DNA of 64,000 nucleotides from Treponema brennaborense (GTDB taxonomy: Bacteria > Spirochaetota > Spirochaetia > Treponematales > Treponemataceae), in assembly GCA_023666275.1 (NCBI GenBank), contig JAMPCJ010000008.1, forward strand, positions 1 to 64,000. Reading direction: 5' to 3'. This document shows, in pieces, positions 1-64,000 of the stretch; positions within the stretch are counted from its first letter, which is position 1, and the number at the start of each line of letters is the position of its first letter. Made by a program: the position numbers and the translations under genes. The notes under the pieces are model-generated. The model made no database searches. It was not told the origin of the DNA and saw only the letters and a program-made list of their open reading frames with translations.

Positions 1-51
1 GCGATCTTCGGCTTGACAGGCCGACGCGATAACCAGCTTCGCTACGCCCCC
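1..51 (-). tRNA. tRNA-Asp (GTC), cut by window edge
   Basis: Reading the minus strand, a seven-base acceptor strand (positions 51-45) is followed by TA, a D-stem GCGA/TCGC and a five-pair anticodon stem TCGGC/GCCGA enclosing the loop CTGTCAA. The anticodon is GTC, which reads Asp codons. The variable loop, T arm and 3' acceptor strand lie beyond the left edge, so only the 5' part is present. A TTGACA box lies upstream at 92-87. Confidence 0.85.
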
Positions 52-65
52 TTTTCCGCTTCAAA

Positions 66-92
66 TCTATACTATCACTTCACAATTGTCAA
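66..92 (-). promoter_or_regulatory. promoter of tRNA-Asp
   Basis: On the minus strand a perfect TTGACA (92-87) is followed by AT-rich sequence containing TAGTAT and TAGATT-like hexamers before the tRNA-Asp 5' end at 51. TAGATT sits at 17 bp spacing. The -35 is clear and the exact -10 is uncertain. Confidence 0.5.
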
Positions 93-157
93 GCCGATAC
101 CCCGCCACTATGCCATTGCCGCCCACAAACCGCAGTCCGCGCGGCCGCTGTTTGCCG

Positions 158-717
158 TCAGTCTGTCTGTGTGACCGTTTCACTGTCAAACTCGCACACG
201 AACGAGCTGCCGTCCTCAAACGTTATCGTTACGGTTCCGTTCTCGATATCTTCGGTGTATGAAGCATTGATAACAGGCTTTATTTCGCCTGTCTTTATTT
301 TTTCTGCCAATTCGTCATCGCCGTCATACTTATTCCCGATCGTAAAGACTATTGTTTTGTCTTCCGTGTTTGCTTCTCCGTTGTAGTACACCGAAGAAGT
401 ATAACCAGAAGAATTCTTATAAGAATAACACTCATAGTATACGTCCGATGCGTTATATATGTTAATAGAAACATCATTTTTGTAATAGTGGCACCAGCCT
501 ATGTTCATGTTTTCTATGCCGGTGAATTTCGCGGCAAGCGTCATTTTATCGTCATTTATTTCGTAGCCGAAAGTTGTCGCCGCACCGAATACAGCTTGCA
601 GATTTCCGGTTACAGATTCTTTGTATTCAGCGAGATACTCATCGAAAGACTTGTAGCCGTATTTTGCGGCAAGATATTCTTTATAGCTGTCGAGTGTGGG
701 ATAGCTTTCTGCGAAAT
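158..717 (-). pseudogene. truncated paralogue of the neighbouring envelope-type protein, minus-strand copy
   Basis: The coding sequence ends at 158 with residues closely related to the end of the plus-strand gene at 722-1346. Both copies share the pattern ADFA..YPT, FDEYLAEYKE, FGAATTFGY, KFTGIENM and FVCEFDSET. Similarity stops near 717, where the two genes meet head to head. Beyond that point the minus-strand frame only reads the antisense of the plus-strand gene, up to about 895. The copy therefore lacks its own N-terminus, signal peptide and start. I do not recognise the family. It looks like a fragment left by an inverted duplication or an inversion between tandem paralogues. Confidence 0.6.
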
Positions 718-721
718 CTGC

Positions 722-1346
722 ATGACTGTGGAAAAAATCGGAACTGCTGACGGCACTTTGTATACCTACAGCGAAGCAGTAAAAAACCTTGAAAAGATAC
801 TGCTGGCTGAGGAAGAATCCTACTACAACGAGAGAAAAAAAGACGATGCGGATTTCGCGGCAAACTATCCTACTTTTGAAGACTATAAAAAACATCTTGC
901 CGCTGAAGAGGGCTACGACTCGTTCGATGAGTATCTCGCTGAATACAAGGAAGATGCAACCGGAAACTTAAAAGCGATATTCGGTGCGGCGACAACGTTC
1001 GGCTATAAAACAAACGGCGGCAGCATGACGCTTACCGAAAAATTCACCGGCATAGAAAACATGGGCAGGGGCCGGTGCACGTATCGCGAAAATAATGTTT
1101 ATATTTACATATATAATGCATCGCAGGTATCCTATGAGAATTCTTCGGCGTACTACTACGGAACAGCAAACACGGAAAAAAAAGACAATAGTCTTCACGC
1201 TTGAAGAAGCAGAAGACGAAACGGCAGCGTCTGTTATCAATGCTTCATACACCGAAGACCTCGCGGCAGGAACCATAACGGTAACAGTGGACGGCACTTC
1301 GTTCGTATGCGAATTTGACAGTGAAACATTCACGCAGATAGACTGA
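722..1346 (+). pseudogene. frameshifted paralogue of the minus-strand copy, plus-strand copy
   Basis: The first in-frame ATG is at 722, without a Shine-Dalgarno site, and falls at the junction with the minus-strand copy. The frame reads GTADGTLYTYSEA, ADFAANYPTF, FDEYLAEYKEDATGN, FGAATTFGY and KFTGIENM. It then stops at 1204, just after a run of eight A residues at 1177-1184. Removing one A joins it to a second frame that continues TIVFTLEE to FVCEFDSETFTQID, ending at 1346 and matching the end of the minus-strand copy. The gene is thus broken at a homopolymer and probably also lacks its original 5' end. No function can be assigned. Phase variation at A8 or an assembly error remains possible. 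Confidence 0.65.
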
Positions 1347-1383
1347 CAACGAACATCGGCGCGGCGCACAGCAGGCGCGCCGT

Positions 1384-1459
1384 GTCATTGCAAGCCGTCG
1401 CAGACGGCGCGGCAATCTATCGCGCCGGATTGCTTCATCCCTGCGGGATTCGCAATGAC
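1384..1459. repeat. palindromic ATTGC-type intergenic repeat, copy 1
   Basis: The outer arms GTCATTGC (1384-1391) and GCAATGAC (1452-1459) are perfect inverted repeats. An inner pair GCAATC/GATTGC lies between them. A further isolated GCAATGAC follows near 1476. Related copies occur near 32974, 33845 and 34900. The element lies between a broken gene and the hisS end. Confidence 0.7.
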
Positions 1460-1524
1460 AGAAACCTCTTCGGGGCTCGCAATGACGATTTGAAATCGGG
1501 GTTTGGAACAACTCTGTTGTCTGC

Positions 1525-1556
1525 CGCGCGGCATTATCTTGCCGCGCGTATTTTTT
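1525..1556 (+). terminator. rho-independent terminator overlapping the hisS stop codon
   Basis: CGCGCGGCA (1525-1533) and TGCCGCGCG (1540-1548) form a perfect nine-pair stem with a six-base loop, followed by TATTTTTT on the plus strand. The hisS stop codon, read on the minus strand, lies in the loop. The T-run is on the plus-strand side only, so the hairpin would terminate transcripts coming from the left. Confidence 0.65.
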
Positions 1557-2880
1557 CGGCGGCTTGTTCAATCGTTATGTGTTCGTACTGCTCGCGTGTG
1601 CGCAAGTCTTTCAGCGTCAGCCACCGGTTTTCCGCATCTTCTGCCGTAATAAAAATTCCGAAAGGAATATTTTTCTTTTCGGCAACGGCGTACTGCTGCG
1701 GCATTTTTTTCGCTTCGGGGAATACTTCCGCGGCAATGCCCGCCTCGCGCAGTTTCTGCGCCGCGCTTTGGTACGCAATAAAGAGCCGTTCGTCCTGGCA
1801 GAAAATTTCGGCATCGAGAAAACTGCCGCGCACGGCGGTATTTTCTCCTTCCAGCGTTTCGAGCGCGGCGATAAGCCGATCCAGCCCGACGGACGCGCCG
1901 ACTCCGCTTATTTTTTCTTTCATGTACAGCCCTGCCAGATTATCGTAGCGGCCGCCCGAACACACGGAGCCGATGCCCGGCAGCGCATCGAGAAATGTTT
2001 CGTATACAATGCCGGTGTAATAATCAAGCCCGCGGGTAATCGACGGATCGAGAACGAATGTGTCGGCGCTGCCTGCGGCGCATGCCATTGCTTGAATATC
2101 GCGGAGCCGCTGCACATACGGTGCGGAAGCTTCTCCCGCAAGAGTGCCGATTCTTTCGAGGATTTCCGAAAAACTGCCGCGGCTGTCGATAAAGCGCAGA
2201 ATGAGTTCCGCTTTTTCTGTTCCGTCATCGGCTGCCGCCGTTCCGTTATGCTGCGCGCAGATTTCGGACAGCAGAAGTTTTACTTGTTCCGCACCGATTT
2301 TCGCCGATTTGTCGACGGTCCGCAGAATGTCTTCGCTTTTTTCCGCCAGTCCGTTTTTTTTGAGGAATGCGTTGAAAATGCCCCGATGATTCAATCGGAT
2401 GTGTGTTTTTCCGGCGCCTGCGGCGTCGAGTGCATGCTTCATCACATCGAGAATTTCAAAGTCCGCCGCCGCGCTGTCGGAACCGATGCTGTCGAAATCG
2501 CACTGAACAAATTCGCGATATCTTCCTGCCTGCGGTTTTTCGCCGCGCCATACTTTTGCGATGTGATAGCGTTTAAAAGGAAAATAAATTTCTTCTTTGT
2601 GTTCGGCGATAAAACGCGCAAACGGAACTGTCAAATCAAAACGGAGCGCCACGTCGCGTTTTCCGTTGTCTTGAAAACGAAAAACTTGTTTTTCCGTTTC
2701 TCCGCTGCTTTTGCGCAGCAGTATTTCCGAATATTCGAGGACAGGCGTATCTATCGGAACAAATCCGTGCATGCGGAATACCGATGTCAGTTTTTCGATA
2801 AGAATCGATCTGCGGATTTCCGCTGCCGGCAGAAAATCACGAAAGCCTTTGAGCACTTTGGGCTGTATGAAAGTTTCCAT
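1534..2880 (-). CDS. hisS: histidyl-tRNA synthetase
   Basis: This 448-residue class II aminoacyl-tRNA synthetase charges tRNA-His with histidine in the cytoplasm. Visible signatures are RFDLTVPFAR at about 80-89, the motif 2 region around RYREFVQCDFD (120-130), the histidine-specific TRGLDYYTG (282-290), SGGRYD (308-313) and the motif 3 stretch VGASVGLDRL (327-336). A longer frame is open upstream, but homology begins at METFIQPKVLKGFRDFLP, so I start at 2880. TAGTAT lies seven bases before this ATG and no Shine-Dalgarno site is seen, which fits a leaderless mRNA. The gene diverges from coaX across 30 bp, and the two -10 boxes overlap on opposite strands. Confidence 0.95.
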   Translation of the reverse strand: METFIQPKVLKGFRDFLPAAEIRRSILIEKLTSVFRMHGFVPIDTPVLEYSEILLRKSSGETEKQVFRFQDNGKRDVALRFDLTVPFARFIAEHKEEIYFPFKRYHIAKVWRGEKPQAGRYREFVQCDFDSIGSDSAAADFEILDVMKHALDAAGAGKTHIRLNHRGIFNAFLKKNGLAEKSEDILRTVDKSAKIGAEQVKLLLSEICAQHNGTAAADDGTEKAELILRFIDSRGSFSEILERIGTLAGEASAPYVQRLRDIQAMACAAGSADTFVLDPSITRGLDYYTGIVYETFLDALPGIGSVCSGGRYDNLAGLYMKEKISGVGASVGLDRLIAALETLEGENTAVRGSFLDAEIFCQDERLFIAYQSAAQKLREAGIAAEVFPEAKKMPQQYAVAEKKNIPFGIFITAEDAENRWLTLKDLRTREQYEHITIEQAAEKIRAAR

Positions 2881-2886
2881 ATTTGG

Positions 2887-2892
2887 TATACT
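2887..2892 (+). promoter_or_regulatory. -10 box of coaX, overlapping the hisS -10 on the other strand
   Basis: TATACT preceded by TGG forms an extended -10 for coaX. On the minus strand the overlapping bases 2893-2888 read TAGTAT, seven bases before the hisS ATG. The two divergent promoters therefore cannot be occupied together, which would couple the two genes in opposite senses. Confidence 0.5.
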
Positions 2893-2910
2893 ATCGGCAA
2901 CAGGAGAAAA

Positions 2911-3735
2911 ATGCAATTGCTGTTTGCCGTGGATATCGGGAATACGAATATCGTTGTTGCCTTGTATGAAAATGATACAATCGCTCATATCTGGCGTCTG
3001 CATACTGACACAAAGCGGACGGCGGATGAATATTGTTCCGTTTTGCTGATGCTGTTCCGCGAAGCAGGCGTGCGCAAAGAAGATATTACGGACGCGGTAA
3101 TAAGTTCCGTTGTTCCGTTATTGCTTTCGCCGTTTATTCGCGTTGCGGAAAATTTCATCGGAAAAAAACCGTGCATTGTGGGACCCGCCGTATACAGCCG
3201 CCTGCCCGTAACAATTCCGGAGCCTGCCGCGTATCAAATCGGTACGGACTTGGTGTGCAATGCGGTTGAAGCATTCTGCCGATGCGGCGGCGCCTGCATC
3301 GTTGTTGATTTCGGGACGGCGCTGACGTTTACGATTGTCGACCAGCACGGATGCATTCAAGGCGTCGATATAGTGCCGGGGCTGCGCACGGCGGTGCAGT
3401 CGCTGTTTGCGAATACCGCGCAGCTGCCTTCCGTTCCGCTTGAAGCTCCGCCGGACAGTTTGGGGCTGAATACCGTTCATTCGATTCAGGCGGGTATTGT
3501 GCTCGGCTACAAAGGGCTTGTCGAGTTTTTAACGGCGCGGATAAAACAGGATCTTTTTTTGAAAACGGGTGCCGCTCCCGAAGATGTCCGCGTATTTGCC
3601 ACAGGCGGACTGAACAGTGTTTTGAAGCCGATAACCGATATTTTTTCGGAAGTTGATAAAGAATTGACGCTGCGCGGTTTAAAAAGAATTGCCGATATTC
3701 TTCTCGGCGCAGATAAAAAAGACGCGGCAGAATAG
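2911..3735 (+). CDS. coaX: type III pantothenate kinase
   Basis: CoaX phosphorylates pantothenate at the first committed step of coenzyme A synthesis. The 274-residue protein shows the ASKHA-fold phosphate motif DIGNTN at 8-13, the pantothenate-site motif GTDLVCNA at 111-118 and the second phosphate motif DFGTALTF at 133-140. The length is usual for the family. An AGGAG Shine-Dalgarno site lies just upstream of the ATG at 2911, which decides this start over the much longer open frame that runs antisense to hisS. The gene is followed after 12 bp by the CmpB-like membrane protein gene. Confidence 0.93.
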   Translation: MQLLFAVDIGNTNIVVALYENDTIAHIWRLHTDTKRTADEYCSVLLMLFREAGVRKEDITDAVISSVVPLLLSPFIRVAENFIGKKPCIVGPAVYSRLPVTIPEPAAYQIGTDLVCNAVEAFCRCGGACIVVDFGTALTFTIVDQHGCIQGVDIVPGLRTAVQSLFANTAQLPSVPLEAPPDSLGLNTVHSIQAGIVLGYKGLVEFLTARIKQDLFLKTGAAPEDVRVFATGGLNSVLKPITDIFSEVDKELTLRGLKRIADILLGADKKDAAE

Positions 3736-3747
3736 CATGGAGGCATT

Positions 3748-4587
3748 ATGAGTTTTTCGTATGTATTTTTGCTTTTTACGGCATACAGCGTAATCGGCTG
3801 GATAAGCGAAGTTATATATTGTTCCTGTTTGGAACGCCGTTTTATAAACCGCGGCTTTCTGCATGGTCCGGTGTGCCCCGTGTACGGCTTCGGCGGACTG
3901 CTGGTGATATTTCTTTTGGAGCCCTGGAAAGATACCTGGGTGCTGCTTTTTTTTGCCGGCATGGTCGTTACATCGCTGCTTGAATATGCGACAAGCTGGA
4001 TTCTCGAACAAATATTCAATACAAAGTGGTGGGATTATTCCGATATGAAGTTCAATTTGCACGGCAGAGTCTGCCTGCTGAATTCCGTTTTGTTCGGATT
4101 GATGGGAGTTTTTGCCGTTCATTTTGTTCATCCGAAAATTATGAAAATCGTCATGTCTTTTCCCGAAAAAACCGCTTCGATTATCGCGTCGTGTATTGCC
4201 TGTGTGTTTGCTGCCGACGGATTGGTTACGATTCGGCGCCTGCTCAGCTTCGGCGAACAAATGGCGAAATTCCAAGAGTTCTGCGAATCTTTGAAAGAAC
4301 GCTACGAAGCAAAAGAATGGTTCCCCAAGGCGCAGAAAATTTCCGATATATTTGCGGAACTGAAAGCGCGTGCGGAAGCAGACAAATCGCAGTTCAGCGC
4401 AAAACTGCTGGAGCGGCTTGAAAGTTTTTCTGCGCGGCATCCCGCTTCGGAATCGTTTATGCATAGATTTCCCACGATGTCGAGCAAAAAGTATGCCGGC
4501 CAGTTTGAGTATATCCGTTCGGAAATGCTCCGCCGCCGTTTGCAGAAAAAAGCGGAACGCGCCGCTGCGAAACAGCATAAAAAATAA
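3748..4587 (+). CDS. CmpB-like putative ABC transporter permease (membrane protein)
   Basis: The 279-residue protein opens with a hydrophobic helix followed by GWISEVIYC and FINRGFLHGPVCPVYGFGG. This pattern is typical of the putative ABC-transporter type IV/CmpB family of multi-pass membrane proteins. About five membrane segments fill residues 1-165. The rest is a charged, helical cytoplasmic tail rich in Lys, Glu and Ala. GGAGG lies upstream of the ATG. It follows coaX closely and probably shares its mRNA. The family name implies transport, but no substrate or partner is visible here and its biochemical role is not established. Confidence 0.75.
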   Translation: MSFSYVFLLFTAYSVIGWISEVIYCSCLERRFINRGFLHGPVCPVYGFGGLLVIFLLEPWKDTWVLLFFAGMVVTSLLEYATSWILEQIFNTKWWDYSDMKFNLHGRVCLLNSVLFGLMGVFAVHFVHPKIMKIVMSFPEKTASIIASCIACVFAADGLVTIRRLLSFGEQMAKFQEFCESLKERYEAKEWFPKAQKISDIFAELKARAEADKSQFSAKLLERLESFSARHPASESFMHRFPTMSSKKYAGQFEYIRSEMLRRRLQKKAERAAAKQHKK

Positions 4588-4597
4588 CCGGCGGTTT

Positions 4598-5635
4598 TCA
4601 AAAAGAAACCGGCAGCATTTGCTCTTGCGGCTGCATGGAAAAATACTGCGTGAATTCCGCGTCCATTTGTTCGATTGTATCGGCATTCAGTATTTTTGTT
4701 TTGATGTAATGGGCAAATGAAACATTATCGCAGAAATACGAAAAAAAACGATGCGCGCGTGTTTTGTAAAATTCCTGCGGCTGGCATTCTTTTAAATCGG
4801 AAAGAAACCGCCGCGCAGTTTCAAGCAAATCGACTGTGCGGCTTTCCGTAATATGTGTTTCCGTTCCGCCGTTAAAACGTGCTGCCGTTTGCGCGAAAAT
4901 CCATGGTTTCTGCACGGCTGCGCGTCCTATCATAATGCCGTCCGCTGCGGGGCATAACTGCGAAAACCGCACAGCCTTTTCCGCGCTTGCAATGTCGCCG
5001 TTCCCGATAATGTGTATATGCGTTCCGTATGTATTGTGTACATACTGCGCGAGTTTTTCGACGTATTCCCAGCGGGCATTCCGCCGGAATTTTTCTTTTT
5101 TTGTCCGCGGATGCAGCGTTATCTGTGTTACGCCTTCGCTGACGAGCATATCCGCGAAAGCAAATAGTGACTGTTCCGTAAATTGTTCGCCGCCGAGCCG
5201 TATTTTTACGCTGAGCCGCCGGCAGTTTCTGTCGGGAATGCCGCATTGCGGCGCTTTATCCAGTTCGTGTTTGACTTTCGCGAGCATTGCCGCTGTTTCC
5301 GCAAGCGGTTTGCTCATCCAGGCGATACCCGCTCCTGTTCTGCATATAGCATTTGCGCTGCATCCCATATTGATGTCTATGCCTAATCCGCCCAGCGATC
5401 GGACAATTTGCGCAGCTTGGGCAAGTGCGTTCGGTTTGCTGTCCGTAAGCTGCCACACGATGCGCTGCGGGACAGGTCCGTTTTTAATATAATACGATTC
5501 AAATGCGCCTCCTGCCATAAGCGAGGAGGCATGGATCATTTCTGTGTAATATTCATCGCAGTCTTGAAAGTAATGTACGGCTCTCCGCATTGCTTCGTGG
5601 CTGAGCGTTGCCATAGGGGCTAATAAAAATTTCAT
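4598..5635 (-). CDS. dus: tRNA-dihydrouridine synthase
   Basis: Dus reduces uridines in the tRNA D-loop using FMN and NADPH. The sequence opens MKFLLAPMATLSH, carries the DINMGC segment with Cys92 in the position of the catalytic acid (the usual following Pro is Ser), SVKIRLGG, TLHPRTKKE, and the FMN phosphate region IIGNGDI...DGIMIGRAA. From 5635 it is 345 residues long. An ATG 33 bp further upstream is possible, but TGATACAAT, an extended -10, lies just seven bases before the 5635 ATG, so transcription probably starts at this codon. The gene converges with the CmpB-like gene over about 10 bp. Confidence 0.9.
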   Translation of the reverse strand: MKFLLAPMATLSHEAMRRAVHYFQDCDEYYTEMIHASSLMAGGAFESYYIKNGPVPQRIVWQLTDSKPNALAQAAQIVRSLGGLGIDINMGCSANAICRTGAGIAWMSKPLAETAAMLAKVKHELDKAPQCGIPDRNCRRLSVKIRLGGEQFTEQSLFAFADMLVSEGVTQITLHPRTKKEKFRRNARWEYVEKLAQYVHNTYGTHIHIIGNGDIASAEKAVRFSQLCPAADGIMIGRAAVQKPWIFAQTAARFNGGTETHITESRTVDLLETARRFLSDLKECQPQEFYKTRAHRFFSYFCDNVSFAHYIKTKILNADTIEQMDAEFTQYFSMQPQEQMLPVSF

Positions 5636-5642
5636 AAAAACA

Positions 5643-5651
5643 ATTGTATCA
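5643..5651 (-). promoter_or_regulatory. extended -10 of dus, leaderless start
   Basis: Minus-strand TGATACAAT is an extended -10 ending seven bases before the chosen dus ATG. No Shine-Dalgarno sequence is present and no convincing -35 is seen. Confidence 0.5.
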
Positions 5652-5721
5652 TAATCTGCGAATTTCATATTATAATCATAGCAGTGGAATAAACAAGAAT
5701 AAACAGCGCTTTGTTTTATGA

Positions 5722-6555
5722 ATGCCGGTGGTGGATATCAAATGTAAAAAATGTTTAACCAATGCATTGCTTGTTCTCACTGTATTTGAAATAGTTGCAT
5801 CTTTCGCCGTCTGCATAGATGCAAAAAAGAATCAGACAGACATTTGTGCGGCTGAACTGCCGGTTCATTATCGGGATGCTTTGCGGACAGCGGATAATGA
5901 AGCGCGCGGCGGAACAGAACACGAAAGCCATGCCGTTCTTTCTCTCTGTGAAAGCGAAATTATCCGCTTCTTCTCATGTGCCGTTTTGGGCTTGACCGTT
6001 TTCAGTATCTGTTCGGAACTTTTTTATTTTTTGAAACGAAAATTATTTTTGTTTTACATTTTTGCGGTATTTTGTTTCACGCTGGAAACTGTCTGCACTT
6101 GCGTATTTTATATGATATGTGCAGTCAGTCGGCGGCAATTTTGTCTGCCGTTTTTCGATATTGCTTTTCCTGCGGAATTTTCCGTTTTTATATTTCTTTG
6201 TTTCTGTGTATCGGTTGTTTTGATGCACTGCGCGTATATTTTGATATATGCGGAAATATCGCACGGCATGTTATTCGATTCTCGGCAGATATTAACGGAA
6301 ACATCGAAAAATTATTTTGCCGAAACGAAGTGTGATATCGATTTATTTCTTTCCCGATATGATTTTTCCGCGCGTGAAAAAGAAGTTTTCGCGCTGTTTT
6401 TCAGTGAAGTCAATACGTATCAGGAAGCCGCTTCTCATCTCGGCATTTCCGCAAACACCGTGAAACAATATATTTCTTCCGGCTTGAAAAAAGCAGGAGT
6501 GTCATCTGTATATAAAATTTTTGCCGATTTCAGGAGCATGAATGATGACGAATAA
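5722..6555 (+). CDS. membrane-embedded LuxR-type regulator, cysteine-rich (first of pair)
   Basis: This 277-residue protein has about four to five hydrophobic segments in residues 12-190 and a C-terminal LuxR-type helix-turn-helix (about 205-270). The HTH is marked by FSAREKEVFALFF, YQEAASHLGISANTVKQY and SGLKKAGVSS. It contains 16 cysteines, mostly in or near the membrane segments, far above normal. A DNA-binding domain fused to a membrane domain suggests a one-component sensor that binds DNA at the membrane. The start is uncertain because no Shine-Dalgarno site is visible, and GTG codons follow within a few residues. Its 3' end overlaps the next, similar gene by 14 bp, so the two are co-translated. 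The signal sensed is unknown. Confidence 0.7.
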   Translation: MPVVDIKCKKCLTNALLVLTVFEIVASFAVCIDAKKNQTDICAAELPVHYRDALRTADNEARGGTEHESHAVLSLCESEIIRFFSCAVLGLTVFSICSELFYFLKRKLFLFYIFAVFCFTLETVCTCVFYMICAVSRRQFCLPFFDIAFPAEFSVFIFLCFCVSVVLMHCAYILIYAEISHGMLFDSRQILTETSKNYFAETKCDIDLFLSRYDFSAREKEVFALFFSEVNTYQEAASHLGISANTVKQYISSGLKKAGVSSVYKIFADFRSMNDDE

Positions 6556-7399
6556 TTTTCGCAGAAAAATAAACAGACTGTCCGTTATATTTTTCGTTGT
6601 ATTTTTTCTCTGCCTGCATTCGGTGTCTGCGGAAGTTCTTGTTCAGAATAATAATTTTCAGGAATGTGATGCGCTGCAAAAGGCGGTGCACGGTATGTCT
6701 GCGGAGAATGAATGTTTCTGCGCGGACGTTAAAAATTTATTTGCATGTTTTATGCAGTTCCTGTATTTTATGCGGATTTTCATTTTGCAGTTTTTAATGC
6801 TTGTTGTATCCGATCGTCACGGCTTGAAACAGAATGATATGCATGCTGCCTTCCGAATATGTTTTCTGCTGCGTGCAGCGGCATATATCATTCTTGCGTA
6901 TATTATATATCCCTGTCATAAAATGAAAACCTGTGAATTTTTTCAGATACAAAGTATCTGTCTGCTTGCCGCAGCATGCGGAGTTTTATTTTCGAAACAA
7001 TATGACGAAGATCGATGCGGAAGCATAATCTGCACCGGCGCAAAATGCTTATGCATTATTTCCGCTGCTGCGGTATTTGTATTTCCCCGCTGCATGGCAA
7101 AAATTTTTGTTCCGTTTTGCTGCGTACTGCAGCTGCTTGTGTGCACAGCGTTGTCTTTCTTGCCGCGGAATTCCGTGCCCTGTTTTTCCGCCCGTGAAAA
7201 GCAGGTACTTGATCTGCTGCTGCGCGGCAAAAGCAATCGGGAAATAGCAGACGCATTATTTATTTCCGTTCCGACGGTAAAAACACATGTGATGCATATA
7301 TACAAAATAACCGGCGTGCGCAGCCGCCTGGAATTGATGAAACTGTTTACGCGGAAAAACGAAACACGCTGCGCAATGGACGGCAATTCGTATACGTGA
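6542..7399 (+). CDS. membrane-embedded LuxR-type regulator, cysteine-rich (second of pair)
   Basis: The 285-residue product starts with a signal-like hydrophobic segment (about 12-30), followed by several membrane segments up to about 210. A canonical LuxR HTH follows, with FSAREKQVLDLLLRGKSNRE, IADALFISVPTVKTH and IYKITGVRSRLEL. It has 20 cysteines, including NECFC near residues 56-60 and CGSIIC...CLC in the last membrane third. Architecture and position mirror the upstream gene, with which it overlaps by 14 bp, so the pair may act as a heteromer. The stop codon abuts the promoter of the following epimerase gene. Function as a redox- or metal-responsive regulator is only an inference from the cysteines. 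Confidence 0.72.
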   Translation: MMTNNFRRKINRLSVIFFVVFFLCLHSVSAEVLVQNNNFQECDALQKAVHGMSAENECFCADVKNLFACFMQFLYFMRIFILQFLMLVVSDRHGLKQNDMHAAFRICFLLRAAAYIILAYIIYPCHKMKTCEFFQIQSICLLAAACGVLFSKQYDEDRCGSIICTGAKCLCIISAAAVFVFPRCMAKIFVPFCCVLQLLVCTALSFLPRNSVPCFSAREKQVLDLLLRGKSNREIADALFISVPTVKTHVMHIYKITGVRSRLELMKLFTRKNETRCAMDGNSYT

Positions 7400-7405
7400 T
7401 ATAAT
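7377..7405 (+). promoter_or_regulatory. promoter of the aldose-epimerase gene, leaderless
   Basis: TGGACG (7377-7382), a 17-bp spacer, then TGATATAAT with the -10 TATAAT at 7400-7405. The ATG follows after six bases, so the predicted transcript begins at or within a base of the start codon. The -10 directly follows the stop codon of the upstream LuxR gene. Confidence 0.6.
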
Positions 7406-7411
7406 GCACGT

Positions 7412-8317
7412 ATGATTGTTACAATAAAAAATGCAAAATACGAAGCGCTGCTTTGCGATCACGGCGCGGAAATTCATTCGCTTCGCCGCGTAAAAGACGG
7501 AGCTTCATACATTTGGAACGGATCTCCTGATGTTTGGAAATATCATGCGCCGATTTTATTTCCGCATGTCGGAAGAATTCTCGACGGATACGCTTTCATC
7601 GACGGGAAAAAATGCGAATTCGGCGTAAACGGTTTTGCAAGAGATCTCGATCATACGCTTGTTTTTTCATCCGAAACAAAAGCCGTATTCGAACTTTCCG
7701 AAACAGAACAAACGCTCGAAAAATATCCGTTCCGTTTTACGCTGAAAACAGAATATGAAATTACGGAAGAAGGGCTTTCGTTCAAAACGACGGTAACAAA
7801 TACCGATGATAAACCGATACGTTTTTCTTTGGGCAGTCATACTGCGTTCTGCTGTCCGCGGAACACTGATGCCGCCGGCACGGAAATAACCGATTACCAG
7901 ATTGAATTTGAAAAGCGCGAAGCACTCCGGTCGGTTGTGTGTACGCCGGAAGGATACCTTGCGTTTGGCGAAGACGACTGTGCGCCGTTTATAAAACCGT
8001 ACGGAGAAAAAGAAGCAGGCATTATTCCGCTTACGGGCGCAGGTTTCGGCAACGGTCATTTTTTTACCGCTTTTTCATCCGCATGGGTCGGGCTGCGCAA
8101 CAAAAAAGACGGATCGCTTGTCAAAGTGCGCACAGACGGTTTTCCGTATCTGATGATATGGCAGAATGCGGGCGTTCCGCAGTTTGTCTGCATTGAGCCC
8201 TGGTTCGGCACGCCGGATCCTTCCGTTACAAATCATGAATGGGACACCAAACCTGCGCTGATTGAACTTGCGCCGGAAAAATCATTTACTTCCGATCAGT
8301 CCGTAATAATCGGGTAA
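7412..8317 (+). CDS. aldose 1-epimerase family protein (LacX-like)
   Basis: The 301-residue protein belongs to the galactose mutarotase superfamily, which interconverts anomers of aldoses or sugar phosphates. Supporting segments are APILFPHVGRI near the N-terminus, the conserved histidine region SLGSHTAFCCP near residue 140, and the C-terminal FPYLMIWQNAG...FVCIEPWFGTPD, where the Glu is the expected catalytic base. Size and motif spacing match the LacX-like subgroup rather than classical GalM. TATAAT lies six bases before the ATG without a Shine-Dalgarno site. The substrate cannot be read from the sequence. It is followed after 45 bp by purU. Confidence 0.8.
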   Translation: MIVTIKNAKYEALLCDHGAEIHSLRRVKDGASYIWNGSPDVWKYHAPILFPHVGRILDGYAFIDGKKCEFGVNGFARDLDHTLVFSSETKAVFELSETEQTLEKYPFRFTLKTEYEITEEGLSFKTTVTNTDDKPIRFSLGSHTAFCCPRNTDAAGTEITDYQIEFEKREALRSVVCTPEGYLAFGEDDCAPFIKPYGEKEAGIIPLTGAGFGNGHFFTAFSSAWVGLRNKKDGSLVKVRTDGFPYLMIWQNAGVPQFVCIEPWFGTPDPSVTNHEWDTKPALIELAPEKSFTSDQSVIIG

Positions 8318-8362
8318 AACAGCGGCAGTTTTTCCCGTATAAAAATAAACAGGTATGGCAGT

Positions 8363-9214
8363 ATGCATAAATATACATTGACGGTAACTTGCCGCGATCA
8401 AAGCGGTTTGATTGCAGCTATTACAAGCTGTATTTCGGCATCCGGCGGAAATATTCTTAACCTTGCGCAGCACACGTCTGTCGATATCGGCATGTTTTTC
8501 TGCAAAGCAAATATTGCTCCGGCGGAAGAAAACGCTTTTTCCGAAGCAGATTTCCGCAGCCGATTCGAGCAGACGGCAAAGCAGTTCGATATGGAGTGGC
8601 AGCTTTTCCATTATGAAAAAGCGAGCAGAATGGCTGTTCTTGTTTCCAAAACAAGTCATTGTTTGTATGAAGTGCTTTTGAAGCATCAAGACGGTCAGCT
8701 TCACTGCGATATTCCGCTTATTATTTCGAATCATCCGGATTTGTGTTCTGTTGCGACGGAATTTCATATTCCGTTTTTTACTGTCGATACCGCAAAAGGC
8801 AAAGCTGCCTATGAAGCGGATTTGCAGTCGCTGCTGGATGATTACCATGTCGATGTCGTTTGTCTTGCCCGTTATATGCAGATATTGTCGCCGGAATTTA
8901 CCGGAAAATGGAAGAACCGGATAATCAACATTCATCATGGTTTTTTGCCGGCGTTCAAAGGCGCAAAGCCCTATCATCAAGCCTGGAATAAAGGCGTGAA
9001 AATTATCGGCGCTACGGCGCATTTTGCGAACGAAGATTTGGATCAAGGTCCCATTATTTATCAAGATGTTGTCCGCGTGGACGACACAAAATCAATCAAT
9101 GAATTTGTTCAGATGGGGCAGGATGTCGAAAGGCATGTTCTTGTCGAAGGGTTAAAACGGTATTTCAGCCACAGTATTTTTATTCATAACGGCAGAACCT
9201 TTATTATAGAATAA
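8363..9214 (+). CDS. purU: formyltetrahydrofolate deformylase
   Basis: PurU hydrolyses 10-formyl-tetrahydrofolate to formate and tetrahydrofolate, balancing the one-carbon pool and feeding formate to purine synthesis. The 283-residue product has an N-terminal ACT domain (about 4-80, opening YTLTVTCRDQSGLIAAI). A formyltransferase-fold domain follows with LARYMQILS, the catalytic NIHHGFLPAF at 189-198 and the Asp of LDQGPI at 226-231. The length is standard. It lies close behind the epimerase gene and before the convergent SRP RNA. No strong Shine-Dalgarno site is visible before the ATG. Confidence 0.93.
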   Translation: MHKYTLTVTCRDQSGLIAAITSCISASGGNILNLAQHTSVDIGMFFCKANIAPAEENAFSEADFRSRFEQTAKQFDMEWQLFHYEKASRMAVLVSKTSHCLYEVLLKHQDGQLHCDIPLIISNHPDLCSVATEFHIPFFTVDTAKGKAAYEADLQSLLDDYHVDVVCLARYMQILSPEFTGKWKNRIINIHHGFLPAFKGAKPYHQAWNKGVKIIGATAHFANEDLDQGPIIYQDVVRVDDTKSINEFVQMGQDVERHVLVEGLKRYFSHSIFIHNGRTFIIE

Positions 9215-9256
9215 TGTTTCGGTTTCCGTTCGGTCCTGCCGAATAAAGCGCCGCGG

Positions 9257-9275
9257 CAAAACTCTTTTGAAGAGC
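9257..9275 (-). terminator. terminator of the tRNA/SRP RNA cluster
   Basis: On the minus strand, CTCTT (9274-9270) and AAGAG (9266-9262) pair around a three-base loop and are followed by TTTT, directly after the SRP RNA closing stem. Confidence 0.6.
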
Positions 9276-9366
9276 CCAGGTTTGCTACGGCACAGAAACA
9301 GACAATCTACCGTTGCTTCCTTCCGGATCTGGCGGGGTTTGAAAGCTGCTCTTGCATAGAACCTGG
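9276..9366 (-). ncRNA. ffs: signal recognition particle RNA (4.5S type)
   Basis: The minus strand carries the SRP RNA domain IV hallmark CAGATCCGGAAGGAAGCAAC. The ends CCAGGTT (from 9366) and AACCTGG (to 9276) pair perfectly, closing a rod of about 90 nt. This is the short bacterial type without an Alu domain. The RNA binds Ffh to target membrane proteins. It is the last gene of the tRNA cluster and is followed by a short hairpin plus T-run. Confidence 0.92.
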
Positions 9367-9408
9367 ACTCATCAAAAAAGTCTGTACAAAACAAAGCGTA
9401 AAACAGAA

Positions 9409-9493
9409 CGGAGAGAGGGGGATTCGAACCCCCGGTACCTTTCGGTACACAACCTTTCCAAGATTGCACCTTAAACCGCTCGGACATCTCTCC
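9409..9493 (-). tRNA. tRNA-Ser (GGA)
   Basis: Minus-strand acceptor GGAGAGA pairs with TCTCTCC, with discriminator G. The anticodon stem CAATC/GGTTG encloses loop TTGGAAA, giving anticodon GGA (codons UCC/UCU). A long variable arm is present, as expected for serine. The 3' CCA is not encoded. Confidence 0.93.
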
Positions 9494-9570
9494 AAATTAA
9501 AACGATAAATAATCCTGTACTGATTTTCGGAAATTCTCCGCTTGGGACATCGGAAATCCGTATTTCATAA

Positions 9571-9655
9571 CGGAGAGAGGGGGATTCGAACCCCCGATAC
9601 CTTACGGTATAACGGTTTTCGAGACCGCCCGATTCAACCGCTCTCGCATCTCTCC
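9571..9655 (-). tRNA. tRNA-Ser (CGA)
   Basis: Acceptor GGAGAGA pairs with TCTCTCC. The anticodon stem GCGGT/ACCGT encloses CTCGAAA, so the anticodon is CGA (UCG). It has a class II long variable arm. CCA is not encoded. Confidence 0.93.
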
Positions 9656-9702
9656 GGACAGGTTTTGAGATGGCTAAACGCAGGCTGCTTTAGCATCCCT
9701 TT

Positions 9703-9776
9703 CGAGACTAAGAGGATTCGAACCTCCGGCCTTCAGATCCGCAATCTGACGCTCTATCCAGCTGAGCTATAGTCTC
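9703..9776 (-). tRNA. tRNA-Arg (GCG)
   Basis: Acceptor GAGACTA pairs with TAGTCTC. The D-loop contains the arginine identity base A20 (GGAT context). The anticodon stem TCAGA/TCTGA encloses TTGCGGA, giving anticodon GCG for CGC and CGU. Most bacteria use ACG (inosine) instead, so this anticodon is unusual. It lies within the serine tRNA cluster. Confidence 0.9.
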
Positions 9777-9859
9777 ATGAACATGAGTCCGCTTTTACGG
9801 AAAGCCGACAATACGCAGAAATGCAGCGCTGTTTTGTGCAGTGTATTTCTGTGCATAAA

Positions 9860-9947
9860 CGGAGCAGGGGGGATTTGAACCCCCGATACCCTTTTGGGGT
9901 ATAACTCCTTAGCAGGGAGCCACCTTCGGCCACTCGGTCACCGCTCC
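9860..9947 (-). tRNA. tRNA-Ser (GCT)
   Basis: Acceptor GGAGCGG pairs with CTGCTCC (one G-U). The anticodon stem GCTCC/GGAGT encloses CTGCTAA, giving anticodon GCT (AGC/AGU). It has a long variable arm. Confidence 0.93.
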
Positions 9948-10005
9948 ATTCACCTGTTTTTGCGTGTCCGTCCTGTGCGGAACCGCGGCGTTCCGACTGC
10001 AGAGC

Positions 10006-10090
<85 letters not shown>

Positions 10091-10105
10091 AAAAAAGGTT
10101 TCATT

Positions 10106-10134
10106 ATGATGACTGAAAACTTCTGTTTTGTCAA
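10106..10134 (-). promoter_or_regulatory. promoter of the serine/arginine tRNA and SRP RNA cluster
   Basis: On the minus strand TTGACA (10134-10129), a 17-bp spacer and CATCAT (10111-10106). An overlapping CATAAT lies three bases further on. It stands 16 bp or less from the first tRNA and is the only clear promoter for the cluster. Confidence 0.6.
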
Positions 10135-10157
10135 GCTGCGCTGCACTTTTATCAATC

Positions 10158-10186
10158 TTGACAAAGGCTTTTCGTGAAAATACACT
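10158..10186 (+). promoter_or_regulatory. promoter of the ABC importer operon
   Basis: TTGACA (10158-10163), exactly 17 bp, then TACACT (10181-10186). The 5' leader of about 28 bases carries a GGGGAGG Shine-Dalgarno site before the ATG at 10221. No iron box or riboswitch is recognisable. Confidence 0.7.
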
Positions 10187-10220
10187 GAAAACGTATGCCA
10201 TGTAATTTTGGGGAGGCAAT

Positions 10221-11225
10221 ATGAAGCGCTTGATTCAATTTGCTGCCGCGGCGTGTTTGGCTGTTTTTATGCCGACGGGATGCAGCAAGACTTCCGCCGA
10301 TGAAGTTCTGCTGTATTCCGTAATCAATGATGAGGAAACTCAGGCTTTGTGCGACTTGTTCACGGAAAATACCGGAATCGCCGTCCGTTTTTTGCGCGCA
10401 TCCAGCGGAGAACTTGTAAATCGTGTCATTGCGGAAAGCAGCCGGCCGCAGGCGGATATTTTGCTCGGCGGTTCGAGCAGTTTTCATATCGATGCTGCGG
10501 AAAAAGGCGCGCTTGCCAGCTATTTTTCTCCTGCGGCGGAGAATTTTCCCGAATTCGCAAAATCTTCCGACGGAACATGGCACGGCATTTGCGTGCTTGC
10601 ATTGGGAATCGGCGTTAATGAAAAACGGTTTTCCGAAAAGTTGGGCGCCGCCGCGGAAATTCCCGCAACCTGGGACGACTTGCTGAATCCTGCGTTTGCC
10701 GACGAAATCGTCATGACAGATCCTGCCGCATCTTCGACCGCGTATTTGTTTGTGCAAAATCAGCTTCAGCGGCTCGGCTGGGATTCCGGATGGGAATATT
10801 TATCAAAGCTGTCGGAACTGGTGGGGCAATTTCCGTCAAGCGGCGGTGCGCCGCCGAAACTGACAGGAACCGGAGAATATGCCGTCTGCATAGCGTATAT
10901 TCATGCGCTTTCGAAATTCCAGCGGCAGGGATTTCCGGTGCGGATAATCGCGCCGCCGCAGTCTGCCGGAGAAATAGATGCCGTGTCTATTTTGAAGGGC
11001 TGCCCGCATGAAAAAAATGCGCGGAAATTCGTGGATTTTATGCTTTCTGTTCCCGCACAGGAATTGTTTGCCGAAATGTCATGCAGCGTTCCGGTTAATC
11101 CCGATGCAGCGCCGCAGTCTGCCGGAATTGATATTTCCGGTATCGATCTTATCGATTACAACGCGGCGCTTGCCGGAAAACAGCGGGATGAAGTACTTAA
11201 GCGGTGGCAGAATCTGGTAAAATAA
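10221..11225 (+). CDS. ABC transporter substrate-binding lipoprotein (ferric iron / FbpA type)
   Basis: The 334-residue protein begins with a lipoprotein signal peptide ending PTGC, with the lipidated Cys at residue 21. The mature part is a periplasmic-binding fold of the Fe(3+)/spermidine/thiamine class, with VLLYSVINDEETQALCDLF at the start, PQADILLGGSS, and VSILKGCPHEKNARKFVDFM near the C-terminus. It should capture the substrate outside the cytoplasmic membrane and deliver it to the fused permease encoded next. GGGGAGG lies before the ATG. The neighbouring permease with two membrane halves and the CFTR-type ATPase fit ferric or phosphonate-type import, but the ligand is not proven by sequence. 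Confidence 0.85.
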   Translation: MKRLIQFAAAACLAVFMPTGCSKTSADEVLLYSVINDEETQALCDLFTENTGIAVRFLRASSGELVNRVIAESSRPQADILLGGSSSFHIDAAEKGALASYFSPAAENFPEFAKSSDGTWHGICVLALGIGVNEKRFSEKLGAAAEIPATWDDLLNPAFADEIVMTDPAASSTAYLFVQNQLQRLGWDSGWEYLSKLSELVGQFPSSGGAPPKLTGTGEYAVCIAYIHALSKFQRQGFPVRIIAPPQSAGEIDAVSILKGCPHEKNARKFVDFMLSVPAQELFAEMSCSVPVNPDAAPQSAGIDISGIDLIDYNAALAGKQRDEVLKRWQNLVK

Positions 11226-11227
11226 TT

Positions 11228-12892
11228 ATGCCGTTTATCCGCGGGCGGAATTTTCCGCTGTTCATCTGGGGACTTTTGTGTTCTCTCTGTATTGCTTTTA
11301 TTGTGTTTCCGCTTCTTTCTGCTGCCAAGGAAACTTCTGCCGCTGACTGGATTGTTTGTGTTTCTTCTCCGCGCTGGAGGACGGCAATGTGCAATACGCT
11401 GCTGTCAACCGCTTTATCAACGCTGATTTCCGTCGTTGTCGGATATATTTATGCCTACGCGGTAACGCGCGGCGGCGTGCCGTTTGCGCGTTTTTTTTCT
11501 TTTTTCCCTGTGCTGCATTTGGTAACGCCTCCTTTTGTCGGCGGTTTGGCGTTCATTTTGCTGTTCGGCCGAAACGGGCTTATTACGGACAAATTATTGT
11601 CTTTGCAGGTTTCTTTGTATGGTTTGCCCGGACTGCTTATTGCTCAAACTTTGTGTTTTTTCCCTGTAGCGTTTCTTGTGATACGGGATTCTCTTGCGAA
11701 TATAAATTCTTCGCTTGAACAGGCAGCCCGCGGGCTCGGCGCCGGATGCTGGAAAATTTTTATTTCCGTTACTTTGCCGCTGTCGTGTCCCGGAATTATT
11801 TCCGCCGCGCTGTTTATTGCCATTTCCGTGTTAAGCGATTTCGGAAATCCGATGCTTGCCGGCGGACGATTCCGTGTGCTTGCGGTAGAAATTTATACGC
11901 AGCTGAGCGGCTGGGCGAAGGTCGGAGAAAGTGCGGCACTTGCACTGATGCTGCTTGTTCCGGCTTTGCTGCTGTTTGCTTTGCAGCGGTATATGCTTTG
12001 GCGCAGAACGCGGCAATTTGCTGTCATTGGTACTCGGAGCGCGCCGCTTCCGGCTTTGCTGCCGCCGTTTGCGGTCAGATGTGCGTTCACCGTATTTTGT
12101 TCTGTGTGTTCGCTTGTAATTCTTGTGCATTACGCGGTAATTGCCGGCGGCGCGTTTTCGAAAATTTGGGGCGTGGATGCGACTTTTACGGCAGAACATA
12201 TAAAATCGATTGCAAAATACGGCGCCGCGTTGAAAAACAGTCTGTCGTTTGCATTTTGTGCTTCCGCAGCCGCGGTTCTTCTGGCGTCGATTATTTCATA
12301 TTTTATCGTGCGCACGCGTTTCCCGTTCCGCAAAATGATGGATACTGTTGTTATGCTGCCCGCGGCGATTCCCGGTCCGCTTATGGGACTTGCATTTGTG
12401 CTTGCATTCAATTCGCCGCCGTTCAAATTGACGGGAACGTGGAGTATTGTGATTGCGGCAATGATTGTGTCGTATTTGCCCGTTTCCTGCCGCATGATGA
12501 TTTCGTCGATATCTCAAATACGGGAAACAATTGATGAAAGCGCGCGTTCTCTCGGTGCGGGATTATTCCGTGTTTATTCGGGGATAATTCTGCCGCTTAT
12601 TTCGCGCGGTGCAGCCGCATCATTTGTTTTTTGTTTTGTGCAGGCCGCAGGCACGCTTAGTACGGTGATTTTTCTTGTTTCTTTTAAAACGCCGCTCGCA
12701 TCTGTTTCTATTTTGAATCTTGCGGAACAAGGCGACTGGAGCATGGCGGCTGCGCTGGCATTTGTGCTGACGCTTTCGGTGTTTTTTGTGCTGGGAATAT
12801 ATGCGCTTGCATCGCGGTTATGGTTTTTGCCGCAATATGCGAAGGAAGAAAAATGGAACAAATACGCGTCATGCCGCCGGACATTGAAATAA
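11228..12892 (+). CDS. ABC transporter permease, fused two-domain (FbpB type)
   Basis: The 554-residue protein has about twelve membrane segments in two homologous halves. Each half carries an EAA-loop motif that contacts the ATPase: SSLEQAARGLGAGCWKIF near residue 170 and ETIDESARSLGAGLFRVY near residue 445. This fused layout is typical of iron(III) importers such as FbpB/SfuB. I start at the ATG two bases after the upstream stop. An in-frame GTG at 11204 would overlap the upstream gene and has no better ribosome site. The 3' end overlaps the ATPase gene by 40 bp, indicating one operon. Confidence 0.88.
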   Translation: MPFIRGRNFPLFIWGLLCSLCIAFIVFPLLSAAKETSAADWIVCVSSPRWRTAMCNTLLSTALSTLISVVVGYIYAYAVTRGGVPFARFFSFFPVLHLVTPPFVGGLAFILLFGRNGLITDKLLSLQVSLYGLPGLLIAQTLCFFPVAFLVIRDSLANINSSLEQAARGLGAGCWKIFISVTLPLSCPGIISAALFIAISVLSDFGNPMLAGGRFRVLAVEIYTQLSGWAKVGESAALALMLLVPALLLFALQRYMLWRRTRQFAVIGTRSAPLPALLPPFAVRCAFTVFCSVCSLVILVHYAVIAGGAFSKIWGVDATFTAEHIKSIAKYGAALKNSLSFAFCASAAAVLLASIISYFIVRTRFPFRKMMDTVVMLPAAIPGPLMGLAFVLAFNSPPFKLTGTWSIVIAAMIVSYLPVSCRMMISSISQIRETIDESARSLGAGLFRVYSGIILPLISRGAAASFVFCFVQAAGTLSTVIFLVSFKTPLASVSILNLAEQGDWSMAAALAFVLTLSVFFVLGIYALASRLWFLPQYAKEEKWNKYASCRRTLK

Positions 12893-13938
12893 CAGGTCTT
12901 TTTAAATCATTTTCCGATGTTCCGGCTGTGCGGAATTTTTCGCTTTCTGTTCCGCACGGAAGTTTTACGACGCTGCTCGGACCTTCCGGCTGCGGAAAAA
13001 CAACTGTTTTGCGGATGATTGCGGGATTTATTCAGCCGGACAGAGGCATTATCAGAATTTGCGGAGAAAATCAGCATCATATTCCGCCCGATAAACGGAA
13101 TATAGGCATTGTTTTTCAGGATTACGCGCTCTTTCCGCACATGACTGTCGAGGAAAACCTTGTTTACGGTTTGAAACTGCGTAAATGGAATGCCGATGCC
13201 GTCAAGGACGCTGTGCGTGATATGTCTTCGGTGCTGGGGCTCGACGCTCTTTTGCGCCGTTATCCGCATGAATTGAGCGGCGGGCAGCAGCAGCGCGCCG
13301 CAGTCGGCAGGGTGCTTATCCTAAAGCCGCGCGTACTGCTTATGGACGAACCGCTGAGCTCTCTTGACGCAAAACTCCGTGTCCGCGTGCGCGAGGAATT
13401 GAAAGATTTGCAGAACCGCCTGCGCGTAACGACTGTTTACGTAACGCATGATAAAGAAGAAGCGCTGTCGCTTTCCGATCATATCGCGGTGATGCGCGAC
13501 GGAAAACTCGAACAGCACAGCGCTCCGGAACAGTTATATTTTCATCCGGCTACGCCGTTCGCCGCGGATTTTGCCGGAAGCGCTAATTTTTTGTCGCCGA
13601 ATTTTGCGCAGAAATTTCCCGCTGAAATACCGGGCACAATTGTTTCTGTCAGTTTCCTCGGTGCATTTATCCGCTGCAAAATATCCGTTCCGCCGGAAAT
13701 GCTTGCGGCAGATCCAAACAATGCGGCGTCTGCTGTTGTCCGTCCGGAATGGTTCTCCGTATCAGCCGCGGAGAGGCAGCCCGATTCCGAGCGCTGCTGT
13801 GCATTTCCGCCGCCGAATGACAGCTGCTGCATCGTTGCGGATATTGCGTCGTCTTCGGTGAATGTTTCCGAGCCGCTTCGCAAAGGCATGCATGTTTTTA
13901 TTTCCGTGCTTCGCAGCGCCGTGATTGATTGTTCGTAA
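12853..13938 (+). CDS. ABC transporter ATP-binding protein (FbpC type)
   Basis: The 361-residue ATPase powers the importer. It shows Walker A GPSGCGKT at 43-50, the Q-loop FQDYALFPH at 88-96, the signature LSGGQQQ at 141-147, Walker B VLLMDEP at 161-167 and the switch His in YVTHDKEEA. The C-terminal ~120 residues form a TOBE-like regulatory domain. GAAGGAAG lies upstream of the ATG at 12853, which sits inside the permease gene. The organisation of binding protein, fused permease and ATPase is that of ferric importers. The final ~80 residues are less conserved. Confidence 0.9.
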   Translation: MEQIRVMPPDIEITGLFKSFSDVPAVRNFSLSVPHGSFTTLLGPSGCGKTTVLRMIAGFIQPDRGIIRICGENQHHIPPDKRNIGIVFQDYALFPHMTVEENLVYGLKLRKWNADAVKDAVRDMSSVLGLDALLRRYPHELSGGQQQRAAVGRVLILKPRVLLMDEPLSSLDAKLRVRVREELKDLQNRLRVTTVYVTHDKEEALSLSDHIAVMRDGKLEQHSAPEQLYFHPATPFAADFAGSANFLSPNFAQKFPAEIPGTIVSVSFLGAFIRCKISVPPEMLAADPNNAASAVVRPEWFSVSAAERQPDSERCCAFPPPNDSCCIVADIASSSVNVSEPLRKGMHVFISVLRSAVIDCS

Positions 13939-13981
13939 AAAATCCGCATGGATTTCGGAAAAAATAAAAGCGCTGTTCCGG

Positions 13982-14009
13982 TTGCCTTTTCCGGCGAAAA
14001 AAGCATAAT
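13982..14009 (+). promoter_or_regulatory. promoter of the rhomboid-like gene, leaderless
   Basis: TTGCCT (13982-13987), 16 bp, then CATAAT (14004-14009). The ATG at 14017 follows after seven bases, with no Shine-Dalgarno site. Confidence 0.45.
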
Positions 14010-14016
14010 TGTATAT

Positions 14017-14655
14017 ATGTCGTCCAAACGTTCCGTAAAAATTATTTTTGAATGCAGCGCTCCTGTCGTGTGCATTTTTGCCGTTGCTGCGGTTATTGTT
14101 TTATTGCTGGATTGCAGCGGATTTTCCGAATCGGTAAAACGATATTGTTCCGTTCCCGGTGCTGTATACAGTGCATCGCCGTTCAATTACCGATCGGCTG
14201 TCGATTATTTGCGGTTGTTTACGCACGTTATCGGAAATGATAATGCGGCACTGTGTCTGGCGGATATTTCGTTCCTTTTGCTGCTTGGTCCGGTAATCGA
14301 ACAGCGTTACGGTTCTGTTTTGTTTTTGCTGATGACATTGCTTTGCGCGCTTGCCGCCGGCGTCGTCAATGTTTGTTTTCTGCCGCATACGCTTTCGGGA
14401 TTGTCATGCATAATCTGGATGCTTTGTATTCTTGCCGCGGTTTTTGCGGCATCATCTGAAAAATGCATTCAGCTGCCGTTTTTGCTGCTGCTGATACTGT
14501 TTATCGGCAGAGAAATTGCCTGTTCCGTCAGCGGTGGAACGTTTTCGTGCATTCCGTCGGCAGCAGGCGGTTTTGCCGGCAGCGTGCTTCATTTTGCTTC
14601 ATCATCGAAAAGCACTGCGGCTGTCCGAAAAAATCCCCGTTCCGCAGCGCCGTGA
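14017..14655 (+). CDS. rhomboid-like membrane protein, probably inactive, with possible frameshift near the C-terminus
   Basis: The 212-residue protein has about six membrane helices. A loop-1 motif GPVIEQRYGS resembles the rhomboid L1 region, GLSCIIWML fits the GxSx motif with the nucleophile Ser, and AAGGFAGSVL aligns with the TM6 HxGG region but lacks the catalytic His. The TM2 His/Asn pair is also absent. It is thus probably a pseudoprotease that binds membrane substrates without cutting them. The frame ends soon after a run of six A near 14629. A shifted frame stays open and coding-like from there to about 14850, so the C-terminal tail may have been lost by an indel. The start is set by the -10 seven bases upstream. 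Confidence 0.55.
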   Translation: MSSKRSVKIIFECSAPVVCIFAVAAVIVLLLDCSGFSESVKRYCSVPGAVYSASPFNYRSAVDYLRLFTHVIGNDNAALCLADISFLLLLGPVIEQRYGSVLFLLMTLLCALAAGVVNVCFLPHTLSGLSCIIWMLCILAAVFAASSEKCIQLPFLLLLILFIGREIACSVSGGTFSCIPSAAGGFAGSVLHFASSSKSTAAVRKNPRSAAP

Positions 14656-14881
14656 TTTACTGGCCGCTGCAAAAGCGTTTTTTGCAGACAGTGCCTGCCG
14701 CGCGCGGTTTACCGGCAAATTTCCGCAATCCTTTACAGACATTTTGTTTTTCATTACACTTTACTGGCGCGGAAATTTCGGCGATTTGCTTTTCGGCGAA
14801 AATCCGCTGTCTGCCGGATGCGTGTCCGGCACGGCATTTATTATAGTAAATAACAGTAAAATTTTCTTCGGAGGAAGAACA

Positions 14882-15745
14882 GTGTTCAATATATTGGAAA
14901 AACGGCAGCTGTCTGCCGACGTTTTTTATTTCAGGGTTCATGCTCCCGACATTGCCCGCAATCGGCATGCCGGACAGTTTGTGCTTGTTCAAACAGATGC
15001 TGATTTCGGCGAACGAATTCCGCTTACGATAGCCGATGCGTCTGCGGAAGAAGGATGGATTGCCTTGGTTTTTCAGGTCGTCGGCGCTACAACCTTGAAA
15101 TTGTCCCGAAAAAACACGGGGGATGCGCTGCCTGTTATCCTCGGTCCGCTGGGAAATCCGACTCACATTGAAAAAAAAGGAACCGTTGTGTGCGTCGGCG
15201 GCGGCATCGGCGTTGCACCGCTGCATCCGATTGTGCAGGCGCATAAAGCCGCCGGCAATACCGTTATCGTTATTATGGGCGCACGCAATAAGGATTTGCT
15301 GATTTTTGAAGAAGAGATGCGCACTCTTGCGGATGAACTTATCATCATGACGGATGACGGATCCGCCGGCACAAAAGGATTGGTAACCGAACCGCTGAAA
15401 GAATTGTGCGCCCGCAAACCGGCGCCGGCGGAAGTTGTGGCGATAGGTCCGCCGGTGATGATGAAATTCTGCGCGGCGGCAACGGAACCGTTCAATGTGC
15501 CGACGACTGTTTCCCTGAATACGATAATGATTGACGGAACCGGTATGTGCGGCGGCTGCCGCGTAACGGTCGGCGGGGAAACGAAATTTGTCTGCGTCGA
15601 CGGACCGGAATTCGACGGGCATCAGGTTGACTGGACAAATATGATGATGCGTATGAAATCCTTCAAAAACAGCGAAGAAGATGCATTTCATAAATGCAAA
15701 ATGGAAATCCAGGCAGAAGCTCTTTCAAACGGAGGGAACAACTAA
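14882..15745 (+). CDS. nfnA: NADH-dependent ferredoxin:NADP oxidoreductase subunit A (NfnA)
   Basis: NfnA with NfnB couples NADH, NADPH and ferredoxin by flavin-based electron bifurcation in the cytoplasm. The 287-residue product has a ferredoxin reductase-like FAD domain with RHAGQFVLVQ, the NAD-binding GGGIGVAPLHPIV, and a C-terminal [2Fe-2S] site in GTGMCGGCRV...FVCVDGPEF. I start at GTG 14882 because GGAGGAAG lies about ten bases upstream and family homology begins there. The open frame extends further upstream but reads through the rhomboid gene. TATAGT near 14842 may be the promoter. The gene is followed directly by nfnB. Family members annotated sulfide dehydrogenase beta are the same architecture. 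Confidence 0.88.
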   Translation: MFNILEKRQLSADVFYFRVHAPDIARNRHAGQFVLVQTDADFGERIPLTIADASAEEGWIALVFQVVGATTLKLSRKNTGDALPVILGPLGNPTHIEKKGTVVCVGGGIGVAPLHPIVQAHKAAGNTVIVIMGARNKDLLIFEEEMRTLADELIIMTDDGSAGTKGLVTEPLKELCARKPAPAEVVAIGPPVMMKFCAAATEPFNVPTTVSLNTIMIDGTGMCGGCRVTVGGETKFVCVDGPEFDGHQVDWTNMMMRMKSFKNSEEDAFHKCKMEIQAEALSNGGNN

Positions 15746-17245
15746 ATGGCGGAGCATATATGTGCCGAATCGCTTGCCGAAGCAGCGGAAAAAGAGTACC
15801 AAGCAATTCAGAAAAAAATTACAAACGGAGAGCTGACTCCGAAAGATCGTGCGGCTATTCCCGCGCAGAAAATGCCTGTTGCCGATCCTGCGATTCGGGT
15901 GCGGCAAATGAGCGAAGTTGCACTGGGATACACGCGGGAACAAGCAATTGTCGAAGCGAACCGCTGTTTGCAGTGCAAAAACCGTCCGTGCGTCGAAGGC
16001 TGTCCGGTTCAAGTGCCGATTCCGGATTTCATTGCGGAAATGGCAAAAGGCGAATTCAAAAAGGCTGTTGATATAATAAAAACGGCGAATCTGCTGCCGG
16101 CGATATGCGGGCGGGTTTGTCCGCAGGAAAAACAATGCCAGGGACATTGCACTGTCGGGAAAATGTATAAAGATGTGGAAAAAGCTGTGTCTATCGGGCG
16201 GCTTGAACGTTTTGCGGCGGACTATGAGCGGGAGCAGAATCTTTCCGCCGCGCCGGCTGTTGCGCCGTCAACGGGAAAAAAAGTCGCGGTGATTGGTTCC
16301 GGTCCGGCAGGTCTTACCGTTGCTGCCGATACTTGCCGTGCGGGACACAGCGTTACCGTGTTTGAGGCGTTCCACAAAACCGGCGGCGTGATGATTTACG
16401 GAATTCCCGAATTCCGTCTTCCGAAGTCGATTGTTGCGGCGGAAATCGATAACCTCAAAAAAATGGGCGTGGAATTCAAGACAAGTTTTCTCGTCGGCCG
16501 TACCGGCACGCTGCCGCAGTTTTTGAAAGAGCAGGGATACGATGCCGTTTTTATCGGGACCGGCGCGGGTTTGCCGAAATTTATGCATATCGAAGGTGAA
16601 AACCTTATCGGTGTTTTCAGTGCGAACGAATATCTGACGCGTGCGAATTTGATGAAAGCCTACGATGCGGATCACGCCGATACGCCGCTGTATCCTGCAA
16701 AGCACGTTATTGTGTGCGGCGCCGGAAATGTCGCGATGGATGCCGCGCGCATGGCGTTTCGGCTCGGCGCGGAACAGGTTGACATCGTGTACCGCCGCAC
16801 GCGCAATGAAATGCCTGCCCGTATCGAGGAAGTCGCTCATGCCGAAGAAGAAGGTGTCCGTTTCCGCTTTCTTGAAAATCCGGTAAAAATTCTCGGCGAC
16901 GAAAACGGGCACGTTCGGGGCGTAACGGTTCTTTCGTATCAGTTGGGCGAGCCGGATGCCTCCGGACGGCGCAGACCTGTGGAAATTCCCGGCAGCGAAC
17001 ATGACATCCCCTGCGATGCGCTCATCGTTGCGCTGGGGAACGGTTCAAATCCGCTGCTTGTCAAAACAACACCCGGTCTTAAAGCGGATGAAAAAGGGCA
17101 TATCGTTACAGACGAACATGCAAAGACGTCCCTTGACGGTGTATGGGCAGGCGGCGACATTGTGCTCGGCGCTGCGACTGTTATTCTTGCTATGGGAGAA
17201 GGCCGGCGCGCGGCTGCAAGCATCAACGAATATTTGAAAAAATAA
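15746..17245 (+). CDS. nfnB: NADH-dependent ferredoxin:NADP oxidoreductase subunit B (NfnB), GltD-like
   Basis: This 499-residue flavoprotein is the large subunit of the bifurcating transhydrogenase. It has an N-terminal cysteine-rich domain for [4Fe-4S] clusters (CLQCKNRPCVEGCPVQVPI near 77-95 and CGRVCPQEKQCQGHC near 120-135). An FAD-binding VAVIGSGPAGLTVA follows near 178, then an NADP site with VIVCGAGNVAMDAARMA near 330, and GVWAGGDIVLG near the C-terminus. It starts one base after the nfnA stop region with GGAGG just upstream, so the subunits are co-translated. Single GltD-like proteins can be glutamate synthase small subunits, but no gltB is nearby and the nfnA partner favours NfnAB. 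Confidence 0.9.
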   Translation: MAEHICAESLAEAAEKEYQAIQKKITNGELTPKDRAAIPAQKMPVADPAIRVRQMSEVALGYTREQAIVEANRCLQCKNRPCVEGCPVQVPIPDFIAEMAKGEFKKAVDIIKTANLLPAICGRVCPQEKQCQGHCTVGKMYKDVEKAVSIGRLERFAADYEREQNLSAAPAVAPSTGKKVAVIGSGPAGLTVAADTCRAGHSVTVFEAFHKTGGVMIYGIPEFRLPKSIVAAEIDNLKKMGVEFKTSFLVGRTGTLPQFLKEQGYDAVFIGTGAGLPKFMHIEGENLIGVFSANEYLTRANLMKAYDADHADTPLYPAKHVIVCGAGNVAMDAARMAFRLGAEQVDIVYRRTRNEMPARIEEVAHAEEEGVRFRFLENPVKILGDENGHVRGVTVLSYQLGEPDASGRRRPVEIPGSEHDIPCDALIVALGNGSNPLLVKTTPGLKADEKGHIVTDEHAKTSLDGVWAGGDIVLGAATVILAMGEGRRAAASINEYLKK

Positions 17246-17377
17246 CGCGGGCTTTTGCGAAAGCAAGCTTCAAAAAATCCTCTGTGCGGCATGACCTGCA
17301 AAATTATGGGGATGCGCCGTTGCATCCGCCGCGGAAGCTTTCAGCTTTGCAGAGGAATATTTTTGCATGCAATGGAA

Positions 17378-18313
17378 CTATGAACGCGTATATGCATTTC
17401 CGCAAAGCGTGTTCATAAATTCCATGACGCCTGTTTTTCCGCTGCGGCACAGTGCGGAAACAACCGGACGCCCGACTAATATTTCCGCTGCGCCGAGCTT
17501 GGCGGCTGCTAAAATATCCCGCGGTTTTCTGATTCCGCCGTCAACCCATAATTCGCCGCAATAGCGCGCCAGTGTTCTGCCGTGTTCCGCAAGAAAATCG
17601 GCGGTGCTTCCTGTCCGTGTTTCGATGCGCCCGCCGTGATTCGATACAACGGCAATATCGGGGCGCACTTGTTTTACGATTTCGATATCGTTTTCCGTAA
17701 AAACGCCTTTGATTGCAAACGGCACTTTGCAGAACTGTTTTATTTCCCGCAGCTGTTCCGCCGATTTTTGTTCCAAATGCGCTTTTTTCCGCATGGTGAT
17801 GATATTCCATGAATCCGTATCTATGCCGATAATTTCGGCGACGGGAATGCTTCGGAGAATTCGTTCGAAAATTCGATCGTTTTGATACGGCTTTATAAAA
17901 ACAGCGGCGCGTTTTTCCGGATGCTGCGTTTGTGCTTTTTTTACCGCGCCGATTCCGTTCAGCAATTTGCAGTCCGGAACGCCGTCGCCTATGCTCAATG
18001 CCATTCCCGCGTCGGAAGCCGCGTCGATTATGTCGAAATAAAAAGACCTTTCCGATTTATATCCCACATTTTCGACGCCGCCTGTTATCGGTGCCAATCG
18101 AATTCGGGGAGCGGCAGTTCCCGCGGCATATTTGTCCCAAGCAAGACAGTTAAGCCGAAAGTTTATGTTTTTTTGCGCGCCGCCCATACCGGGAAGTTCT
18201 CCGATGCAGCCGCATCCCAAACATTCCGCACAAAAACGGCAGGAGAAGCTTTTCTTACTCATAAAATTCAGTTTCTCTTCTGTTTTATCGGCGCAGGCAA
18301 TGCAGTTCGGCAT
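17378..18313 (-). CDS. FMN-dependent alpha-hydroxy-acid oxidase family protein with N-terminal cysteine cluster
   Basis: About 311 residues. The C-terminal TIM barrel carries VPFAIKGVF with the active-site Lys, VSNHGGRIETRTG with the His-Gly-Gly-Arg active site, and ELWVDGGIRKPRDILAAAKLGA for FMN phosphate binding. These are features of glycolate/lactate oxidases. The first ~45 residues hold a cysteine cluster (NCIACA, CRFCAECLGCGC) suggesting an iron-sulfur or zinc site, unlike classical oxidases. In an anaerobe a dehydrogenase or isomerase role is more likely than an oxidase. I start at ATG 18313. A TTG at 18334 is also in frame. It converges with nfnB and lies downstream of pfkA on the same strand. 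Confidence 0.78.
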   Translation of the reverse strand: MPNCIACADKTEEKLNFMSKKSFSCRFCAECLGCGCIGELPGMGGAQKNINFRLNCLAWDKYAAGTAAPRIRLAPITGGVENVGYKSERSFYFDIIDAASDAGMALSIGDGVPDCKLLNGIGAVKKAQTQHPEKRAAVFIKPYQNDRIFERILRSIPVAEIIGIDTDSWNIITMRKKAHLEQKSAEQLREIKQFCKVPFAIKGVFTENDIEIVKQVRPDIAVVSNHGGRIETRTGSTADFLAEHGRTLARYCGELWVDGGIRKPRDILAAAKLGAAEILVGRPVVSALCRSGKTGVMEFMNTLCGNAYTRS

Positions 18314-18353
18314 CTTTGAAGCGGCATTTGACAAAATATTTAACCAAAGCGGG

Positions 18354-19439
18354 TTAATCTCCGAAACATGTTCCGACTGCCCGTGCGGTGGAAAACAATG
18401 AGTGATCCTGCGGAACGCGTTTTACTTTGCCTGCAATTTCGTCCAAAGGAACGCTGCGTATTTTTCCGTTTTTAATCGCCGCCATCATGCCGAAATCGTT
18501 GTGCGCGAGCATTTCCGCCGCAGCTACGCCGAATTGCGTGGCAAGCATGCGGTCGTACGGTACGGGAATACCCCCGCGCTGCAAATAGCCGAGTACGGTT
18601 ACGCGTGATTCAAGACCGGTTGCTTCTTCCAGTTCATGCGCAATGCGGTATCCCGTCGAATACTGCATTGCCGCGCGGATTCTTTTCAGTGTTTTTTTAT
18701 CGAAATTCGCTTCCTGCTGCGAAAGCGCGCCTTCGGCAACAACAACGATTGAAAAATCCTTGCCGTCCTGTTTGCGTTTTTCCAGATGAGCGGCAATCGA
18801 ATCGATATTGTAGGGTATTTCCGGAATCAGAATGACATCGCCGCCGCCTGCGATTCCTGCGTACAATCCGAGCCAGCCGGCTTTGTGTCCCATAACTTCG
18901 ATAACCATGATGCGGTTATGACTGTGCGCCGTCGTATGAAGACGGTCGATTGCCTCTGTCGCAACGGAAACCGCCGTATGAAAACCGAACGTCATATCTG
19001 TTTCCGCAATGTCATTGTCGATTGTTTTCGGCAAACCGATAATATTTAATCCTTCTTGTGCCAGCATTGCCGCGGTTGTCAGCGTTCCGTTTCCTCCGAG
19101 TACGACAAGCGCGTCGAGGTTCCATTTGCGATAATTTGCTTTTATCCGTTCTACTTCTGTCATGCCGGTTTCGGAATCAATCATGCTTGATTTGAACGGC
19201 TTTTCTCTTGATGTTCCCAAAATCGTGCCGCCGCGCGTAAGTATTCCCGAAACATCTTCTGCGGAAAGCGTTCTGCAATTGCCTTCTATAAGACCGCGGT
19301 ATCCGTGTTCTATGCCGATGGCTGTCATTCCGTATTTGCGGATTGCCGTACGCACAACGCTGCGGATGGCGGCATTTAATCCGGGAGCGTCGCCGCCGGA
19401 TGTCAGAATGCCGAATGTTTTTACCGTTGACAATGACAT
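18354..19439 (-). CDS. pfkA: 6-phosphofructokinase (group III, mixed active-site signature)
   Basis: PfkA phosphorylates fructose 6-phosphate in glycolysis. The 361-residue protein shows GILTSGGDAPGLNAAIR at 10-26, GGNGTL at 115-120 and PKTIDNDI at 137-144. The Gly after Asn in GGNGTL is the residue typical of ATP-using enzymes. The Lys of PKTIDND is typical of PPi-using enzymes. The combination places it in the mixed group III, where ATP is the usual donor. TAAAAT lies five bases before the ATG with TTACTT 17 bp further upstream, so the mRNA is probably leaderless. The promoter overlaps that of divergent rsmI. Confidence 0.92.
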   Translation of the reverse strand: MSLSTVKTFGILTSGGDAPGLNAAIRSVVRTAIRKYGMTAIGIEHGYRGLIEGNCRTLSAEDVSGILTRGGTILGTSREKPFKSSMIDSETGMTEVERIKANYRKWNLDALVVLGGNGTLTTAAMLAQEGLNIIGLPKTIDNDIAETDMTFGFHTAVSVATEAIDRLHTTAHSHNRIMVIEVMGHKAGWLGLYAGIAGGGDVILIPEIPYNIDSIAAHLEKRKQDGKDFSIVVVAEGALSQQEANFDKKTLKRIRAAMQYSTGYRIAHELEEATGLESRVTVLGYLQRGGIPVPYDRMLATQFGVAAAEMLAHNDFGMMAAIKNGKIRSVPLDEIAGKVKRVPQDHSLFSTARAVGTCFGD

Positions 19440-19444
19440 GCGCT

Positions 19445-19473
19445 ATTTTACTCCGACTTGTGCTAAAAAGTAA
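19445..19473 (-). promoter_or_regulatory. promoter of pfkA, leaderless
   Basis: Minus strand TTACTT (19473-19468), 17 bp, TAAAAT (19450-19445), then five bases to the ATG. It overlaps the rsmI promoter on the other strand. Confidence 0.5.
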
Positions 19474-19486
19474 ATCAGGCTATAAT
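19458..19486 (+). promoter_or_regulatory. promoter of rsmI, leaderless GTG start
   Basis: TTGTGC (19458-19463), 17 bp, TATAAT (19481-19486), then five bases to GTG 19492. No Shine-Dalgarno site is present. Confidence 0.55.
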
Positions 19487-19491
19487 AAAAA

Positions 19492-20199
19492 GTGTCAAAA
19501 CTGTATATTGTAGGGACGCCGATAGGAAATTTAGGCGATATTACGTTCCGCGCGCTGGAAACATTCAAGGCTGCGGATGTGATTGCCTGTGAAGACACAA
19601 GACATACATTGCAGCTTCTTACGCATTTTGAAATCCGCAAGCCGCTTGTGTCCTGCCGTTCACAAAATGAAGCGTCGGCGGCGGAAAAAATAATCAGAAT
19701 GCTTGACGAAGGAAAAGAGGTTGCCTTTGCAAGCGATGCGGGAACGCCGGGCATCAGCGATCCGGGCGCTGTTCTTGCGCAATTGGTTCGCGGTGCCGGA
19801 CACACCGTTGTTCCCATTCCGGGGGTTTCTGCGTTTACGGCTTTGACAAGCGTTGCCGGTACAGGCGGCAAAACAATTGTTTTCGAGGGATTCCTTTCGC
19901 CGCGTGCGGGACGGCGGAAAACGCGGCTGAAAGAACTGCTTGCGGCAGGAACTGCGTTTGTTTTGTATGAATCTCCGTTCAGAATAGTTAAACTTTTGGC
20001 TGATATTGCCGATATTGAATATGAGCGCCGTGTAGTTGTCGGCCGTGAGCTGACTAAACTGCATGAAGAAATTGCGGAGGGCTCTGCTGGGCAGATATAT
20101 GCGGATTTTTCCAGCCGAACAAAGATTTTAGGAGAATTTGCTGTGTTTGTTGCCGGAAATAAAACCGCTCAAGCTACGGAACCGGATACCGATAATTAA
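19492..20199 (+). CDS. rsmI: 16S rRNA (cytidine-1402-2'-O)-methyltransferase
   Basis: RsmI adds the 2'-O-methyl group to C1402 in the decoding centre of 16S rRNA. The 235-residue protein shows the family start LYIVGTPIGNLGDITFRALE, ACEDTRHT near residue 34, FASDAGTPGISDPG, and FVLYESPFRI near 160. The GTG start fits homology exactly and TATAAT lies five bases before it. It precedes the flgM-like gene by 20 bp, so rRNA modification and flagellar regulation may share an mRNA. Confidence 0.93.
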   Translation: MSKLYIVGTPIGNLGDITFRALETFKAADVIACEDTRHTLQLLTHFEIRKPLVSCRSQNEASAAEKIIRMLDEGKEVAFASDAGTPGISDPGAVLAQLVRGAGHTVVPIPGVSAFTALTSVAGTGGKTIVFEGFLSPRAGRRKTRLKELLAAGTAFVLYESPFRIVKLLADIADIEYERRVVVGRELTKLHEEIAEGSAGQIYADFSSRTKILGEFAVFVAGNKTAQATEPDTDN

Positions 20200-20219
20200 A
20201 CCGGATAAGGCAGGTCAAA

Positions 20220-20507
20220 ATGGTGATCAATCAAATCGGAGGCATAGATCCTCTCAAAAACGTACAGAATACTCACAAAACCGCAAACAAAATGCCTGTT
20301 TCGCTGGGAGAAGATACGGTAAGCGTGTCTGATGAAGCCCGTGAATTGGCGGAAGCATATTACTTGAAAGAAATTGCTGATGAAACTCCGGATGTCAGGA
20401 GCGATGTAATTGCGCGGATAAAGAATAAAATTCAGGATCCCGGTTATATCAACGCGGCAGTTATAGATTCCGTTGCCGATCGTTTTCTTGACAGCTTGGG
20501 AATTTAG
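20220..20507 (+). CDS. flgM: anti-sigma-28 factor FlgM-like
   Basis: The 95-residue protein has the FlgM layout: a flexible N-terminal half followed by a sigma-28-binding helical half with VSVSDEARELAEAYYL, TPDVRSDVIARIKNKIQDPGY and INAAVIDSVADRFLDSL. FlgM holds FliA inactive until the flagellar hook is complete. Spirochaetes carry periplasmic flagella and similar short FlgM proteins. The gene lies 20 bp after rsmI and is followed by a strong terminator. No export signal is obvious, as is normal for FlgM. Confidence 0.8.
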   Translation: MVINQIGGIDPLKNVQNTHKTANKMPVSLGEDTVSVSDEARELAEAYYLKEIADETPDVRSDVIARIKNKIQDPGYINAAVIDSVADRFLDSLGI

Positions 20508-20527
20508 CAGCATAACGCTGGGAATGC

Positions 20528-20554
20528 AGGGCGGGATATAATTCCGCCCTTTTT
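20528..20554 (+). terminator. rho-independent terminator after flgM
   Basis: GGGCGG and CCGCCC pair around an AT-rich loop and are followed by TTTTT, 20 bp after the flgM stop. Confidence 0.85.
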
Positions 20555-20593
20555 CTGTTTTATGCGCGTTCTGTATGAATGGGAGGCGGCGAA

Positions 20594-21742
20594 ATGGCTG
20601 ATTTTATATTCAAAATTTCACCTAACATCGTTCTCGGGTCATATACTGTTGCCCGGCTCGGTCAGTTTGTGCGCGAGTGGGGCAGCCGCTTCATGCTGGT
20701 GCTGGATCCCGTTCTGAAAGATTTCGATATAGCGGCGAAAATACAGAATTCTCTGGCGGATCATAAAATCGATTTTTTTGTTTTTGACGATATTCCGTCT
20801 GCCCCCGGAAGCGAGGTAATAAAACGCGCGCTGAAACTCGCGAGAGATGCGCACATTCACGGCGTCATTGCTGCCGGCGGTACAAAAGCGGCGATTGTTG
20901 CGCGCGGCGTCTGCGCTTTATTCAATGAATCGCATGACATATATGAATTTCTGGACGGAGCAAATCCTGTTTCTTCGCCGCTGCCGATGATATGCGTTCC
21001 CACAACAATGCGCGATGCCTTTTTGTTTACAGACAGGGCGCTTATACCCGATGATCGCGGCAGACAGCTCAAACTGCTGAAAGTGCAGCCGGGATTATGC
21101 AAGCTTGCTTTATTCGATCCGAATCTCACGGTTTCGCTTACTTCAAGTCAGACCGCCGGATTGTCTTTGCAGATATTGTGCATTGCCGTGGAAGCGTATT
21201 TGTCGCAAAAGTCTAATTTTTTTTCCGACATTATATTGGAAAAAGCCATGGAACTTATTTCCGGTGTTGCGGAAAGCGCGCAGCAGCTTAATCCGGCATG
21301 TCCGTCTGAAATTCTGCTTGCGCAAAGCGGATGCATGGCTTCTCTCGGCGCAGGATTGAGTTCCGTCGGACCGGCGACGCTGCTTGCAATGGTGATAAGC
21401 GCGAAATTCAAGCTGCCGCGGGCTGTTATTACATCGATTTTGTTTCCGTATCTTATCGAAGAAGCTTCTTCATATAAATCCGAAAAACTTGCGCGCGTTG
21501 CGGCTATCACGAAAATTGCCGACAGCACGGTGCCGGCGGCGGAAGCTGTGTCAACGTTCGCCGATACAATACGAAACCGAATCGCATTGGCAAATTTGCC
21601 CGCCCGTCTTAAGGATCTTTCGGTTTCCATTGAGCAGCTGGCGCTTGCGGTGGAAAATGCGGGACAGCTGGACTTGATGAACGGAATGCCCCGTTCCATG
21701 ACATCTGACGATCTTTTCGAACTATTGAAGCAGGCATATTGA
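20594..21742 (+). CDS. iron-containing alcohol dehydrogenase/glycerol dehydrogenase fold protein lacking metal ligands
   Basis: The 382-residue protein has the fold of the Fe-ADH/GldA superfamily. Recognisable are a dinucleotide-binding half with GVIAAGGTKAAIVAR near residue 97, VPTTMRDAF in place of PTTxGTGSE, and DPNLTVSLTSSQTAGLSLQ. The metal-binding Asp and His of the usual GxDAxxHxxE segment are replaced (LQILCIAVEAY), and the later His residues are also absent. It is therefore probably not an active dehydrogenase of the classical type. I start at ATG 20594 because GGGAGG lies just upstream, inside the five preceding codons. It is followed after 13 bp by an RNA methyltransferase gene. 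Function is unknown. Confidence 0.65.
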   Translation: MADFIFKISPNIVLGSYTVARLGQFVREWGSRFMLVLDPVLKDFDIAAKIQNSLADHKIDFFVFDDIPSAPGSEVIKRALKLARDAHIHGVIAAGGTKAAIVARGVCALFNESHDIYEFLDGANPVSSPLPMICVPTTMRDAFLFTDRALIPDDRGRQLKLLKVQPGLCKLALFDPNLTVSLTSSQTAGLSLQILCIAVEAYLSQKSNFFSDIILEKAMELISGVAESAQQLNPACPSEILLAQSGCMASLGAGLSSVGPATLLAMVISAKFKLPRAVITSILFPYLIEEASSYKSEKLARVAAITKIADSTVPAAEAVSTFADTIRNRIALANLPARLKDLSVSIEQLALAVENAGQLDLMNGMPRSMTSDDLFELLKQAY

Positions 21743-21755
21743 TGCTGCCGACGAT

Positions 21756-22592
21756 ATGATATCACCTGATAAACTGTTCCATTTGCAGGGCGGACAAAAA
21801 CGGCGGAAACTGGCATTGTGCTTCGGGGCGCTGGAACGCGATATTGCCGGCGTTGCGGAAAACGGCTGTGGATATTCGTTCCCCTCGATGCCCCGTGCGG
21901 AGTATGTAAAAAAACTGGTCGCCGTAACCGCCGACGATCCGCAGCTTACTGCGGAAGCGCGTGCTGTTTTATTGCGCCTGCTTGAAACGGAACCGTTCGA
22001 TGAACGCCGTGCATGCAATTTTGCGCGGAACCAGCTGCTGCGGATTATCGGTACGTTTCCCGCGGAATGGGATTTGATAATTGCGCCGCATAAAACGGAA
22101 GCGGATGAAGCTTCTGCCGCGGAACGCGCGTTTTTTCCCGGAACAGCCGTCTATGCCGAAGATCTTCGTTCGCCGTTTAATCTGGGCTCGGTATTCCGTT
22201 CGGCAGAAGCGATGGGAGCGGAACAAATTTTTTTGTCGCCGTTTTGCGTCGATCCTTCGCATCCGCGTGCGCTGCGTTCTGCCATGGGCTGCATCGGCAA
22301 TATGCCGTGGCGGCGGACTGCGCTTGAAGAACTGCCGGAAGATGTTCCGGTGTTCGCGCTCGAAACGGGCGGAACATCAATAGAAGATTTTGTGTTTCCG
22401 CCGTGCGGAATAGTTATTATCGGCTCGGAAGAACTCGGATGCAGTCCTCAGGCGCTGCGGCGTGCCGATTACGGAATAGTAAGCATTCCCATGACGGGCA
22501 TCAAAGCGTCGCTGAATGTCGGCGTTGCTTTCGGTATTCTTATGCATGCCTGGACAGCGCAGCTTCGGAACGGAAATTCTCATCTTCAATAA
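21756..22592 (+). CDS. TrmH/SpoU family RNA 2'-O-methyltransferase
   Basis: The 278-residue enzyme has a unique N-terminal ~120 residues. A C-terminal SPOUT domain follows, with SPFNLGSVFRSAEA (motif 1), VIIGSEELGCSPQAL (motif 2) and VSIPMTGIKASLNVGVAFGI (motif 3). These bind the SAM knot and the target ribose. The family methylates tRNA or rRNA riboses, and the exact target cannot be read here. It follows the degenerate dehydrogenase by 13 bp. The 175 bp after it contain only AT-rich sequence with a short direct repeat before the chemoreceptor gene. Confidence 0.85.
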   Translation: MISPDKLFHLQGGQKRRKLALCFGALERDIAGVAENGCGYSFPSMPRAEYVKKLVAVTADDPQLTAEARAVLLRLLETEPFDERRACNFARNQLLRIIGTFPAEWDLIIAPHKTEADEASAAERAFFPGTAVYAEDLRSPFNLGSVFRSAEAMGAEQIFLSPFCVDPSHPRALRSAMGCIGNMPWRRTALEELPEDVPVFALETGGTSIEDFVFPPCGIVIIGSEELGCSPQALRRADYGIVSIPMTGIKASLNVGVAFGILMHAWTAQLRNGNSHLQ

Positions 22593-22788
22593 AAAGTCCG
22601 CATCAATAAAAAGTTCGCAAAAAATTGCCGTTTTGCAAAATCATAATTCCGCGCCGCGGTATTTTTCCGCATTTGCTTCATCTGTAAAAAAAAGCTTTTT
22701 CTCTGTTATATCTGTTTTTCCGGAAAAAAAAACTGAAAAAAAAACTGAATGAATAATACTTTATATCATGCAAAAAAAGAGAGAAAGC

Positions 22789-24924
22789 ATGATGGCAAAT
22801 AAAAAACATATTCCGTTATCGGCACTGATTTTAATGGTTTCCGTTGTTCCGCAGTTTTTTATATCGCTGCTGCTGTGCATTGTTTTTTCCGTTATTATCA
22901 ACGGAAGCGGAAAAGATAATCTGATAAATTACACAAGCAGCATTCTCGAATATTTGGATAACAAAATAGAAAATGTTCTTCAGCCGTGCATTCAGATGAG
23001 CAATTATACCGCCGTTTTTGCGGAAAATACGGAAGACAGAAACTCGATGCAGAAATTGGTTGAACTCATGCTGAAAACAAATGAAAACGTGTTTGATGTG
23101 TATTTCGGCACGCCGCAGGCAATCGGCGAATACGGCGGATATTTGTGTTCCGGCGCTGGCTGGGTTCCGGATATCGGCTGGTGTGCTGCGGAACGTCCGT
23201 GGTACACAGCGGCTGTGCAGCAGCCGAATCAAACGGTTATCACGGAACCGTATATCGATGCGCATACCGGCAATACATGCGTTACGCTTTCGAGAGCGGT
23301 ATTCGATCACGAAACAGGCACGGTGCGGGGCGTTGTCGGTTCCGATATTTTTATCGGCGCTTTGAGCGATGTCGTGCTGCCGAAAGATCCGTCCGCAAAC
23401 GGAAACGTGTATCTTGTGGATAAAACCGGACGCTACATTGTGCATGAAGACGCAAGCCGCGTTCTGCAAAAAAATTATTTTCAGGACTCTCGGCTGCCCG
23501 CAGATAAATTTTCCGCGGAAAAATATCTTGACGGCAAAATACGAGTTTTTTTTCTGCATGACACATATTACGCGGCGCGTCCGGTAAGCGGTACGCCTTG
23601 GTTTCTTGTAGCGGAAGGTCCTATTTCGGATTTAAACGGGGAATTTTTCAAAGTGCTCCGCATTATCATACAAGCGCTTGCAGTGCTGGTGCTGCTGTTT
23701 TCCGCTGCCAGCCAAATCGTTGCGCGGACCATAAGCCGTGCGTTTCAAAGGCTTTCCGCGGACTGCGAAAATATTGCTTCCGGCGATTTTTCCGGCGTGT
23801 ACAGCGACTATCTGACATCCGAAGCGTCCGGATTATCCCGCGGATTCGATGCTTTTTCCGAAAGCGTGAGCCGGCTCGTACGGAAAATAAAAAAATCTTC
23901 GGCAGCCATTGCCGGAACTTCGGAAAACCTTGCGTGCACGGTTCATGAAATAAACGGCTCAATCACCAATATGAATGAATCAATCGGAAACATAACGTGC
24001 GCTGTCGAAAAAGAAAACGAATCCATCGGGACCGTTTGGCAGAATGTCAGGCAGATAAAAGACGAAACGGAACGTTTTTCGGAAGAAATAAACGCGCAGG
24101 CGCGCATCATAGCGTCATCGTCTTCGACAATGGAAGAGCTGGCAAAAAATATGCTGACAATTGCAAATGCCACGGGCAATATGACGGAACATATAGCCGC
24201 GCTTGTCGCGTCTTCCGCGCAGGATAAAGAACATATAGAAAAGGCCGGAAAAGACGTGCAGCAAATCCGCAGCAAATCCGCAAAGCTAATGGAAATAAAT
24301 ACGGTAATTGCCGACGTTGCGGAACAAACGAATTTGCTTGCAATGAACGCCGCGATAGAAGCCGCTCATGCCGGAAGCGCGGGCAAAGGCTTCGCGGTTG
24401 TTGCCGGAGAAATCAAGAAGCTTGCGGAAACCGCGTCGCGCCACTCAGGCAGCTCCGGATCGTATTTGAATTCGATATTAAATGAAATAAGCGAAATCGC
24501 GGACACATCTGCCGCCATAGAACAATCGTACTGCAAAACCATTGCGCGCATACAAGAATTCGTCGGCATTGTCGAGGAATTAAAGCTGCTTGTTTCCGAG
24601 CAGGACGTCAGCGCGAAAAATGTTATTCACTCCATTGCCGACATCAATGCCATTATGGAAGCCGTAAAACAGAACGCGCAAAGCATCACGGCAAATACGG
24701 AAACCGCGTTCGGCTCCTGCGAAAAACTTTCTTCGCTGAGCGGTACGGTGAACGAGGAACTTCACGAGTGCGTTTCGCATTCGGAAAATTTGACCGTGCG
24801 TGCGGCGGAAATTTTAAGCGTCGCGGATACGACAAACAGCAATGTTTCTGCGCTTATATCCGCAGTCAGCCCGTTCCGCATCAGAAATGCCGGCGAAAAC
24901 AGCCGCGGAACAGCCGAAGCATAA
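22789..24924 (+). CDS. methyl-accepting chemotaxis protein with Cache sensor
   Basis: The 711-residue chemoreceptor has a first membrane helix (about 8-32) and a periplasmic double-Cache-type sensor (about 35-290) with DVYFGTP, RPWYTAA and [15 protein letters not shown] second membrane helix, a HAMP region and a long coiled-coil signalling domain follow. The hairpin tip reads [18 protein letters not shown] near residue 515, the CheA/CheW contact site. It relays ligand binding to the flagellar motors. I start at ATG 22789, after GAGAGAAAG. An ATG at 22768 is also in frame. The Cache module often binds amino acids or small acids, but the ligand is unknown. No CheW-type partner is adjacent. Confidence 0.9.
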
Positions 24925-25067
24925 AAAATGCCGCAAACTGCGTTGCGCTTTGCGTGAATGTACACGCGGCGGTTCTTGGGACGAAAAAGAAATCCGCATG
25001 CGCACGCGGCGCTTTTATCGGCGTTTTGCTTTGAAGCGAAGCGGGAATACTTTTTGCCGATGCTTTT

Positions 25068-25913
25068 TCAGCCGCACCGCTGTTCAAGCCGATGCACAAG
25101 GTACGGAATGGCAGTTTCAAAATCAACGCCGTACCAGTTATGATTTTTGTTCTGCATAGTCATTCTGATGCTTTCGACCGTGTAGTCTGCCGCGAGGCGC
25201 ATCGCCTGCTCCGCGGAAAAATCCGCGGCGAGGGCGCCGGCAAAGCAGCTCGCAAATACGTCGCCTGTTCCGTGGAATTTTGCCGGCAGTTTTTCGTGAA
25301 AATATTCGATGACGGCGCCCGTTTCCGGCGTGTATGCCATGATGCCGATTTGTCCGGGACGGGTTTCTATTCCTTTGAGCACAATTGTTTTCGCGCCGAG
25401 CTTCCCCAGCTGTTCGAGCAGATCGTGAATAAATGCTTCCGTATATGAGTTTCCCTGATACGGCACGCCGAGCATGAAAGACGCTTCCGTGATATTCGGC
25501 ATGATGTAATCCGCTTTTGCGCACAGCTTTGCCATTGCTTTTGCGAATTCCATCGTAAATCCGGCGTAAAGCGCGCCGTTGTCTGCCATAACCGGATCGA
25601 CAATCACGGCGGTATTTTCGGAACGGAATGTATCGAATAATTCCGCCACAATATCAAGCTGGCGGAACGAACCGAGATATCCTGTGTACAGCGCATCAAA
25701 GCGAATGCCCTGCTCTTTCCAGTGTTTCGTGATTGCTTCCAAATCGTCTGTCAAGTCGCGGAACGTGAATCCTTTGAACGCAGTATGCGTCGAAAGCACG
25801 GCTGTCGGCAGCACCGCCGTTTCTGTTCCCATTGCGGAAATAATCGGAAGCGCCGCGGTCAGGGAACATTTTCCTATGCAGGAAATATCCTGCACCGTTA
25901 AAACACGTTTCAT
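25068..25913 (-). CDS. pdxY: pyridoxamine/pyridoxal kinase
   Basis: The 281-residue ribokinase-fold enzyme phosphorylates pyridoxal and related B6 vitamers for salvage. Segments include VQDISCIGKCSL near the start, LYTGYLGSFRQ, VIVDPVMADNG near 110, YIMPNITEASFMLG and the ATP/Mg-binding catalytic loop KFHGTGDVFASCFAGAL near 220. The Asp of GTGD is the expected base. AAAGGAG lies seven bases before ATG 25913, so I prefer it to the TTG two codons upstream. The esterase gene lies just upstream on the same strand, 56 bp away. Confidence 0.9.
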   Translation of the reverse strand: MKRVLTVQDISCIGKCSLTAALPIISAMGTETAVLPTAVLSTHTAFKGFTFRDLTDDLEAITKHWKEQGIRFDALYTGYLGSFRQLDIVAELFDTFRSENTAVIVDPVMADNGALYAGFTMEFAKAMAKLCAKADYIMPNITEASFMLGVPYQGNSYTEAFIHDLLEQLGKLGAKTIVLKGIETRPGQIGIMAYTPETGAVIEYFHEKLPAKFHGTGDVFASCFAGALAADFSAEQAMRLAADYTVESIRMTMQNKNHNWYGVDFETAIPYLVHRLEQRCG

Positions 25914-25968
25914 ATTCAACTCCTTTCGGGCGGCGCATTATTGTTTTTGCATCACTGTTTTCCGCCGT

Positions 25969-26862
25969 TCAATGCAGCATGCCGATTTCTTCGAGCCATT
26001 TTTCGAGCACGGCATCCCAGTTTGTTTTGCGCATGAATGTTCCGTTTTTCATGCCGAACGCGTGCCCGCCTGTTTCGTACAGCGCGAATGTGTGGGGAAC
26101 GCCGCTTGCGCTGAGCGCTTCGTCGTAGCGGACGCTGTTGCGGTAATCGACGATCGGATCGTCTTTGCAGGCAAGCAGAAATACCGGCGGCATATCGCGG
26201 GGAACGTGCAGTTCCAGCGACAGCAAGTCGCGGAGCTCTTCCGTGCCGCGGCTGCCGAGCAGGCTTCTGCGCGAGCGTTTATGCGCGATGTCGTCCTGCA
26301 TGGATATAACCGGATACACCGAGATAACGTAATTCGGGCGGACATTTGTTTCTTCCAAGCCGAGCCTGACCAAAACGTTACCTTCGGGGCAGGCGCCTGC
26401 CATGGCGACAAGATGCCCGCCGGCGGAAAATCCGATGCAGCCGATTTTTTCCGCATCGATGTTCCGCGCTGCCGCGTTCTGCCTGACAATTTGTATCGAA
26501 CGCTGTATGTCTTCAATCATTGCCGGATGATGATACCAATCCACGCTTACACGATAGCGCAGAATAAATGCCGTTATGCCGGCGCGGCTGAACCATTCTG
26601 CGGTTCTGCGCCCTTCCGTTCCCATGCCGAGGTGGTGATAGCTGCCGCCGGGGCAGATGATGACCGCCGCGGTGTTCCCGTGCGCGTTTTCCGCAGGGTA
26701 CACGTACAAAATGCTGTCCTTTACGCAGTTTTCCATGCCCGCAACGGCATCCCAAATATAGATTTTCTCCGTGCCGGCAGCCGCCGCGCGGTGTGCGAGC
26801 AGAAAAAAAACGACTGCGGCGGCGTATTGTCTGACGGCGAGTTTATGTCTGCCTGATTTCAT
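25969..26862 (-). CDS. secreted alpha/beta hydrolase (acetyl-esterase type)
   Basis: The 297-residue protein has an N-terminal signal peptide (about 1-29) and an alpha/beta-hydrolase domain with the oxyanion region ICPGGSYHHLG, the nucleophile elbow GCIGFSAGGH near 143-152, an acid residue in ACKDDPIVDY and the catalytic His in TGGHAFGM. The pattern resembles carbohydrate acetyl-esterases of the BD-FAE/XynB-like group that deacetylate plant polysaccharides. A GH105 hydrolase elsewhere in the window fits plant-sugar scavenging. TATCAT six bases before the ATG suggests a leaderless transcript. Substrate is inferred only. Confidence 0.8.
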   Translation of the reverse strand: MKSGRHKLAVRQYAAAVVFFLLAHRAAAAGTEKIYIWDAVAGMENCVKDSILYVYPAENAHGNTAAVIICPGGSYHHLGMGTEGRRTAEWFSRAGITAFILRYRVSVDWYHHPAMIEDIQRSIQIVRQNAAARNIDAEKIGCIGFSAGGHLVAMAGACPEGNVLVRLGLEETNVRPNYVISVYPVISMQDDIAHKRSRRSLLGSRGTEELRDLLSLELHVPRDMPPVFLLACKDDPIVDYRNSVRYDEALSASGVPHTFALYETGGHAFGMKNGTFMRKTNWDAVLEKWLEEIGMLH

Positions 26863-27084
26863 GCGGGCATGATACTAAATCACGGCGATAGAATCAATGA
26901 TCGGCAGCTTCGGCGGAAAACGGAAGACATCGCGCCGCTTCGCCGAATCGCACCGAAACCGCGCGCACAAAAACTTTCCGCCCGTGCCGAAAGCACTGCG
27001 CATGCCGGCTGTGTCGCGTCTGAATCCGCCGCGACTGCCGCTCGCACGGAATCCGCTTCGCCGAATTGCACCCCGCGCCGCTTA

Positions 27085-27113
27085 TTGCAAAATGCTTCCG
27101 TTGCGGGTACAGT
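27085..27113 (+). promoter_or_regulatory. promoter of rarA, leaderless
   Basis: TTGCAA (27085-27090), 17 bp, TACAGT (27108-27113), then six bases to ATG 27120. The spacing is ideal and no Shine-Dalgarno site is present. Confidence 0.6.
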
Positions 27114-27119
27114 GAAAAA

Positions 27120-29570
27120 ATGGAATTGTTCAATGCGCAGGATCGGAAAAACGAAGGACCGCTGGCGGCGCGCATGCGTCCGCGCAATCTTGATGAGTAT
27201 ATCGGGCAGGATCACATCGTCGGCAAAGGACGGTTGCTGCGCCGAGCCATTGCGGCGGATCAGTTGTCGTCCGTCATTTTTTACGGACCGCCGGGAACCG
27301 GCAAAACAACTTTGGCGCGCGTTATCGCAAATCATACCCGCAGCAATTTTATCACACTGAATGCGGTGCTCACCGGCGTGCAGCATATCCGTGATGCCAT
27401 CGCGAAAGCGGAAGACTTCCGCAGCTTATACGGCAGAAAAACCATTTTATTCGTAGACGAAGTGCACCGCTGGAACAAAAGCCAGCAGGATGCGCTTTTG
27501 CCCTGGGTCGAAAACGGCACATTTATCCTTGTCGGCGCCACAACGGAAAATCCGTTTTTCGAAGTGAATAAAGCGCTTGTCAGCCGCAGCCGCGTGTTTC
27601 AGCTCAAGCCGCTTGCCGCCGATGATTTGCGTGCGGTAGCGGCAAGTGCGCTTTCCGACAAAGAACGCGGATACGGACGCTACCGCGTTCAATTCGAACA
27701 AGGCGCGCTCGAACACCTTATCGACACGGCGAACGGCGATGCCCGCAGCCTGCTGAATGCGCTCGAACTCGCGGTCGAAACAACGCCCGACCAATGGGCG
27801 CCCGATGCCGATCCGTGCATTCCGCCGGAAGGCAGCGTTATCTATATCAGCCGCGAAACTGCGGAAGAAAGCATTCAGCGCAAAGTCGTGCTGTATGACC
27901 GCGACGGCGATTATCACTACGATATTATCAGCGCGTTTATAAAAAGCCTGCGCGGACGCGATCCCGATGCCGCAATGTACTGGCTTGCGCGCATGATTGC
28001 GGCGGGAGAAGATCCGAGTTTTATTTTCCGCCGCATGATTATTTCTGCCTGTGAAGATACGGGGCTTGCGGATCCGTATGCAGTCTGCGTCGTGGAAAGC
28101 TGCGCCGCCGCCTTTGACCGCGTCGGGCTGCCGGAAGGACGCTATCACCTGGCGCATGCCGCGCTGTATCTTGCGACTGCGCCGAAGTCGAACAGTTCCA
28201 TGGCGTTTTTCGATGCGCTTTCCGCCGTCGAAAAAGAAGACGCCGAGGTTCCCAATCATCTCAAAGACGCCAACCGCGACGGAGAAGGATTCGGGCACGG
28301 GGCGGGATATTTGTATCCGCACGCCTACAAGGACCACTGGGTGGCGCAGCAGTATCTGCCCGATGCGCTTGCGGGGCGTGTTTTTTACACGCCGAGCGAT
28401 CAAGGCTATGAAAGAAAAATCAGGGACGACGTGCTTTCGCGGCGGGAAATGCAGATTGCTGCCATGACGGAAACAGACGGCATCGCCGATGCTATTCCCG
28501 ATTCCGACTGGGGACATGCCTCGCATCTGCATCGCGGCGATGCGAAAACTGCGGAAAACCTGACGTTCAGTCCCGGAGGGCGTGCGCGCGATGCATTCCA
28601 AAAGCGCATCGACGTGCACCGCGCGGAATCGCTGCGGACTATCCGCGATGCCGCCGTTTCGCTTGCTTCGCTGTGCCGCCATGACCGTTCGCTTGTGGCA
28701 GGCGCGGACGACGGACTTTTTTTGTGGGAAGTATGGCGCCGAACGCCGGAAGGCTTTACCTCGGGAATGTGCCGTTCCGAAAAAAAACGCGCCGTGCTTG
28801 AACAGTACGGCAGAACACTCGATGCGTTGGAGCGTCCCGCGCTTGTCTGTGCGCCGCAGTGCCTGCCGCCCGATGCATTTTCCGCCGCCGATTTTTGCGG
28901 TGCGGTGCGGCGCGGATTCGGCGATGTATTGTTTGACCGCGTGTTTCTGCGCGATCCCGTTCTGCGTGCGGACGACTTGGAAAACGCCGCCGCGTTTATC
29001 GCGGAACTTGCAGGCGCGCCTTCCGCACGTTCTTCCGAGCAGGATGCTTCGGAGCAGGCGCCGCGCATTCTTTCGCACGGCGGCATGATTATCATTACCC
29101 AGAAGATTCCTTCGGGAACGCAGCGCCTCGCCGATTTGCTTTCGCCCCTGTATCCCGAAGAACGCGAACTTTTTGCGCGCATGAAGCAGGCGGAAGACGC
29201 ATTTTTTTCCGGCACCGTTTGTGCCGCCGAAGCGGAAAAAACAGACGACGTGCGCGCGGTTTTCCGCTGGGACGCCCGCGATTTTGCGCAGGCGCTCCGA
29301 TCTGCGATTGACGGCGGCGGCACGGCGGAAACCGAAACCGAAGACGGCGGCGTTTTTGCGGAACGGAAAACCATATCCGAATCGCGGAAAATCACTGCCG
29401 AAGAAAGCGCGCGCTGGTTCGACACCGAATCTTCTGCCTACGGCAGAACGCTTGCCGCCGAACTCGGCGCAGATAATTTTGCGCGCGTGCGGACATTGTT
29501 TGAACGCGCCGCCGACAGAACATTCACCTGGTCCCGGACGCAGGCGTTTTTCGCCGTTAAGTGCCGATAA
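27120..29570 (+). CDS. rarA: RarA-type AAA+ recombination factor fused to a C-terminal domain
   Basis: The 816-residue protein begins with a RarA/WRNIP1 AAA+ module: PRNLDEYIGQDH, Walker A GPPGTGKT at 56-63, Walker B FVDEVHRWN near 111-119, sensor 1 GATTENPFFEVN and the RarA tetramerisation region with GEGFGHGAGYLYPHAYKDHW near 400-425. RarA acts on stalled replication forks. Residues after about 440 form a further ~375-residue domain not present in the Escherichia coli protein. Such RarA plus unknown-domain fusions occur in other phyla, for example cyanobacteria. The start is fixed by the promoter six bases upstream and by homology. A large antisense open frame here is a GC artefact. Confidence 0.88.
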   Translation: MELFNAQDRKNEGPLAARMRPRNLDEYIGQDHIVGKGRLLRRAIAADQLSSVIFYGPPGTGKTTLARVIANHTRSNFITLNAVLTGVQHIRDAIAKAEDFRSLYGRKTILFVDEVHRWNKSQQDALLPWVENGTFILVGATTENPFFEVNKALVSRSRVFQLKPLAADDLRAVAASALSDKERGYGRYRVQFEQGALEHLIDTANGDARSLLNALELAVETTPDQWAPDADPCIPPEGSVIYISRETAEESIQRKVVLYDRDGDYHYDIISAFIKSLRGRDPDAAMYWLARMIAAGEDPSFIFRRMIISACEDTGLADPYAVCVVESCAAAFDRVGLPEGRYHLAHAALYLATAPKSNSSMAFFDALSAVEKEDAEVPNHLKDANRDGEGFGHGAGYLYPHAYKDHWVAQQYLPDALAGRVFYTPSDQGYERKIRDDVLSRREMQIAAMTETDGIADAIPDSDWGHASHLHRGDAKTAENLTFSPGGRARDAFQKRIDVHRAESLRTIRDAAVSLASLCRHDRSLVAGADDGLFLWEVWRRTPEGFTSGMCRSEKKRAVLEQYGRTLDALERPALVCAPQCLPPDAFSAADFCGAVRRGFGDVLFDRVFLRDPVLRADDLENAAAFIAELAGAPSARSSEQDASEQAPRILSHGGMIIITQKIPSGTQRLADLLSPLYPEERELFARMKQAEDAFFSGTVCAAEAEKTDDVRAVFRWDARDFAQALRSAIDGGGTAETETEDGGVFAERKTISESRKITAEESARWFDTESSAYGRTLAAELGADNFARVRTLFERAADRTFTWSRTQAFFAVKCR

Positions 29571-29945
29571 CGGCGCATTCAATTCTTGCAGTTCAAGTGC
29601 TGAATGCGGCGCCGTTGGCTCGAAGCCGCGTGCGCGTCTTCGATGTTGTTTGGGGTGCCGGTAACGGCACATTCAATTCTTGCAGTTCAAGTACTGAATG
29701 CGCGCCGCCGATTTAGGTTAGCGGAGTATGCTGCATAAAAAAAGCGTGCTGATAGCAGCAATCAATCCACATCGAACGAGCGAATGCGAGTTCGAGCCGC
29801 CGTCGCCCCGACCGGTACTTGAAGCGCAGAAAGTGAATGCGCGCCGCCGATTTAGGTTAGCGGAGCACGCTGCATAAAAAACATGCTGATAGCGGATACC
29901 AATCCGCCCCGAACGGTGTATGGAGCAGATGCAATGAATGCGCCG
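29571..29945. repeat. mosaic of intergenic direct and inverted repeats
   Basis: No gene is seen here. A palindromic unit with arms CGCATTCA and TGAATGCG around CAGTTCAAG occurs at about 29571-29613 and again at 29665-29706. A second unit starting GAATGCGCGCCGCCGATTTA and containing GGTTAGCGGAG and CTGCATAAAAAA occurs at about 29696-29745 and 29834-29884, each followed by a diverged GTGCTGATAGC-like tail. GAATGCGCCGT recurs near 29938 and near 35064. The stretch links rarA to the decayed envelope locus. Confidence 0.6.
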
Positions 29946-29966
29946 TCATCGCTTCGCAAGTAGGGG

Positions 29967-29995
29967 TTGTCTTTCCTCCGAGATACTGCTATATT
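29967..29995 (+). promoter_or_regulatory. candidate promoter of the CsgG-like locus
   Basis: TTGTCT (29967-29972), 17 bp, TGC then TATATT (29990-29995). A GTG follows after six bases at 30002. The -35 lies within a motif GGGGTTGTCTTTCCTCC that also occurs upstream of the Sel1 gene (35113-35129). Confidence 0.4.
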
Positions 29996-30165
29996 TGCCG
30001 CGTGAGAACAGCAGAAAACAACAATATACTTGCAGAAAAATCGCCCGCTGCCGCGAAAAGTGCGGGGGGGGGGCTTCCCAAAACCTCGGCAGCCGCACAC
30101 ACGCTGACGCACCGATTCATCGGCGGCGGAAAGCCAATCGCGCTTTTTCCGAATCTCCGTTCGGC

Positions 30166-31938
30166 ATAAAAACAAATCCGTTTTTACAAACAATATCTTC
30201 TTTTGCAAATAAAACACGCGCAGCGAAAATATGCCTTGCCTTGCTTTTTGCCTTCGCATTATCCGCCGTTTTCTGCCTGCCGACATTCTGTGCCGAATAC
30301 TACACAAAAAGCAGCGTTTCGGGGAAACGCTTTGCCGTGTTTGAGCCGGCGCTGCGCGGAGTGGAAAGCGGCGATGCGGCTTGGCTTCCTACCGCCGTGG
30401 CGGAGCCGCTGCGGACAAATTTCAAGCTTTATATGGGCGTTGTGCTGATTGACATTTCCAACACCGAAAGCGTCAGGCAGATTCAGAGAAAGCAGGAATC
30501 CGGCGCATTTGACCAAAAAACCGCAGTGGAAGCGGGGCGGCTTTTGAATGCGCAGTTCGCCGTGTTTCCGACAATCACCAAAACGAAAAACACATATCAG
30601 CTTTCGTGCGCCGTAACGGATTTGCAGACGGGAGAACGTGTTGCGAGCGCGACTGTGAGCGAGGTTGCCCGCGTGAATGATTTATACGGGTAGGCTTTGG
30701 GAAAGGCGGTGCAGAACCTCGCGCCGCAAATGGGCGTGGAACTTACTTCGCTCGGAAGATTCGCGCTGAGCGGAGCAAGCGAAGATTCGTCGTTCACCGA
30801 GCAAAGCGCATTGGCGCAGCAGGACGTGAACACGCTTACTGCTATTCTGAATGATTTGGACACACGGCTTAAAAAATCCGGCACTTCTTCCTCGGCGGCT
30901 GACGAAGCACAGCGCGCGCAGGCGATGAAAATCGAGGCGGAAAAAAACTTAATGGAGCAAAAGCTCGCCGCCGCGCAGAAGCGTATGAACGACTTGCAGG
31001 ATCGCCGCCAAAAAGAAATGCGCGAAAAACAGCGCGCGGCGGAACGTTCAATGGAAGCACAGAAGAAGCTTGAAAACCTTTCTTCCGAAGTTGACAAAAA
31101 AGCCGCCGAACTGCGCTCCAAGCAAAAAGACAATATGACCCTCGAAGAAAAAATCGTTCTGCTGGAAAAAAAGAAATCGATTTACATGGAATTGAAGTCG
31201 AATGTCGGCGGACAGAAGCAGGCGATTTTCGGCCAGATAAAGAAACTGTACGACGAGCAGAAAAAAGACGAAAACGAAAAGTCGCTCTACCGCAAGGCGG
31301 AACTTGACCTTAACGGAAATCCGACCGAAAACGCAAAGCTGCGTGTGCGCGCGGAAAACGCCGCTTTGCTCGAACGCCTCGAAAAAGAGGCGCAGGAAGA
31401 AGTGCTCGGAGTTGACTCGGCTTCGGAAAAACAGCTTGCAGTTCTGCTCGCGGAAATCGAAAAAGACAAGGCGCTCATTGCAAAAAAAGGAACGACTTCT
31501 TCCGTAACGACGGCGGGAGCTTTTTCCGTAGGAAGCTACAATTCCGTGCAGTATCTTTGGAGCGCGTCCATTTTGCTGCAGCTCGGCGGAAACGAAATCG
31601 TTCGCGAAGAAATTCAAATTCATCTGGACGATATTTCAAAGGCAATTGACAAAAAAATATTTTCCAAAAGCTACGCGGCAAAAGACTACGAGGAATTTCT
31701 CGATGCAGTGGAAGTGTACGACTCGATGTTCGCGATGTCGTCGCAATTCGTATATCTTGAAGTGGACTACAAAATGGAAGCAATGCCGCAGGAATATCCG
31801 TCTTTGTACAAATACACGCCGCTTGAATACCGCATCATGAACTCGCTTAATTCTTCATGCATAAAAAAGATTGCGCCGAAGTCCGCGTCATCGTTCATAC
31901 AGTACACGCCTGTTACCGACATGCGGGGCGCAAAATGA
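30166..31938 (+). pseudogene. CsgG-like/coiled-coil envelope protein interrupted by an in-frame TAG
   Basis: One reading frame runs from a signal peptide-like stretch (AKICLALLFAFALSAVFCL near 30217) to 31938, broken by TAG at 30691. The first part resembles the CsgG/LpoB-like fold (KRFAVFEPALRG, AVEAGRLLNAQFAVFPTI, CAVTDLQTGERVASATVSE). After the TAG the same frame continues with ALGKAVQNLAPQ. A Lys/Glu/Ala-rich coiled coil of about 120 residues follows, then a C-terminal domain ending near YTPVTDMRGAK. There is no usable start codon next to the signal peptide: ATA at 30166 sits where ATG is expected. A GTG at 30002 is separated from this frame by a G-run at 30064-30073. The 3' end overlaps the next gene as ATGA. 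It looks like a recently inactivated envelope gene. Suppression of TAG cannot be excluded. Confidence 0.65.
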
Positions 31939-32925
31939 AGCGGCGTTTTACGGCGTTCGTTCTGCTTGCACTGGCGGCATTTGCCTTCGCAAAAAAACCG
32001 AAAGAAATTCCTGTCTGGGTTTTGGACGTGCAGCAAGAATTTCCTCCGAAGCTTTATATCGCACAGACGGCACGGGCGGATAAGGCAAAAGCTGCACAGG
32101 CGGCGGCAGTGGAAGAACTTTCCCGCTACATTTCGACGCAAGTGGAATCGAATTTGGAAACATCGCTTTCGGTTTTTTCCGACGGAAATTCTGCGGTAAA
32201 AAACGAGCGCATAAGCCACACTGCGCGCATTGCTTCAAACGTAAAGCTGTTTGCGCTGCGGACAACTGCGCCGTACTATGACAAAAAAAAACAGGGAATG
32301 GATTTGCGCCGCGTACATAAAGCGTAGCGAAGCCTGGAGCGCGTACAAGCCCGCAGTGGAACAGGCAAAATCGGAATTCTACGAGTTTTTGAACAAAGCG
32401 AAAAATTCTCCTCCGCTGGAAAGCCTCGTCTTTTTTGACGGCGCGGCGGAAAAAGGCGCGGACTTTTTGGAAGCATTGGAACTGGCGGTACTCATAAGCC
32501 CCAAAGACCATGCGGCATACAGCGAAGATCGGGCGGCGGTTGCCCAAGTGCCGCTCCTTGCAAAACAGGCGCGGCTTTCATGCACCGTTTGTTTGAACGT
32601 CGCCGGCGACTATGAGGGCGCGGTAAAAAACGCCTTGCTGAAAGCGTTCGAAGACTTGGGCTTTACTGTTGCGGAAAACGGATTTTACACGGCGCGCGCG
32701 GTGGTGAAACAAAACCTGAGCGGAAACGAAAGCGAAGGATTCGAACTTTATCCCGAAGCAGAAGTTTTTATTGCGCAGGGCGGCACGAAAGAAAGCGCGA
32801 GTTTTTCGGCGAAAGTTTCGGAAAAGACTTTTGCCTGGACAAAATCGCGGGCGCTGCAAACGGCATTTTCAAAATTATCACAGCAAATTCAAGATGAGTT
32901 TTCGCAAAAATTCGCTTTGCATTGA
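31935..32925 (+). pseudogene. LPP20-like envelope protein, frameshifted at a run of nine A
   Basis: The ATG overlaps the upstream stop. The product starts with a signal peptide (MKRRFTAFVLLALAAFAFA). An LPP20-like region follows with PVWVLDVQQEF, YIAQTARADKAKAAQAAAVE and ELSRYISTQVESNLE. The frame stops at 32327, after a run of nine A at 32283-32291. Dropping one A joins it to the frame that reads NREWICAAYIKRSEAWSAYK and continues for about 205 residues, to 32925. LPP20-like proteins are outer-membrane-associated and in flagellated bacteria accompany FlgO/FlgP/FlgT-type factors. The role here is unknown. The frameshift, the nonsense codon upstream and the frameshift downstream suggest that the whole locus is decaying. 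Confidence 0.7.
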
Positions 32926-32973
32926 AAGCCGTTTGCTTATGCAAGCGGTACTTAAAAAGCTGTTCACAAACCT

Positions 32974-33057
32974 GTCATCGCGATCGAGTCCAGAGCGCGC
33001 GGCAATCCGTTTTTTAAAGCGGATTGTTCCGACCGCCTGCGGCTGTCCTGCAATGAC
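32974..33057. repeat. palindromic ATTGC-type intergenic repeat, copy 2
   Basis: GTCATCGC (32974-32981) and GCAATGAC (33050-33057) form the outer arms, and GGCAATCCG and CGGATTGTT form the inner arms. The overall design is the same as the copy at 1384-1459. Confidence 0.6.
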
Positions 33058-33113
33058 AAACTGCGGCTGATGACAAGGTTTTTGAATATAAATTTTTTAT
33101 TATGGAGGATTTT

Positions 33114-33834
33114 ATGAAAAAATCATTCAATGGTGTCTTCGCCTTGGCGGCGGTGCTCGCGGTGTTTGCAGGCTGTGCTACCACGAGCAATGCGGAAAAA
33201 ACTTCCGATGCAAAAACGGCTTCGCAGAAATCCGGCAGGTTCGAGATAATCGACTGGAACGGCGCGGCGTTCGGCTCGGCGGCTCCCGCCGACTGGATGC
33301 AGTATGCGGAAGAACGCGACTACTCCGCGTTTGAAAGCACCTCCGCGGGCGAAAAAGTGAAAAACAGATTTTATGTGATTGTTTCCGGAACACGCCCCCG
33401 CGAAAAGCGCAACGGACAGCACATCCCTGAAACTTTTGCAGGAAAATGTCACAGCCCAATATGCCGCGGAAATCGCACGCGGACTGAACCAGGCAGTTGA
33501 CGCAAGATTTGCGGGCGTACTCGGCGACGACGAGGACGCACAGCAGACACTCACCGCAACCGCCGCCAAAGCCAAGTTTGCGGGATTCAGCAAAGCAAGC
33601 GACGGCTGGATTCTGCGCCAAAGCAAAAGCGATTCTTCGCAGTATATATATTCGTATATCGCGGTTTATGCCTGCGACAAAGATGTGTGGCAGAGCCAAG
33701 TGGCTGCCTACATAAAAAGCTTCGGTGTGAACTCGAAAAGCGAGAACATGAAAAAAGCTGCGGAAATGGCGGATTCTCTTGCCGACGAACTTTCCGACCC
33801 GAAAATGTTCGGCGAACTTTCGGCACAGGAATAA
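33114..33834 (+). pseudogene. small lipoprotein, frameshifted at a run of five C
   Basis: GGAGGA lies upstream of ATG 33114. The product starts with a lipoprotein signal peptide ending FAGC and continues EKTSDAKTASQKSGRFEI, DWNGAAFGSAAPADWMQYA and FYVIVSGTRP. The frame then shifts: after CCCCC near 33391-33395 it runs out of frame to a stop at 33500. Removing one C joins it to AKSATDSTSLKLLQE, and then QYAAEIARGLNQAVD, GWILRQSKSDSSQYIYSY and KMFGELSAQE, ending at 33834. The downstream part resembles domains of LPP20-like lipoproteins. It stands 188 bp after the LPP20-like gene, behind a palindromic repeat, and belongs to the same decaying cluster. Confidence 0.68.
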
Positions 33835-33844
33835 GGCGCCGCGT

Positions 33845-33917
33845 GTTATTGCGAGCCGGCTTGACGGCGAAGCAATCTCTTATGGATTGCTTCAATGCTA
33901 ACGCATTTCGCAATGAC
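33845..33917. repeat. palindromic ATTGC-type intergenic repeat, copy 3
   Basis: GTTATTGC (33845-33852) and GCAATGAC (33910-33917) form the outer arms, and AGCAATCT and GGATTGCT form the inner arms. It lies directly after the broken lipoprotein gene. Confidence 0.65.
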
Positions 33918-33935
33918 GCGCCGCTGTCGGGCAAA

Positions 33936-34058
33936 GCGCGTAAATTTGAAAATTTGCGGCATTGTCAGCGATGCAAGACGCCTAAAATCGAAAATTTTGC
34001 ACATTGTCGGTGATGCAAGACGCGCAAATTCCGAAATTTGCGGCATTGTCCGTCAGAC
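33936..34058. repeat. 43-bp tandem repeat, three units, each with an AT-rich palindrome
   Basis: Three units start near 33936, 33979 and 34022. Each contains an AT-rich dyad (AAATTTGAAAATTT, AAAATCGAAAATTTT, AAATTCCGAAATTT) followed by GC(G/A)CATTGTC and, in the first two, GATGCAAGAC. They occupy most of the 310-bp gap between the broken lipoprotein gene and the helical protein gene. There are no unique spacers, so this is not a CRISPR array. Confidence 0.65.
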
Positions 34059-34144
34059 AAAATCAATTTGTTGAAAAATTCGGTGTTTCGCGCAAACGGC
34101 GAAGCGCCGAATTTTATTTTTTTATAAAAGGAGTTGGAGGGAGC

Positions 34145-34870
34145 ATGAAAATCAATTCAATACAGTTATCCCGCCTCAGAAACGACGAGGTGTACACGTT
34201 TCATTTGGGGGCATCCGCGCTGGCGGCCGCCGTCGATTCCGAACTGCTGAAGCCGCTGTGCGCGGTGTACACGGCGGCGTTTGCAAAGCTGAAAACGGCG
34301 ATTGATGTCGGTTCGGAAAAAAGCACGGCGGGCGAGGCGCGCGATGCGGATGCGGCGCGGGATACTGCCTGGCGCGGATGCAATGCGTACATAAAGGCAG
34401 TTGCGGGATATTCTCCCGATGCGGCGGAACGCGCGGCGGCGGACAAAATCGCGGTGCTGTTTGAAAAATACAAAAATCCCGTGAACCTTTCGCTCTCGGA
34501 AGAAACTTCCGTTTTGGACAACCTGATCGAAAGCGTCGAAGCGCAGGGAACCGATGCAATCGAAGCGGCGGGATTCGGCAAGTGGCTTGCGGATTTGAAG
34601 TCGAAGCAGGATGCGTACAAGACAGCGGCAAAAACGCACGTGAGCGATGCGGCGGCAAAGGTGCTCGGCGAAGTGAAAACCGCCCGCGCGGAAGCGGACG
34701 AGGCATACTCTTCCGTAGTGACAATGGCGGAAGCGCTGGCGGTGGTGCAGGGCGAAGATGCGTTTGCGAAATTCGCTTCGGAACTGAATGTGATAATCGA
34801 CCGCCAGAACCGAACGATGAAAAACCGCAGTGCGAAAAGCGCTTCCGCAAGCCCGCAGGGCGAAGACTGA
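34145..34870 (+). CDS. helical protein of unknown function (possibly DUF6261-like)
   Basis: The 241-residue product starts MKINSIQLSRLRNDEVYTFH, and GGAGG lies just before the ATG. It lacks a signal peptide or membrane helix. It is predicted to be almost entirely helical, being rich in Ala, Glu and Lys, with KPLCAVYTAAFAKLKTAID, NAYIKAVAGYSPDAAERAA and VLDNLIESVEAQG. The opening pattern recalls small helical proteins of the DUF6261 type known mainly from Bacteroidetes, a low-confidence resemblance. Unlike the three genes upstream it is intact. It is flanked by repeats on both sides. No function can be given. Confidence 0.6.
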   Translation: MKINSIQLSRLRNDEVYTFHLGASALAAAVDSELLKPLCAVYTAAFAKLKTAIDVGSEKSTAGEARDADAARDTAWRGCNAYIKAVAGYSPDAAERAAADKIAVLFEKYKNPVNLSLSEETSVLDNLIESVEAQGTDAIEAAGFGKWLADLKSKQDAYKTAAKTHVSDAAAKVLGEVKTARAEADEAYSSVVTMAEALAVVQGEDAFAKFASELNVIIDRQNRTMKNRSAKSASASPQGED

Positions 34871-34899
34871 AAAACATTTGCTTCGAAGCGGGCAGCATT

Positions 34900-34926
34900 G
34901 TCATCGCGAGTGAAACGAAGCGATCC
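34900..34926. repeat. half copy of the palindromic ATTGC-type repeat
   Basis: GTCATCGCGAG followed by AAGCGATCCG reproduces the left arm and inner arm of the repeat. No right arm is seen before the Sel1 leader. The rest of 34871-35083 holds no gene, only GC-rich sequence sharing short words with the 29.6-29.9 kb repeats. Confidence 0.45.
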
Positions 34927-35083
34927 GATAACGGCGCGTTCACTTGCCGCAGTCCGCGGGCTGGCTGTGGCGCTATCGACGGATATCGATTTGTATCGAA
35001 TGCGGCACGTCTGTGCGCATTCGAGCCAACGGCGCCCCGACAAGTACACGGAATGAACGCGGTGAATGCGCCGTTAGAGGTTT

Positions 35084-35150
35084 GGAGGAAAGAAAACCCC
35101 GCCTCGCAATTAGGGGTTGTCTTTCCTCCAAAAGATAAATTTCAGGAGGA
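35084..35150 (+). promoter_or_regulatory. long hairpin upstream of the Sel1 gene with possible anti-Shine-Dalgarno arm
   Basis: GGAGGAAAGAAAACCCC (35084-35100) and GGGGTTGTCTTTCCTCC (35113-35129) form a 17-position stem with one mismatch and a 12-base loop. The end of the right arm, TCCTCC, is also complementary to the GGAGGA Shine-Dalgarno site at 35145-35150. The two pairings are mutually exclusive. The right arm alone recurs at 29963-29979. A translational switch is an inference. No T-run follows, so it is not a terminator. Confidence 0.5.
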
Positions 35151-35154
35151 CAGT

Positions 35155-36054
35155 ATGAAACATAGAAAAAAAATCGGGGCGCTGCTTGCCTGCCTTTTTG
35201 CATTCGCCGCCGCCTTTGCGCAGGAGGCTTCTGCACCGCATTTTTCGTTTTTTACAAAATCGGACTATGACGATTCCGTAGAAGAAATAAAAGCGGCGCA
35301 CGAGGCTGGCGATACGACAAAAGCAAAAGAACTCTACAAACAGTATGAAAAAAGCGCGAAACTCGGCATTCCGCATGCGCAGTATGTTGTCGGAGTATGC
35401 TGTTTTAAGGGCTGGGGAACCGGACAGAACTACAAAAAAGCACTCGGATGGATCAAGAAGTCTGCGGAGCAGGGGTTTGCTGATGGGCAATGCGGACTTG
35501 GCTTGTGTTACATAGAAGGTATTGGTATAACGCAAGATTACACGCAGGCATTCGTGTGGTTTAAGAAGTCCGCGGAGCAAGGTAATGCAGTTGCACAATG
35601 CTGTCTCGGTGACTGCTATTATTACGGCAGAGGCACGGAGCAGGACGATGCACCGGCATTCGTTTGGTATAAGAAATCTGCGGAGCAAGGGTTTGCTGAT
35701 GGGCAATGCGGACTTGGCTTGTGTTACATAGAAGGTATTGGTATAACGCAAGATTACACGCAGGCATTCGTGTGGTTTAAGAAGTCCGCGGAGCAAGGTA
35801 ATGCAGTTGCACAATGCTGTCTCGGTGACTGCTATTATTACGGCAGAGGCACGGAGCGAAACTACGCGCAGGCATTCATCTGGTTTGAGAAGTCCGCGAA
35901 GCAAGGGGATGAGTTAGGGCAATACAGCCTCGCTCTGTACTACGAAAACGGCAAAGGTATAAAGCAAGACAAAACCCAAGCACGCTATTGGTACGAAAAA
36001 TCTGCTGCGCAAGGGCTTGAGTTGGCGCAAGACGCGCTTAGGGAAAGATTTTGA
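35155..36054 (+). CDS. secreted Sel1-repeat protein with recent internal duplication
   Basis: The 299-residue protein has a signal peptide (about 1-22, ending AAAFAQ) and an array of about six to seven 36-residue Sel1-like repeats, such as AQYVVGVCCFKGWGTGQNYK and YEKSAAQGLELAQDAL. Sel1 repeats are helical hairpins that mediate protein contacts, often in secreted or envelope-associated factors. Two successive repeats form a 72-residue block that is repeated almost perfectly at DNA level (starting at 35475 and 35691), a recent 216-bp tandem duplication. AGGAGGA lies before the ATG. The gene is followed after 22 bp by an AT-rich orphan gene, probably in the same operon. Confidence 0.85.
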   Translation: MKHRKKIGALLACLFAFAAAFAQEASAPHFSFFTKSDYDDSVEEIKAAHEAGDTTKAKELYKQYEKSAKLGIPHAQYVVGVCCFKGWGTGQNYKKALGWIKKSAEQGFADGQCGLGLCYIEGIGITQDYTQAFVWFKKSAEQGNAVAQCCLGDCYYYGRGTEQDDAPAFVWYKKSAEQGFADGQCGLGLCYIEGIGITQDYTQAFVWFKKSAEQGNAVAQCCLGDCYYYGRGTERNYAQAFIWFEKSAKQGDELGQYSLALYYENGKGIKQDKTQARYWYEKSAAQGLELAQDALRERF

Positions 36055-36076
36055 TAATATTTAGGAGGAAAATTTT

Positions 36077-36568
36077 ATGTCTGGAATACACAAAGGTCGT
36101 GCTTCAAAAGGGCGAAAAACTGTTCATTTACATATAAAATTCAGAAATGGAAAAGAAGATATCGATAAAATCACGAGTGTTCAGGAAGCAGCAAAAATTA
36201 TTATAGAAATTATACATTCATTTGATACAGGAAAACCCGACTTGAATGATTTTTGTTCAAACAATTTATTTTCAATAACAAAAACTAACATCACTTTGAA
36301 AACAGATGATAGAGGAGATATACTGACACACCCCTTTGTCGCTAAAGATTCCAAATTGTATACTAACAGTAAAAGGTGTTATTCAGAACCGTATGATTTG
36401 ATTGTTCTAAATCAATCTAAACAAAAAGTTTTGCGGCAGTGCAGACTTTCAAAAGAATGGCGCAACTGTGAATACGACCATCAAGGGAATTATCTTTGGG
36501 CTTTGGCAGAATTAGTCAACAAATATTGCAGTAATTATTTTGTGATAGAAACTTGTGAAGAGTGTTAA
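36077..36568 (+). CDS. AT-rich orphan gene, unknown protein
   Basis: The 163-residue product is preceded by AGGAGG at the right distance. It is soluble and basic at the start (GRASKGRKTVHLHIKF). It contains SVQEAAKIIIEIIHSFD and CSNNLFSITKTNITLK, then a short cysteine-containing end. I do not recognise the family. Its base composition is clearly richer in A and T than every neighbour, with many AAA, ATT and AAT codons, a sign of recent acquisition. It follows the Sel1-repeat gene closely, so the two may work together, for example as partner or cargo. That link is speculative. Confidence 0.6.
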   Translation: MSGIHKGRASKGRKTVHLHIKFRNGKEDIDKITSVQEAAKIIIEIIHSFDTGKPDLNDFCSNNLFSITKTNITLKTDDRGDILTHPFVAKDSKLYTNSKRCYSEPYDLIVLNQSKQKVLRQCRLSKEWRNCEYDHQGNYLWALAELVNKYCSNYFVIETCEEC

Positions 36569-36662
36569 ACAACATGTTGTCATGCCCTGCGCTGTTATAG
36601 TGCGTGTGTGTTTTTTATGCCCGATGTATTGATTCTCGCGGAAGCCCCTCCCTTTGATGCAA

Positions 36663-36691
36663 TTGAATTGCACGGCGCAAAGTGCTACACT
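36663..36691 (+). promoter_or_regulatory. promoter of adk
   Basis: TTGAAT (36663-36668), 17 bp, TGC then TACACT (36686-36691). A leader of about 25 bases with AGGAG precedes ATG 36723, so this transcript is leadered. Confidence 0.6.
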
Positions 36692-36722
36692 GTGCGGGCA
36701 ATATTTTTTCAGGAGCTTTGTT

Positions 36723-37352
36723 ATGAAATTTATTTTTCTCGGACCGCCCGGCGCCGGCAAAGGTACGCTGGCTGCGAAAGTCGCTGTTTCATTCGGTATT
36801 CCGCATATTTCGACCGGCGAAATATTCCGCGCGGCAATAAAGGCAAAAACGCCGCTCGGCTTGAAAGTGCAGGCGATTATCGATTCGGGCTCGCTTGTCG
36901 GCGACGACATTACGGTTGAATTGGTAAAAGATCGCCTTGCCCAAAGCGATGCGGCAGGCGGTTTTATCCTCGACGGTTTTCCGCGCACAATTCCGCAGGC
37001 GCAAGCCTTGGAAAAAATCATGGGAGTCGATGCCGTCGTCAACTTCGATATTTCCGACGAGGGCGTAATCGAGCGCCTGTCGGGACGCCGTGTCTGCCGT
37101 CGGTGCGCGCGCAATTATCACGTCAGTTTTATGCCGCCGAAAAAAGACGGCGTGTGCGATGACTGCGGCGGAGAATTGTATACCCGCGACGATGACAAAA
37201 TCGAAGCGATTTCTCATCGGCTCGAAGTGTACCGTTCGCAGACCGCTCCGCTGATTGATTTTTACCGTGCTAAAGGACTGCTTGCCGATATCGATGCGCG
37301 TCCCGCTACGGAACAAATCCTTGCGGAATTCGATTCGAAATTCAAAAAATAA
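36723..37352 (+). CDS. adk: adenylate kinase
   Basis: Adk interconverts ATP plus AMP with two ADP. The 209-residue protein begins KFIFLGPPGAGKGTLA with the P-loop, then HISTGEIFR and GFILDGFPRTIPQAQAL for AMP binding. The lid contains a zinc-type site CRRCARNYH...CDDCGGELYTRDDD. AGGAG lies upstream of ATG 36723. The AMP-site and lid motifs are complete. It precedes the radical SAM gene by 87 bp. Confidence 0.94.
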   Translation: MKFIFLGPPGAGKGTLAAKVAVSFGIPHISTGEIFRAAIKAKTPLGLKVQAIIDSGSLVGDDITVELVKDRLAQSDAAGGFILDGFPRTIPQAQALEKIMGVDAVVNFDISDEGVIERLSGRRVCRRCARNYHVSFMPPKKDGVCDDCGGELYTRDDDKIEAISHRLEVYRSQTAPLIDFYRAKGLLADIDARPATEQILAEFDSKFKK

Positions 37353-37439
37353 TACATGCACCGCTGTCCTTGAAGCGCACAAGGCCGGCGGTGCAGAACG
37401 CCGCCGCGTACCGCATGCACCGAACACAGGAGTTCTGTT

Positions 37440-38186
37440 TTGGAACGGTATTCTGTCATCCATGAAAAAAACCGCAGAGAAATCGTGCTGCTGCGCGGAC
37501 GCGGCTGCCGCTGGCGCAAGTGCACTTTCTGCGATTATCATCTCGATGCCTGCACGGACGAGCACGGCAATTTTCTGCTGAACCGCGCCGTGCTTGAAAA
37601 AGTGTCGGGCGTTTACGGCACGCTGGAAGTTATCAATTCCGGCAGTTTTCCGGAATTGGACGAGCGCACAATGGATTGCATAGAACGCGTCTGCGCGGAA
37701 AAATCCATCCGGCAGATCCATTTCGAATGCCACTGGATGTACCGCGAAAAAATCGCGGCATTGCGATGCCGCTTTGCGTCTGTTCCCGTTTTGTCCTGCG
37801 GCCGCAATCGAGGCGTTGCCGTAAAGATAAAAACCGGCGTCGAAACATTCGATATACCTTTCAGAGAAACGTATCTGCAAAAAGGCTTCGGTTCCGCGCT
37901 TCCGAGCGACATTGCGCGCTATGCGGATGAAGTCTGCCTGCTGTTCGGGCTTTCGGGACAGACGGCGCGCGGCATGATTCGGGATATAGAAACGGGGCTG
38001 CGTTATTTCGAGCGGGTGTGCGTCAACATCATGACGGAAAACAGCACGAGCGTGAAGCCGGATGCCGCTGCAATAAACGCATTCCGCCGCGATGTATATC
38101 CGCGGTACGCCGCAAATGAGCGGATTGATATTTTGTTTGACAATACGGATTTCGGTGTAGGAGAAAACTGTCATGCTGAAAAATGA
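37440..38186 (+). CDS. radical SAM protein, probable queuine lyase (QueL-like)
   Basis: The 248-residue protein has a cluster motif CRWRKCTFC near residues 23-31, spaced C-x4-C-x2-C rather than the common C-x3-C-x2-C. A TIM-barrel-like remainder follows with VINSGSFPELDERTM, IHFECHWMYREK and VKIKTGVETFDIPFRETYLQ. The start is TTG 37440 with AGGAG upstream. It overlaps the next gene, a queuosine-precursor transporter of the YhhQ family, by 14 bp. In Clostridioides difficile a radical SAM lyase next to such a transporter releases queuine from queuosine derivatives. The same role here is an inference from context, not proven by motif. Confidence 0.65.
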   Translation: MERYSVIHEKNRREIVLLRGRGCRWRKCTFCDYHLDACTDEHGNFLLNRAVLEKVSGVYGTLEVINSGSFPELDERTMDCIERVCAEKSIRQIHFECHWMYREKIAALRCRFASVPVLSCGRNRGVAVKIKTGVETFDIPFRETYLQKGFGSALPSDIARYADEVCLLFGLSGQTARGMIRDIETGLRYFERVCVNIMTENSTSVKPDAAAINAFRRDVYPRYAANERIDILFDNTDFGVGENCHAEK

Positions 38187-38883
38187 AATGCTGCTTGTGT
38201 GTTCGCTGCTTATAAGCTACGGCGGCGTTTTGGTGTTTTTCAAATTATTCAAGGAAGTCGGGCTGTATTTTTGGACAATCATTGCGACTGTTGCGGCAAA
38301 TATCGAAGTACTGATACTGATTCGCGCCTTCGGATTGGAACAAACGCTGGGCAATGTGCTTTTTGCATCGACTTTTCTCGTAACCGATATTTTAAGCGAG
38401 CTGTACGGCAAAAAAGAAGCCCGCCGCAGCGTATATGCCGGAATTGCCGCCTCGCTTGCTTTTATCGTGCTTTCCCAATTATGGCTGATGTATACGCCGT
38501 CGGCAGATGATCGAATCATGCCGGCAATGCGCGCGGTGTTCAGCAATACGCCGCGGATGATGATTGCGGGCATTCTCGTGTACGCCGTCGTGCAGTTCTT
38601 CGATGTTTTTTTGTATCACCGCTGGTGGCAGTTTACGGAGCGGAAAACCGGAAACAAGCGGCGTTTTTTATGGCTGCGGAATAACGGTTCCACATTGGTT
38701 TCCCAGCTGCTCAATGCAGTGCTGTTTACCTTTGCGGCATTCGGCGGTACGTATGACGCGGCGACGCTGCTCTCGATTATAGTTTCCAGTTATGCGGTTT
38801 TTATTGCGACAAGTCTTGCGGATACGCCGTTCGTGTATGCGGCGCGCCGCCTTGCGGAAAAAGAATCCCGAAAAAAATCATAA
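38173..38883 (+). CDS. yhhQ: queuosine precursor transporter (YhhQ family)
   Basis: The 236-residue membrane protein has about six helices and the family hallmarks VTDILSELYGKKEAR near residue 75, RMMIAGILVYAVVQFFDVFLYH near 135-155, and LWLRNNGSTLVSQLLNAVLF near 170. These proteins import queuine or its precursor preQ0/preQ1 for tRNA modification. TAGGAG lies before the ATG, which overlaps the radical SAM gene by 14 bp, so the two are translationally coupled. The pair fits a salvage pathway. Confidence 0.88.
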   Translation: MLKNEMLLVCSLLISYGGVLVFFKLFKEVGLYFWTIIATVAANIEVLILIRAFGLEQTLGNVLFASTFLVTDILSELYGKKEARRSVYAGIAASLAFIVLSQLWLMYTPSADDRIMPAMRAVFSNTPRMMIAGILVYAVVQFFDVFLYHRWWQFTERKTGNKRRFLWLRNNGSTLVSQLLNAVLFTFAAFGGTYDAATLLSIIVSSYAVFIATSLADTPFVYAARRLAEKESRKKS

Positions 38884-38941
38884 GCGCCGCCCGCACGGCG
38901 TTTATGCGGCTCCTCATTTTTCCGAACAATTGCCGCGGACA

Positions 38942-38970
38942 TTTACTTTTTGCATATTCTGCATTATAAT
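38942..38970 (+). promoter_or_regulatory. promoter of cheR-cheB
   Basis: TTTACT (38942-38947), 17 bp, perfect TATAAT (38965-38970). A leader of about 85 bases follows to the cheR ATG at 39064. Confidence 0.6.
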
Positions 38971-39063
38971 GTATAAAAGACAGCCGGCAAATGTGTCCGC
39001 AGAACATGTTTTGACGCATTTATCGGCATAAAACATTTTGTGCTGATTTTACTGGTGTAGAAG

Positions 39064-39879
39064 ATGACAGATTTATTAACAGATTCGGAATTCGATTTAT
39101 TTAGGAAAGTTATTTACGACGAAAGCGGAATAACATTTTCGGAAACAAACCGTTCAATTCTTGACAGTCGTTTAAAAGACCGGCTCCGCGAAAAGCAATT
39201 GGCAAGCGTGCAGGAATATTACCAGCTGATTACTTCCGACAAGGAAGAAATGAAAATAATGCTGGATTCCGTTACGACCAATTTGACGCGTTTTTTCAGA
39301 AATCAGCCGCACTTTGACGCGCTGATAAATTATGTCGTTCCGCATATTGTCGAAAACAAACGGAAAAGCGGAAACAGCATGCTGAAAATATGGAGCGCGG
39401 GCTGTTCTACCGGAGAAGAACCGTACACTATCGCTATGGTTTTGAAAGAAATTCTGCCGCCCGGTTTTTCGTTTTCGATTACTGCTTCGGATCTTTCCCT
39501 GAAGTCTTTGTCTGTCGGGAAACAGGGTTTTTATCCCGAATCGCGGATTGCCGGCGTTCCGGATAAATATCTTGAAAAATACTTCACCCGCAGCGCAGAC
39601 GGCTATCAAGTAAACGAAGATGTCATGAAAACAATTCACTTCGACTATCACAATTTGAAACATGATTCCGGTGCGCGGAATTTCGATATTGTGTTTTGCC
39701 GGAATGTTCTGATTTATTTCGATGAACCCGCGCAGCAGGAAGTGGTAAATCGTTTTTGGGATGCCATGGCGCCGAAATCGTATTTATTTATCGGGCATTC
39801 GGAATCGCTGTTCGGAATGAAAACGCAGTTTGAATTTTTGAAAACAGACTGGGCGTGTTTGTACCAAAAAAATGCCTGA
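39064..39879 (+). CDS. cheR: chemotaxis protein methyltransferase
   Basis: CheR methylates glutamates of chemoreceptors using SAM, the adaptation step opposed by CheB. The 271-residue protein has the N-terminal helical domain (about 1-80). The SAM domain shows VTTNLTRFFRNQPHFD near 75-90, LKIWSAGCSTGEEPYTIAM near 112-130, and FDIVFCRNVLIYFDEPAQ near 210. The length is normal. It is followed by cheB after 67 bp and both probably serve receptors such as the one at 22789. Confidence 0.95.
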   Translation: MTDLLTDSEFDLFRKVIYDESGITFSETNRSILDSRLKDRLREKQLASVQEYYQLITSDKEEMKIMLDSVTTNLTRFFRNQPHFDALINYVVPHIVENKRKSGNSMLKIWSAGCSTGEEPYTIAMVLKEILPPGFSFSITASDLSLKSLSVGKQGFYPESRIAGVPDKYLEKYFTRSADGYQVNEDVMKTIHFDYHNLKHDSGARNFDIVFCRNVLIYFDEPAQQEVVNRFWDAMAPKSYLFIGHSESLFGMKTQFEFLKTDWACLYQKNA

Positions 39880-39946
39880 GTGCTTGTTTTGTTGATTTCC
39901 GAATAAATTATGTCAGCGGAAAAATTATAATGAGGAATTTTCGGAT

Positions 39947-41173
39947 ATGGATGATATAAATGTGCTCGTCGTGGATGATTCCGCTTTAATGCGGAATATT
40001 ATTTCGCGCATCATAGAAAATACGCCGGGGCTTGCTGTTGCCGGCAAAGCGATGAACGGCGAATTCGCGCTGGAAAAAATACCGGTTTGTCATCCCGATA
40101 TTATTGTCAGCGATATAGAAATGCCCGTCATGGGCGGAATCGAATTCTTGAAAGAGCGGAAAAAACGCGGCATAGATATTCCCGTCATAATTCTTTCGAG
40201 CGTTGCCGTCGAAGGCGCCGCCGTAACGATGCAGTGCCTTGAACTCGGCGCAAGCGATTTTGTTACAAAACCTTCGAGTGCTGTTTCCGACGGCATTCAT
40301 GCGGTTGCGGACAGGCTTTCGGAGCTTCTTGTCAGTTACGGCGGTCAGTACGCGCGGCGGCACAATAAAAGTCCCGTAACTTTGTCCCAGATGCCGTCTT
40401 TTTCGCATTCATCGGCTTCGTCGGCATCTTCAAAGCTGCCGCCTGCCGGAGATGCGGCGCAAAGACTGTCCGGATTTGCCGGACGCGATGATGCGCACTC
40501 ATTTCAGGCGCCGTCTTTTTCGGACAGACGCTCGTCTTTGCATCCGTCCGCCAATGCAAAAAATCAGCCGGTAACGCCGATTCGCGACGGCGGGCGTATC
40601 GAACTTATTGCAATCGGAATTTCGACCGGCGGTCCCAATGCCTTGCGGGAAGTTTTTGCGGAAATTTCTCCGTCCGTTTCTCAGCCGATTGTCGTGGTTC
40701 AGCACATGCCTGCCGGCTTTACCGCCGAATTCGCGAACAGCCTGGATGCGATTTGTCCGCTCGAAGTGAAAGAAGCAGCCGAGGGCGATGTGCTGAAATC
40801 GGGGCGCATTCTGATTGCGCCCGGCAATTATCATCTGGTTGTCGAGCAAAGAGCGCTTGCGTCGATTGTGCATTTGTCTGATGCGGCGCCGTGCAACGGA
40901 CACAGACCGTCTGTCGATGTGCTGTTTGAATCAATTGCGAAATCTTACCAAAACAGGGCGCTCGGCGTAATTATGACCGGCATGGGGCGGGACGGCACCG
41001 CGGGACTCATTGAAATGCGCCGGCAGGGAGCATATACGTTGGGGCAGGATGAAGAATCTTCTGTCGTATACGGCATGCCGAAAGTCGCATTTGAGCAAGG
41101 TGCGGTGCAAAAGCAAGTGCCGCTGTCAAAAATGGCAGATGCTATTTCATCGCTTGCAATGTCGCGTCAGTAA
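39947..41173 (+). CDS. cheB: chemotaxis-specific protein-glutamate methylesterase
   Basis: CheB demethylates and deamidates chemoreceptors when phosphorylated by CheA. The 408-residue protein has a receiver domain (1-125) with phospho-acceptor Asp56 in DIIVSDIEMPVMGG. A long Ser-rich linker of about 90 residues follows. The C-terminal esterase carries GISTGGPNAL (nucleophile Ser), VVQHMPAGFT (His) and MTGMGRDGTAGL (Asp). GAGG lies before the ATG. The linker is longer than in enteric CheB. It follows cheR on the same strand. Confidence 0.95.
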   Translation: MDDINVLVVDDSALMRNIISRIIENTPGLAVAGKAMNGEFALEKIPVCHPDIIVSDIEMPVMGGIEFLKERKKRGIDIPVIILSSVAVEGAAVTMQCLELGASDFVTKPSSAVSDGIHAVADRLSELLVSYGGQYARRHNKSPVTLSQMPSFSHSSASSASSKLPPAGDAAQRLSGFAGRDDAHSFQAPSFSDRRSSLHPSANAKNQPVTPIRDGGRIELIAIGISTGGPNALREVFAEISPSVSQPIVVVQHMPAGFTAEFANSLDAICPLEVKEAAEGDVLKSGRILIAPGNYHLVVEQRALASIVHLSDAAPCNGHRPSVDVLFESIAKSYQNRALGVIMTGMGRDGTAGLIEMRRQGAYTLGQDEESSVVYGMPKVAFEQGAVQKQVPLSKMADAISSLAMSRQ

Positions 41174-41189
41174 TACGGAATCGCCGTCA

Positions 41190-41642
41190 TCAGCCGCACG
41201 TTGTGCCGGATAATTTTTCTTCTTCGCTGCTGTGTATTATTTCCGTTATGATGCCCGTGGCTATATTCGTTTTTTTCCTTGATACAAACAGCACAATCAT
41301 TGCCGCTGTGAATAAAAACAAAAGCACGGCTGCCGCTTGAATGTTTTCCGAATGTGCGTCCGCGGCGCCGCCGGTGAAATGGCGCGCTATGGCATAACCT
41401 CCGACGGCGCAAACTATCGGAAACAACAGCGAAAATATTCCCTGCACGATTTGTTTGGCGGCAGAAGCTTTTATTCGGACGATGCATCCTTTTTCTATCG
41501 GCAGCCTGCCGGGATTTTTTACCGGAAACGGCGAGCCTCTTTTGGCGCAGCTTTGAGTGCAGTTGATGCATGTATCGGAAATCAGCGGTTCTACAATAAT
41601 CCGGTTTCCCGATGTTTCGAGAATTTTTGCAAGTTCACGCAT
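41190..41642 (-). CDS. rseC: SoxR-reducing/RseC family protein
   Basis: The 150-residue protein carries the RseC/MucC pattern: an N-terminal cysteine segment CINCTQSCAKRG near residues 25-36, two membrane helices (about 70-90 and 100-120), and a short tail. RseC/RsxC-linked proteins assist ion-translocating electron transfer complexes or redox signalling at the membrane. The ATG overlaps the end of the upstream TPR gene by 8 bp. Function in this organism is inferred from the family and is not certain. It converges with cheB across 16 bp. Confidence 0.75.
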   Translation of the reverse strand: MRELAKILETSGNRIIVEPLISDTCINCTQSCAKRGSPFPVKNPGRLPIEKGCIVRIKASAAKQIVQGIFSLLFPIVCAVGGYAIARHFTGGAADAHSENIQAAAVLLFLFTAAMIVLFVSRKKTNIATGIITEIIHSSEEEKLSGTTCG

Positions 41643-42171
41643 GAGTAATTCCTTTGCCTGAAATTTGTTTTAGTTTTATGTCGCATTCCTGAACGCCTTT
41701 TTTGTTTTTCAGTTCCTGATATGTGTCGCGCAAATTGAACAGTGCGTCATGATAATGCGGATATAAAGAAACCGCCTGTTCGAATGCACTTGCGGCTTGT
41801 TCGTATTCTCCTTTGGAAAAATAAACGACGCCGATTATGTTCCATACATGGGCGTTGTCGGGATTTAATTCCAGTGCTTCCGCGCAGTAAGAAAATGCCG
41901 CTTCGAATTCTTCCATTGTGAGGCAAATGACGGCAAGCGTTTCAAGCACTTCTTCATTTGTGTCTTCGAGCGAATGCGAATAAATAAGTGCTTCCCGCGC
42001 AAGTTTCAGATTTCCTGCGTCGCGATATGTAATGCCGAGATTATACCACAGCAAATAATTTTCCCTGTCAATAGTAATAGCGCGTTTGTAGCACGCGATA
42101 GCTTCGGTGTATTCGCCGCGGGAAGCGAGCTCTATGGCTTGGATATTCAGATTTTCCGATGATTCTGTCAT
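41635..42171 (-). CDS. tetratricopeptide repeat protein
   Basis: The 178-residue soluble protein has four to five TPR units, such as YTEAIACYKRAITIDRENY, LWYNLGITYRDAGNLKLARE and VWNIIGVVYFSKGEYEQAAS. These form a helical scaffold for protein contacts. I start at ATG 42171, which overlaps the upstream prenyl synthase stop as ATGA. The open frame further upstream reads antisense material. It is part of a three-gene operon with the prenyl synthase and RseC-like genes. Its binding partner is unknown. Confidence 0.82.
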   Translation of the reverse strand: MTESSENLNIQAIELASRGEYTEAIACYKRAITIDRENYLLWYNLGITYRDAGNLKLAREALIYSHSLEDTNEEVLETLAVICLTMEEFEAAFSYCAEALELNPDNAHVWNIIGVVYFSKGEYEQAASAFEQAVSLYPHYHDALFNLRDTYQELKNKKGVQECDIKLKQISGKGITHA

Positions 42172-43217
42172 GAGCGTGCCATACCGCGGAATAAGCCGGC
42201 AATAAGCGGCACGGCGTGCGCGTCTTCTCCGTACAGTTTTTCTATTTCCGCGCAGGAACGATCCAGCAGCTGCTCCGCATGGCGCCTTGCCTGCTCGACG
42301 GCTCCGTCCCCGGCAATAATTTCGATGCACTTTTCAACGGCAGGCGATTCAATGCCTTCATTCCGCGCTTTTTCAAAGCATTCCGTGATTGCCGCAATGT
42401 CCTGCGGGCGGTTTTGCAGATGCAGCAGCAGCGGCAGGCTTTTTTTGCCTTCGACAATATCATCGCCGCGTTTTTTTCCGGCGTTTCCTGTTGTTAAATT
42501 GATTGCGTCGTCGATAATCTGAAAACTCACGCCGATATTTGCCGCGACAGCTCCCATCTGTGCGCTTTCCCGATCGCTTCCGCCGCCGGCCAAAATGCCT
42601 GCCCGGGCTGCCAGCGATGACAGCGTGCCGGTTTTCAGGCGCACCATGGCGTTGTATTCTTGGATCGAGGGAAGTATCCGTTCGTTTTTATGCCACGAAA
42701 TATCCATTGCTTGCCCCAAATGCAGCCGTGATATTTCCTGTGCGCTCAAAGCGTACAATTTATTTTTCAGTGTATCCGCTGCGGGCAATGTCCGGATAAT
42801 TGTCAACGCCTTAAAGTACAGCCATGAGCCGGCGTTTATCGCGGCATCTGTTCCGTATGTGATATGCGCCGCGGGATTTCCCCTGCGCGTATCGGCATTG
42901 TCTTCTATATCGTCATGTATAAGACTTGCGGTGTGTATGTATTCAACGAGCGGCGTTATTGCATAGGCATCGCCGACATCTTCTGTCTTTGCCGCGAGTT
43001 CCGCGCACAGAACGAGAAACAGCGGCCGCCAGCGCTTGCCGCCGAGCAGCAGCAAATTTCTGCACGGAGCAAGCAGATTCTGCACATGCGTGTCTGTTAT
43101 GCAGCCGGGAATTTCACCGAATGTATCTTTTTCCCAGTCCGCATCTGAATTTTCCGGAAGTCCCCGCCGCAGAACCGCTTCTATTTTTTTCAGTCTTTGT
43201 GTATAGTATTCTTCCAT
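42168..43217 (-). CDS. polyprenyl/farnesyl diphosphate synthase
   Basis: The 349-residue all-helical enzyme condenses isopentenyl diphosphate units into longer isoprenoid diphosphates. It shows GGKRWRPLF near 59-67, the first aspartate-rich motif DDIED at 102-106 (HDDIEDNADTRRG) and a second Asp region reading DDAIN at 236-240, where DDxxD is usual. The final Asp is thus replaced by Asn, which may affect chain length or rate. Product length cannot be read from sequence. TATGAT lies eight bases before the ATG, with no Shine-Dalgarno site. Confidence 0.87.
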   Translation of the reverse strand: MEEYYTQRLKKIEAVLRRGLPENSDADWEKDTFGEIPGCITDTHVQNLLAPCRNLLLLGGKRWRPLFLVLCAELAAKTEDVGDAYAITPLVEYIHTASLIHDDIEDNADTRRGNPAAHITYGTDAAINAGSWLYFKALTIIRTLPAADTLKNKLYALSAQEISRLHLGQAMDISWHKNERILPSIQEYNAMVRLKTGTLSSLAARAGILAGGGSDRESAQMGAVAANIGVSFQIIDDAINLTTGNAGKKRGDDIVEGKKSLPLLLHLQNRPQDIAAITECFEKARNEGIESPAVEKCIEIIAGDGAVEQARRHAEQLLDRSCAEIEKLYGEDAHAVPLIAGLFRGMARS

Positions 43218-43261
43218 GATATATAATCATAGCAAAAAAAAATAACAATAGAAAGGATATT

Positions 43262-43870
43262 ATGCCTGCGAACAGCTATGAAAAACCGGATTTTTGGTCA
43301 CGGAAAGCCTTTTCCGAAGGATATCCCGCAAGATCTGTATACAAGTTGAAAGAAATTGACGGAAAGTTCGGAATCCTCCGCAAGAATTTCCGCGTGCTGG
43401 ATCTCGGCGCGGCGCCCGGAAGCTGGACTGTTTTTGCGCTGAGAACGCTTGACGGCAGCGGCCACGTAACGGCGATTGATTTGCATCCGCTTGCGAAAAA
43501 TGTGAAGGCAGCAAATTTAACGTTTATTCAAGGCGACTTGTTCGACAGCGATGTGCGAAACCGAGCGCGCGATCTGGGATTGTACAATTCCGTTATCTGC
43601 GATGCTGCGCCGCCTACAACCGGAAACCGTTCCGTTGATGCGGCGCGTTCGGCTGCGCTTGCGGAACTTGCCGTTTTTTACGCGGAAGAAATGCTTTTGA
43701 ACGGCGGCAATTTTGCGGTGAAAATTTTTCAGGGCGCCGATTTGCAGTCCGTTTTGAAAAAAATGCGCGGAATATTTCAAACGGCGCGCGGATTTAAACC
43801 GGAAGCATGCCGAAAAGAATCATTTGAAACGTATCTTATCGGTATCAATAAAAAAGGCAGTTCAGTATGA
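43262..43870 (+). CDS. rlmE: 23S rRNA (uridine-2552-2'-O)-methyltransferase
   Basis: RlmE/FtsJ methylates U2552 of 23S rRNA in late 50S assembly. The 202-residue protein starts with SRKAFSEGYPARSVYKLKEID (catalytic Lys near 28), SAM motif VLDLGAAPGSW near 45-55, the catalytic Asp in ICDAAPPTTGN near 115, and a Lys in FAVKIFQG near 160. GAAAGGA lies before the ATG. It overlaps the next gene by four bases. Confidence 0.94.
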   Translation: MPANSYEKPDFWSRKAFSEGYPARSVYKLKEIDGKFGILRKNFRVLDLGAAPGSWTVFALRTLDGSGHVTAIDLHPLAKNVKAANLTFIQGDLFDSDVRNRARDLGLYNSVICDAAPPTTGNRSVDAARSAALAELAVFYAEEMLLNGGNFAVKIFQGADLQSVLKKMRGIFQTARGFKPEACRKESFETYLIGINKKGSSV

Positions 43871-44796
43871 ATGTTAAAAAAACGCGGCTTTTTGCCGGAA
43901 CTGCGCTGATATGCGCCGCAGTTGTTTTTTCCTGCGGAAAAAATCCCGAAAAATATGCTGTGGCGGGTAATGCGGCGGAAACAGATGCGCCGTCCGGTTT
44001 GGCGGCGGAAAATGAAGCAATGATTGATGCGGAAACCGCTGCGGAAGACGACGCTGTTCCGCCGGTGCTTACATATTCCGTGTACCGTGTGCAGAAAGGC
44101 GATATGATCGGCGTTCTTGCGGAACAATTCGGCATAACGCAGGATACGCTTATCAGCGTCAACGGCATAAAAAATACCCGCACCATTCAAATAGGATCGT
44201 ATTTGCGCGTGCCGACGATGCCGGGAATTCTGTATACGGTGAGAAAAGACGGCGAGCTTCTCGAAAATATTGCCGAAAAGTACAATGTATCGGCTGAAAA
44301 ATGCGCCGCGGTAAATTCGCTGGCTTTAGGTCCTCTTCCTGCCGGAACGACGCTGTTTGTCCCCGATGCGGAACTTGACTGGGTTACGCGGCAGGAAATA
44401 AACGGCGATTTATTTATTAAACCGCTGAAATCGGCATATTATTTTTCTTCGCCTTTCGGCTATCGGAAAAGCCCGCTCACCGGAAACAAAACGTTTCATA
44501 ACGGCGTCGACATGGCATCTCCGTTCGGAACTGCGGTGTATCCTGCGCTCGGCGGCACTGTGCTGAAAACCGGCTGGGATAATTTATACGGAAATTACGT
44601 AATCATCGGGCATCATTCCGGCTACAAAACGTTATACGGGCACATGAGCGCCATAGAAACAAAAGCGGGAAGAACTGTCGGCACAAAAACCGTTATCGGA
44701 AGGGTCGGCTCCACCGGCATGAGCACGGGACCTCATCTGCATTTTGCGGTATTTAAAAACAACCGGGCAATAAATCCCGTCAATTTATGGAAGTAA
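43867..44796 (+). CDS. LysM-M23 peptidase lipoprotein (cell wall endopeptidase)
   Basis: The 309-residue protein has a lipoprotein signal peptide with the lipid-accepting Cys at residue 23 (VVFSCGK), an acidic linker, and two LysM domains (about 70-117 and 118-165, as in YRVQKGDMIGVLAEQFGI and YTVRKDGELLENIAEKYNV). A C-terminal M23 domain carries HNGVDMAS with the first zinc His and HLHFAVFKN with the last. It should cleave peptidoglycan cross-links at the inner membrane or divisome, or act as a divisome activator if a ligand residue is altered. The zinc residues seen are intact. It follows rlmE directly. Confidence 0.9.
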   Translation: MNVKKTRLFAGTALICAAVVFSCGKNPEKYAVAGNAAETDAPSGLAAENEAMIDAETAAEDDAVPPVLTYSVYRVQKGDMIGVLAEQFGITQDTLISVNGIKNTRTIQIGSYLRVPTMPGILYTVRKDGELLENIAEKYNVSAEKCAAVNSLALGPLPAGTTLFVPDAELDWVTRQEINGDLFIKPLKSAYYFSSPFGYRKSPLTGNKTFHNGVDMASPFGTAVYPALGGTVLKTGWDNLYGNYVIIGHHSGYKTLYGHMSAIETKAGRTVGTKTVIGRVGSTGMSTGPHLHFAVFKNNRAINPVNLWK

Positions 44797-44926
44797 GCGC
44801 TTTTGAAAAACGGAAAACAATGTCTGCTTATTTGCGATGCCGCTTGATGCCGCGCCGAGACTTCCTTAATAATCCAAAAATTGCCATGTGAGCTGCCGGT
44901 TTTCCATTTGCAGAAGCAATGCCGCA

Positions 44927-45439
44927 TTACGATGCGGTTTGTTCGGAAACGGCGATTGCCTGTGCCGCGGAATTTTCCGCTTCGGATGCGGCACCGTTCT
45001 GCCATGCTCCGGAAAAATTTCCCGCAACTTTTTCAAGCAGCGTGTACAGGATTTCTTTTTCTTGTTCGGAAAAACCGGCATATCCGGTTTCATTCAGTTT
45101 TCGGGAAATTTTTTCCGTAGCTCTTGTATAAGAAAGGCCTTTTTCCGATAAAGCAATAAATGTTATTCGATTATCTGTTTGTGATTTTTTTCGTATGACA
45201 AAACCCGCTTTTTCGAGTTTCCGCACCAATACCGTTGCAGTCGATTTATCTCTGTGCACGCGTTTTGCAAGTTCTGTCATCGTGAGCTTTTCCGCCTGCG
45301 ATAATTGAAACAATATATTTCCGTGCGAAGTTGTAAATTCCGGCAGACCGTCTGCTTCCAGCTGAAATTTCAGGAATTCCGCAGCCGCGGAATGTATCGA
45401 GCTGATTAACGACGTAAGCTGCGAATATTTGATGTCCAT
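44927..45439 (-). CDS. MarR family transcriptional regulator
   Basis: The 170-residue protein has a winged helix-turn-helix with MTELAKRVHRDKSTATVLVR near residues 64-83 and the wing region KKSQTDNRITFIALSEKG. Such dimers repress genes and respond to small ligands. I start at ATG 45439, since TGGTACAAT ends seven bases upstream. It diverges from a membrane-protein gene whose promoter overlaps the same ~70 bp, so it may repress that gene and itself. The C-terminal region is Ala-rich and variable. Confidence 0.85.
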   Translation of the reverse strand: MDIKYSQLTSLISSIHSAAAEFLKFQLEADGLPEFTTSHGNILFQLSQAEKLTMTELAKRVHRDKSTATVLVRKLEKAGFVIRKKSQTDNRITFIALSEKGLSYTRATEKISRKLNETGYAGFSEQEKEILYTLLEKVAGNFSGAWQNGAASEAENSAAQAIAVSEQTAS

Positions 45440-45469
45440 AGCGTCGATTGTACCATGCAAAATAATCGG

Positions 45470-45498
45470 TTGACTAGACATTTTTATTCGTATACAAA
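45470..45498 (+). promoter_or_regulatory. promoter of the membrane protein gene 45506
   Basis: TTGACT (45470-45475), 17 bp, TACAAA (45493-45498), then seven bases to the ATG. The divergent MarR promoter (TACAAT on the minus strand, 45452-45447) is less than 20 bp away, so a MarR dimer bound here could block both. Confidence 0.5.
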
Positions 45499-45505
45499 TA
45501 AGGCT

Positions 45506-46339
45506 ATGGTTGGTTTTTGGCTGAAAAAGAATTTTTGGGACGGCTGGGAAAATGCGCTGATATTGTTTCTCTGCAATATCGGCATATATGTGTCGGCTGC
45601 CGCAGCGTTTTTTGGTTACTCCGGTATATGTGCTTTATTGGATATGTCGGCTGCCGCATGGATGACGCCGGCAGTAAAAAATTTTGCCGCCATGTGCGCC
45701 GTTGTTGTGTTCATGGCTGTTGGTGCGATTGTTCCGTTCGCAGCGAATGAATGCCTGAATCAAATTGCCGATTTCAAAAGCGTAAAAATGCGCGATTTTT
45801 TTTCGGCGTTCCCTGCTGTTTGGAGCACGGCGCTGCGTTTCGGGGCGTTTTACGGAGCGGTTGTTGTTTTGTTCATGAACGCGTTTCCGTTTTATTTGCG
45901 TTTATGGCGCGGCGGAAGCATGTTTGCGCTTTTGCTCGGCGCCGTTGTGTTTTGGTCAGGCGCGGTTTGCTTTCTTTCGCTGCAATGGTTTATGCCGCTG
46001 TATGCGCGGATGAAAGGCGGTTTTCTTAAGAACTTGAAAAAATGCTTTATTTTGTTTTTCGACAATACTAATTTTACGCTGGGAATGTGCGCATACAATA
46101 TTGTGCTGGCGGTTTTTTCGATTTTTTTGGTATTTTTGCTGCCCGGCGCTGCCGGTATTTTTCTTGCCTGCAACAACGCGCTGCGGCTGCGGCTGTATAA
46201 ATATGACTGGATTGAAGAAAATCCGAATCTCACTCCGAAGCAAATGAAAAAAGATATTCCCTGGGCTGCATTGACTGCGGAAGACCGTGAAAGTCTCGGT
46301 CCCCGCGATTTCAGAAGTTTCTTATTCCCCTGGAAATGA
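45506..46339 (+). CDS. multi-pass membrane protein, unknown
   Basis: The 277-residue protein has about five membrane helices and a conserved-looking start FWLKKNFWDGWENALILFLC. An aromatic and Lys-rich C-terminal tail follows (RLRLYKYDWIEENPNLTPKQMKKDIPW). I do not recognise a named family. It resembles small DUF624-type membrane proteins only in size and topology. The promoter with the -10 seven bases before the ATG fixes the start. The divergent MarR gene suggests regulation by a ligand, perhaps a drug or fatty acid, which is speculation. Confidence 0.6.
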   Translation: MVGFWLKKNFWDGWENALILFLCNIGIYVSAAAAFFGYSGICALLDMSAAAWMTPAVKNFAAMCAVVVFMAVGAIVPFAANECLNQIADFKSVKMRDFFSAFPAVWSTALRFGAFYGAVVVLFMNAFPFYLRLWRGGSMFALLLGAVVFWSGAVCFLSLQWFMPLYARMKGGFLKNLKKCFILFFDNTNFTLGMCAYNIVLAVFSIFLVFLLPGAAGIFLACNNALRLRLYKYDWIEENPNLTPKQMKKDIPWAALTAEDRESLGPRDFRSFLFPWK

Positions 46340-46443
46340 TACTGCGCAGAAACGCCGAATGCCCTTTATGCCGCTTTGCTGTTTTGCACAAAATCGGTTG
46401 ATGCGCTGCGCCGCACTTCGGCATAAAGAAGCGTTCCGCATTC

Positions 46444-47583
46444 TCATCGGCGGTCGAGGTTTTTCCATTCCGTGAAAGCCAAAAGAAACGGTCCCACGCC
46501 TTTTGCGTCGTCTTGAACTATCGGCTCCGAAATGTAATATTCGAATGATCCGTCGCGGCGCGTGTTTGATTCCGGTCCGAGTCCCGCCACAAGACAAATT
46601 CCGCCCAACGACATTTTGCCTTTTTCGGTATGCAGATATTTATTGCATACGCCGTTGAACGCTGCCGTTCCGTTTTCGCGGAATTTTTCCGGAAGAAGTC
46701 CGAGCCGCGTCCCTTTCAGCATGCAGTATGCCATAATCGAAGTTCCCGAAGTTTCGAGATAATTGCCGTCTTTCCCGCCGAGCGCAGGAAGCTGATACCA
46801 CATGCCGGAATCGTCCTGAAATCGAACCATTGCTTCCATAAGATTTACGAACATTTCCTGCAGTTTTTTATAGCTGCCGTCTGCTTTGTCCTGCGCGATA
46901 TGCAAGGTGTCGAGCAGCGCCATCGAAAACCAGCCGATTGAACGCAGCCAAAAGTTGCGGGAAAGACCGGAAGTTTTATCTGCCCAGAATATTTTCCGCG
47001 ATGAATCGTATCCGTGATAATATAAGCCCGTTGCGGCATCTTTCATCAATTTTTCGACATTGAAAAACTGGCGGTAAATGTCATCCAGATTGCGGCTTTC
47101 GTTGTATTTTACTTCGTATTCCATATAAAACGGCAGCGCCATATACAATCCGTCAAGCCATATCTGATTGGGATAAATCAATTTGTGCCAAAAGTTGCCT
47201 TCTTTTGTCCGCGGCTGATATTGTATTTGCTTATAAAAGACATCGAGCGCTTTTCGGTATTTTTCCTTTCCCGTCAGAGAATACAGCGTAAAAAAATTCT
47301 TTGCGCCGTTTATTTCATCGAGATTCCAAGTATCTATATTATATCCGTTTACGGAGCCGTCTTCGTTTACGCGGTGATTTACGTACATATCCGCGAAATC
47401 CAGGTATTTTTTATCGTTTGAAGACGCATACATTTCAAGAACTGCCATAATCATGCATCCGTCGATATAATCCCATTCCGATTTTTTGCCGGCGCGCGCT
47501 TTTTCGATATTCCACGCGGGAATATCAACCGTCGATTTATCGAGCAGCTCGTTGATGTAATTTTCGATGACTTGTGCGTCCAT
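46444..47583 (-). CDS. GH105 unsaturated rhamnogalacturonyl hydrolase
   Basis: The 379-residue (alpha/alpha)6-barrel enzyme removes unsaturated galacturonyl units from pectin fragments. Segments are EWDYIDGCMIMAVLEMY near 35-50, NIDTWNLDEINGAKNFFTLY near 85-105 with a catalytic Asp region, YPNQIWLDGLYMALPFY near 140-155, and FWLRSIGWFSMALLDTLH near 230. No signal peptide is present from the chosen ATG 47583, which follows AGGAGA. The frame is open further upstream but without a ribosome site. The enzyme is cytoplasmic, so oligosaccharides must be imported. No transporter is adjacent. Confidence 0.86.
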   Translation of the reverse strand: MDAQVIENYINELLDKSTVDIPAWNIEKARAGKKSEWDYIDGCMIMAVLEMYASSNDKKYLDFADMYVNHRVNEDGSVNGYNIDTWNLDEINGAKNFFTLYSLTGKEKYRKALDVFYKQIQYQPRTKEGNFWHKLIYPNQIWLDGLYMALPFYMEYEVKYNESRNLDDIYRQFFNVEKLMKDAATGLYYHGYDSSRKIFWADKTSGLSRNFWLRSIGWFSMALLDTLHIAQDKADGSYKKLQEMFVNLMEAMVRFQDDSGMWYQLPALGGKDGNYLETSGTSIMAYCMLKGTRLGLLPEKFRENGTAAFNGVCNKYLHTEKGKMSLGGICLVAGLGPESNTRRDGSFEYYISEPIVQDDAKGVGPFLLAFTEWKNLDRR

Positions 47584-47739
47584 TTTGTTTCTCCTGAAAA
47601 AATTTTGTCTGTTTGAAATCATATCACGTGAAAATGCCGAACGCAAGTGAAAGGGAAAACATAAAAGCATGCCGATGAACAGCCATTCGAGGCGCGGCGG
47701 ATTTTTTATTGACATCGCGGCAGTCGGCAAAACAAAAAA

Positions 47740-48483
47740 CTAATGAACGGTAAGTACCGACGCAATCCGTCCGTCCGCCGTGTATGCTTTTTCGCCGTTT
47801 GCGGGATCCATCAATTCTGTTATGCCGTCAAAAAACGTGTAGTAGTACGTTCCCGCAGGGAGCGGAAGTTCCAGCTCGTAAATGCCTTCTTGTTTTTCTT
47901 CCAGTTCATAAATGAATGAATCCCAGTTGGTAAATGTTCCGGCAAGCCTGATATGTTTGCCGCTTTCCGCTTGGTATACAAAGCGAACGGTGTTTCGCGC
48001 CTTTGTTTCCGTGCGGTTCGTTTCTTTCGGCGGAACATTTATCAGTGAAAGCTCCAAATTATGTTCTCTGCTGAAAAATTTATTCGGATTAAGCGGATCT
48101 GTTGACCATAATCCGTCTGTTATGATTCGGTACGAAATTCGGGAAATATTTTCCGGCGCTTTCAGAATATAAAACAGGACTGAATCTTCCGGCTGCATTT
48201 GATCGTCATAGGATACCAGCCGTTCGTACGTATGGATAATACTGAAATTTTCAAAATCAAACGCAATTCCCGCATAACGGTGAGTGCTTTCTGCGGTGAA
48301 AATAATGTATTCTTCGGAAAAAAACGGCGCGCACGGCTCTTGTATAGCGGAAACTAACGATGAACGTGCATACAATGCTTCTTCTTGTTCCTGTGCCGGA
48401 ATATTTGCGGCAGGCAGAAATGCCGAACGGAATACGCTGCATAATATCATTGCCGCCGAAAAAAATTTGAATTGTGCTTTCAC
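47740..48483 (-). CDS. secreted protein with CBM48/glycogen-binding-like domain
   Basis: The 247-residue product begins with a GTG and a signal peptide (about 1-31). An N-terminal half includes FFSEEYIIFTAESTHRYAG, and a C-terminal immunoglobulin-like module resembles CBM48/isoamylase-N domains (VRFVYQAESGKHIRLAG, FTNWDS, LPAGTYYYTFFDG). Such modules bind glycogen-like chains. No catalytic domain is visible. A minus-strand GATAAT lies six bases before GTG, suggesting a leaderless transcript. Similar secreted proteins with isoamylase-like modules are known from treponemes, role unknown. Confidence 0.65.
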   Translation of the reverse strand: MKAQFKFFSAAMILCSVFRSAFLPAANIPAQEQEEALYARSSLVSAIQEPCAPFFSEEYIIFTAESTHRYAGIAFDFENFSIIHTYERLVSYDDQMQPEDSVLFYILKAPENISRISYRIITDGLWSTDPLNPNKFFSREHNLELSLINVPPKETNRTETKARNTVRFVYQAESGKHIRLAGTFTNWDSFIYELEEKQEGIYELELPLPAGTYYYTFFDGITELMDPANGEKAYTADGRIASVLTVH

Positions 48484-48644
48484 GTATTTATTATCGGCGC
48501 TGTCAACAGAAACTTAATCTGCGGAATGCCGCAGCGCAAATTTTCTGCAAAATGCCGCGCCGCAGATTGGCTGCGAATTCATCGGCTGTCTGCCGGTGCC
48601 TTTTGAGGCGCGTGAATTATTTTCTATCCGTAAAGGCTGTTTTA

Positions 48645-50087
48645 TTATCGCACGAGCTTTGCTTCTGCGTCGTAATCCGGCGAATTCGCAATTTCGGTGA
48701 TAATAACGGATACCTCTGTTCCTTCAAGCTGCCGCAGCTGTTCCGGCGAAAAATTGCGGCAGCTGATGCGCACGTGCAGAAAGTTGCCGCAAACGCCGTG
48801 TATTTCGGTTGAGTTGCGCCTGCTGTCCAAGCTGCGTTTTTCGATAGTTGCAGAAACTGCACTGCCGATATGCTGCTGTATGAATTGCCGTTTTTGCTGT
48901 TTCGCGAGCTGCGTAAGTTTTTTTGCCCGCCTGCGCGCGGTTTCCGGCGGAATTTGCGCGTTCATGCCGAATGCTGCGGTTCCCGGACGCGGAGAAAACG
49001 GAAAAACGTGTATCCAGGTAAAGCCGCAGTTTCGGCAGAGCGTTTCCGTTGCGCAAAAATCAGCTTCCGTTTCGCCGGGGAATCCGGTGATAATATCGCA
49101 GGAAATAAATGAATCCGGTTTTGCCGTGCGGAGATTGGAAACCGCGTTCTGTACTTGTTCTGCGCGGTAGCGGCGGTTCATGGCGGCAAGTACGCTGCTG
49201 CTGCCGGATTGCACGGAAAGATGAAAATACGGTCTGATGCGCGGATTTTTAATGAGTTCGCAGAATCTGCTGTCGATATAATCGGGATGAAGACTCGAAA
49301 GCCGCACGGCTATGTTTTTTGTAGCACGCAGAATATACGCGATAAGTTCGGTAAAATCCGCCGCTGTTCCGTCCGGCAGTGTGCCTTCGTATTGGGATAC
49401 ATTAACGCCGGTCAGGCTTACTTCCGTGTAGTGCTGATGTTCCAGTTTCTGTACTCGGCGTGCGATTTCTTCCGGCTGCAGCGATATTGATTTCCCTCTG
49501 GCAAGATGAATGCGGCAGTATGCGCAGGAATTATCGCAGCCGTCTTGTATTTTCAGGGAAGCGCGGGAATGCCGCATGAATGTATCTGTCGAAAGCGCAA
49601 AACGTTCGGTATTGTCCGATTTATCGCTGATGTAGCGGCGCAGGGCGGCGGCAGTTTCTTCCGGCTGTATGCAGTTTGCGCTGTTCCCGTCATCGATAAT
49701 GTTTTGCAGCTGTTTCGGCAGTTCGGCAAGCAAATCTTTCCGCGAACCTTTCAGCACGGCAATTCTTTTATTCATTGCACCGATAGTGTGTTCTTCCAGT
49801 TCCGCGTAACAGCCGGTTGCCAAAATTGCCGCATTCGGGCATATTTTCAGCAGCATTCTGATGAGCCGCCGCGCTTTTTGGTCTGCCTTTGCGGTAACTG
49901 TGCATGTGTTTATTACGCACAGCACAATATGCGGCTTTTGCGGTTCTGCCGCGGTATACGGCGTTATATCTGTTTCAAAGCCCGCATCGCTGAAGCCGCG
50001 CGCGGCACTTTCGCTTTCTATTTGATTGAGTCTGCATCCGAGTGTTTCAAAGTGGACTCCGGTGCGGCTGTGTTCGGTTTTCGTCAT
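48645..50087 (-). CDS. mtaB: tRNA (N6-threonylcarbamoyladenosine-C2)-methylthiotransferase
   Basis: MtaB adds the methylthio group to t6A37 of tRNA. The 480-residue protein has an N-terminal UPF0004 domain with three cluster cysteines (FETLGCRLNQIES, VINTCTVTAKAD and LATGCYAEL). A radical SAM domain with CDNSCAYC near residue 185 follows, then a short TRAM-like C-terminus. The presence of TLGCRLNQ rather than TFGCQMN points to MtaB rather than MiaB. It is the last gene of the bactofilin-TPR-mtaB operon, 18 bp after the TPR gene. Confidence 0.9.
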   Translation of the reverse strand: MTKTEHSRTGVHFETLGCRLNQIESESAARGFSDAGFETDITPYTAAEPQKPHIVLCVINTCTVTAKADQKARRLIRMLLKICPNAAILATGCYAELEEHTIGAMNKRIAVLKGSRKDLLAELPKQLQNIIDDGNSANCIQPEETAAALRRYISDKSDNTERFALSTDTFMRHSRASLKIQDGCDNSCAYCRIHLARGKSISLQPEEIARRVQKLEHQHYTEVSLTGVNVSQYEGTLPDGTAADFTELIAYILRATKNIAVRLSSLHPDYIDSRFCELIKNPRIRPYFHLSVQSGSSSVLAAMNRRYRAEQVQNAVSNLRTAKPDSFISCDIITGFPGETEADFCATETLCRNCGFTWIHVFPFSPRPGTAAFGMNAQIPPETARRRAKKLTQLAKQQKRQFIQQHIGSAVSATIEKRSLDSRRNSTEIHGVCGNFLHVRISCRNFSPEQLRQLEGTEVSVIITEIANSPDYDAEAKLVR

Positions 50088-50105
50088 TTTTTTCCGCAGC
50101 GGCTG

Positions 50106-50738
50106 TCATCTGATAAGCTGCAGAACGCGTTCGTTTCCGCGGCGGGCTTCTTCATGCAGCGGGTTCAGTTCCAATGCTTTTTGATACGCGGACGCGGCTG
50201 TGCGGTAGTTTTTTACCATTTCGCGTGCATAACCGAGCCGAATCCACCATGCCGTATTGAGCGGTTCTATGCGGACCGCCTGAGAAAACGCAATGTCTGC
50301 ATGTTCATAGCGTTTAAGTTTGATGAAAATTTCTCCCATATAATAATATGAATCGCCGATGCGGCTTCCGTTAATTGAAACAAGCGAAACATATTCCTGA
50401 AACAGCGCGAGAGCCGTGTCATTTTTTCCTAAAAAATACTTTGCTTCCGCCAGAATTTCTATAATGCGGTGATCATAACGCGATATATTCCGCGCTTTTT
50501 CTGCCTGAAGTTCTGCTTCTGCATATTGCCGGTTTTTCACAAGGCTCCAGCACAGTACGACGTACGAATCGAGATTTTCCGGTTTTTCCCGCAATTCCTG
50601 TTCGCATACGGAAATTGCCTGCGAATAGTTTCCCGAACGGTACAATTTGAGTGCATCCGGACGGTTTTGCGCCGATGCGGGCTGAGCGCATACGGCAAAA
50701 ACCAGCAGAAACAGAGAAAAGAACGAGCGGATATTCAT
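50106..50738 (-). CDS. secreted tetratricopeptide repeat protein
   Basis: The 210-residue protein starts with a signal peptide (about 1-23, ending ASA) and carries four to five TPR units, as in ALKLYRSGNYSQAISVCEQE, YYYMGEIFIKLKRYEHADIA and AASAYQKALELNPLHEEAR. It should act in the periplasm as a protein-binding scaffold. AAAGGAG lies upstream of the ATG. It stands between the bactofilin and mtaB genes, so it may assist envelope assembly linked to the bactofilin, an inference from position. Confidence 0.82.
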   Translation of the reverse strand: MNIRSFFSLFLLVFAVCAQPASAQNRPDALKLYRSGNYSQAISVCEQELREKPENLDSYVVLCWSLVKNRQYAEAELQAEKARNISRYDHRIIEILAEAKYFLGKNDTALALFQEYVSLVSINGSRIGDSYYYMGEIFIKLKRYEHADIAFSQAVRIEPLNTAWWIRLGYAREMVKNYRTAASAYQKALELNPLHEEARRGNERVLQLIR

Positions 50739-50791
50739 TGCGTCTCCTTTAAAACGGCAGCCGGCATTTTATTGTTTCCCGATGCGGAATT

Positions 50792-51166
50792 CTATGAATG
50801 CATGGATGGCGACAGCATATTGCATTTTCCGGAAAAACGGCTCCCCGGTTCAAGCACAACCTGCTCGGCAGTAATATCGCCTTCTACTTTGCCGCGGGAA
50901 GTGATAAAGACAATTTCGTCGGCGGAAATGTCGCCCTCCACTTTTCCTTTCACCAGCACGCGCCTGGCTTTTATCTGAGCTTTGACAACTGCATCTGTAT
51001 CGATTACAAGATCGCTGGTCGCGTCTATGGTGCCGGTTACGCATCCTTTTATCATAAACGGCTGCGAAAAACGAATTGTTCCGTCAAAAGTTATGTCATC
51101 GGCAAGAACGGTATCGAAATCGTCCTGTTCCATTTCAAAAAAATCAGCGTCTTTTGTATTAAACAT
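50792..51166 (-). CDS. bactofilin
   Basis: The 124-residue protein has the bactofilin beta-solenoid: short repeats of about six residues such as TFDGTIRFSQP, KGCVTGTID, VKGKVEGDISA and RGKVEGDITA. Bactofilins form nucleotide-free filaments that set cell shape, and in spirochaetes help helical form. Free tails flank the solenoid. The transcript is probably leaderless: a -35 TTGACG, 18 bp, TACAGT, then seven bases to the ATG. It heads an operon with a secreted TPR protein and mtaB. Confidence 0.88.
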   Translation of the reverse strand: MFNTKDADFFEMEQDDFDTVLADDITFDGTIRFSQPFMIKGCVTGTIDATSDLVIDTDAVVKAQIKARRVLVKGKVEGDISADEIVFITSRGKVEGDITAEQVVLEPGSRFSGKCNMLSPSMHS

Positions 51167-51173
51167 GGCTGTA

Positions 51174-51203
51174 ACTGTACTGTTTTATGGGCGGTATCGT
51201 CAA
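51174..51203 (-). promoter_or_regulatory. promoter of the bactofilin operon, leaderless
   Basis: Minus strand TTGACG (51203-51198), 18 bp, TACAGT (51179-51174), then seven bases to the ATG. Confidence 0.6.
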
Positions 51204-51419
51204 GTTGCCGTGATATCAAAGTAATTGCGGCAAATCGTGTGCGGCGCAGTCGGTTTGAGCACCGCTGTTTCGGCTGCAAGGCAAAACTGCTTCGGAAAAG
51301 CCCGCCGGAAATATGTACATCGTGCAAGCCCAGCTTGTCAATATATATAGTAAATTGTATGATGACAAACGGAAGTGCGCGAAAACACTGCGCGCATCTC
51401 GGCGCACAGATTAAACTGA

Positions 51420-51447
51420 TTGACTTTTTTGGCATTGAACATACAAT
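51420..51447 (+). promoter_or_regulatory. promoter of ctp, leaderless
   Basis: TTGACT (51420-51425), 16 bp, TACAAT (51442-51447), then seven bases to ATG 51455. The preceding gap 51204-51419 holds no gene, only a second AT-rich TTGTCA...TATATA stretch near 51339 that may be a further promoter. Confidence 0.55.
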
Positions 51448-51454
51448 GAAATCC

Positions 51455-52993
51455 ATGAAAAAAAAACAAGCAAGATTTTGTTCATTGCAAACCGGCATGG
51501 CTTTTTTTGCCGTCGTGTTTGCCTGTTTTGCATTGTTGTCTCCCGCTGTTTTTGCTCAGCAGTCCGACACTGATTCCGAAAAAACGCTGCTGTCAAGGCG
51601 TTATTTGGAACTCATAAACAGCGTGTTCAGTTTTGTCCAGCAGAATTACGTGGACGAAGTCGATCCCGAAATTTTGTACGCGGGCGCCATGAAAGGAATC
51701 ATGGAATCGCTCGGCGATCCGTACACCGTATATATGGACAAAAATCAAATGCGCAGCATGTCCGATACAACTGTCGGCAGTTTCGGCGGCGTCGGACTTT
51801 CGATAACGAAAGCGGCGGTTTCTACTCCCGATAAACCTGCGTATGTGGAAGTCGTTTCTCCGATAGAAGATACACCCGGATGGAAAGCGGGAATTCAAAG
51901 CGGAGATTTGCTTATCGGCATTGACGGTGTTTCCACTGCCGATATAACGATGGATGAAGTGCTCGAAAAACTGCGCGGCAAAATAGGCACCGCTGTCGAA
52001 GTAACTGTCCGCCGCGGCAAATCAAATGAATTTACTGTGTCGCTTGTGCGTGCGCTTATCGAAGTTCCGTGCGTTAAATACGGCATAATTGCCGGCCGTG
52101 GAAATAATATCGGCTATTTGCGTATCATAGAATTCACGCCGCAGACGCCGGAACGGGTACAGCAGGCACTCGATTCGTTCAAAGCGCAGAATTTCGGCGG
52201 GCTTATAATCGATTTGCGCAATAATCCCGGCGGGCTTATTACGAGTGTTGCCGATGTGGCGGATAAATTTATCGATTCCGGAACAATCGTATCCACAAAA
52301 AGCCGGCTCATGTACGAAAATTCCGTTTATACGGCGAGCAGCCGTTCGACAACTATGCCTTCGGATATTCCGATTGTTGTGCTGATAAACCGCGGTTCCG
52401 CGAGCGCTTCGGAAATCCTTGCCGGCGCGCTGAAAGATAATCATCTGGCTTACCTTGTCGGCGAACGGACGTACGGCAAGGGATCCGTTCAGCAAGTTGT
52501 TCCGCTGCCGAATCATGACGGCATAAAGCTGACAATGGCGCGGTATTATACGCCGAGCGATACAAATATCGATAAAATCGGCATTCCGCCGGATCTTGAA
52601 TTGCTTATGCCGGAATTATCCGAAGATGAAGAAAAAGTCTGGATACAGCTTATGAATGACCGCACAATTGCTTCGTACATAGAAGAGCATCACGCGATGA
52701 CGGAAAAAGATATTTCCGCGTATACGCAGAAGCTCGGAAAAACGTATGCGCTGAATCCGCTGTATTTGCGGCGGCTTATAAAATTGGAAGTGTATAAAAC
52801 GCGGGAACAGCCGCTGTATGATCTCGATTTTGATTTGCAGCTGGTAAAAGCGATTGATATAATTCAAGGCGGAAAATTCCGCAATCTTGTGCGCGCAACA
52901 AAAACGCTTCGGGAATTGCAGGACAAAGCATCCTCGGAATTGAACGAAGAAAATATCGATGTTCCCGCCGCTTCTGCCGGCAAAAAACGATAA
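51455..52993 (+). CDS. ctp: C-terminal processing peptidase (S41), PDZ domain
   Basis: The 512-residue periplasmic protease trims C-termini of envelope proteins. It has a signal peptide (about 1-32), a PDZ domain (about 95-185, with GGVGLSITK, GWKAGIQSGDLLIGIDG) and the S41 catalytic core with RNNPGGLITS, the nucleophile Ser in NRGSASASEILAGAL and the Lys base in GERTYGKGSVQ. A C-terminal extension follows. The start at 51455 is set by TACAAT seven bases upstream. An ATG nine bases earlier is also in frame. The next gene, rsmE, begins 11 bp after the stop. Confidence 0.92.
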   Translation: MKKKQARFCSLQTGMAFFAVVFACFALLSPAVFAQQSDTDSEKTLLSRRYLELINSVFSFVQQNYVDEVDPEILYAGAMKGIMESLGDPYTVYMDKNQMRSMSDTTVGSFGGVGLSITKAAVSTPDKPAYVEVVSPIEDTPGWKAGIQSGDLLIGIDGVSTADITMDEVLEKLRGKIGTAVEVTVRRGKSNEFTVSLVRALIEVPCVKYGIIAGRGNNIGYLRIIEFTPQTPERVQQALDSFKAQNFGGLIIDLRNNPGGLITSVADVADKFIDSGTIVSTKSRLMYENSVYTASSRSTTMPSDIPIVVLINRGSASASEILAGALKDNHLAYLVGERTYGKGSVQQVVPLPNHDGIKLTMARYYTPSDTNIDKIGIPPDLELLMPELSEDEEKVWIQLMNDRTIASYIEEHHAMTEKDISAYTQKLGKTYALNPLYLRRLIKLEVYKTREQPLYDLDFDLQLVKAIDIIQGGKFRNLVRATKTLRELQDKASSELNEENIDVPAASAGKKR

Positions 52994-53004
52994 CGGATGC
53001 CGAT

Positions 53005-53892
53005 ATGCGCCAGTTCATCGCTGCGTCGGAACCGGACGGACGCGGAAGGCTTGCCGTTTCCGGGCATGACAGTCATTATCTTTCCCGCGTGCTTCGTTTG
53101 AAACCGGGCGCGGTGATAGAAGTACGGCTGCCGTCCGGCGCGCTTGTGCCGATGACTGTCAGTTCGATTGCCGCGGATGCGGTGATTTTGGAAACGGCGG
53201 CGACGTGTGCCGATGCCGGCATAAAAAGCAAACTTGCGGAAACCGGCGTATCCGCGGGCGAACTGGAGCATGCCCGTCTTGTTTCGGGACGGTCTGCGCC
53301 GGCTGAAATGTGGCTCTTCCAATTTTTGCCTCGCGTGCAGAAAATGGATATAATCGTTCGTTCTGCCGCAGAATGCGGTATTGCGGTGATTGTACCGATT
53401 GACGCCGGCGGTGCGTTTTCAGGCAGTGCCGGCAATAAAATGGAACGATGGAATCGGATAATCCGCGAAGCCCGGCAGCAAAGCGGCTCTGCTGTTCCGA
53501 CGCGGATAGAATTCCCCGTTGATTTGCAGACCGCCGTGCGTTTATGGAAAACGCACTGTACGGAAATTTCCGAAAAACCGAAAACGGCATCCGCATCCGG
53601 AATATCCGGCAGCGGACGCGCCGCGGCGTTTGTGCTGCATGAATCGCCCGAAAAATCCGCCGATTCTGTTTTTGCGCACTTTTCACGCGGTGCTGTGCCG
53701 GAAATCGTTGCGCTTGCAGTCGGCGCGGAAGGCGGAATCGGCCCCGCTGAATTGGATATGCTTGTTATGTCCGGTTTTTCCGTTGTTCATTTTAATACAA
53801 ATATCATGCGTACTGAAACAGCGGCGCTGTACGGAATTGCTGTTATTCAGAACGCTCTTACGGAGATTGATTCATGGCGCGTGAAAGAATAA
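53005..53892 (+). CDS. rsmE: 16S rRNA (uracil-1498-N3)-methyltransferase
   Basis: RsmE methylates N3 of U1498 in 16S rRNA. The 295-residue SPOUT enzyme has an N-terminal PUA-like domain (HDSHYLSRVLRLKPG near 21-35). A C-terminal knot domain follows with the conserved Arg/Glu helices, AVGAEGGIGPAELDML near 242-257 and IMRTETAALYGI near 268-279. An insert before the knot is longer than usual and Ala/Ser-rich. It overlaps the next gene by 19 bp. Confidence 0.92.
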   Translation: MRQFIAASEPDGRGRLAVSGHDSHYLSRVLRLKPGAVIEVRLPSGALVPMTVSSIAADAVILETAATCADAGIKSKLAETGVSAGELEHARLVSGRSAPAEMWLFQFLPRVQKMDIIVRSAAECGIAVIVPIDAGGAFSGSAGNKMERWNRIIREARQQSGSAVPTRIEFPVDLQTAVRLWKTHCTEISEKPKTASASGISGSGRAAAFVLHESPEKSADSVFAHFSRGAVPEIVALAVGAEGGIGPAELDMLVMSGFSVVHFNTNIMRTETAALYGIAVIQNALTEIDSWRVKE

Positions 53893-54632
53893 AATTTTTG
53901 TCTGTTCCCGTTGATGTAATTCCGCGCGGAGAACTTGAAAATGAGATAGCGGAACTGCTGCAAAGCGGCAAATTATCGCAAATTTGTTTTGTAACAATCT
54001 GGGATATTTTGAAAGCGCGTATGTTTTCGGAGCTGCTGTCCTGTTTGAACAACGCATCGCTTGTTATTCCCGTTTCAAAAAGCATTTTGCGCGGTGCGTC
54101 TTTCCTCGGTCTTTCGGTACCGGTCAGATATAATCCGTTTTCCGCGATAATTTCGATTCTCGGCACGATAGATAAGCATCACCGTTCATTGTATATGTTC
54201 GGAAGCCGAAAAGACTGCCTGATGACTGCGGAGCGGAATGTCCGTGAAACTTTTTCCAATATTCAAATTGTGGGAAGATATGTCGGTTATTATCCCAAAA
54301 GTGCCGAAAAAAATATCATTCAAGCTATTCACAAGGCTGCTCCTTCGCTGCTTTTGGTAAGCGACGGTATTCGCGGCGGTCAGCTTTGGTCTTTTTCCCG
54401 CAGACATCAGCTTCCGTCCGGCTTGATACTTCATTATCGCGATATTTTTCCGATTTTTTCCAAACATAAAAAACGTGTTTCGCCGGAGCGCTTTGAAAAA
54501 GGGCTTGAAATTTGGGGAGAAATATTGCGGAATCCGCTGAAAATATTGCTTGTTTTTCCGTATATTTGGTATATAATTGTTCTCGTCTGGTATAAATGCT
54601 TCAAAAAAGCAGATAATTCAAACGAACAATAA
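53874..54632 (+). CDS. WecG/TagA/CpsF family glycosyltransferase
   Basis: The 252-residue GT26-type enzyme resembles the transferases that add N-acetylmannosaminyl groups to lipid-linked sugars. Features are GKLSQICFVTIWDILKARMF near 34-53, RSLYMFGSRKDCLMTAE near 103, VGRYVGYYPKSAEKNIIQAI near 130-150, and a C-terminal amphipathic or membrane helix (VFPYIWYIIVLVWYKCF). The typical Asp base segment is weak, so activity is uncertain. It overlaps rsmE and precedes a sigma-54 activator by 40 bp. The acceptor is unknown. Confidence 0.72.
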   Translation: MARERIKFLSVPVDVIPRGELENEIAELLQSGKLSQICFVTIWDILKARMFSELLSCLNNASLVIPVSKSILRGASFLGLSVPVRYNPFSAIISILGTIDKHHRSLYMFGSRKDCLMTAERNVRETFSNIQIVGRYVGYYPKSAEKNIIQAIHKAAPSLLLVSDGIRGGQLWSFSRRHQLPSGLILHYRDIFPIFSKHKKRVSPERFEKGLEIWGEILRNPLKILLVFPYIWYIIVLVWYKCFKKADNSNEQ

Positions 54633-54672
54633 GGAGACACAAAATACAAAGATTTTTCTTTGATATTTTTAT

Positions 54673-55884
54673 ATGTTTCAATTTGCCATTTTGATAACCG
54701 CTTCGCAAGATGTTGCCGCCTGCTGCCGAGCAGCTGCTGCAAATACGGTTTTGCTGACATGCGGTTCGGTAGCGGAATGCATCAAATTGCTGAAGATACA
54801 CGCAGTGCAGTTGATTCTGTTTGACGTGGCTGCGCTAAACGGCGGACAGCTTGACGCTTTCGATGTTTTGCTGAATGATGCAAATAGTGCCCATTTTATA
54901 GTGCTTTCCCGTGCGGAAAGCATTTTTTTTGCCTTGAAGGCTGTTCAGGCGGAAAGCGTTGATATTATACCGTTCCCGTGTTCTGCATCATATTTGCGTT
55001 CGCGCATCGAAGCAGCGGCTGTAAAACACTTCGCGAAAAACATAAAACATACTGATGCATCGGAAAAACAACTGCCGCAGGAACCTTTCGTGTCGAGCGG
55101 CAATGAAAATGTGCTGATGCTTTGGTCAATGGCTAAAAATTTCGCCCGCACAGACAGTTCCATTCTGCTTCTCGGTGAAAGCGGCACCGGCAAAACACAC
55201 ATGGCTCAGTGCATTCACGAATTTTCCGACAGACGCAAAAATGCGTTTCTTTCCGTAAATTGCGCCGCAATTCCCGATTCGCTTGCGGAAAGCGAATTGT
55301 TCGGAACAAACCACGGTGCTTTTACGGGAGCTGTGTCGCGTCCCGGATATTTCGAACAGTGCAGCGGCGGAACCTTATTTCTTGATGAAATAGGCGAACT
55401 TTCTTGTGCCGTGCAGGCAAAACTGCTGCGCATAATCGAAAACGGCACTTTTTTGCGCGTAGGTTCCGGTGTAGAACAAAAATGCGATGTCCGTCTTTTG
55501 TTTGCGACCAATTCGGATTTGCCCGATTTGGTTCGCCGGAGCCGCTTTCGTGTTGATTTATATTACCGCATTTCCGATTTTATACTGCGGATTCCTCCGC
55601 TTCGTGAACGAAAAGAAGACATTCCTTTGTTTATCGATTTTTTCCTGCCGCGTTCGAAAAAAATTACCGGCGAAGCTGTGCGGAAGCTTCTTGCGCATTC
55701 ATGGCCGGGCAATTTACGGGAATTAAAAAGCTGCATAATGCGCGCCGCCGTGCTGAGCAAAGGCGAATACATAGACGAAGATGCTGTTGTTTTTACAAAT
55801 GCAATTGAACAGCCGCTTCTTGCCGATGACGAGCGGAATATTTGCCGCAGATGTTATCGCCGTGATATTTCAGGTAATATCTGA
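54673..55884 (+). CDS. sigma-54 activator without DNA-binding domain
   Basis: The 403-residue protein has a receiver-like N-terminus (about 5-120) with a possible phospho-acceptor Asp51 in QLILFDVAAL. The AAA+ domain that remodels the sigma-54 holoenzyme follows, with Walker A GESGTGKT at 168-175, GAFTGA at 215-220, Walker B FLDEIGEL at 236-243 and RVDLYYRISDF. The protein ends shortly after the AAA+ lid, without the usual Fis-type HTH, so it should act from solution. An in-frame TGA at 54661 forbids an earlier start. AAGGAG lies 36 bp upstream of the ATG, too far to serve it. The 3' end overlaps trmJ on the opposite strand by 15 bp. Confidence 0.85.
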   Translation: MFQFAILITASQDVAACCRAAAANTVLLTCGSVAECIKLLKIHAVQLILFDVAALNGGQLDAFDVLLNDANSAHFIVLSRAESIFFALKAVQAESVDIIPFPCSASYLRSRIEAAAVKHFAKNIKHTDASEKQLPQEPFVSSGNENVLMLWSMAKNFARTDSSILLLGESGTGKTHMAQCIHEFSDRRKNAFLSVNCAAIPDSLAESELFGTNHGAFTGAVSRPGYFEQCSGGTLFLDEIGELSCAVQAKLLRIIENGTFLRVGSGVEQKCDVRLLFATNSDLPDLVRRSRFRVDLYYRISDFILRIPPLRERKEDIPLFIDFFLPRSKKITGEAVRKLLAHSWPGNLRELKSCIMRAAVLSKGEYIDEDAVVFTNAIEQPLLADDERNICRRCYRRDISGNI

Positions 55885-56619
55885 TAAACCGTTCCCGCCC
55901 CGAATGCCGCGTTTTGAAGCAAGTCCGGCTGCTTTGCAGAAAAGTTTTTCTATATATTGTGCCTCGCTTTCGGATAAAGCGGCACGCGACAAAACAGATC
56001 TCCAAAAACGCGCCGTGTCGTTTTTTCCTGTGATGCTGAAAAAGCCGATTTCTTCAAGCTTATCCGCAATAACGCCGACTGTCTTGTCTAACCGCTGTAA
56101 ATCCACCGGCGTATATCCCGGCGGCTGCATGCGGAATTTTCTGAAAAGCGCATAACAAATAATTTGCACCGCATGCGACAAATTCAATGAACCGTCTGCG
56201 CCGTTTGCCGGAATGGTTACTCCGACCGTGCATTGAGCCAATTCACTGTCGGTCAGCCCCGTTCTTTCGTTGCCGAAAACCACGGCAATATTGCCGTCAG
56301 GCAATTGCGCGGCTTTTTCCGCGAATTCTTCCGGAAGCAAAAGCCAGTCTTTTCTTTTTTTTCCGCGCCGACGAGTTGTGCCTGCCGCAATAACACAGTC
56401 TGCCGTTGCGGACTGCAAGTCCGGAAAAAAAACAGCGTTTTCCCAGATTGCTGCGGCATGGACTGCCAAAATGCGGACATTGACGTCATTGTATGATTCC
56501 CTGCGTCCTATTATCCGCAGATGCGTCAGTCCCATCGTTTTCATGGCGCGGCACACAGACCCGATATTTCGGCTTTCATCGGGATTGCATAAAACGATTT
56601 GAATACAATCAAGATTCAT
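55870..56619 (-). CDS. TrmJ-like RNA 2'-O-methyltransferase
   Basis: The 249-residue SPOUT enzyme starts IQIVLCNPDESRNIGSVCRA (motif 1), continues with AVVFGNERTGLTDSELAQC (motif 2) and ADGSLNLSHAVQIICYALF (motif 3). A C-terminal helical extension of the TrmJ type follows. TrmJ methylates the ribose of tRNA position 32. I start at ATG 56619, since the extended -10 TGGTATACT ends six bases upstream and homology begins there. The open frame further upstream overlaps the SDR gene. Exact target is not shown by sequence. Confidence 0.85.
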   Translation of the reverse strand: MNLDCIQIVLCNPDESRNIGSVCRAMKTMGLTHLRIIGRRESYNDVNVRILAVHAAAIWENAVFFPDLQSATADCVIAAGTTRRRGKKRKDWLLLPEEFAEKAAQLPDGNIAVVFGNERTGLTDSELAQCTVGVTIPANGADGSLNLSHAVQIICYALFRKFRMQPPGYTPVDLQRLDKTVGVIADKLEEIGFFSITGKNDTARFWRSVLSRAALSESEAQYIEKLFCKAAGLASKRGIRGGNGLSDIT

Positions 56620-56664
56620 GCGCAAAGTATACCACTTCTGTTTGTTTATGGTATACTGCGCTGT

Positions 56665-57441
56665 ATGCAGGCTCAATCGAAACGGATATTTTCCGGAAAA
56701 AAAGCCGTTGTTATCGGCGGTACGGGTGCTGTCGGCGCGCATCTTTGCGAAAAACTCGCGCAGGCGGGAGCGTCGCTTATTGTTCACGGCGGACATTCAT
56801 CGAAAACTTTTTCCGATCTTGTCGAAAAACTGAAAAAACTGACAGATGCCGCGCCGCTCGTTTATGATTTTTCCGATGCATTCCCCGATTTTCCGGAACA
56901 GCTTTCATGTTCTGCTGTCCTCAGGGAAGCCGCTTCTGCGGATATTTTATGCGTATGTTACGGCCCGTTTCTGCAAAAACCGTTCGCGCTTACGCAGGCG
57001 GCAGAGTGGGATCGAATAATTCGGCTGAACTGCACGCTTCCCGGAATCGTTATCAGTTCCGCGCTGCCGCAAATGATTGAAAAAAAATGGGGGCGCATTT
57101 TATTGTTCGGCGGCACCGCCACGGATATCATCCGCGGTTTCAGTACAAATGCCGCTTACGGCGCCGCGAAAACCGCCGCGGGAACGCTTGTAAAATCGGT
57201 TGCGCTTGCCTATGCACGCAGCGGGATAACGGCAAATGCCGTGATGCCCGGACAAATTCAGCCGGAAAATGCTTCTCAATCGGAACTTGATGAACTTAAG
57301 ACTAAAATGCGCTGCGAAAATCTGCTTTGCGCCGAAACCGTTGCGGAAGCAGCTTTCTTTCTGTTGTCCCATGCGGAAATAAACGGCGCATTTTTGCGGA
57401 CAGACAGCGGCTGGATGCCGGAACAAACTGCTTCGCGATGA
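56665..57441 (+). CDS. SDR family oxidoreductase
   Basis: The 258-residue Rossmann protein carries VVIGGTGAVGAHLCEKL (nucleotide-binding Gly motif near 16-32), the active-site Tyr and Lys of AAYGAAK near 165, and TANAVMPGQI near 190. It should reduce or oxidise a ketone or alcohol with NAD(P). The usual catalytic Ser region reads RILLFGGTA, where Ser is replaced by Gly, so the substrate may differ from typical acyl-carrier reductases. TGG TATACT lies seven bases before the ATG, so the mRNA is probably leaderless. It precedes the tRNA-Thr operon. Confidence 0.8.
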   Translation: MQAQSKRIFSGKKAVVIGGTGAVGAHLCEKLAQAGASLIVHGGHSSKTFSDLVEKLKKLTDAAPLVYDFSDAFPDFPEQLSCSAVLREAASADILCVCYGPFLQKPFALTQAAEWDRIIRLNCTLPGIVISSALPQMIEKKWGRILLFGGTATDIIRGFSTNAAYGAAKTAAGTLVKSVALAYARSGITANAVMPGQIQPENASQSELDELKTKMRCENLLCAETVAEAAFFLLSHAEINGAFLRTDSGWMPEQTASR

Positions 57442-57474
57442 TTGATTTCCTGTCGATATGCGCCGCGGCAGGTA

Positions 57475-57503
57475 TTGACAATTAAACGCTTGATTTTTAT
57501 AAT
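57475..57503 (+). promoter_or_regulatory. consensus promoter of the rpmG-secE-nusG-rplKAJL-rpoB operon
   Basis: TTGACA (57475-57480), exactly 17 bp, TATAAT (57498-57503). Both hexamers match the sigma-70 consensus perfectly. The first transcribed gene is tRNA-Thr at 57549. Confidence 0.9.
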
Positions 57504-57548
57504 GCATAAAACATATTTATCTGCCTTGTATGATATGACGGAGAATAT

Positions 57549-57621
57549 GCCTCTGTAGCTCAGTCGGCAGAGCGCAACCATGGTAAGGTTGAGGTCTGCG
57601 GTTCGATCCCGCACGGGGGCT
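57549..57621 (+). tRNA. tRNA-Thr (GGT)
   Basis: Acceptor GCCTCTG pairs with CGGGGGC (two G-U). The anticodon stem CAACC/GGTTG encloses ATGGTAA, giving anticodon GGT (ACC/ACU). It is embedded in the ribosomal operon. CCA is not encoded. Confidence 0.92.
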
Positions 57622-57655
57622 TCATTATTGAAACTTAAAAAAAGGGGTGTGAAAA

Positions 57656-57829
57656 ATGGCGAGTAAAAAAACCGCTGTTGAAATTATTGCCTTGCAGTGC
57701 AGTGAGTGCAAACGGAAAAATTATACAACATATAAAAACCGCAAAAATATTCAGGGAAAACTTGAATTGATGAAATATTGTCCTTTCGACCGCAAGCATA
57801 TTTTGCATAAAGAAACGAAAGCTAAATAA
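57656..57829 (+). CDS. rpmG: 50S ribosomal protein L33
   Basis: The 57-residue protein starts [20 protein letters not shown] and contains the two zinc-type pairs CSEC near 15-18 and a single Cys in YCPFDRKH near 42, so only three of the four cysteines are kept. L33 binds 23S rRNA near the E site. GGGGTG lies before the ATG. It sits between tRNA-Thr and tRNA-Trp, as in many bacteria. Confidence 0.92.
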
Positions 57830-57894
57830 GTTATTGAATCTGCTTCGGCAGTTTTAATATTATAAAAGATCTGCGTGCAAACGCTGTCTTTTTT

Positions 57895-57967
57895 AGGCCA
57901 ATAGCTCTAATGGTAGAGCGTCGGTCTCCAAAACCGAGTGTTGAGGGTTCGAGTCCTTCTTGGCCTG
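57895..57967 (+). tRNA. tRNA-Trp (CCA)
   Basis: Acceptor AGGCCAA pairs with TTGGCCT. The anticodon stem TCGGT/ACCGA encloses CTCCAAA with anticodon CCA, and the discriminator is G. It lies directly before secE. The 3' CCA is not encoded. Confidence 0.93.
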
Positions 57968-57992
57968 TAGTCCAAAATAGAGTGGAGCTGTA

Positions 57993-58172
57993 ATGGGTAA
58001 AATACTTCGGTTCTTTAAAGAATCTGGCGCCGAGTTGAAAAAAGTGGTATGGCCCGGCAGGGATGATGTATTGTCGTCTGTTAAGGTAGTTCTTATTTCT
58101 ACTATTGTTGTCGCTGTAATACTTGGTCTTCTTGACCTTGTGTTTGTGAGCGGCATGAATTTGATTTTTTAG
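57993..58172 (+). CDS. secE: preprotein translocase subunit SecE
   Basis: The 59-residue protein reads FFKESGAELKKVVWPGRDD, then one C-terminal membrane helix (LISTIVVAVILGLLDLVF). This single-helix SecE stabilises SecY in the translocon. GTGGAG lies before the ATG. It is followed by nusG after 8 bp. Confidence 0.92.
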   Translation: MGKILRFFKESGAELKKVVWPGRDDVLSSVKVVLISTIVVAVILGLLDLVFVSGMNLIF

Positions 58173-58180
58173 GCGATTCC

Positions 58181-58738
58181 ATGGCAAAAGGTTGGTATAT
58201 TCTTCATACATATTCCGGGTATGAAGGAAAAATAGAGAAAGTTATCCGTTCTTATCTCGAAAACGGCGATTTGTCGTCCGAGATAGTTCTTGATGTAAAA
58301 GTTCCTGTCGAAGATGTTGTCGAAGTGAAGGACGGAAAGAAAAAATATATTACGAAAAAATTTCTCCCCGGTTATATCATGGTGGAACTTGATCTGCCGG
58401 ATATAGGCTGGAAAAACACGTGCGGCGTTATCAGGCGGATTCAGGGGGTTACCGGTTTTGTCGGGACTAACAGCAATGAGCGTCCGCGTCCTATTTCTGC
58501 TGATGAAGCGAAAGAACTGCTGCAAAAATCAGGGGAAATAAAAGGCGAAAAAACAGCAAGGCTTAAGCAGTCTTTTGTTGCCGGCGAACAAGTAAAGATT
58601 ATCGAGGGACCTTTTGCTTCATTTAAAGGCACGATAGAAGAAGTGAATTTGGAAAAGAGCAAACTGCGCATAACTGTTGAAATTTTCGGCCGCGCGACGC
58701 CTGTTGAAGTGGATATTCTGCAGGTCGAAAAAGTTTGA
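58181..58738 (+). CDS. nusG: transcription termination/antitermination protein NusG
   Basis: The 185-residue protein has the NGN domain (WYILHTYSGYEGKIEKVI near 4-21, FLPGYIMVELDL near 62) and a KOW domain (FVAGEQVKIIEGPFASFKGT near 129-148, then VEVDILQVEKV). NusG binds RNA polymerase and links transcription to translation. The length is standard. The 158 bp after it contain no gene; the region is a leader for rplK. Confidence 0.94.
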   Translation: MAKGWYILHTYSGYEGKIEKVIRSYLENGDLSSEIVLDVKVPVEDVVEVKDGKKKYITKKFLPGYIMVELDLPDIGWKNTCGVIRRIQGVTGFVGTNSNERPRPISADEAKELLQKSGEIKGEKTARLKQSFVAGEQVKIIEGPFASFKGTIEEVNLEKSKLRITVEIFGRATPVEVDILQVEKV

Positions 58739-58896
58739 ACAATAAAGATTGTGGAATGTACCTGTTTTTGGATGGGGAATTCTATGTTCTTGTTTTGGGA
58801 GGAACAATCCGCGATCCGTCGGATGCGGAGATTTCCGCTATGCAGGCTGCCTTGAAAAAGGCAGATATTCTGTAATACCAATATAAGGGGAAATAT

Positions 58897-59328
58897 ATGG
58901 CAAAAAAAAAGGTTACGGCTGTTATTAAACTGCAGTGCCCTGCGGGAAAGGCAACTCCCGCCCCGCCGATTGGTCCGGCGCTTGGTCCGCATGGTGTAAG
59001 TGCGCCGCAGTTTGTGCAGCAGTTTAATGATCGCACAAAAAACATGGAACCGGGACTGATACTTCCGGTTGTTATTACGGTGTATCAGGATAAATCGTTT
59101 ACGTTTATTCTGAAAACTCCGCCGGCTGCCGTTCTCATCAAAAAAGCAGCCGGAATTGAAAAGGGTTCCGGAAATCCTTTGAAAAATAAGATTGGAAAGA
59201 TTTCCAAAGAGCAGCTTGAAGAAATTGCAAAAACCAAAATGCCTGACATCAATGCAAATGATATTGATGCTGCGAAAAAAATTATCGCCGGTACTGCACG
59301 CAGTATGGGTGTAGAAGTGGAGCGGTAA
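58897..59328 (+). CDS. rplK: 50S ribosomal protein L11
   Basis: The 143-residue protein starts [20 protein letters not shown] and carries [39 protein letters not shown] and MGVEVER at the end. L11 binds the GTPase centre of 23S rRNA. The ATG follows AAGGGGA. rplA follows directly. The motif spacing is normal. Confidence 0.95.
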
Positions 59329-59329
59329 T

Positions 59330-60010
59330 ATGAAGCACGGAAAAAAATATCTTGAATCGCTGAAAAAATACGACTCTTCAAAGGTTTATGCGGTAAAAGA
59401 CGCGTGTAAAATTGTCCGTGATATTAAATATGCGAAATTTGACGAAACAGTCGAACTGCATGTTAATATCAATTTAGGCAAAAATCAAACAGTGCGCGAC
59501 ACTGTTGTGTTCCCGAATCAATTTAAAGGCGAAAAACGGGTGCTTGTTTTCTGCAGAGATGACAAAGTTGCGGAAGCGCTTGATGCGGGTGCCGCTTTTG
59601 CCGGATCGACTGAATATATCGACAAGATAAAAGACGGCTGGCTGGATTTCGATGTTGCGGTTGCTACGCCGGATATGATGAAAGATGTCGGCCGCCTCGG
59701 TATGGTCTTGGGACGTAAAGGGCTTATGCCGAATCCTAAAACGGGAACGGTAACAAATGATATTGTCAATGCTATTTCGGAACTCAAAAAAGGCCGAACG
59801 GAATACCGCGCGGATAAAACGGGCGTTGTTCATATTGCCGTCGGTAAAGTTTCGATGGACGCGGACAAAATCGCGGAAAATATTTCCGAACTTCTCGCTG
59901 AAATTGAGCGCAAAAAACCTGCCGATGCGAAAGGCGTGTATATAAAATCAATATCCGTCAATTCGACAATGGGTCCCGGCGTTTGGATCGATTCGAAGGA
60001 AGGAGAGTAA
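59330..60010 (+). CDS. rplA: 50S ribosomal protein L1
   Basis: The 226-residue protein shows YDSSKVYAVKDA, DETVELHVNINLGKNQ, PNPKTGTVTNDI and NSTMGPGVWIDS. L1 forms the L1 stalk and represses its operon by binding the leader. The GTP-independent fold is complete. It begins one base after rplK ends. Confidence 0.95.
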   Translation: MKHGKKYLESLKKYDSSKVYAVKDACKIVRDIKYAKFDETVELHVNINLGKNQTVRDTVVFPNQFKGEKRVLVFCRDDKVAEALDAGAAFAGSTEYIDKIKDGWLDFDVAVATPDMMKDVGRLGMVLGRKGLMPNPKTGTVTNDIVNAISELKKGRTEYRADKTGVVHIAVGKVSMDADKIAENISELLAEIERKKPADAKGVYIKSISVNSTMGPGVWIDSKEGE

Positions 60011-60012
60011 CG

Positions 60013-60552
60013 ATGGCTATAAAAGCAAAAAAACTCCAGCCTGCAAAAACTGATGCAATAGCAGCGGTGAAAACTGTTTTTGAGGAATATAACGACTATA
60101 TTTTCACGGAATACCGCGGGCTGACTGTCGAACAGATTACAGAACTTCGCAAGCAGCTGCGTGCAAAAAATTGTGAATATAAGGTAATCAAAAATAATTT
60201 TGCGCGGATTGCTTTTGAAGAAATGAAAATAGATTCTTTGGCTTCTTATCTTTCGGGACCTACGGCGATTGTGCTGGGCAAAGAAGATGCGAATGAAGTT
60301 GCGAAGATTTTATTTGATTTTGCAAAAGAAACGCCGGCGCTGCAGGTAAAAGGCGGTTTTATTGACCGCGAAGTTTATGATACGGCAAAACTGGAAGAAT
60401 TTTCAAAGCTTCCCGGAAAGAACCAGCTGATTGCAATGATAATGTCTGCTATCAATGCGCCTGTTCAAAAAGTTGCTGCAACATTGCAGGCATATATCGA
60501 CAAAAAAACAGCGGAAGACGGCGGTGCTCAGTCTCAGCCGGCGGCGGAATAG
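60013..60552 (+). CDS. rplJ: 50S ribosomal protein L10
   Basis: The 179-residue protein starts with KKLQPAKTDAIAAVKTVFEE, contains YIFTEYRGLTVEQITELRKQ and NNFARIAFEE, and ends with a helical C-terminus that binds L7/L12 dimers. GAAGGAGAG lies before the ATG at 60013, which decides it over an earlier frame. The 163-bp gap to rplL contains no gene. Confidence 0.94.
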   Translation: MAIKAKKLQPAKTDAIAAVKTVFEEYNDYIFTEYRGLTVEQITELRKQLRAKNCEYKVIKNNFARIAFEEMKIDSLASYLSGPTAIVLGKEDANEVAKILFDFAKETPALQVKGGFIDREVYDTAKLEEFSKLPGKNQLIAMIMSAINAPVQKVAATLQAYIDKKTAEDGGAQSQPAAE

Positions 60553-60715
60553 TTTGTGTAAAATTGCAGCGGTATTTATTGCAAAATATTGCTGTTATTA
60601 AATTAAGATGTGCAAATCGACGTATCTGTACGGAGCTTTGCACGAAAGCTGCTCAGGCTTCTTAGCTGTCGTCCTGTTCAGCGGAATATTTATTATTTAG
60701 TAAGGAGAAGATAAT

Positions 60716-61096
60716 ATGGCAGCTCTCTCAACAGATCAAATTCTTGAAGCAATTGCTTCAATGACAGTGCTTGAAGCTTCTGAACTTGTAAAAGCTATGG
60801 AAGAAAAATTCGGTGTTACCGCCGCGGCTCCGGTTATGGTCGCGGGTGCGGCTGCGGGCGCAGCTCCTGCTGCGGAAGAACAGACAGAATTTACTGTTTC
60901 TTTGGAAGCGGCGGATCCTGCAAAGAAAATTGCTGTTATTAAAGCTGTGCGCGAAGTTACCGGACTCGGTCTTAAAGAAGCAAAAGACCTTGTCGAAGGT
61001 GCTCCCAAAACGCTCAAAGAAGGTGTTTCCAAAGCAGATGCAGATAAAATTAAATCGACAGTGGAAGCAGCGGGCGGCACGGTAAAAATTGCCTAA
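60716..61096 (+). CDS. rplL: 50S ribosomal protein L7/L12
   Basis: The 126-residue protein has the dimerisation helices ([20 protein letters not shown]), an Ala-rich hinge, and the factor-binding domain with [20 protein letters not shown] and [25 protein letters not shown] lies before the ATG. A strong hairpin follows the stop and precedes rpoB. Confidence 0.95.
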
Positions 61097-61114
61097 GTGA
61101 TGTTTGTGCTTTGC

Positions 61115-61152
61115 AAAGAAAGTTCCGGTCTTGAATGCCGGGACTTTCTTTT
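61115..61152 (+). terminator. attenuator hairpin between rplL and rpoB
   Basis: AAAGAAAGTTCCGG (61115-61128) and CCGGGACTTTCTTTT (61138-61152) form a long stem with a nine-base loop and a T-rich end. It lies about 145 bp before rpoB and probably lowers rpoB expression relative to rplL. Confidence 0.7.
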
Positions 61153-61297
61153 CTCGAAAAGAAGTTATTCTCATGTCTTGTAATATTGCTGCTTGAAAGC
61201 TTTTTTTTCAGGCGGCTTTGTCTTTTATTTACGCAGTTTAAGAACAGCGGCCCTCTGTGCTGTACAAGGTCTTTGTATGTAGCAGAGGAGTACCGCA

Positions 61298-64000
61298 ATG
61301 CACGTTTTACGGGGGAATTTGATGTTCGCAAAAAGCCGGACGGTCAATCGTCAATACATTGGAAAAAATATCCAGAATTTTATGGAGCTGCCTAATCTTC
61401 TAGACATTCAGCTTTTGTCTTATGAAAATTTTTTACAGCAGAAAAAACTGGAGGCTGGCGAACCGCTTGCGGAACAAGGACTTCAAGAAGTATTTACTTC
61501 AACTTTTCCGATTGAAAGTCCTAATGGAGATATGCTCCTTGAATATGAATATTATGAACTCGATGATTCGAATATTAAATTTTCAGAAATTGAATGCAAA
61601 CAAAAAGGTTTGACATATGCAATCCCGCTGAAAGCGCGCATCAATTTGATTTTTCAGCAAACGGGCGAAATTCGCCAAAAAGATATTTACATGGGCGATA
61701 TTCCGCTCATGACCGATCGGGGAACATTTATCATCAACGGCGCAGAGCGTGTCGTTGTTTCGCAAATACATCGTTCTCCGGGCGTTATTTTCAGCCATGA
61801 AAAAGGCGTTTATTCGAGCCGCATTATTCCTTACCGCGGTTCCTGGCTGGAATTTGAAATCGATCAAAAGAAAGAACTTATTTATGCGAAAATCGATCGC
61901 AAAAAAAGGATTTTAGGCACAATCTTTCTTCGTGCGTTGGGATACAGCACGCGCGAAGAAATTATTCGGGAATTTTATGATACGGAAGAAATCTCGATCG
62001 AAGACAATCGGGAATGCCGTGATATGCTCGCCGGAAAAGTTCTTGCGGATGCGGTTTATGCCGCTGACGCTGATTCCGGCGAAACAAAAAAAATCTTCCG
62101 CGCCGGCGAAAAACTGCATCCTCATGATATAGATGAATTGTTTATTCACAACGTGCAGAAGCTGACCGTAATTAAGTTTGACAGCAAATCTTCGCTTGAT
62201 TCGCAGATGATTATCAATTGTTTTGAACGCGAAGAAATCCGTTTTGCAAAAGAAAATTCCGCTTCCGATGAACCGACAAAAGAAGACGCGCTTTCTGCGG
62301 TGTATTCCGTTTTAATGCCCGGTGAACCGATTACAATTGATGCGGCGGAAAAAGATCTTACTACGATGTTCTTTTCTATGCGCCGTTATGATTTGGGACG
62401 TGTGGGACGGTACAAGCTGAATAAGAAATTCGATTATACGCCGCCGGTTGAAGAGCATACGCTTGTCAAACAAGACATCATTGCGACGATGAAATTTTTG
62501 ATAAAAGTGTATGTGGGCGACGAAAGCATCGACGATATCGATCATCTGGGAAATCGGCGAGTCAGATCTGTCGGCGAATTGATGACGAATCAGCTGAAAA
62601 CCGCATTCAGCCGCATGGAGCGTATCGCGAAAGAACGCATGGGACTGAAAGAAACCGAAACCATGAAGCCGCAGGATTTGATTTCCATAAAACCAATCGT
62701 TGCATCTATTAAAGAATTTTTCGGTTCGAGCCAGTTGTCGCAGTTTATGGATCAAGTCAATCCGCTGGCGGAACTGACGCACAAACGCCGCCTGAATGCG
62801 CTCGGACCGGGCGGTTTGTCCCGCGACAGAGCCGGATTTGAAGTGCGCGATGTTCACTATACGCATTACGGCCGCATGTGCCCCATAGAAACGCCCGAAG
62901 GTCCGAATATCGGTTTGATTGTTTCGCTTGCGATTTATACGCGGGTGAATGAATACGGTTTTTTGGAAGCGCCGTACCGCAAAATCGAAAACGGAAAAGC
63001 CACCGATGCAATAGAATATCTTTCTGCGATGGACGAAGATAAATATTATATCGGACAGGTAACCGTAGATATGAAAGAAGACGGTTCGTTCACGACAGAA
63101 ACCATAGCGTGCCGCCGATACGGTGATTATACTTCCCGAAATCCGGCGGATGTTCAGTATATGGACGTTTCTCCGAAGCAGGTTATTTCCGTTTCGGCAT
63201 CGCTTGTTCCGTTTTTGGAGCATGATGACGCGAACCGTGCGCTTATGGGATGCAACATGCAGCGGCAGGCAGTGCCTTTGCTGTTTCCGGAACCGCCTCG
63301 TGTCGGAACCGGCATGGAACAAAAGTGTGCATACGATTCCGGCGTTCTTGTGAAAGCAAAGCGGGCGGGTGAAGTCGTTTGGGTAACGGCGGAAACAATT
63401 AAAATAAAACCGGAAAATGCCGAAAATCCGGCGGAATTCGATGAATATCCGCTCCTGAAATATCAGCGGACAAATCAGGATACCTGTTATCATCAGCGCC
63501 CTGTCGTTTCTGTCGGTGATAAAATCGAAAAAGGCGCGGTGCTTGCAGACGGACCTGCTACATTCAACGGCGAACTTGCTTTGGGACGCAATATTTTAGT
63601 CGGATTCGTGCCTTGGAACGGATATAATTATGAAGATGCCATCCTTATTTCGCAGCGTGTCGTGAAAGACGATATGTATACGTCGATACATATCAAGGAA
63701 TTTGCAACCGAGATTCGCGAAACAAAGCTCGGCCCGGAAAAAATCACGCGGGATATACCGAATACCAGCGAAAAAACGCTTGATAATCTGGATGAAGAAG
63801 GCATTGTCCGCATCGGTGCGAAAGTCCGATCGGGCGATATTCTTGTCGGAAAAGTAACGCCGAAAAGCGAAACCGAAACAACGCCGGAATTTAAATTGCT
63901 TAATTCGATTTTCGGTGAAAAAGCGAAAGAGGTCCGTGATTCGTCATTGCGTGTGCCGCACGGAGTAGAGGGAACGATTATCGATGTGCAGCGTCTGCGG
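61298..64000 (+). CDS. rpoB: DNA-directed RNA polymerase subunit beta, 5' part
   Basis: The window contains the first 901 codons, and the gene continues past the right edge. RpoB forms half of the RNA polymerase catalytic cleft. Visible are the beta1 region ([20 protein letters not shown]), [20 protein letters not shown], the rifampicin region with [20 protein letters not shown] and [17 protein letters not shown], then GLIVSLAIY and the beta2 region with QNQ-like segments. I use ATG 61298, because GAGGAG lies seven bases upstream. The ATG at 61322 after a G-run also fits homology and may be the true start. Confidence 0.95.

What the first reader, a model, noticed from the sequence alone, without database searches (positions are those of the whole stretch)
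30166..36568. Candidate novel envelope system: CsgG-like coiled-coil protein, LPP20-like protein, lipoprotein, helical protein, Sel1 protein, orphan
Six genes in a row on one strand, most with signal peptides or a lipobox, form a coherent envelope-directed unit with translational coupling between the first two. CsgG-like and LPP20-like proteins are known to form outer-membrane assemblies such as curli export or flagellar FlgO/P/T disks, but this set with a long coiled coil is not one I recognise. The first three genes are broken in this strain, so related strains may hold the intact system.
Basis: partly seen in the sequence, partly recalled or inferred. Interest (0 to 1): 0.6.

Follow-up and report, generated by a model that had tools for sequence, protein, structure and literature searches.

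The report
Decayed treponeme surface-display gene cassette
The first three genes are a damaged copy of an apparently undescribed three-gene outer-envelope cassette found in many gut and rumen relatives of the syphilis spirochaete, where the main protein carries interchangeable tips, some of which the cell deliberately hypermutates; the other three genes do not belong to it.

Summary
Only the first three of the six genes form a unit. Gene A (30166-31938) is a CsgG/LpoB-like domain, a coiled coil and a new conserved domain D. Gene B (31935-32925) is an LPP20-type protein. Gene C (33114-33834) is a lipoprotein. All three are broken here, but intact A, B and C lie side by side in many Treponemataceae: A has B within 6 kb at 49 of 115 places (0.9 expected), B has C at 101 of 150, almost always on one strand. 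A modelled B resembles Helicobacter HP1454; its second domain resembles outer-membrane lipoproteins (PelC, TraT, CsgG, LptE). In relatives the end of A is interchangeable: FGE/C-lectin, BspA-type leucine-rich repeats, a probable beta-barrel, or nothing. In four genomes the FGE tip of A is the variable region of a diversity-generating retroelement (mismatches at template adenines: 27/27, 27/28, 24/25, 26/31). The window copy has no tip, and no such retroelement was found in its genome. I read the cassette as an outer-membrane display scaffold for variable tips; this mechanism is inferred. Genes 4-6 lie beyond a strong terminator and are not co-conserved. A flagellar role is not supported.

The parts
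30166..31938 (+). Gene A (broken): CsgG/LpoB-like domain, coiled coil, domain D; two pieces, 30166-30693 and 30697-31938, separated by an in-frame TAG; true start unclear
30286..30777 (+). N domain of A: LpoB/CsgG-like periplasmic domain
   Evidence: Pfam LpoB 3.8e-6, over cut-off, in the window piece; alignment with six relatives; CsgG 9.6e-8 in relative L111
30820..31434 (+). coiled-coil stalk of A (approximate limits)
   Evidence: Long charged heptad-like stretch; only weak hits to SMC/Rad50 coiled coils; aligned in relatives
31435..31935 (+). domain D of A: conserved, no Pfam or PDB relative found by sequence
31935..32925 (+). Gene B (broken): LPP20-type exported protein, HP1454-like; pieces 31935-32327 and 32284-32925
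   Evidence: relatives: LPP20 in 22 of 22, fold like 4kzs
33114..33834 (+). Gene C (broken): lipoprotein; pieces 33114-33500 and about 33394-33834
34075..34115 (+). strong intrinsic terminator-like hairpin closing the A-B-C unit (17 pairs, T tail)
29961..30120 (+). repeat-borne leader upstream of A: extended -10 promoter-like site 29967-29995 and poly-G(10) tract 30064-30073; possible phase-variable leader

Best explanation
The region is a decayed, tip-less copy of a treponeme A-B-C envelope cassette. Shown: A is an exported protein with a CsgG/LpoB-type domain, a coiled coil and a conserved D domain; in relatives it usually ends in an interchangeable module (FGE/C-lectin, BspA-type LRR, or a probable beta-barrel). 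B is an LPP20 domain plus a PelC/CsgG-type domain. C is a conserved lipoprotein. The genes stay together across genomes. In some relatives the C-lectin tip of A is mutated by a neighbouring diversity-generating retroelement. Inferred: the CsgG/PelC-type domains of A and B, with lipoprotein C, assemble at the inner face of the outer membrane; the coiled coil and D carry the tip to or through the membrane, where it binds variable ligands such as neighbouring cells, host glycans or phages. In the window the unit has no tip and has lost its reading frames, and is probably a pseudogene cluster.
For: Intact relatives in Treponemataceae. Conserved adjacency far above chance and on one strand. Twenty-five further loci with B-C and mostly A. 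Pfam LpoB/CsgG in A, FGE in 13 of 27 A proteins, LRR_5 in 4. LPP20 in 22 of 22 B proteins. B model with pLDDT 85 matching HP1454, then PelC, LptE, TraT, CsgG, FlgT. Template and variable repeats with adenine-biased mismatches, the variable repeat lying at the end of A, in four genomes, with a reverse transcriptase nearby and, in L112, an HRDC accessory gene. Treponema denticola DGR targets are FGE-type, mostly lipoproteins, and thought to be surface-exposed (PMC4891356).
Against: No experiment; assembly and surface exposure are inferred from folds. The model of C is poor (pLDDT 63). The beta-barrel tips rest on one sub-threshold Pfam hit and on inspection. The broken state in the window may partly be sequencing error at homopolymer tracts. 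B and C also occur without A (67 clusters), so the cassette may not always act as a trio.
Confidence: 0.55

Rival explanations
1. Flagellar accessory disk: A, B and C are treponeme counterparts of FlgO/FlgP/FlgT or of the Helicobacter FlgP-HP1454-HP1456 group, stabilising the envelope around periplasmic flagella.
For: B resembles HP1454 and its second domain resembles FlgT (Z 8.8); FlgT_N in 2 of 22 B proteins; HP1454 and HP1456 interact with FlgP and FapH (PMC11756786).
Against: A 1.1-Mb complete Treponemataceae genome (by size probably T. pallidum, which is flagellated) has no A, B or C; A has variable, sometimes retroelement-diversified tips, unexpected for a motor part; no flagellar genes recognised beside the cassettes read; deletion of hp1456 had no motility effect (PMC11756786).
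Confidence: 0.08
2. Curli-like or other CsgG-type secretion channel that exports a substrate, with the tips of A as plug or substrate.
For: CsgG/LpoB-type domain in A and PelC/CsgG-type domain in B.
Against: Only part of the CsgG profile is matched (55-99 of 210); no conserved substrate gene recurs beside the cassette; the tip is fused to A rather than secreted separately.
Confidence: 0.15
3. LpoB-like regulation: the A N domain contacts a peptidoglycan synthase and the cassette senses ligands to adjust cell-wall growth.
For: Pfam LpoB is the best curated match of the window piece.
Against: The NCBIfam LpoB equivalog score is far below cut-off (29.5 against 110.55); the architecture is unlike LpoB; the N domain also matches CsgG.
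Confidence: 0.08
4. The genes are intact in the organism: the stop and the two frame breaks are sequencing errors or reversible homopolymer phase variants. (This concerns the state of the copy and can be true together with the display reading.)
For: Both frame breaks lie at homopolymer tracts; the fragments remain well conserved; the genome has many poly-G tracts and some contigs end in one; poly-G tracts lie upstream of B in two relatives.
Against: Four separate faults (no proper start, a stop, two frame breaks) in 3 kb while other genes of the window keep long open frames; the TAG is not at a homopolymer.
Confidence: 0.3

Closest known systems
Treponema denticola DGR target TvpA and its paralogues
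   Same: FGE/C-lectin tip whose C-terminal segment is a variable region, with reverse transcriptase, template repeat and accessory gene; exported, thought to be surface-exposed (PMC4891356)
   Different: No CsgG/LpoB domain, coiled coil or D domain is mentioned in the passages read, and no B or C partners; the cassette described here also uses LRR, barrel-like or no tips
Helicobacter pylori HP1454-HP1456 (Lpp20) operon
   Same: B matches HP1454 over nearly its whole length (Foldseek 1.2e-6); the best, weak, match of C is HP1456; in both organisms the two genes are close together
   Different: No counterpart of A is known there; sequence similarity is very low; the C match is not significant (E 0.097)
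CsgG / PelC / TraT / LptE outer-membrane lipoprotein fold
   Same: Second domain of B and, by sequence, the N domain of A
   Different: No secretion substrate or partner genes of those systems seen; oligomeric state unknown
FlgO/FlgP/FlgT flagellar disk proteins
   Same: LPP20-type and FlgT-type domains in B
   Different: No flagellar linkage found; variable tips on A

Membership tests
LPP20 (PF02169) | Pfam LPP20 domain in gene B | tested here: met
   22 of 22 relatives of B match, best 3.5e-10; the broken window piece alone is sub-threshold (0.027); the B model matches the LPP20-family protein HP1454
LPP20 (PF02169) | gene C also an LPP20 protein | tested here: inconclusive
   No Pfam match, no profile similarity to B, poor model whose top hit is Lpp20 HP1456 at E 0.097
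CsgG/LpoB superfamily | CsgG or LpoB domain over the curated cut-off in gene A | tested here: met
   Window piece LpoB 27.3 bits against 22.3; L111 CsgG 32 against 20.8; 5 LpoB and 3 CsgG among 27 A proteins at E 1e-3
LpoB, activator of PBP1B | NCBIfam equivalog TIGR02722 score over cut-off | tested here: not met
   29.5 bits against 110.55
Curli secretion system | full CsgG pore domain and curli partner genes | tested here: inconclusive
   Partial CsgG profile match only; no recurrent substrate gene near the cassette; pore not testable
Flagellar FlgO/FlgP/FlgT disk | linkage to or co-occurrence with flagella | tested here: inconclusive
   No flagellar genes recognised by eye near 25 loci, no systematic flagellar search was run; a complete 1.1-Mb treponeme lacks A, B and C
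Diversity-generating retroelement target | VR in the gene, TR nearby, mismatches at TR adenines, RT nearby | tested here: met
   Met in relatives for gene A: L112, L138, L139 and, weaker and with only an RT fragment, L124/L140
Diversity-generating retroelement target | same features in the window and its genome | tested here: not met
   No DGR RT match in the own genome while 52 of 195 related genomes match; window gene A has no FGE tip
Surface display complex | surface exposure of A and complex formation of A, B and C | not testable with these tools
   needs experiment

The most novel reading that the evidence does not exclude
An apparently undescribed modular outer-membrane display platform of treponemes: a CsgG/PelC-type assembly of A, B and C that presents interchangeable tips, hypermutated by retroelements in some species and switched on and off by poly-G tracts in others.
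Probability: 0.35. Interest if true: 0.75.

Novelty: new variant of a known kind. Interest (0 to 1): 0.55.

Why it matters
How spirochaetes place proteins on their surface is poorly understood, and the targets of diversity-generating retroelements rarely come with a recognisable presentation apparatus. A conserved trio in which the diversified protein is built on a CsgG/LpoB-type base and travels with two conserved partners would give a concrete, testable handle on both questions. An intact cassette exists in a cultured rumen species, Treponema saccharophilum DSM 2985.

Tried and rejected
Six-gene unit: rejected (terminator, no co-conservation). A first genome-contig scan with gene A alone found nothing; the conserved C subfamily worked. 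Viral contigs: no relative of C. PDB sequence search with profiles of N, D and C: nothing; B only weakly 4kzs (E 0.15). B-C homology by profile comparison: none. Model of C too poor to interpret. Literature: no paper found that joins LPP20, CsgG/LpoB and DGRs in spirochaetes; only openly licensed papers are held, so this is weak evidence of novelty.

Full report
WHAT IS IN THE SEQUENCE. Gene A runs to 31938 and is cut by an in-frame TAG at 30691-30693; the proposed start, 30166, is ATA, and no start codon with a ribosome-binding site stands in frame just ahead of the signal peptide. Gene B begins inside the stop of A (ATGA, 31935) and loses its frame near 32.28 kb at an A tract. Gene C starts at 33114 with a lipobox and loses its frame near 33.39 kb at a C tract. 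A terminator-like hairpin of 17 pairs with a T tail follows at 34075-34115, before gene 4 (DUF6261, Pfam 1.6e-31), a Sel1 gene and an orphan with third-position GC 0.26. Relatives of gene 4 do not lie near A/B/C, and genes 4-6 have no similar protein in the 25 loci or the other fetched neighbourhoods. The unit is therefore A-B-C.

RELATIVES. Gene A has intact relatives of about 750-1,200 codons in several Treponemataceae. Profiles of domain D, B and C were searched in 195 genomes of the family: 78, 143 and 110 genomes match. Among the places listed there, A has B within 6 kb at 49 of 115 places where about 0.9 would be expected, and B has C at 101 of 150 where about 1.3 would be expected; all 49 A-B pairs and 100 of 101 B-C pairs are on the same strand, in several gene orders (the B and C tables were cut, so these are lower bounds). 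A search with C brought 25 loci from gut, rumen and faecal treponemes, among them Treponema saccharophilum DSM 2985 (L127); nearly all carry B then C, and most then A. In the whole phylum domain D is found in 32 of 393 genomes, mainly of this family.

DOMAINS. The A piece upstream of the TAG reaches Pfam LpoB over its cut-off; relative L111 reaches both CsgG and LpoB. Then follow a coiled coil and domain D, which matched nothing convincing in Pfam or, by sequence, in the PDB. Past D the protein is interchangeable: among 27 A proteins 13 carry FGE-sulfatase, 4 carry BspA-type LRR and one a sub-threshold outer-membrane barrel; others have barrel-like tails by inspection, and L116 and the window have none. 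All 22 B relatives match LPP20. The model of B (mean pLDDT 85, pTM 0.76) matches Helicobacter HP1454 over 303 columns (E 1.2e-6); its second domain resembles PelC, TraT, LptE, CsgG and FlgT (Z 8-10, rmsd 3.4-4.3 over 107-117 residues for most; Z near 8 alone is weak, but the list is a consistent family of outer-membrane lipoproteins). C is strongly conserved, but its model is poor and its best fold hit, Lpp20 HP1456, is not significant. HP1454 and HP1456 are in one operon in H. pylori and interact with flagellar accessories, but deletion of hp1456 did not affect motility (PMC11756786).

RETROELEMENTS. In L112 gene A ends in a variable region (12522-12702) that differs from a template repeat (14356-14536) at 27 positions, all 27 of them template adenines (p 8e-16). 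The locus also has an HRDC accessory gene and a reverse transcriptase (RVT_1 1.9e-21). The same holds for A in L138 (27 of 28) and L139 (24 of 25, plus a second target), and with more other differences in L124/L140 (26 of 31, where only a fragment of the reverse transcriptase lies on the contig); in L107 the target is a separate FGE gene downstream. In T. denticola the DGR targets are FGE proteins of the TvpA type, mostly lipoproteins thought to be at the surface (PMC4891356). The window genome has no match to this reverse transcriptase, whereas 52 of 195 related genomes do.

POSSIBLE PHASE VARIATION. A poly-G tract of 10 (30064-30073) lies in a repeat-borne leader upstream of A, with a promoter-like site at 29967-29995. 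T. saccharophilum has G10 about 20 nt before the first start codon of B, and L131 has C10 306 nt before B; these are two of only three G or C tracts of 8 or more in 433 kb of fetched loci. Poly-G tracts of T. pallidum are discussed in the literature in the context of phase variation (PMC7864442, seen only as a search result). This is suggestive only.

MECHANISM. Shown: conserved linkage, domain content, interchangeable tips, adenine-specific diversification of the tip in some relatives. Inferred: assembly of A, B and C at the outer membrane, projection of the tip, ligand binding. The flagellar and curli readings fit less well (see rivals). The window copy most likely decayed; sequencing error or reversible switching remains possible.

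LIMITS. The literature search covers openly licensed papers only. The gene-neighbour reading was done by eye on ORFs, without systematic annotation of flagellar genes, and its printout was cut in the middle.

Noticed in passing
window 29961-30120 and 35062-35134; own genome C2:89170, C8:3627, C16:110417 (L146, L149, L150): A repeat containing TAGGGGTTGTCTTTCCTCC (up to one mismatch) occurs five times; two copies precede lipoprotein genes (one BspA-like by its repeats) with a poly-G run in the signal-peptide region, and contig C8 ends inside one such run, suggesting phase-variable surface proteins.
   Followed up: partly
L163:2336-4183 and 5440-6443 (own genome C16): BspA-type leucine-rich-repeat lipoprotein genes of the same organism with the same signal-peptide start (LTSWGG) that carries the poly-G run elsewhere; one appears split across frames there.
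   Followed up: no
window 35470-35860: The Sel1 gene holds two almost identical stretches of about 170 bases, 216 bases apart, a recent internal duplication.
   Followed up: no
window 36077-36568: Orphan with low third-position GC (0.26), no family match, probably recently acquired.
   Followed up: no
L124 10248-13844: Between its two FGE domains this A protein carries a segment resembling a conserved motif of protein C (ELKADMTGLREET), as if exchanged between neighbouring genes.
   Followed up: no
L010 5821-13694: Two A genes, B, C (opposite strand) and two further small lipoprotein genes in one stretch; the extra lipoproteins have no Pfam match.
   Followed up: no
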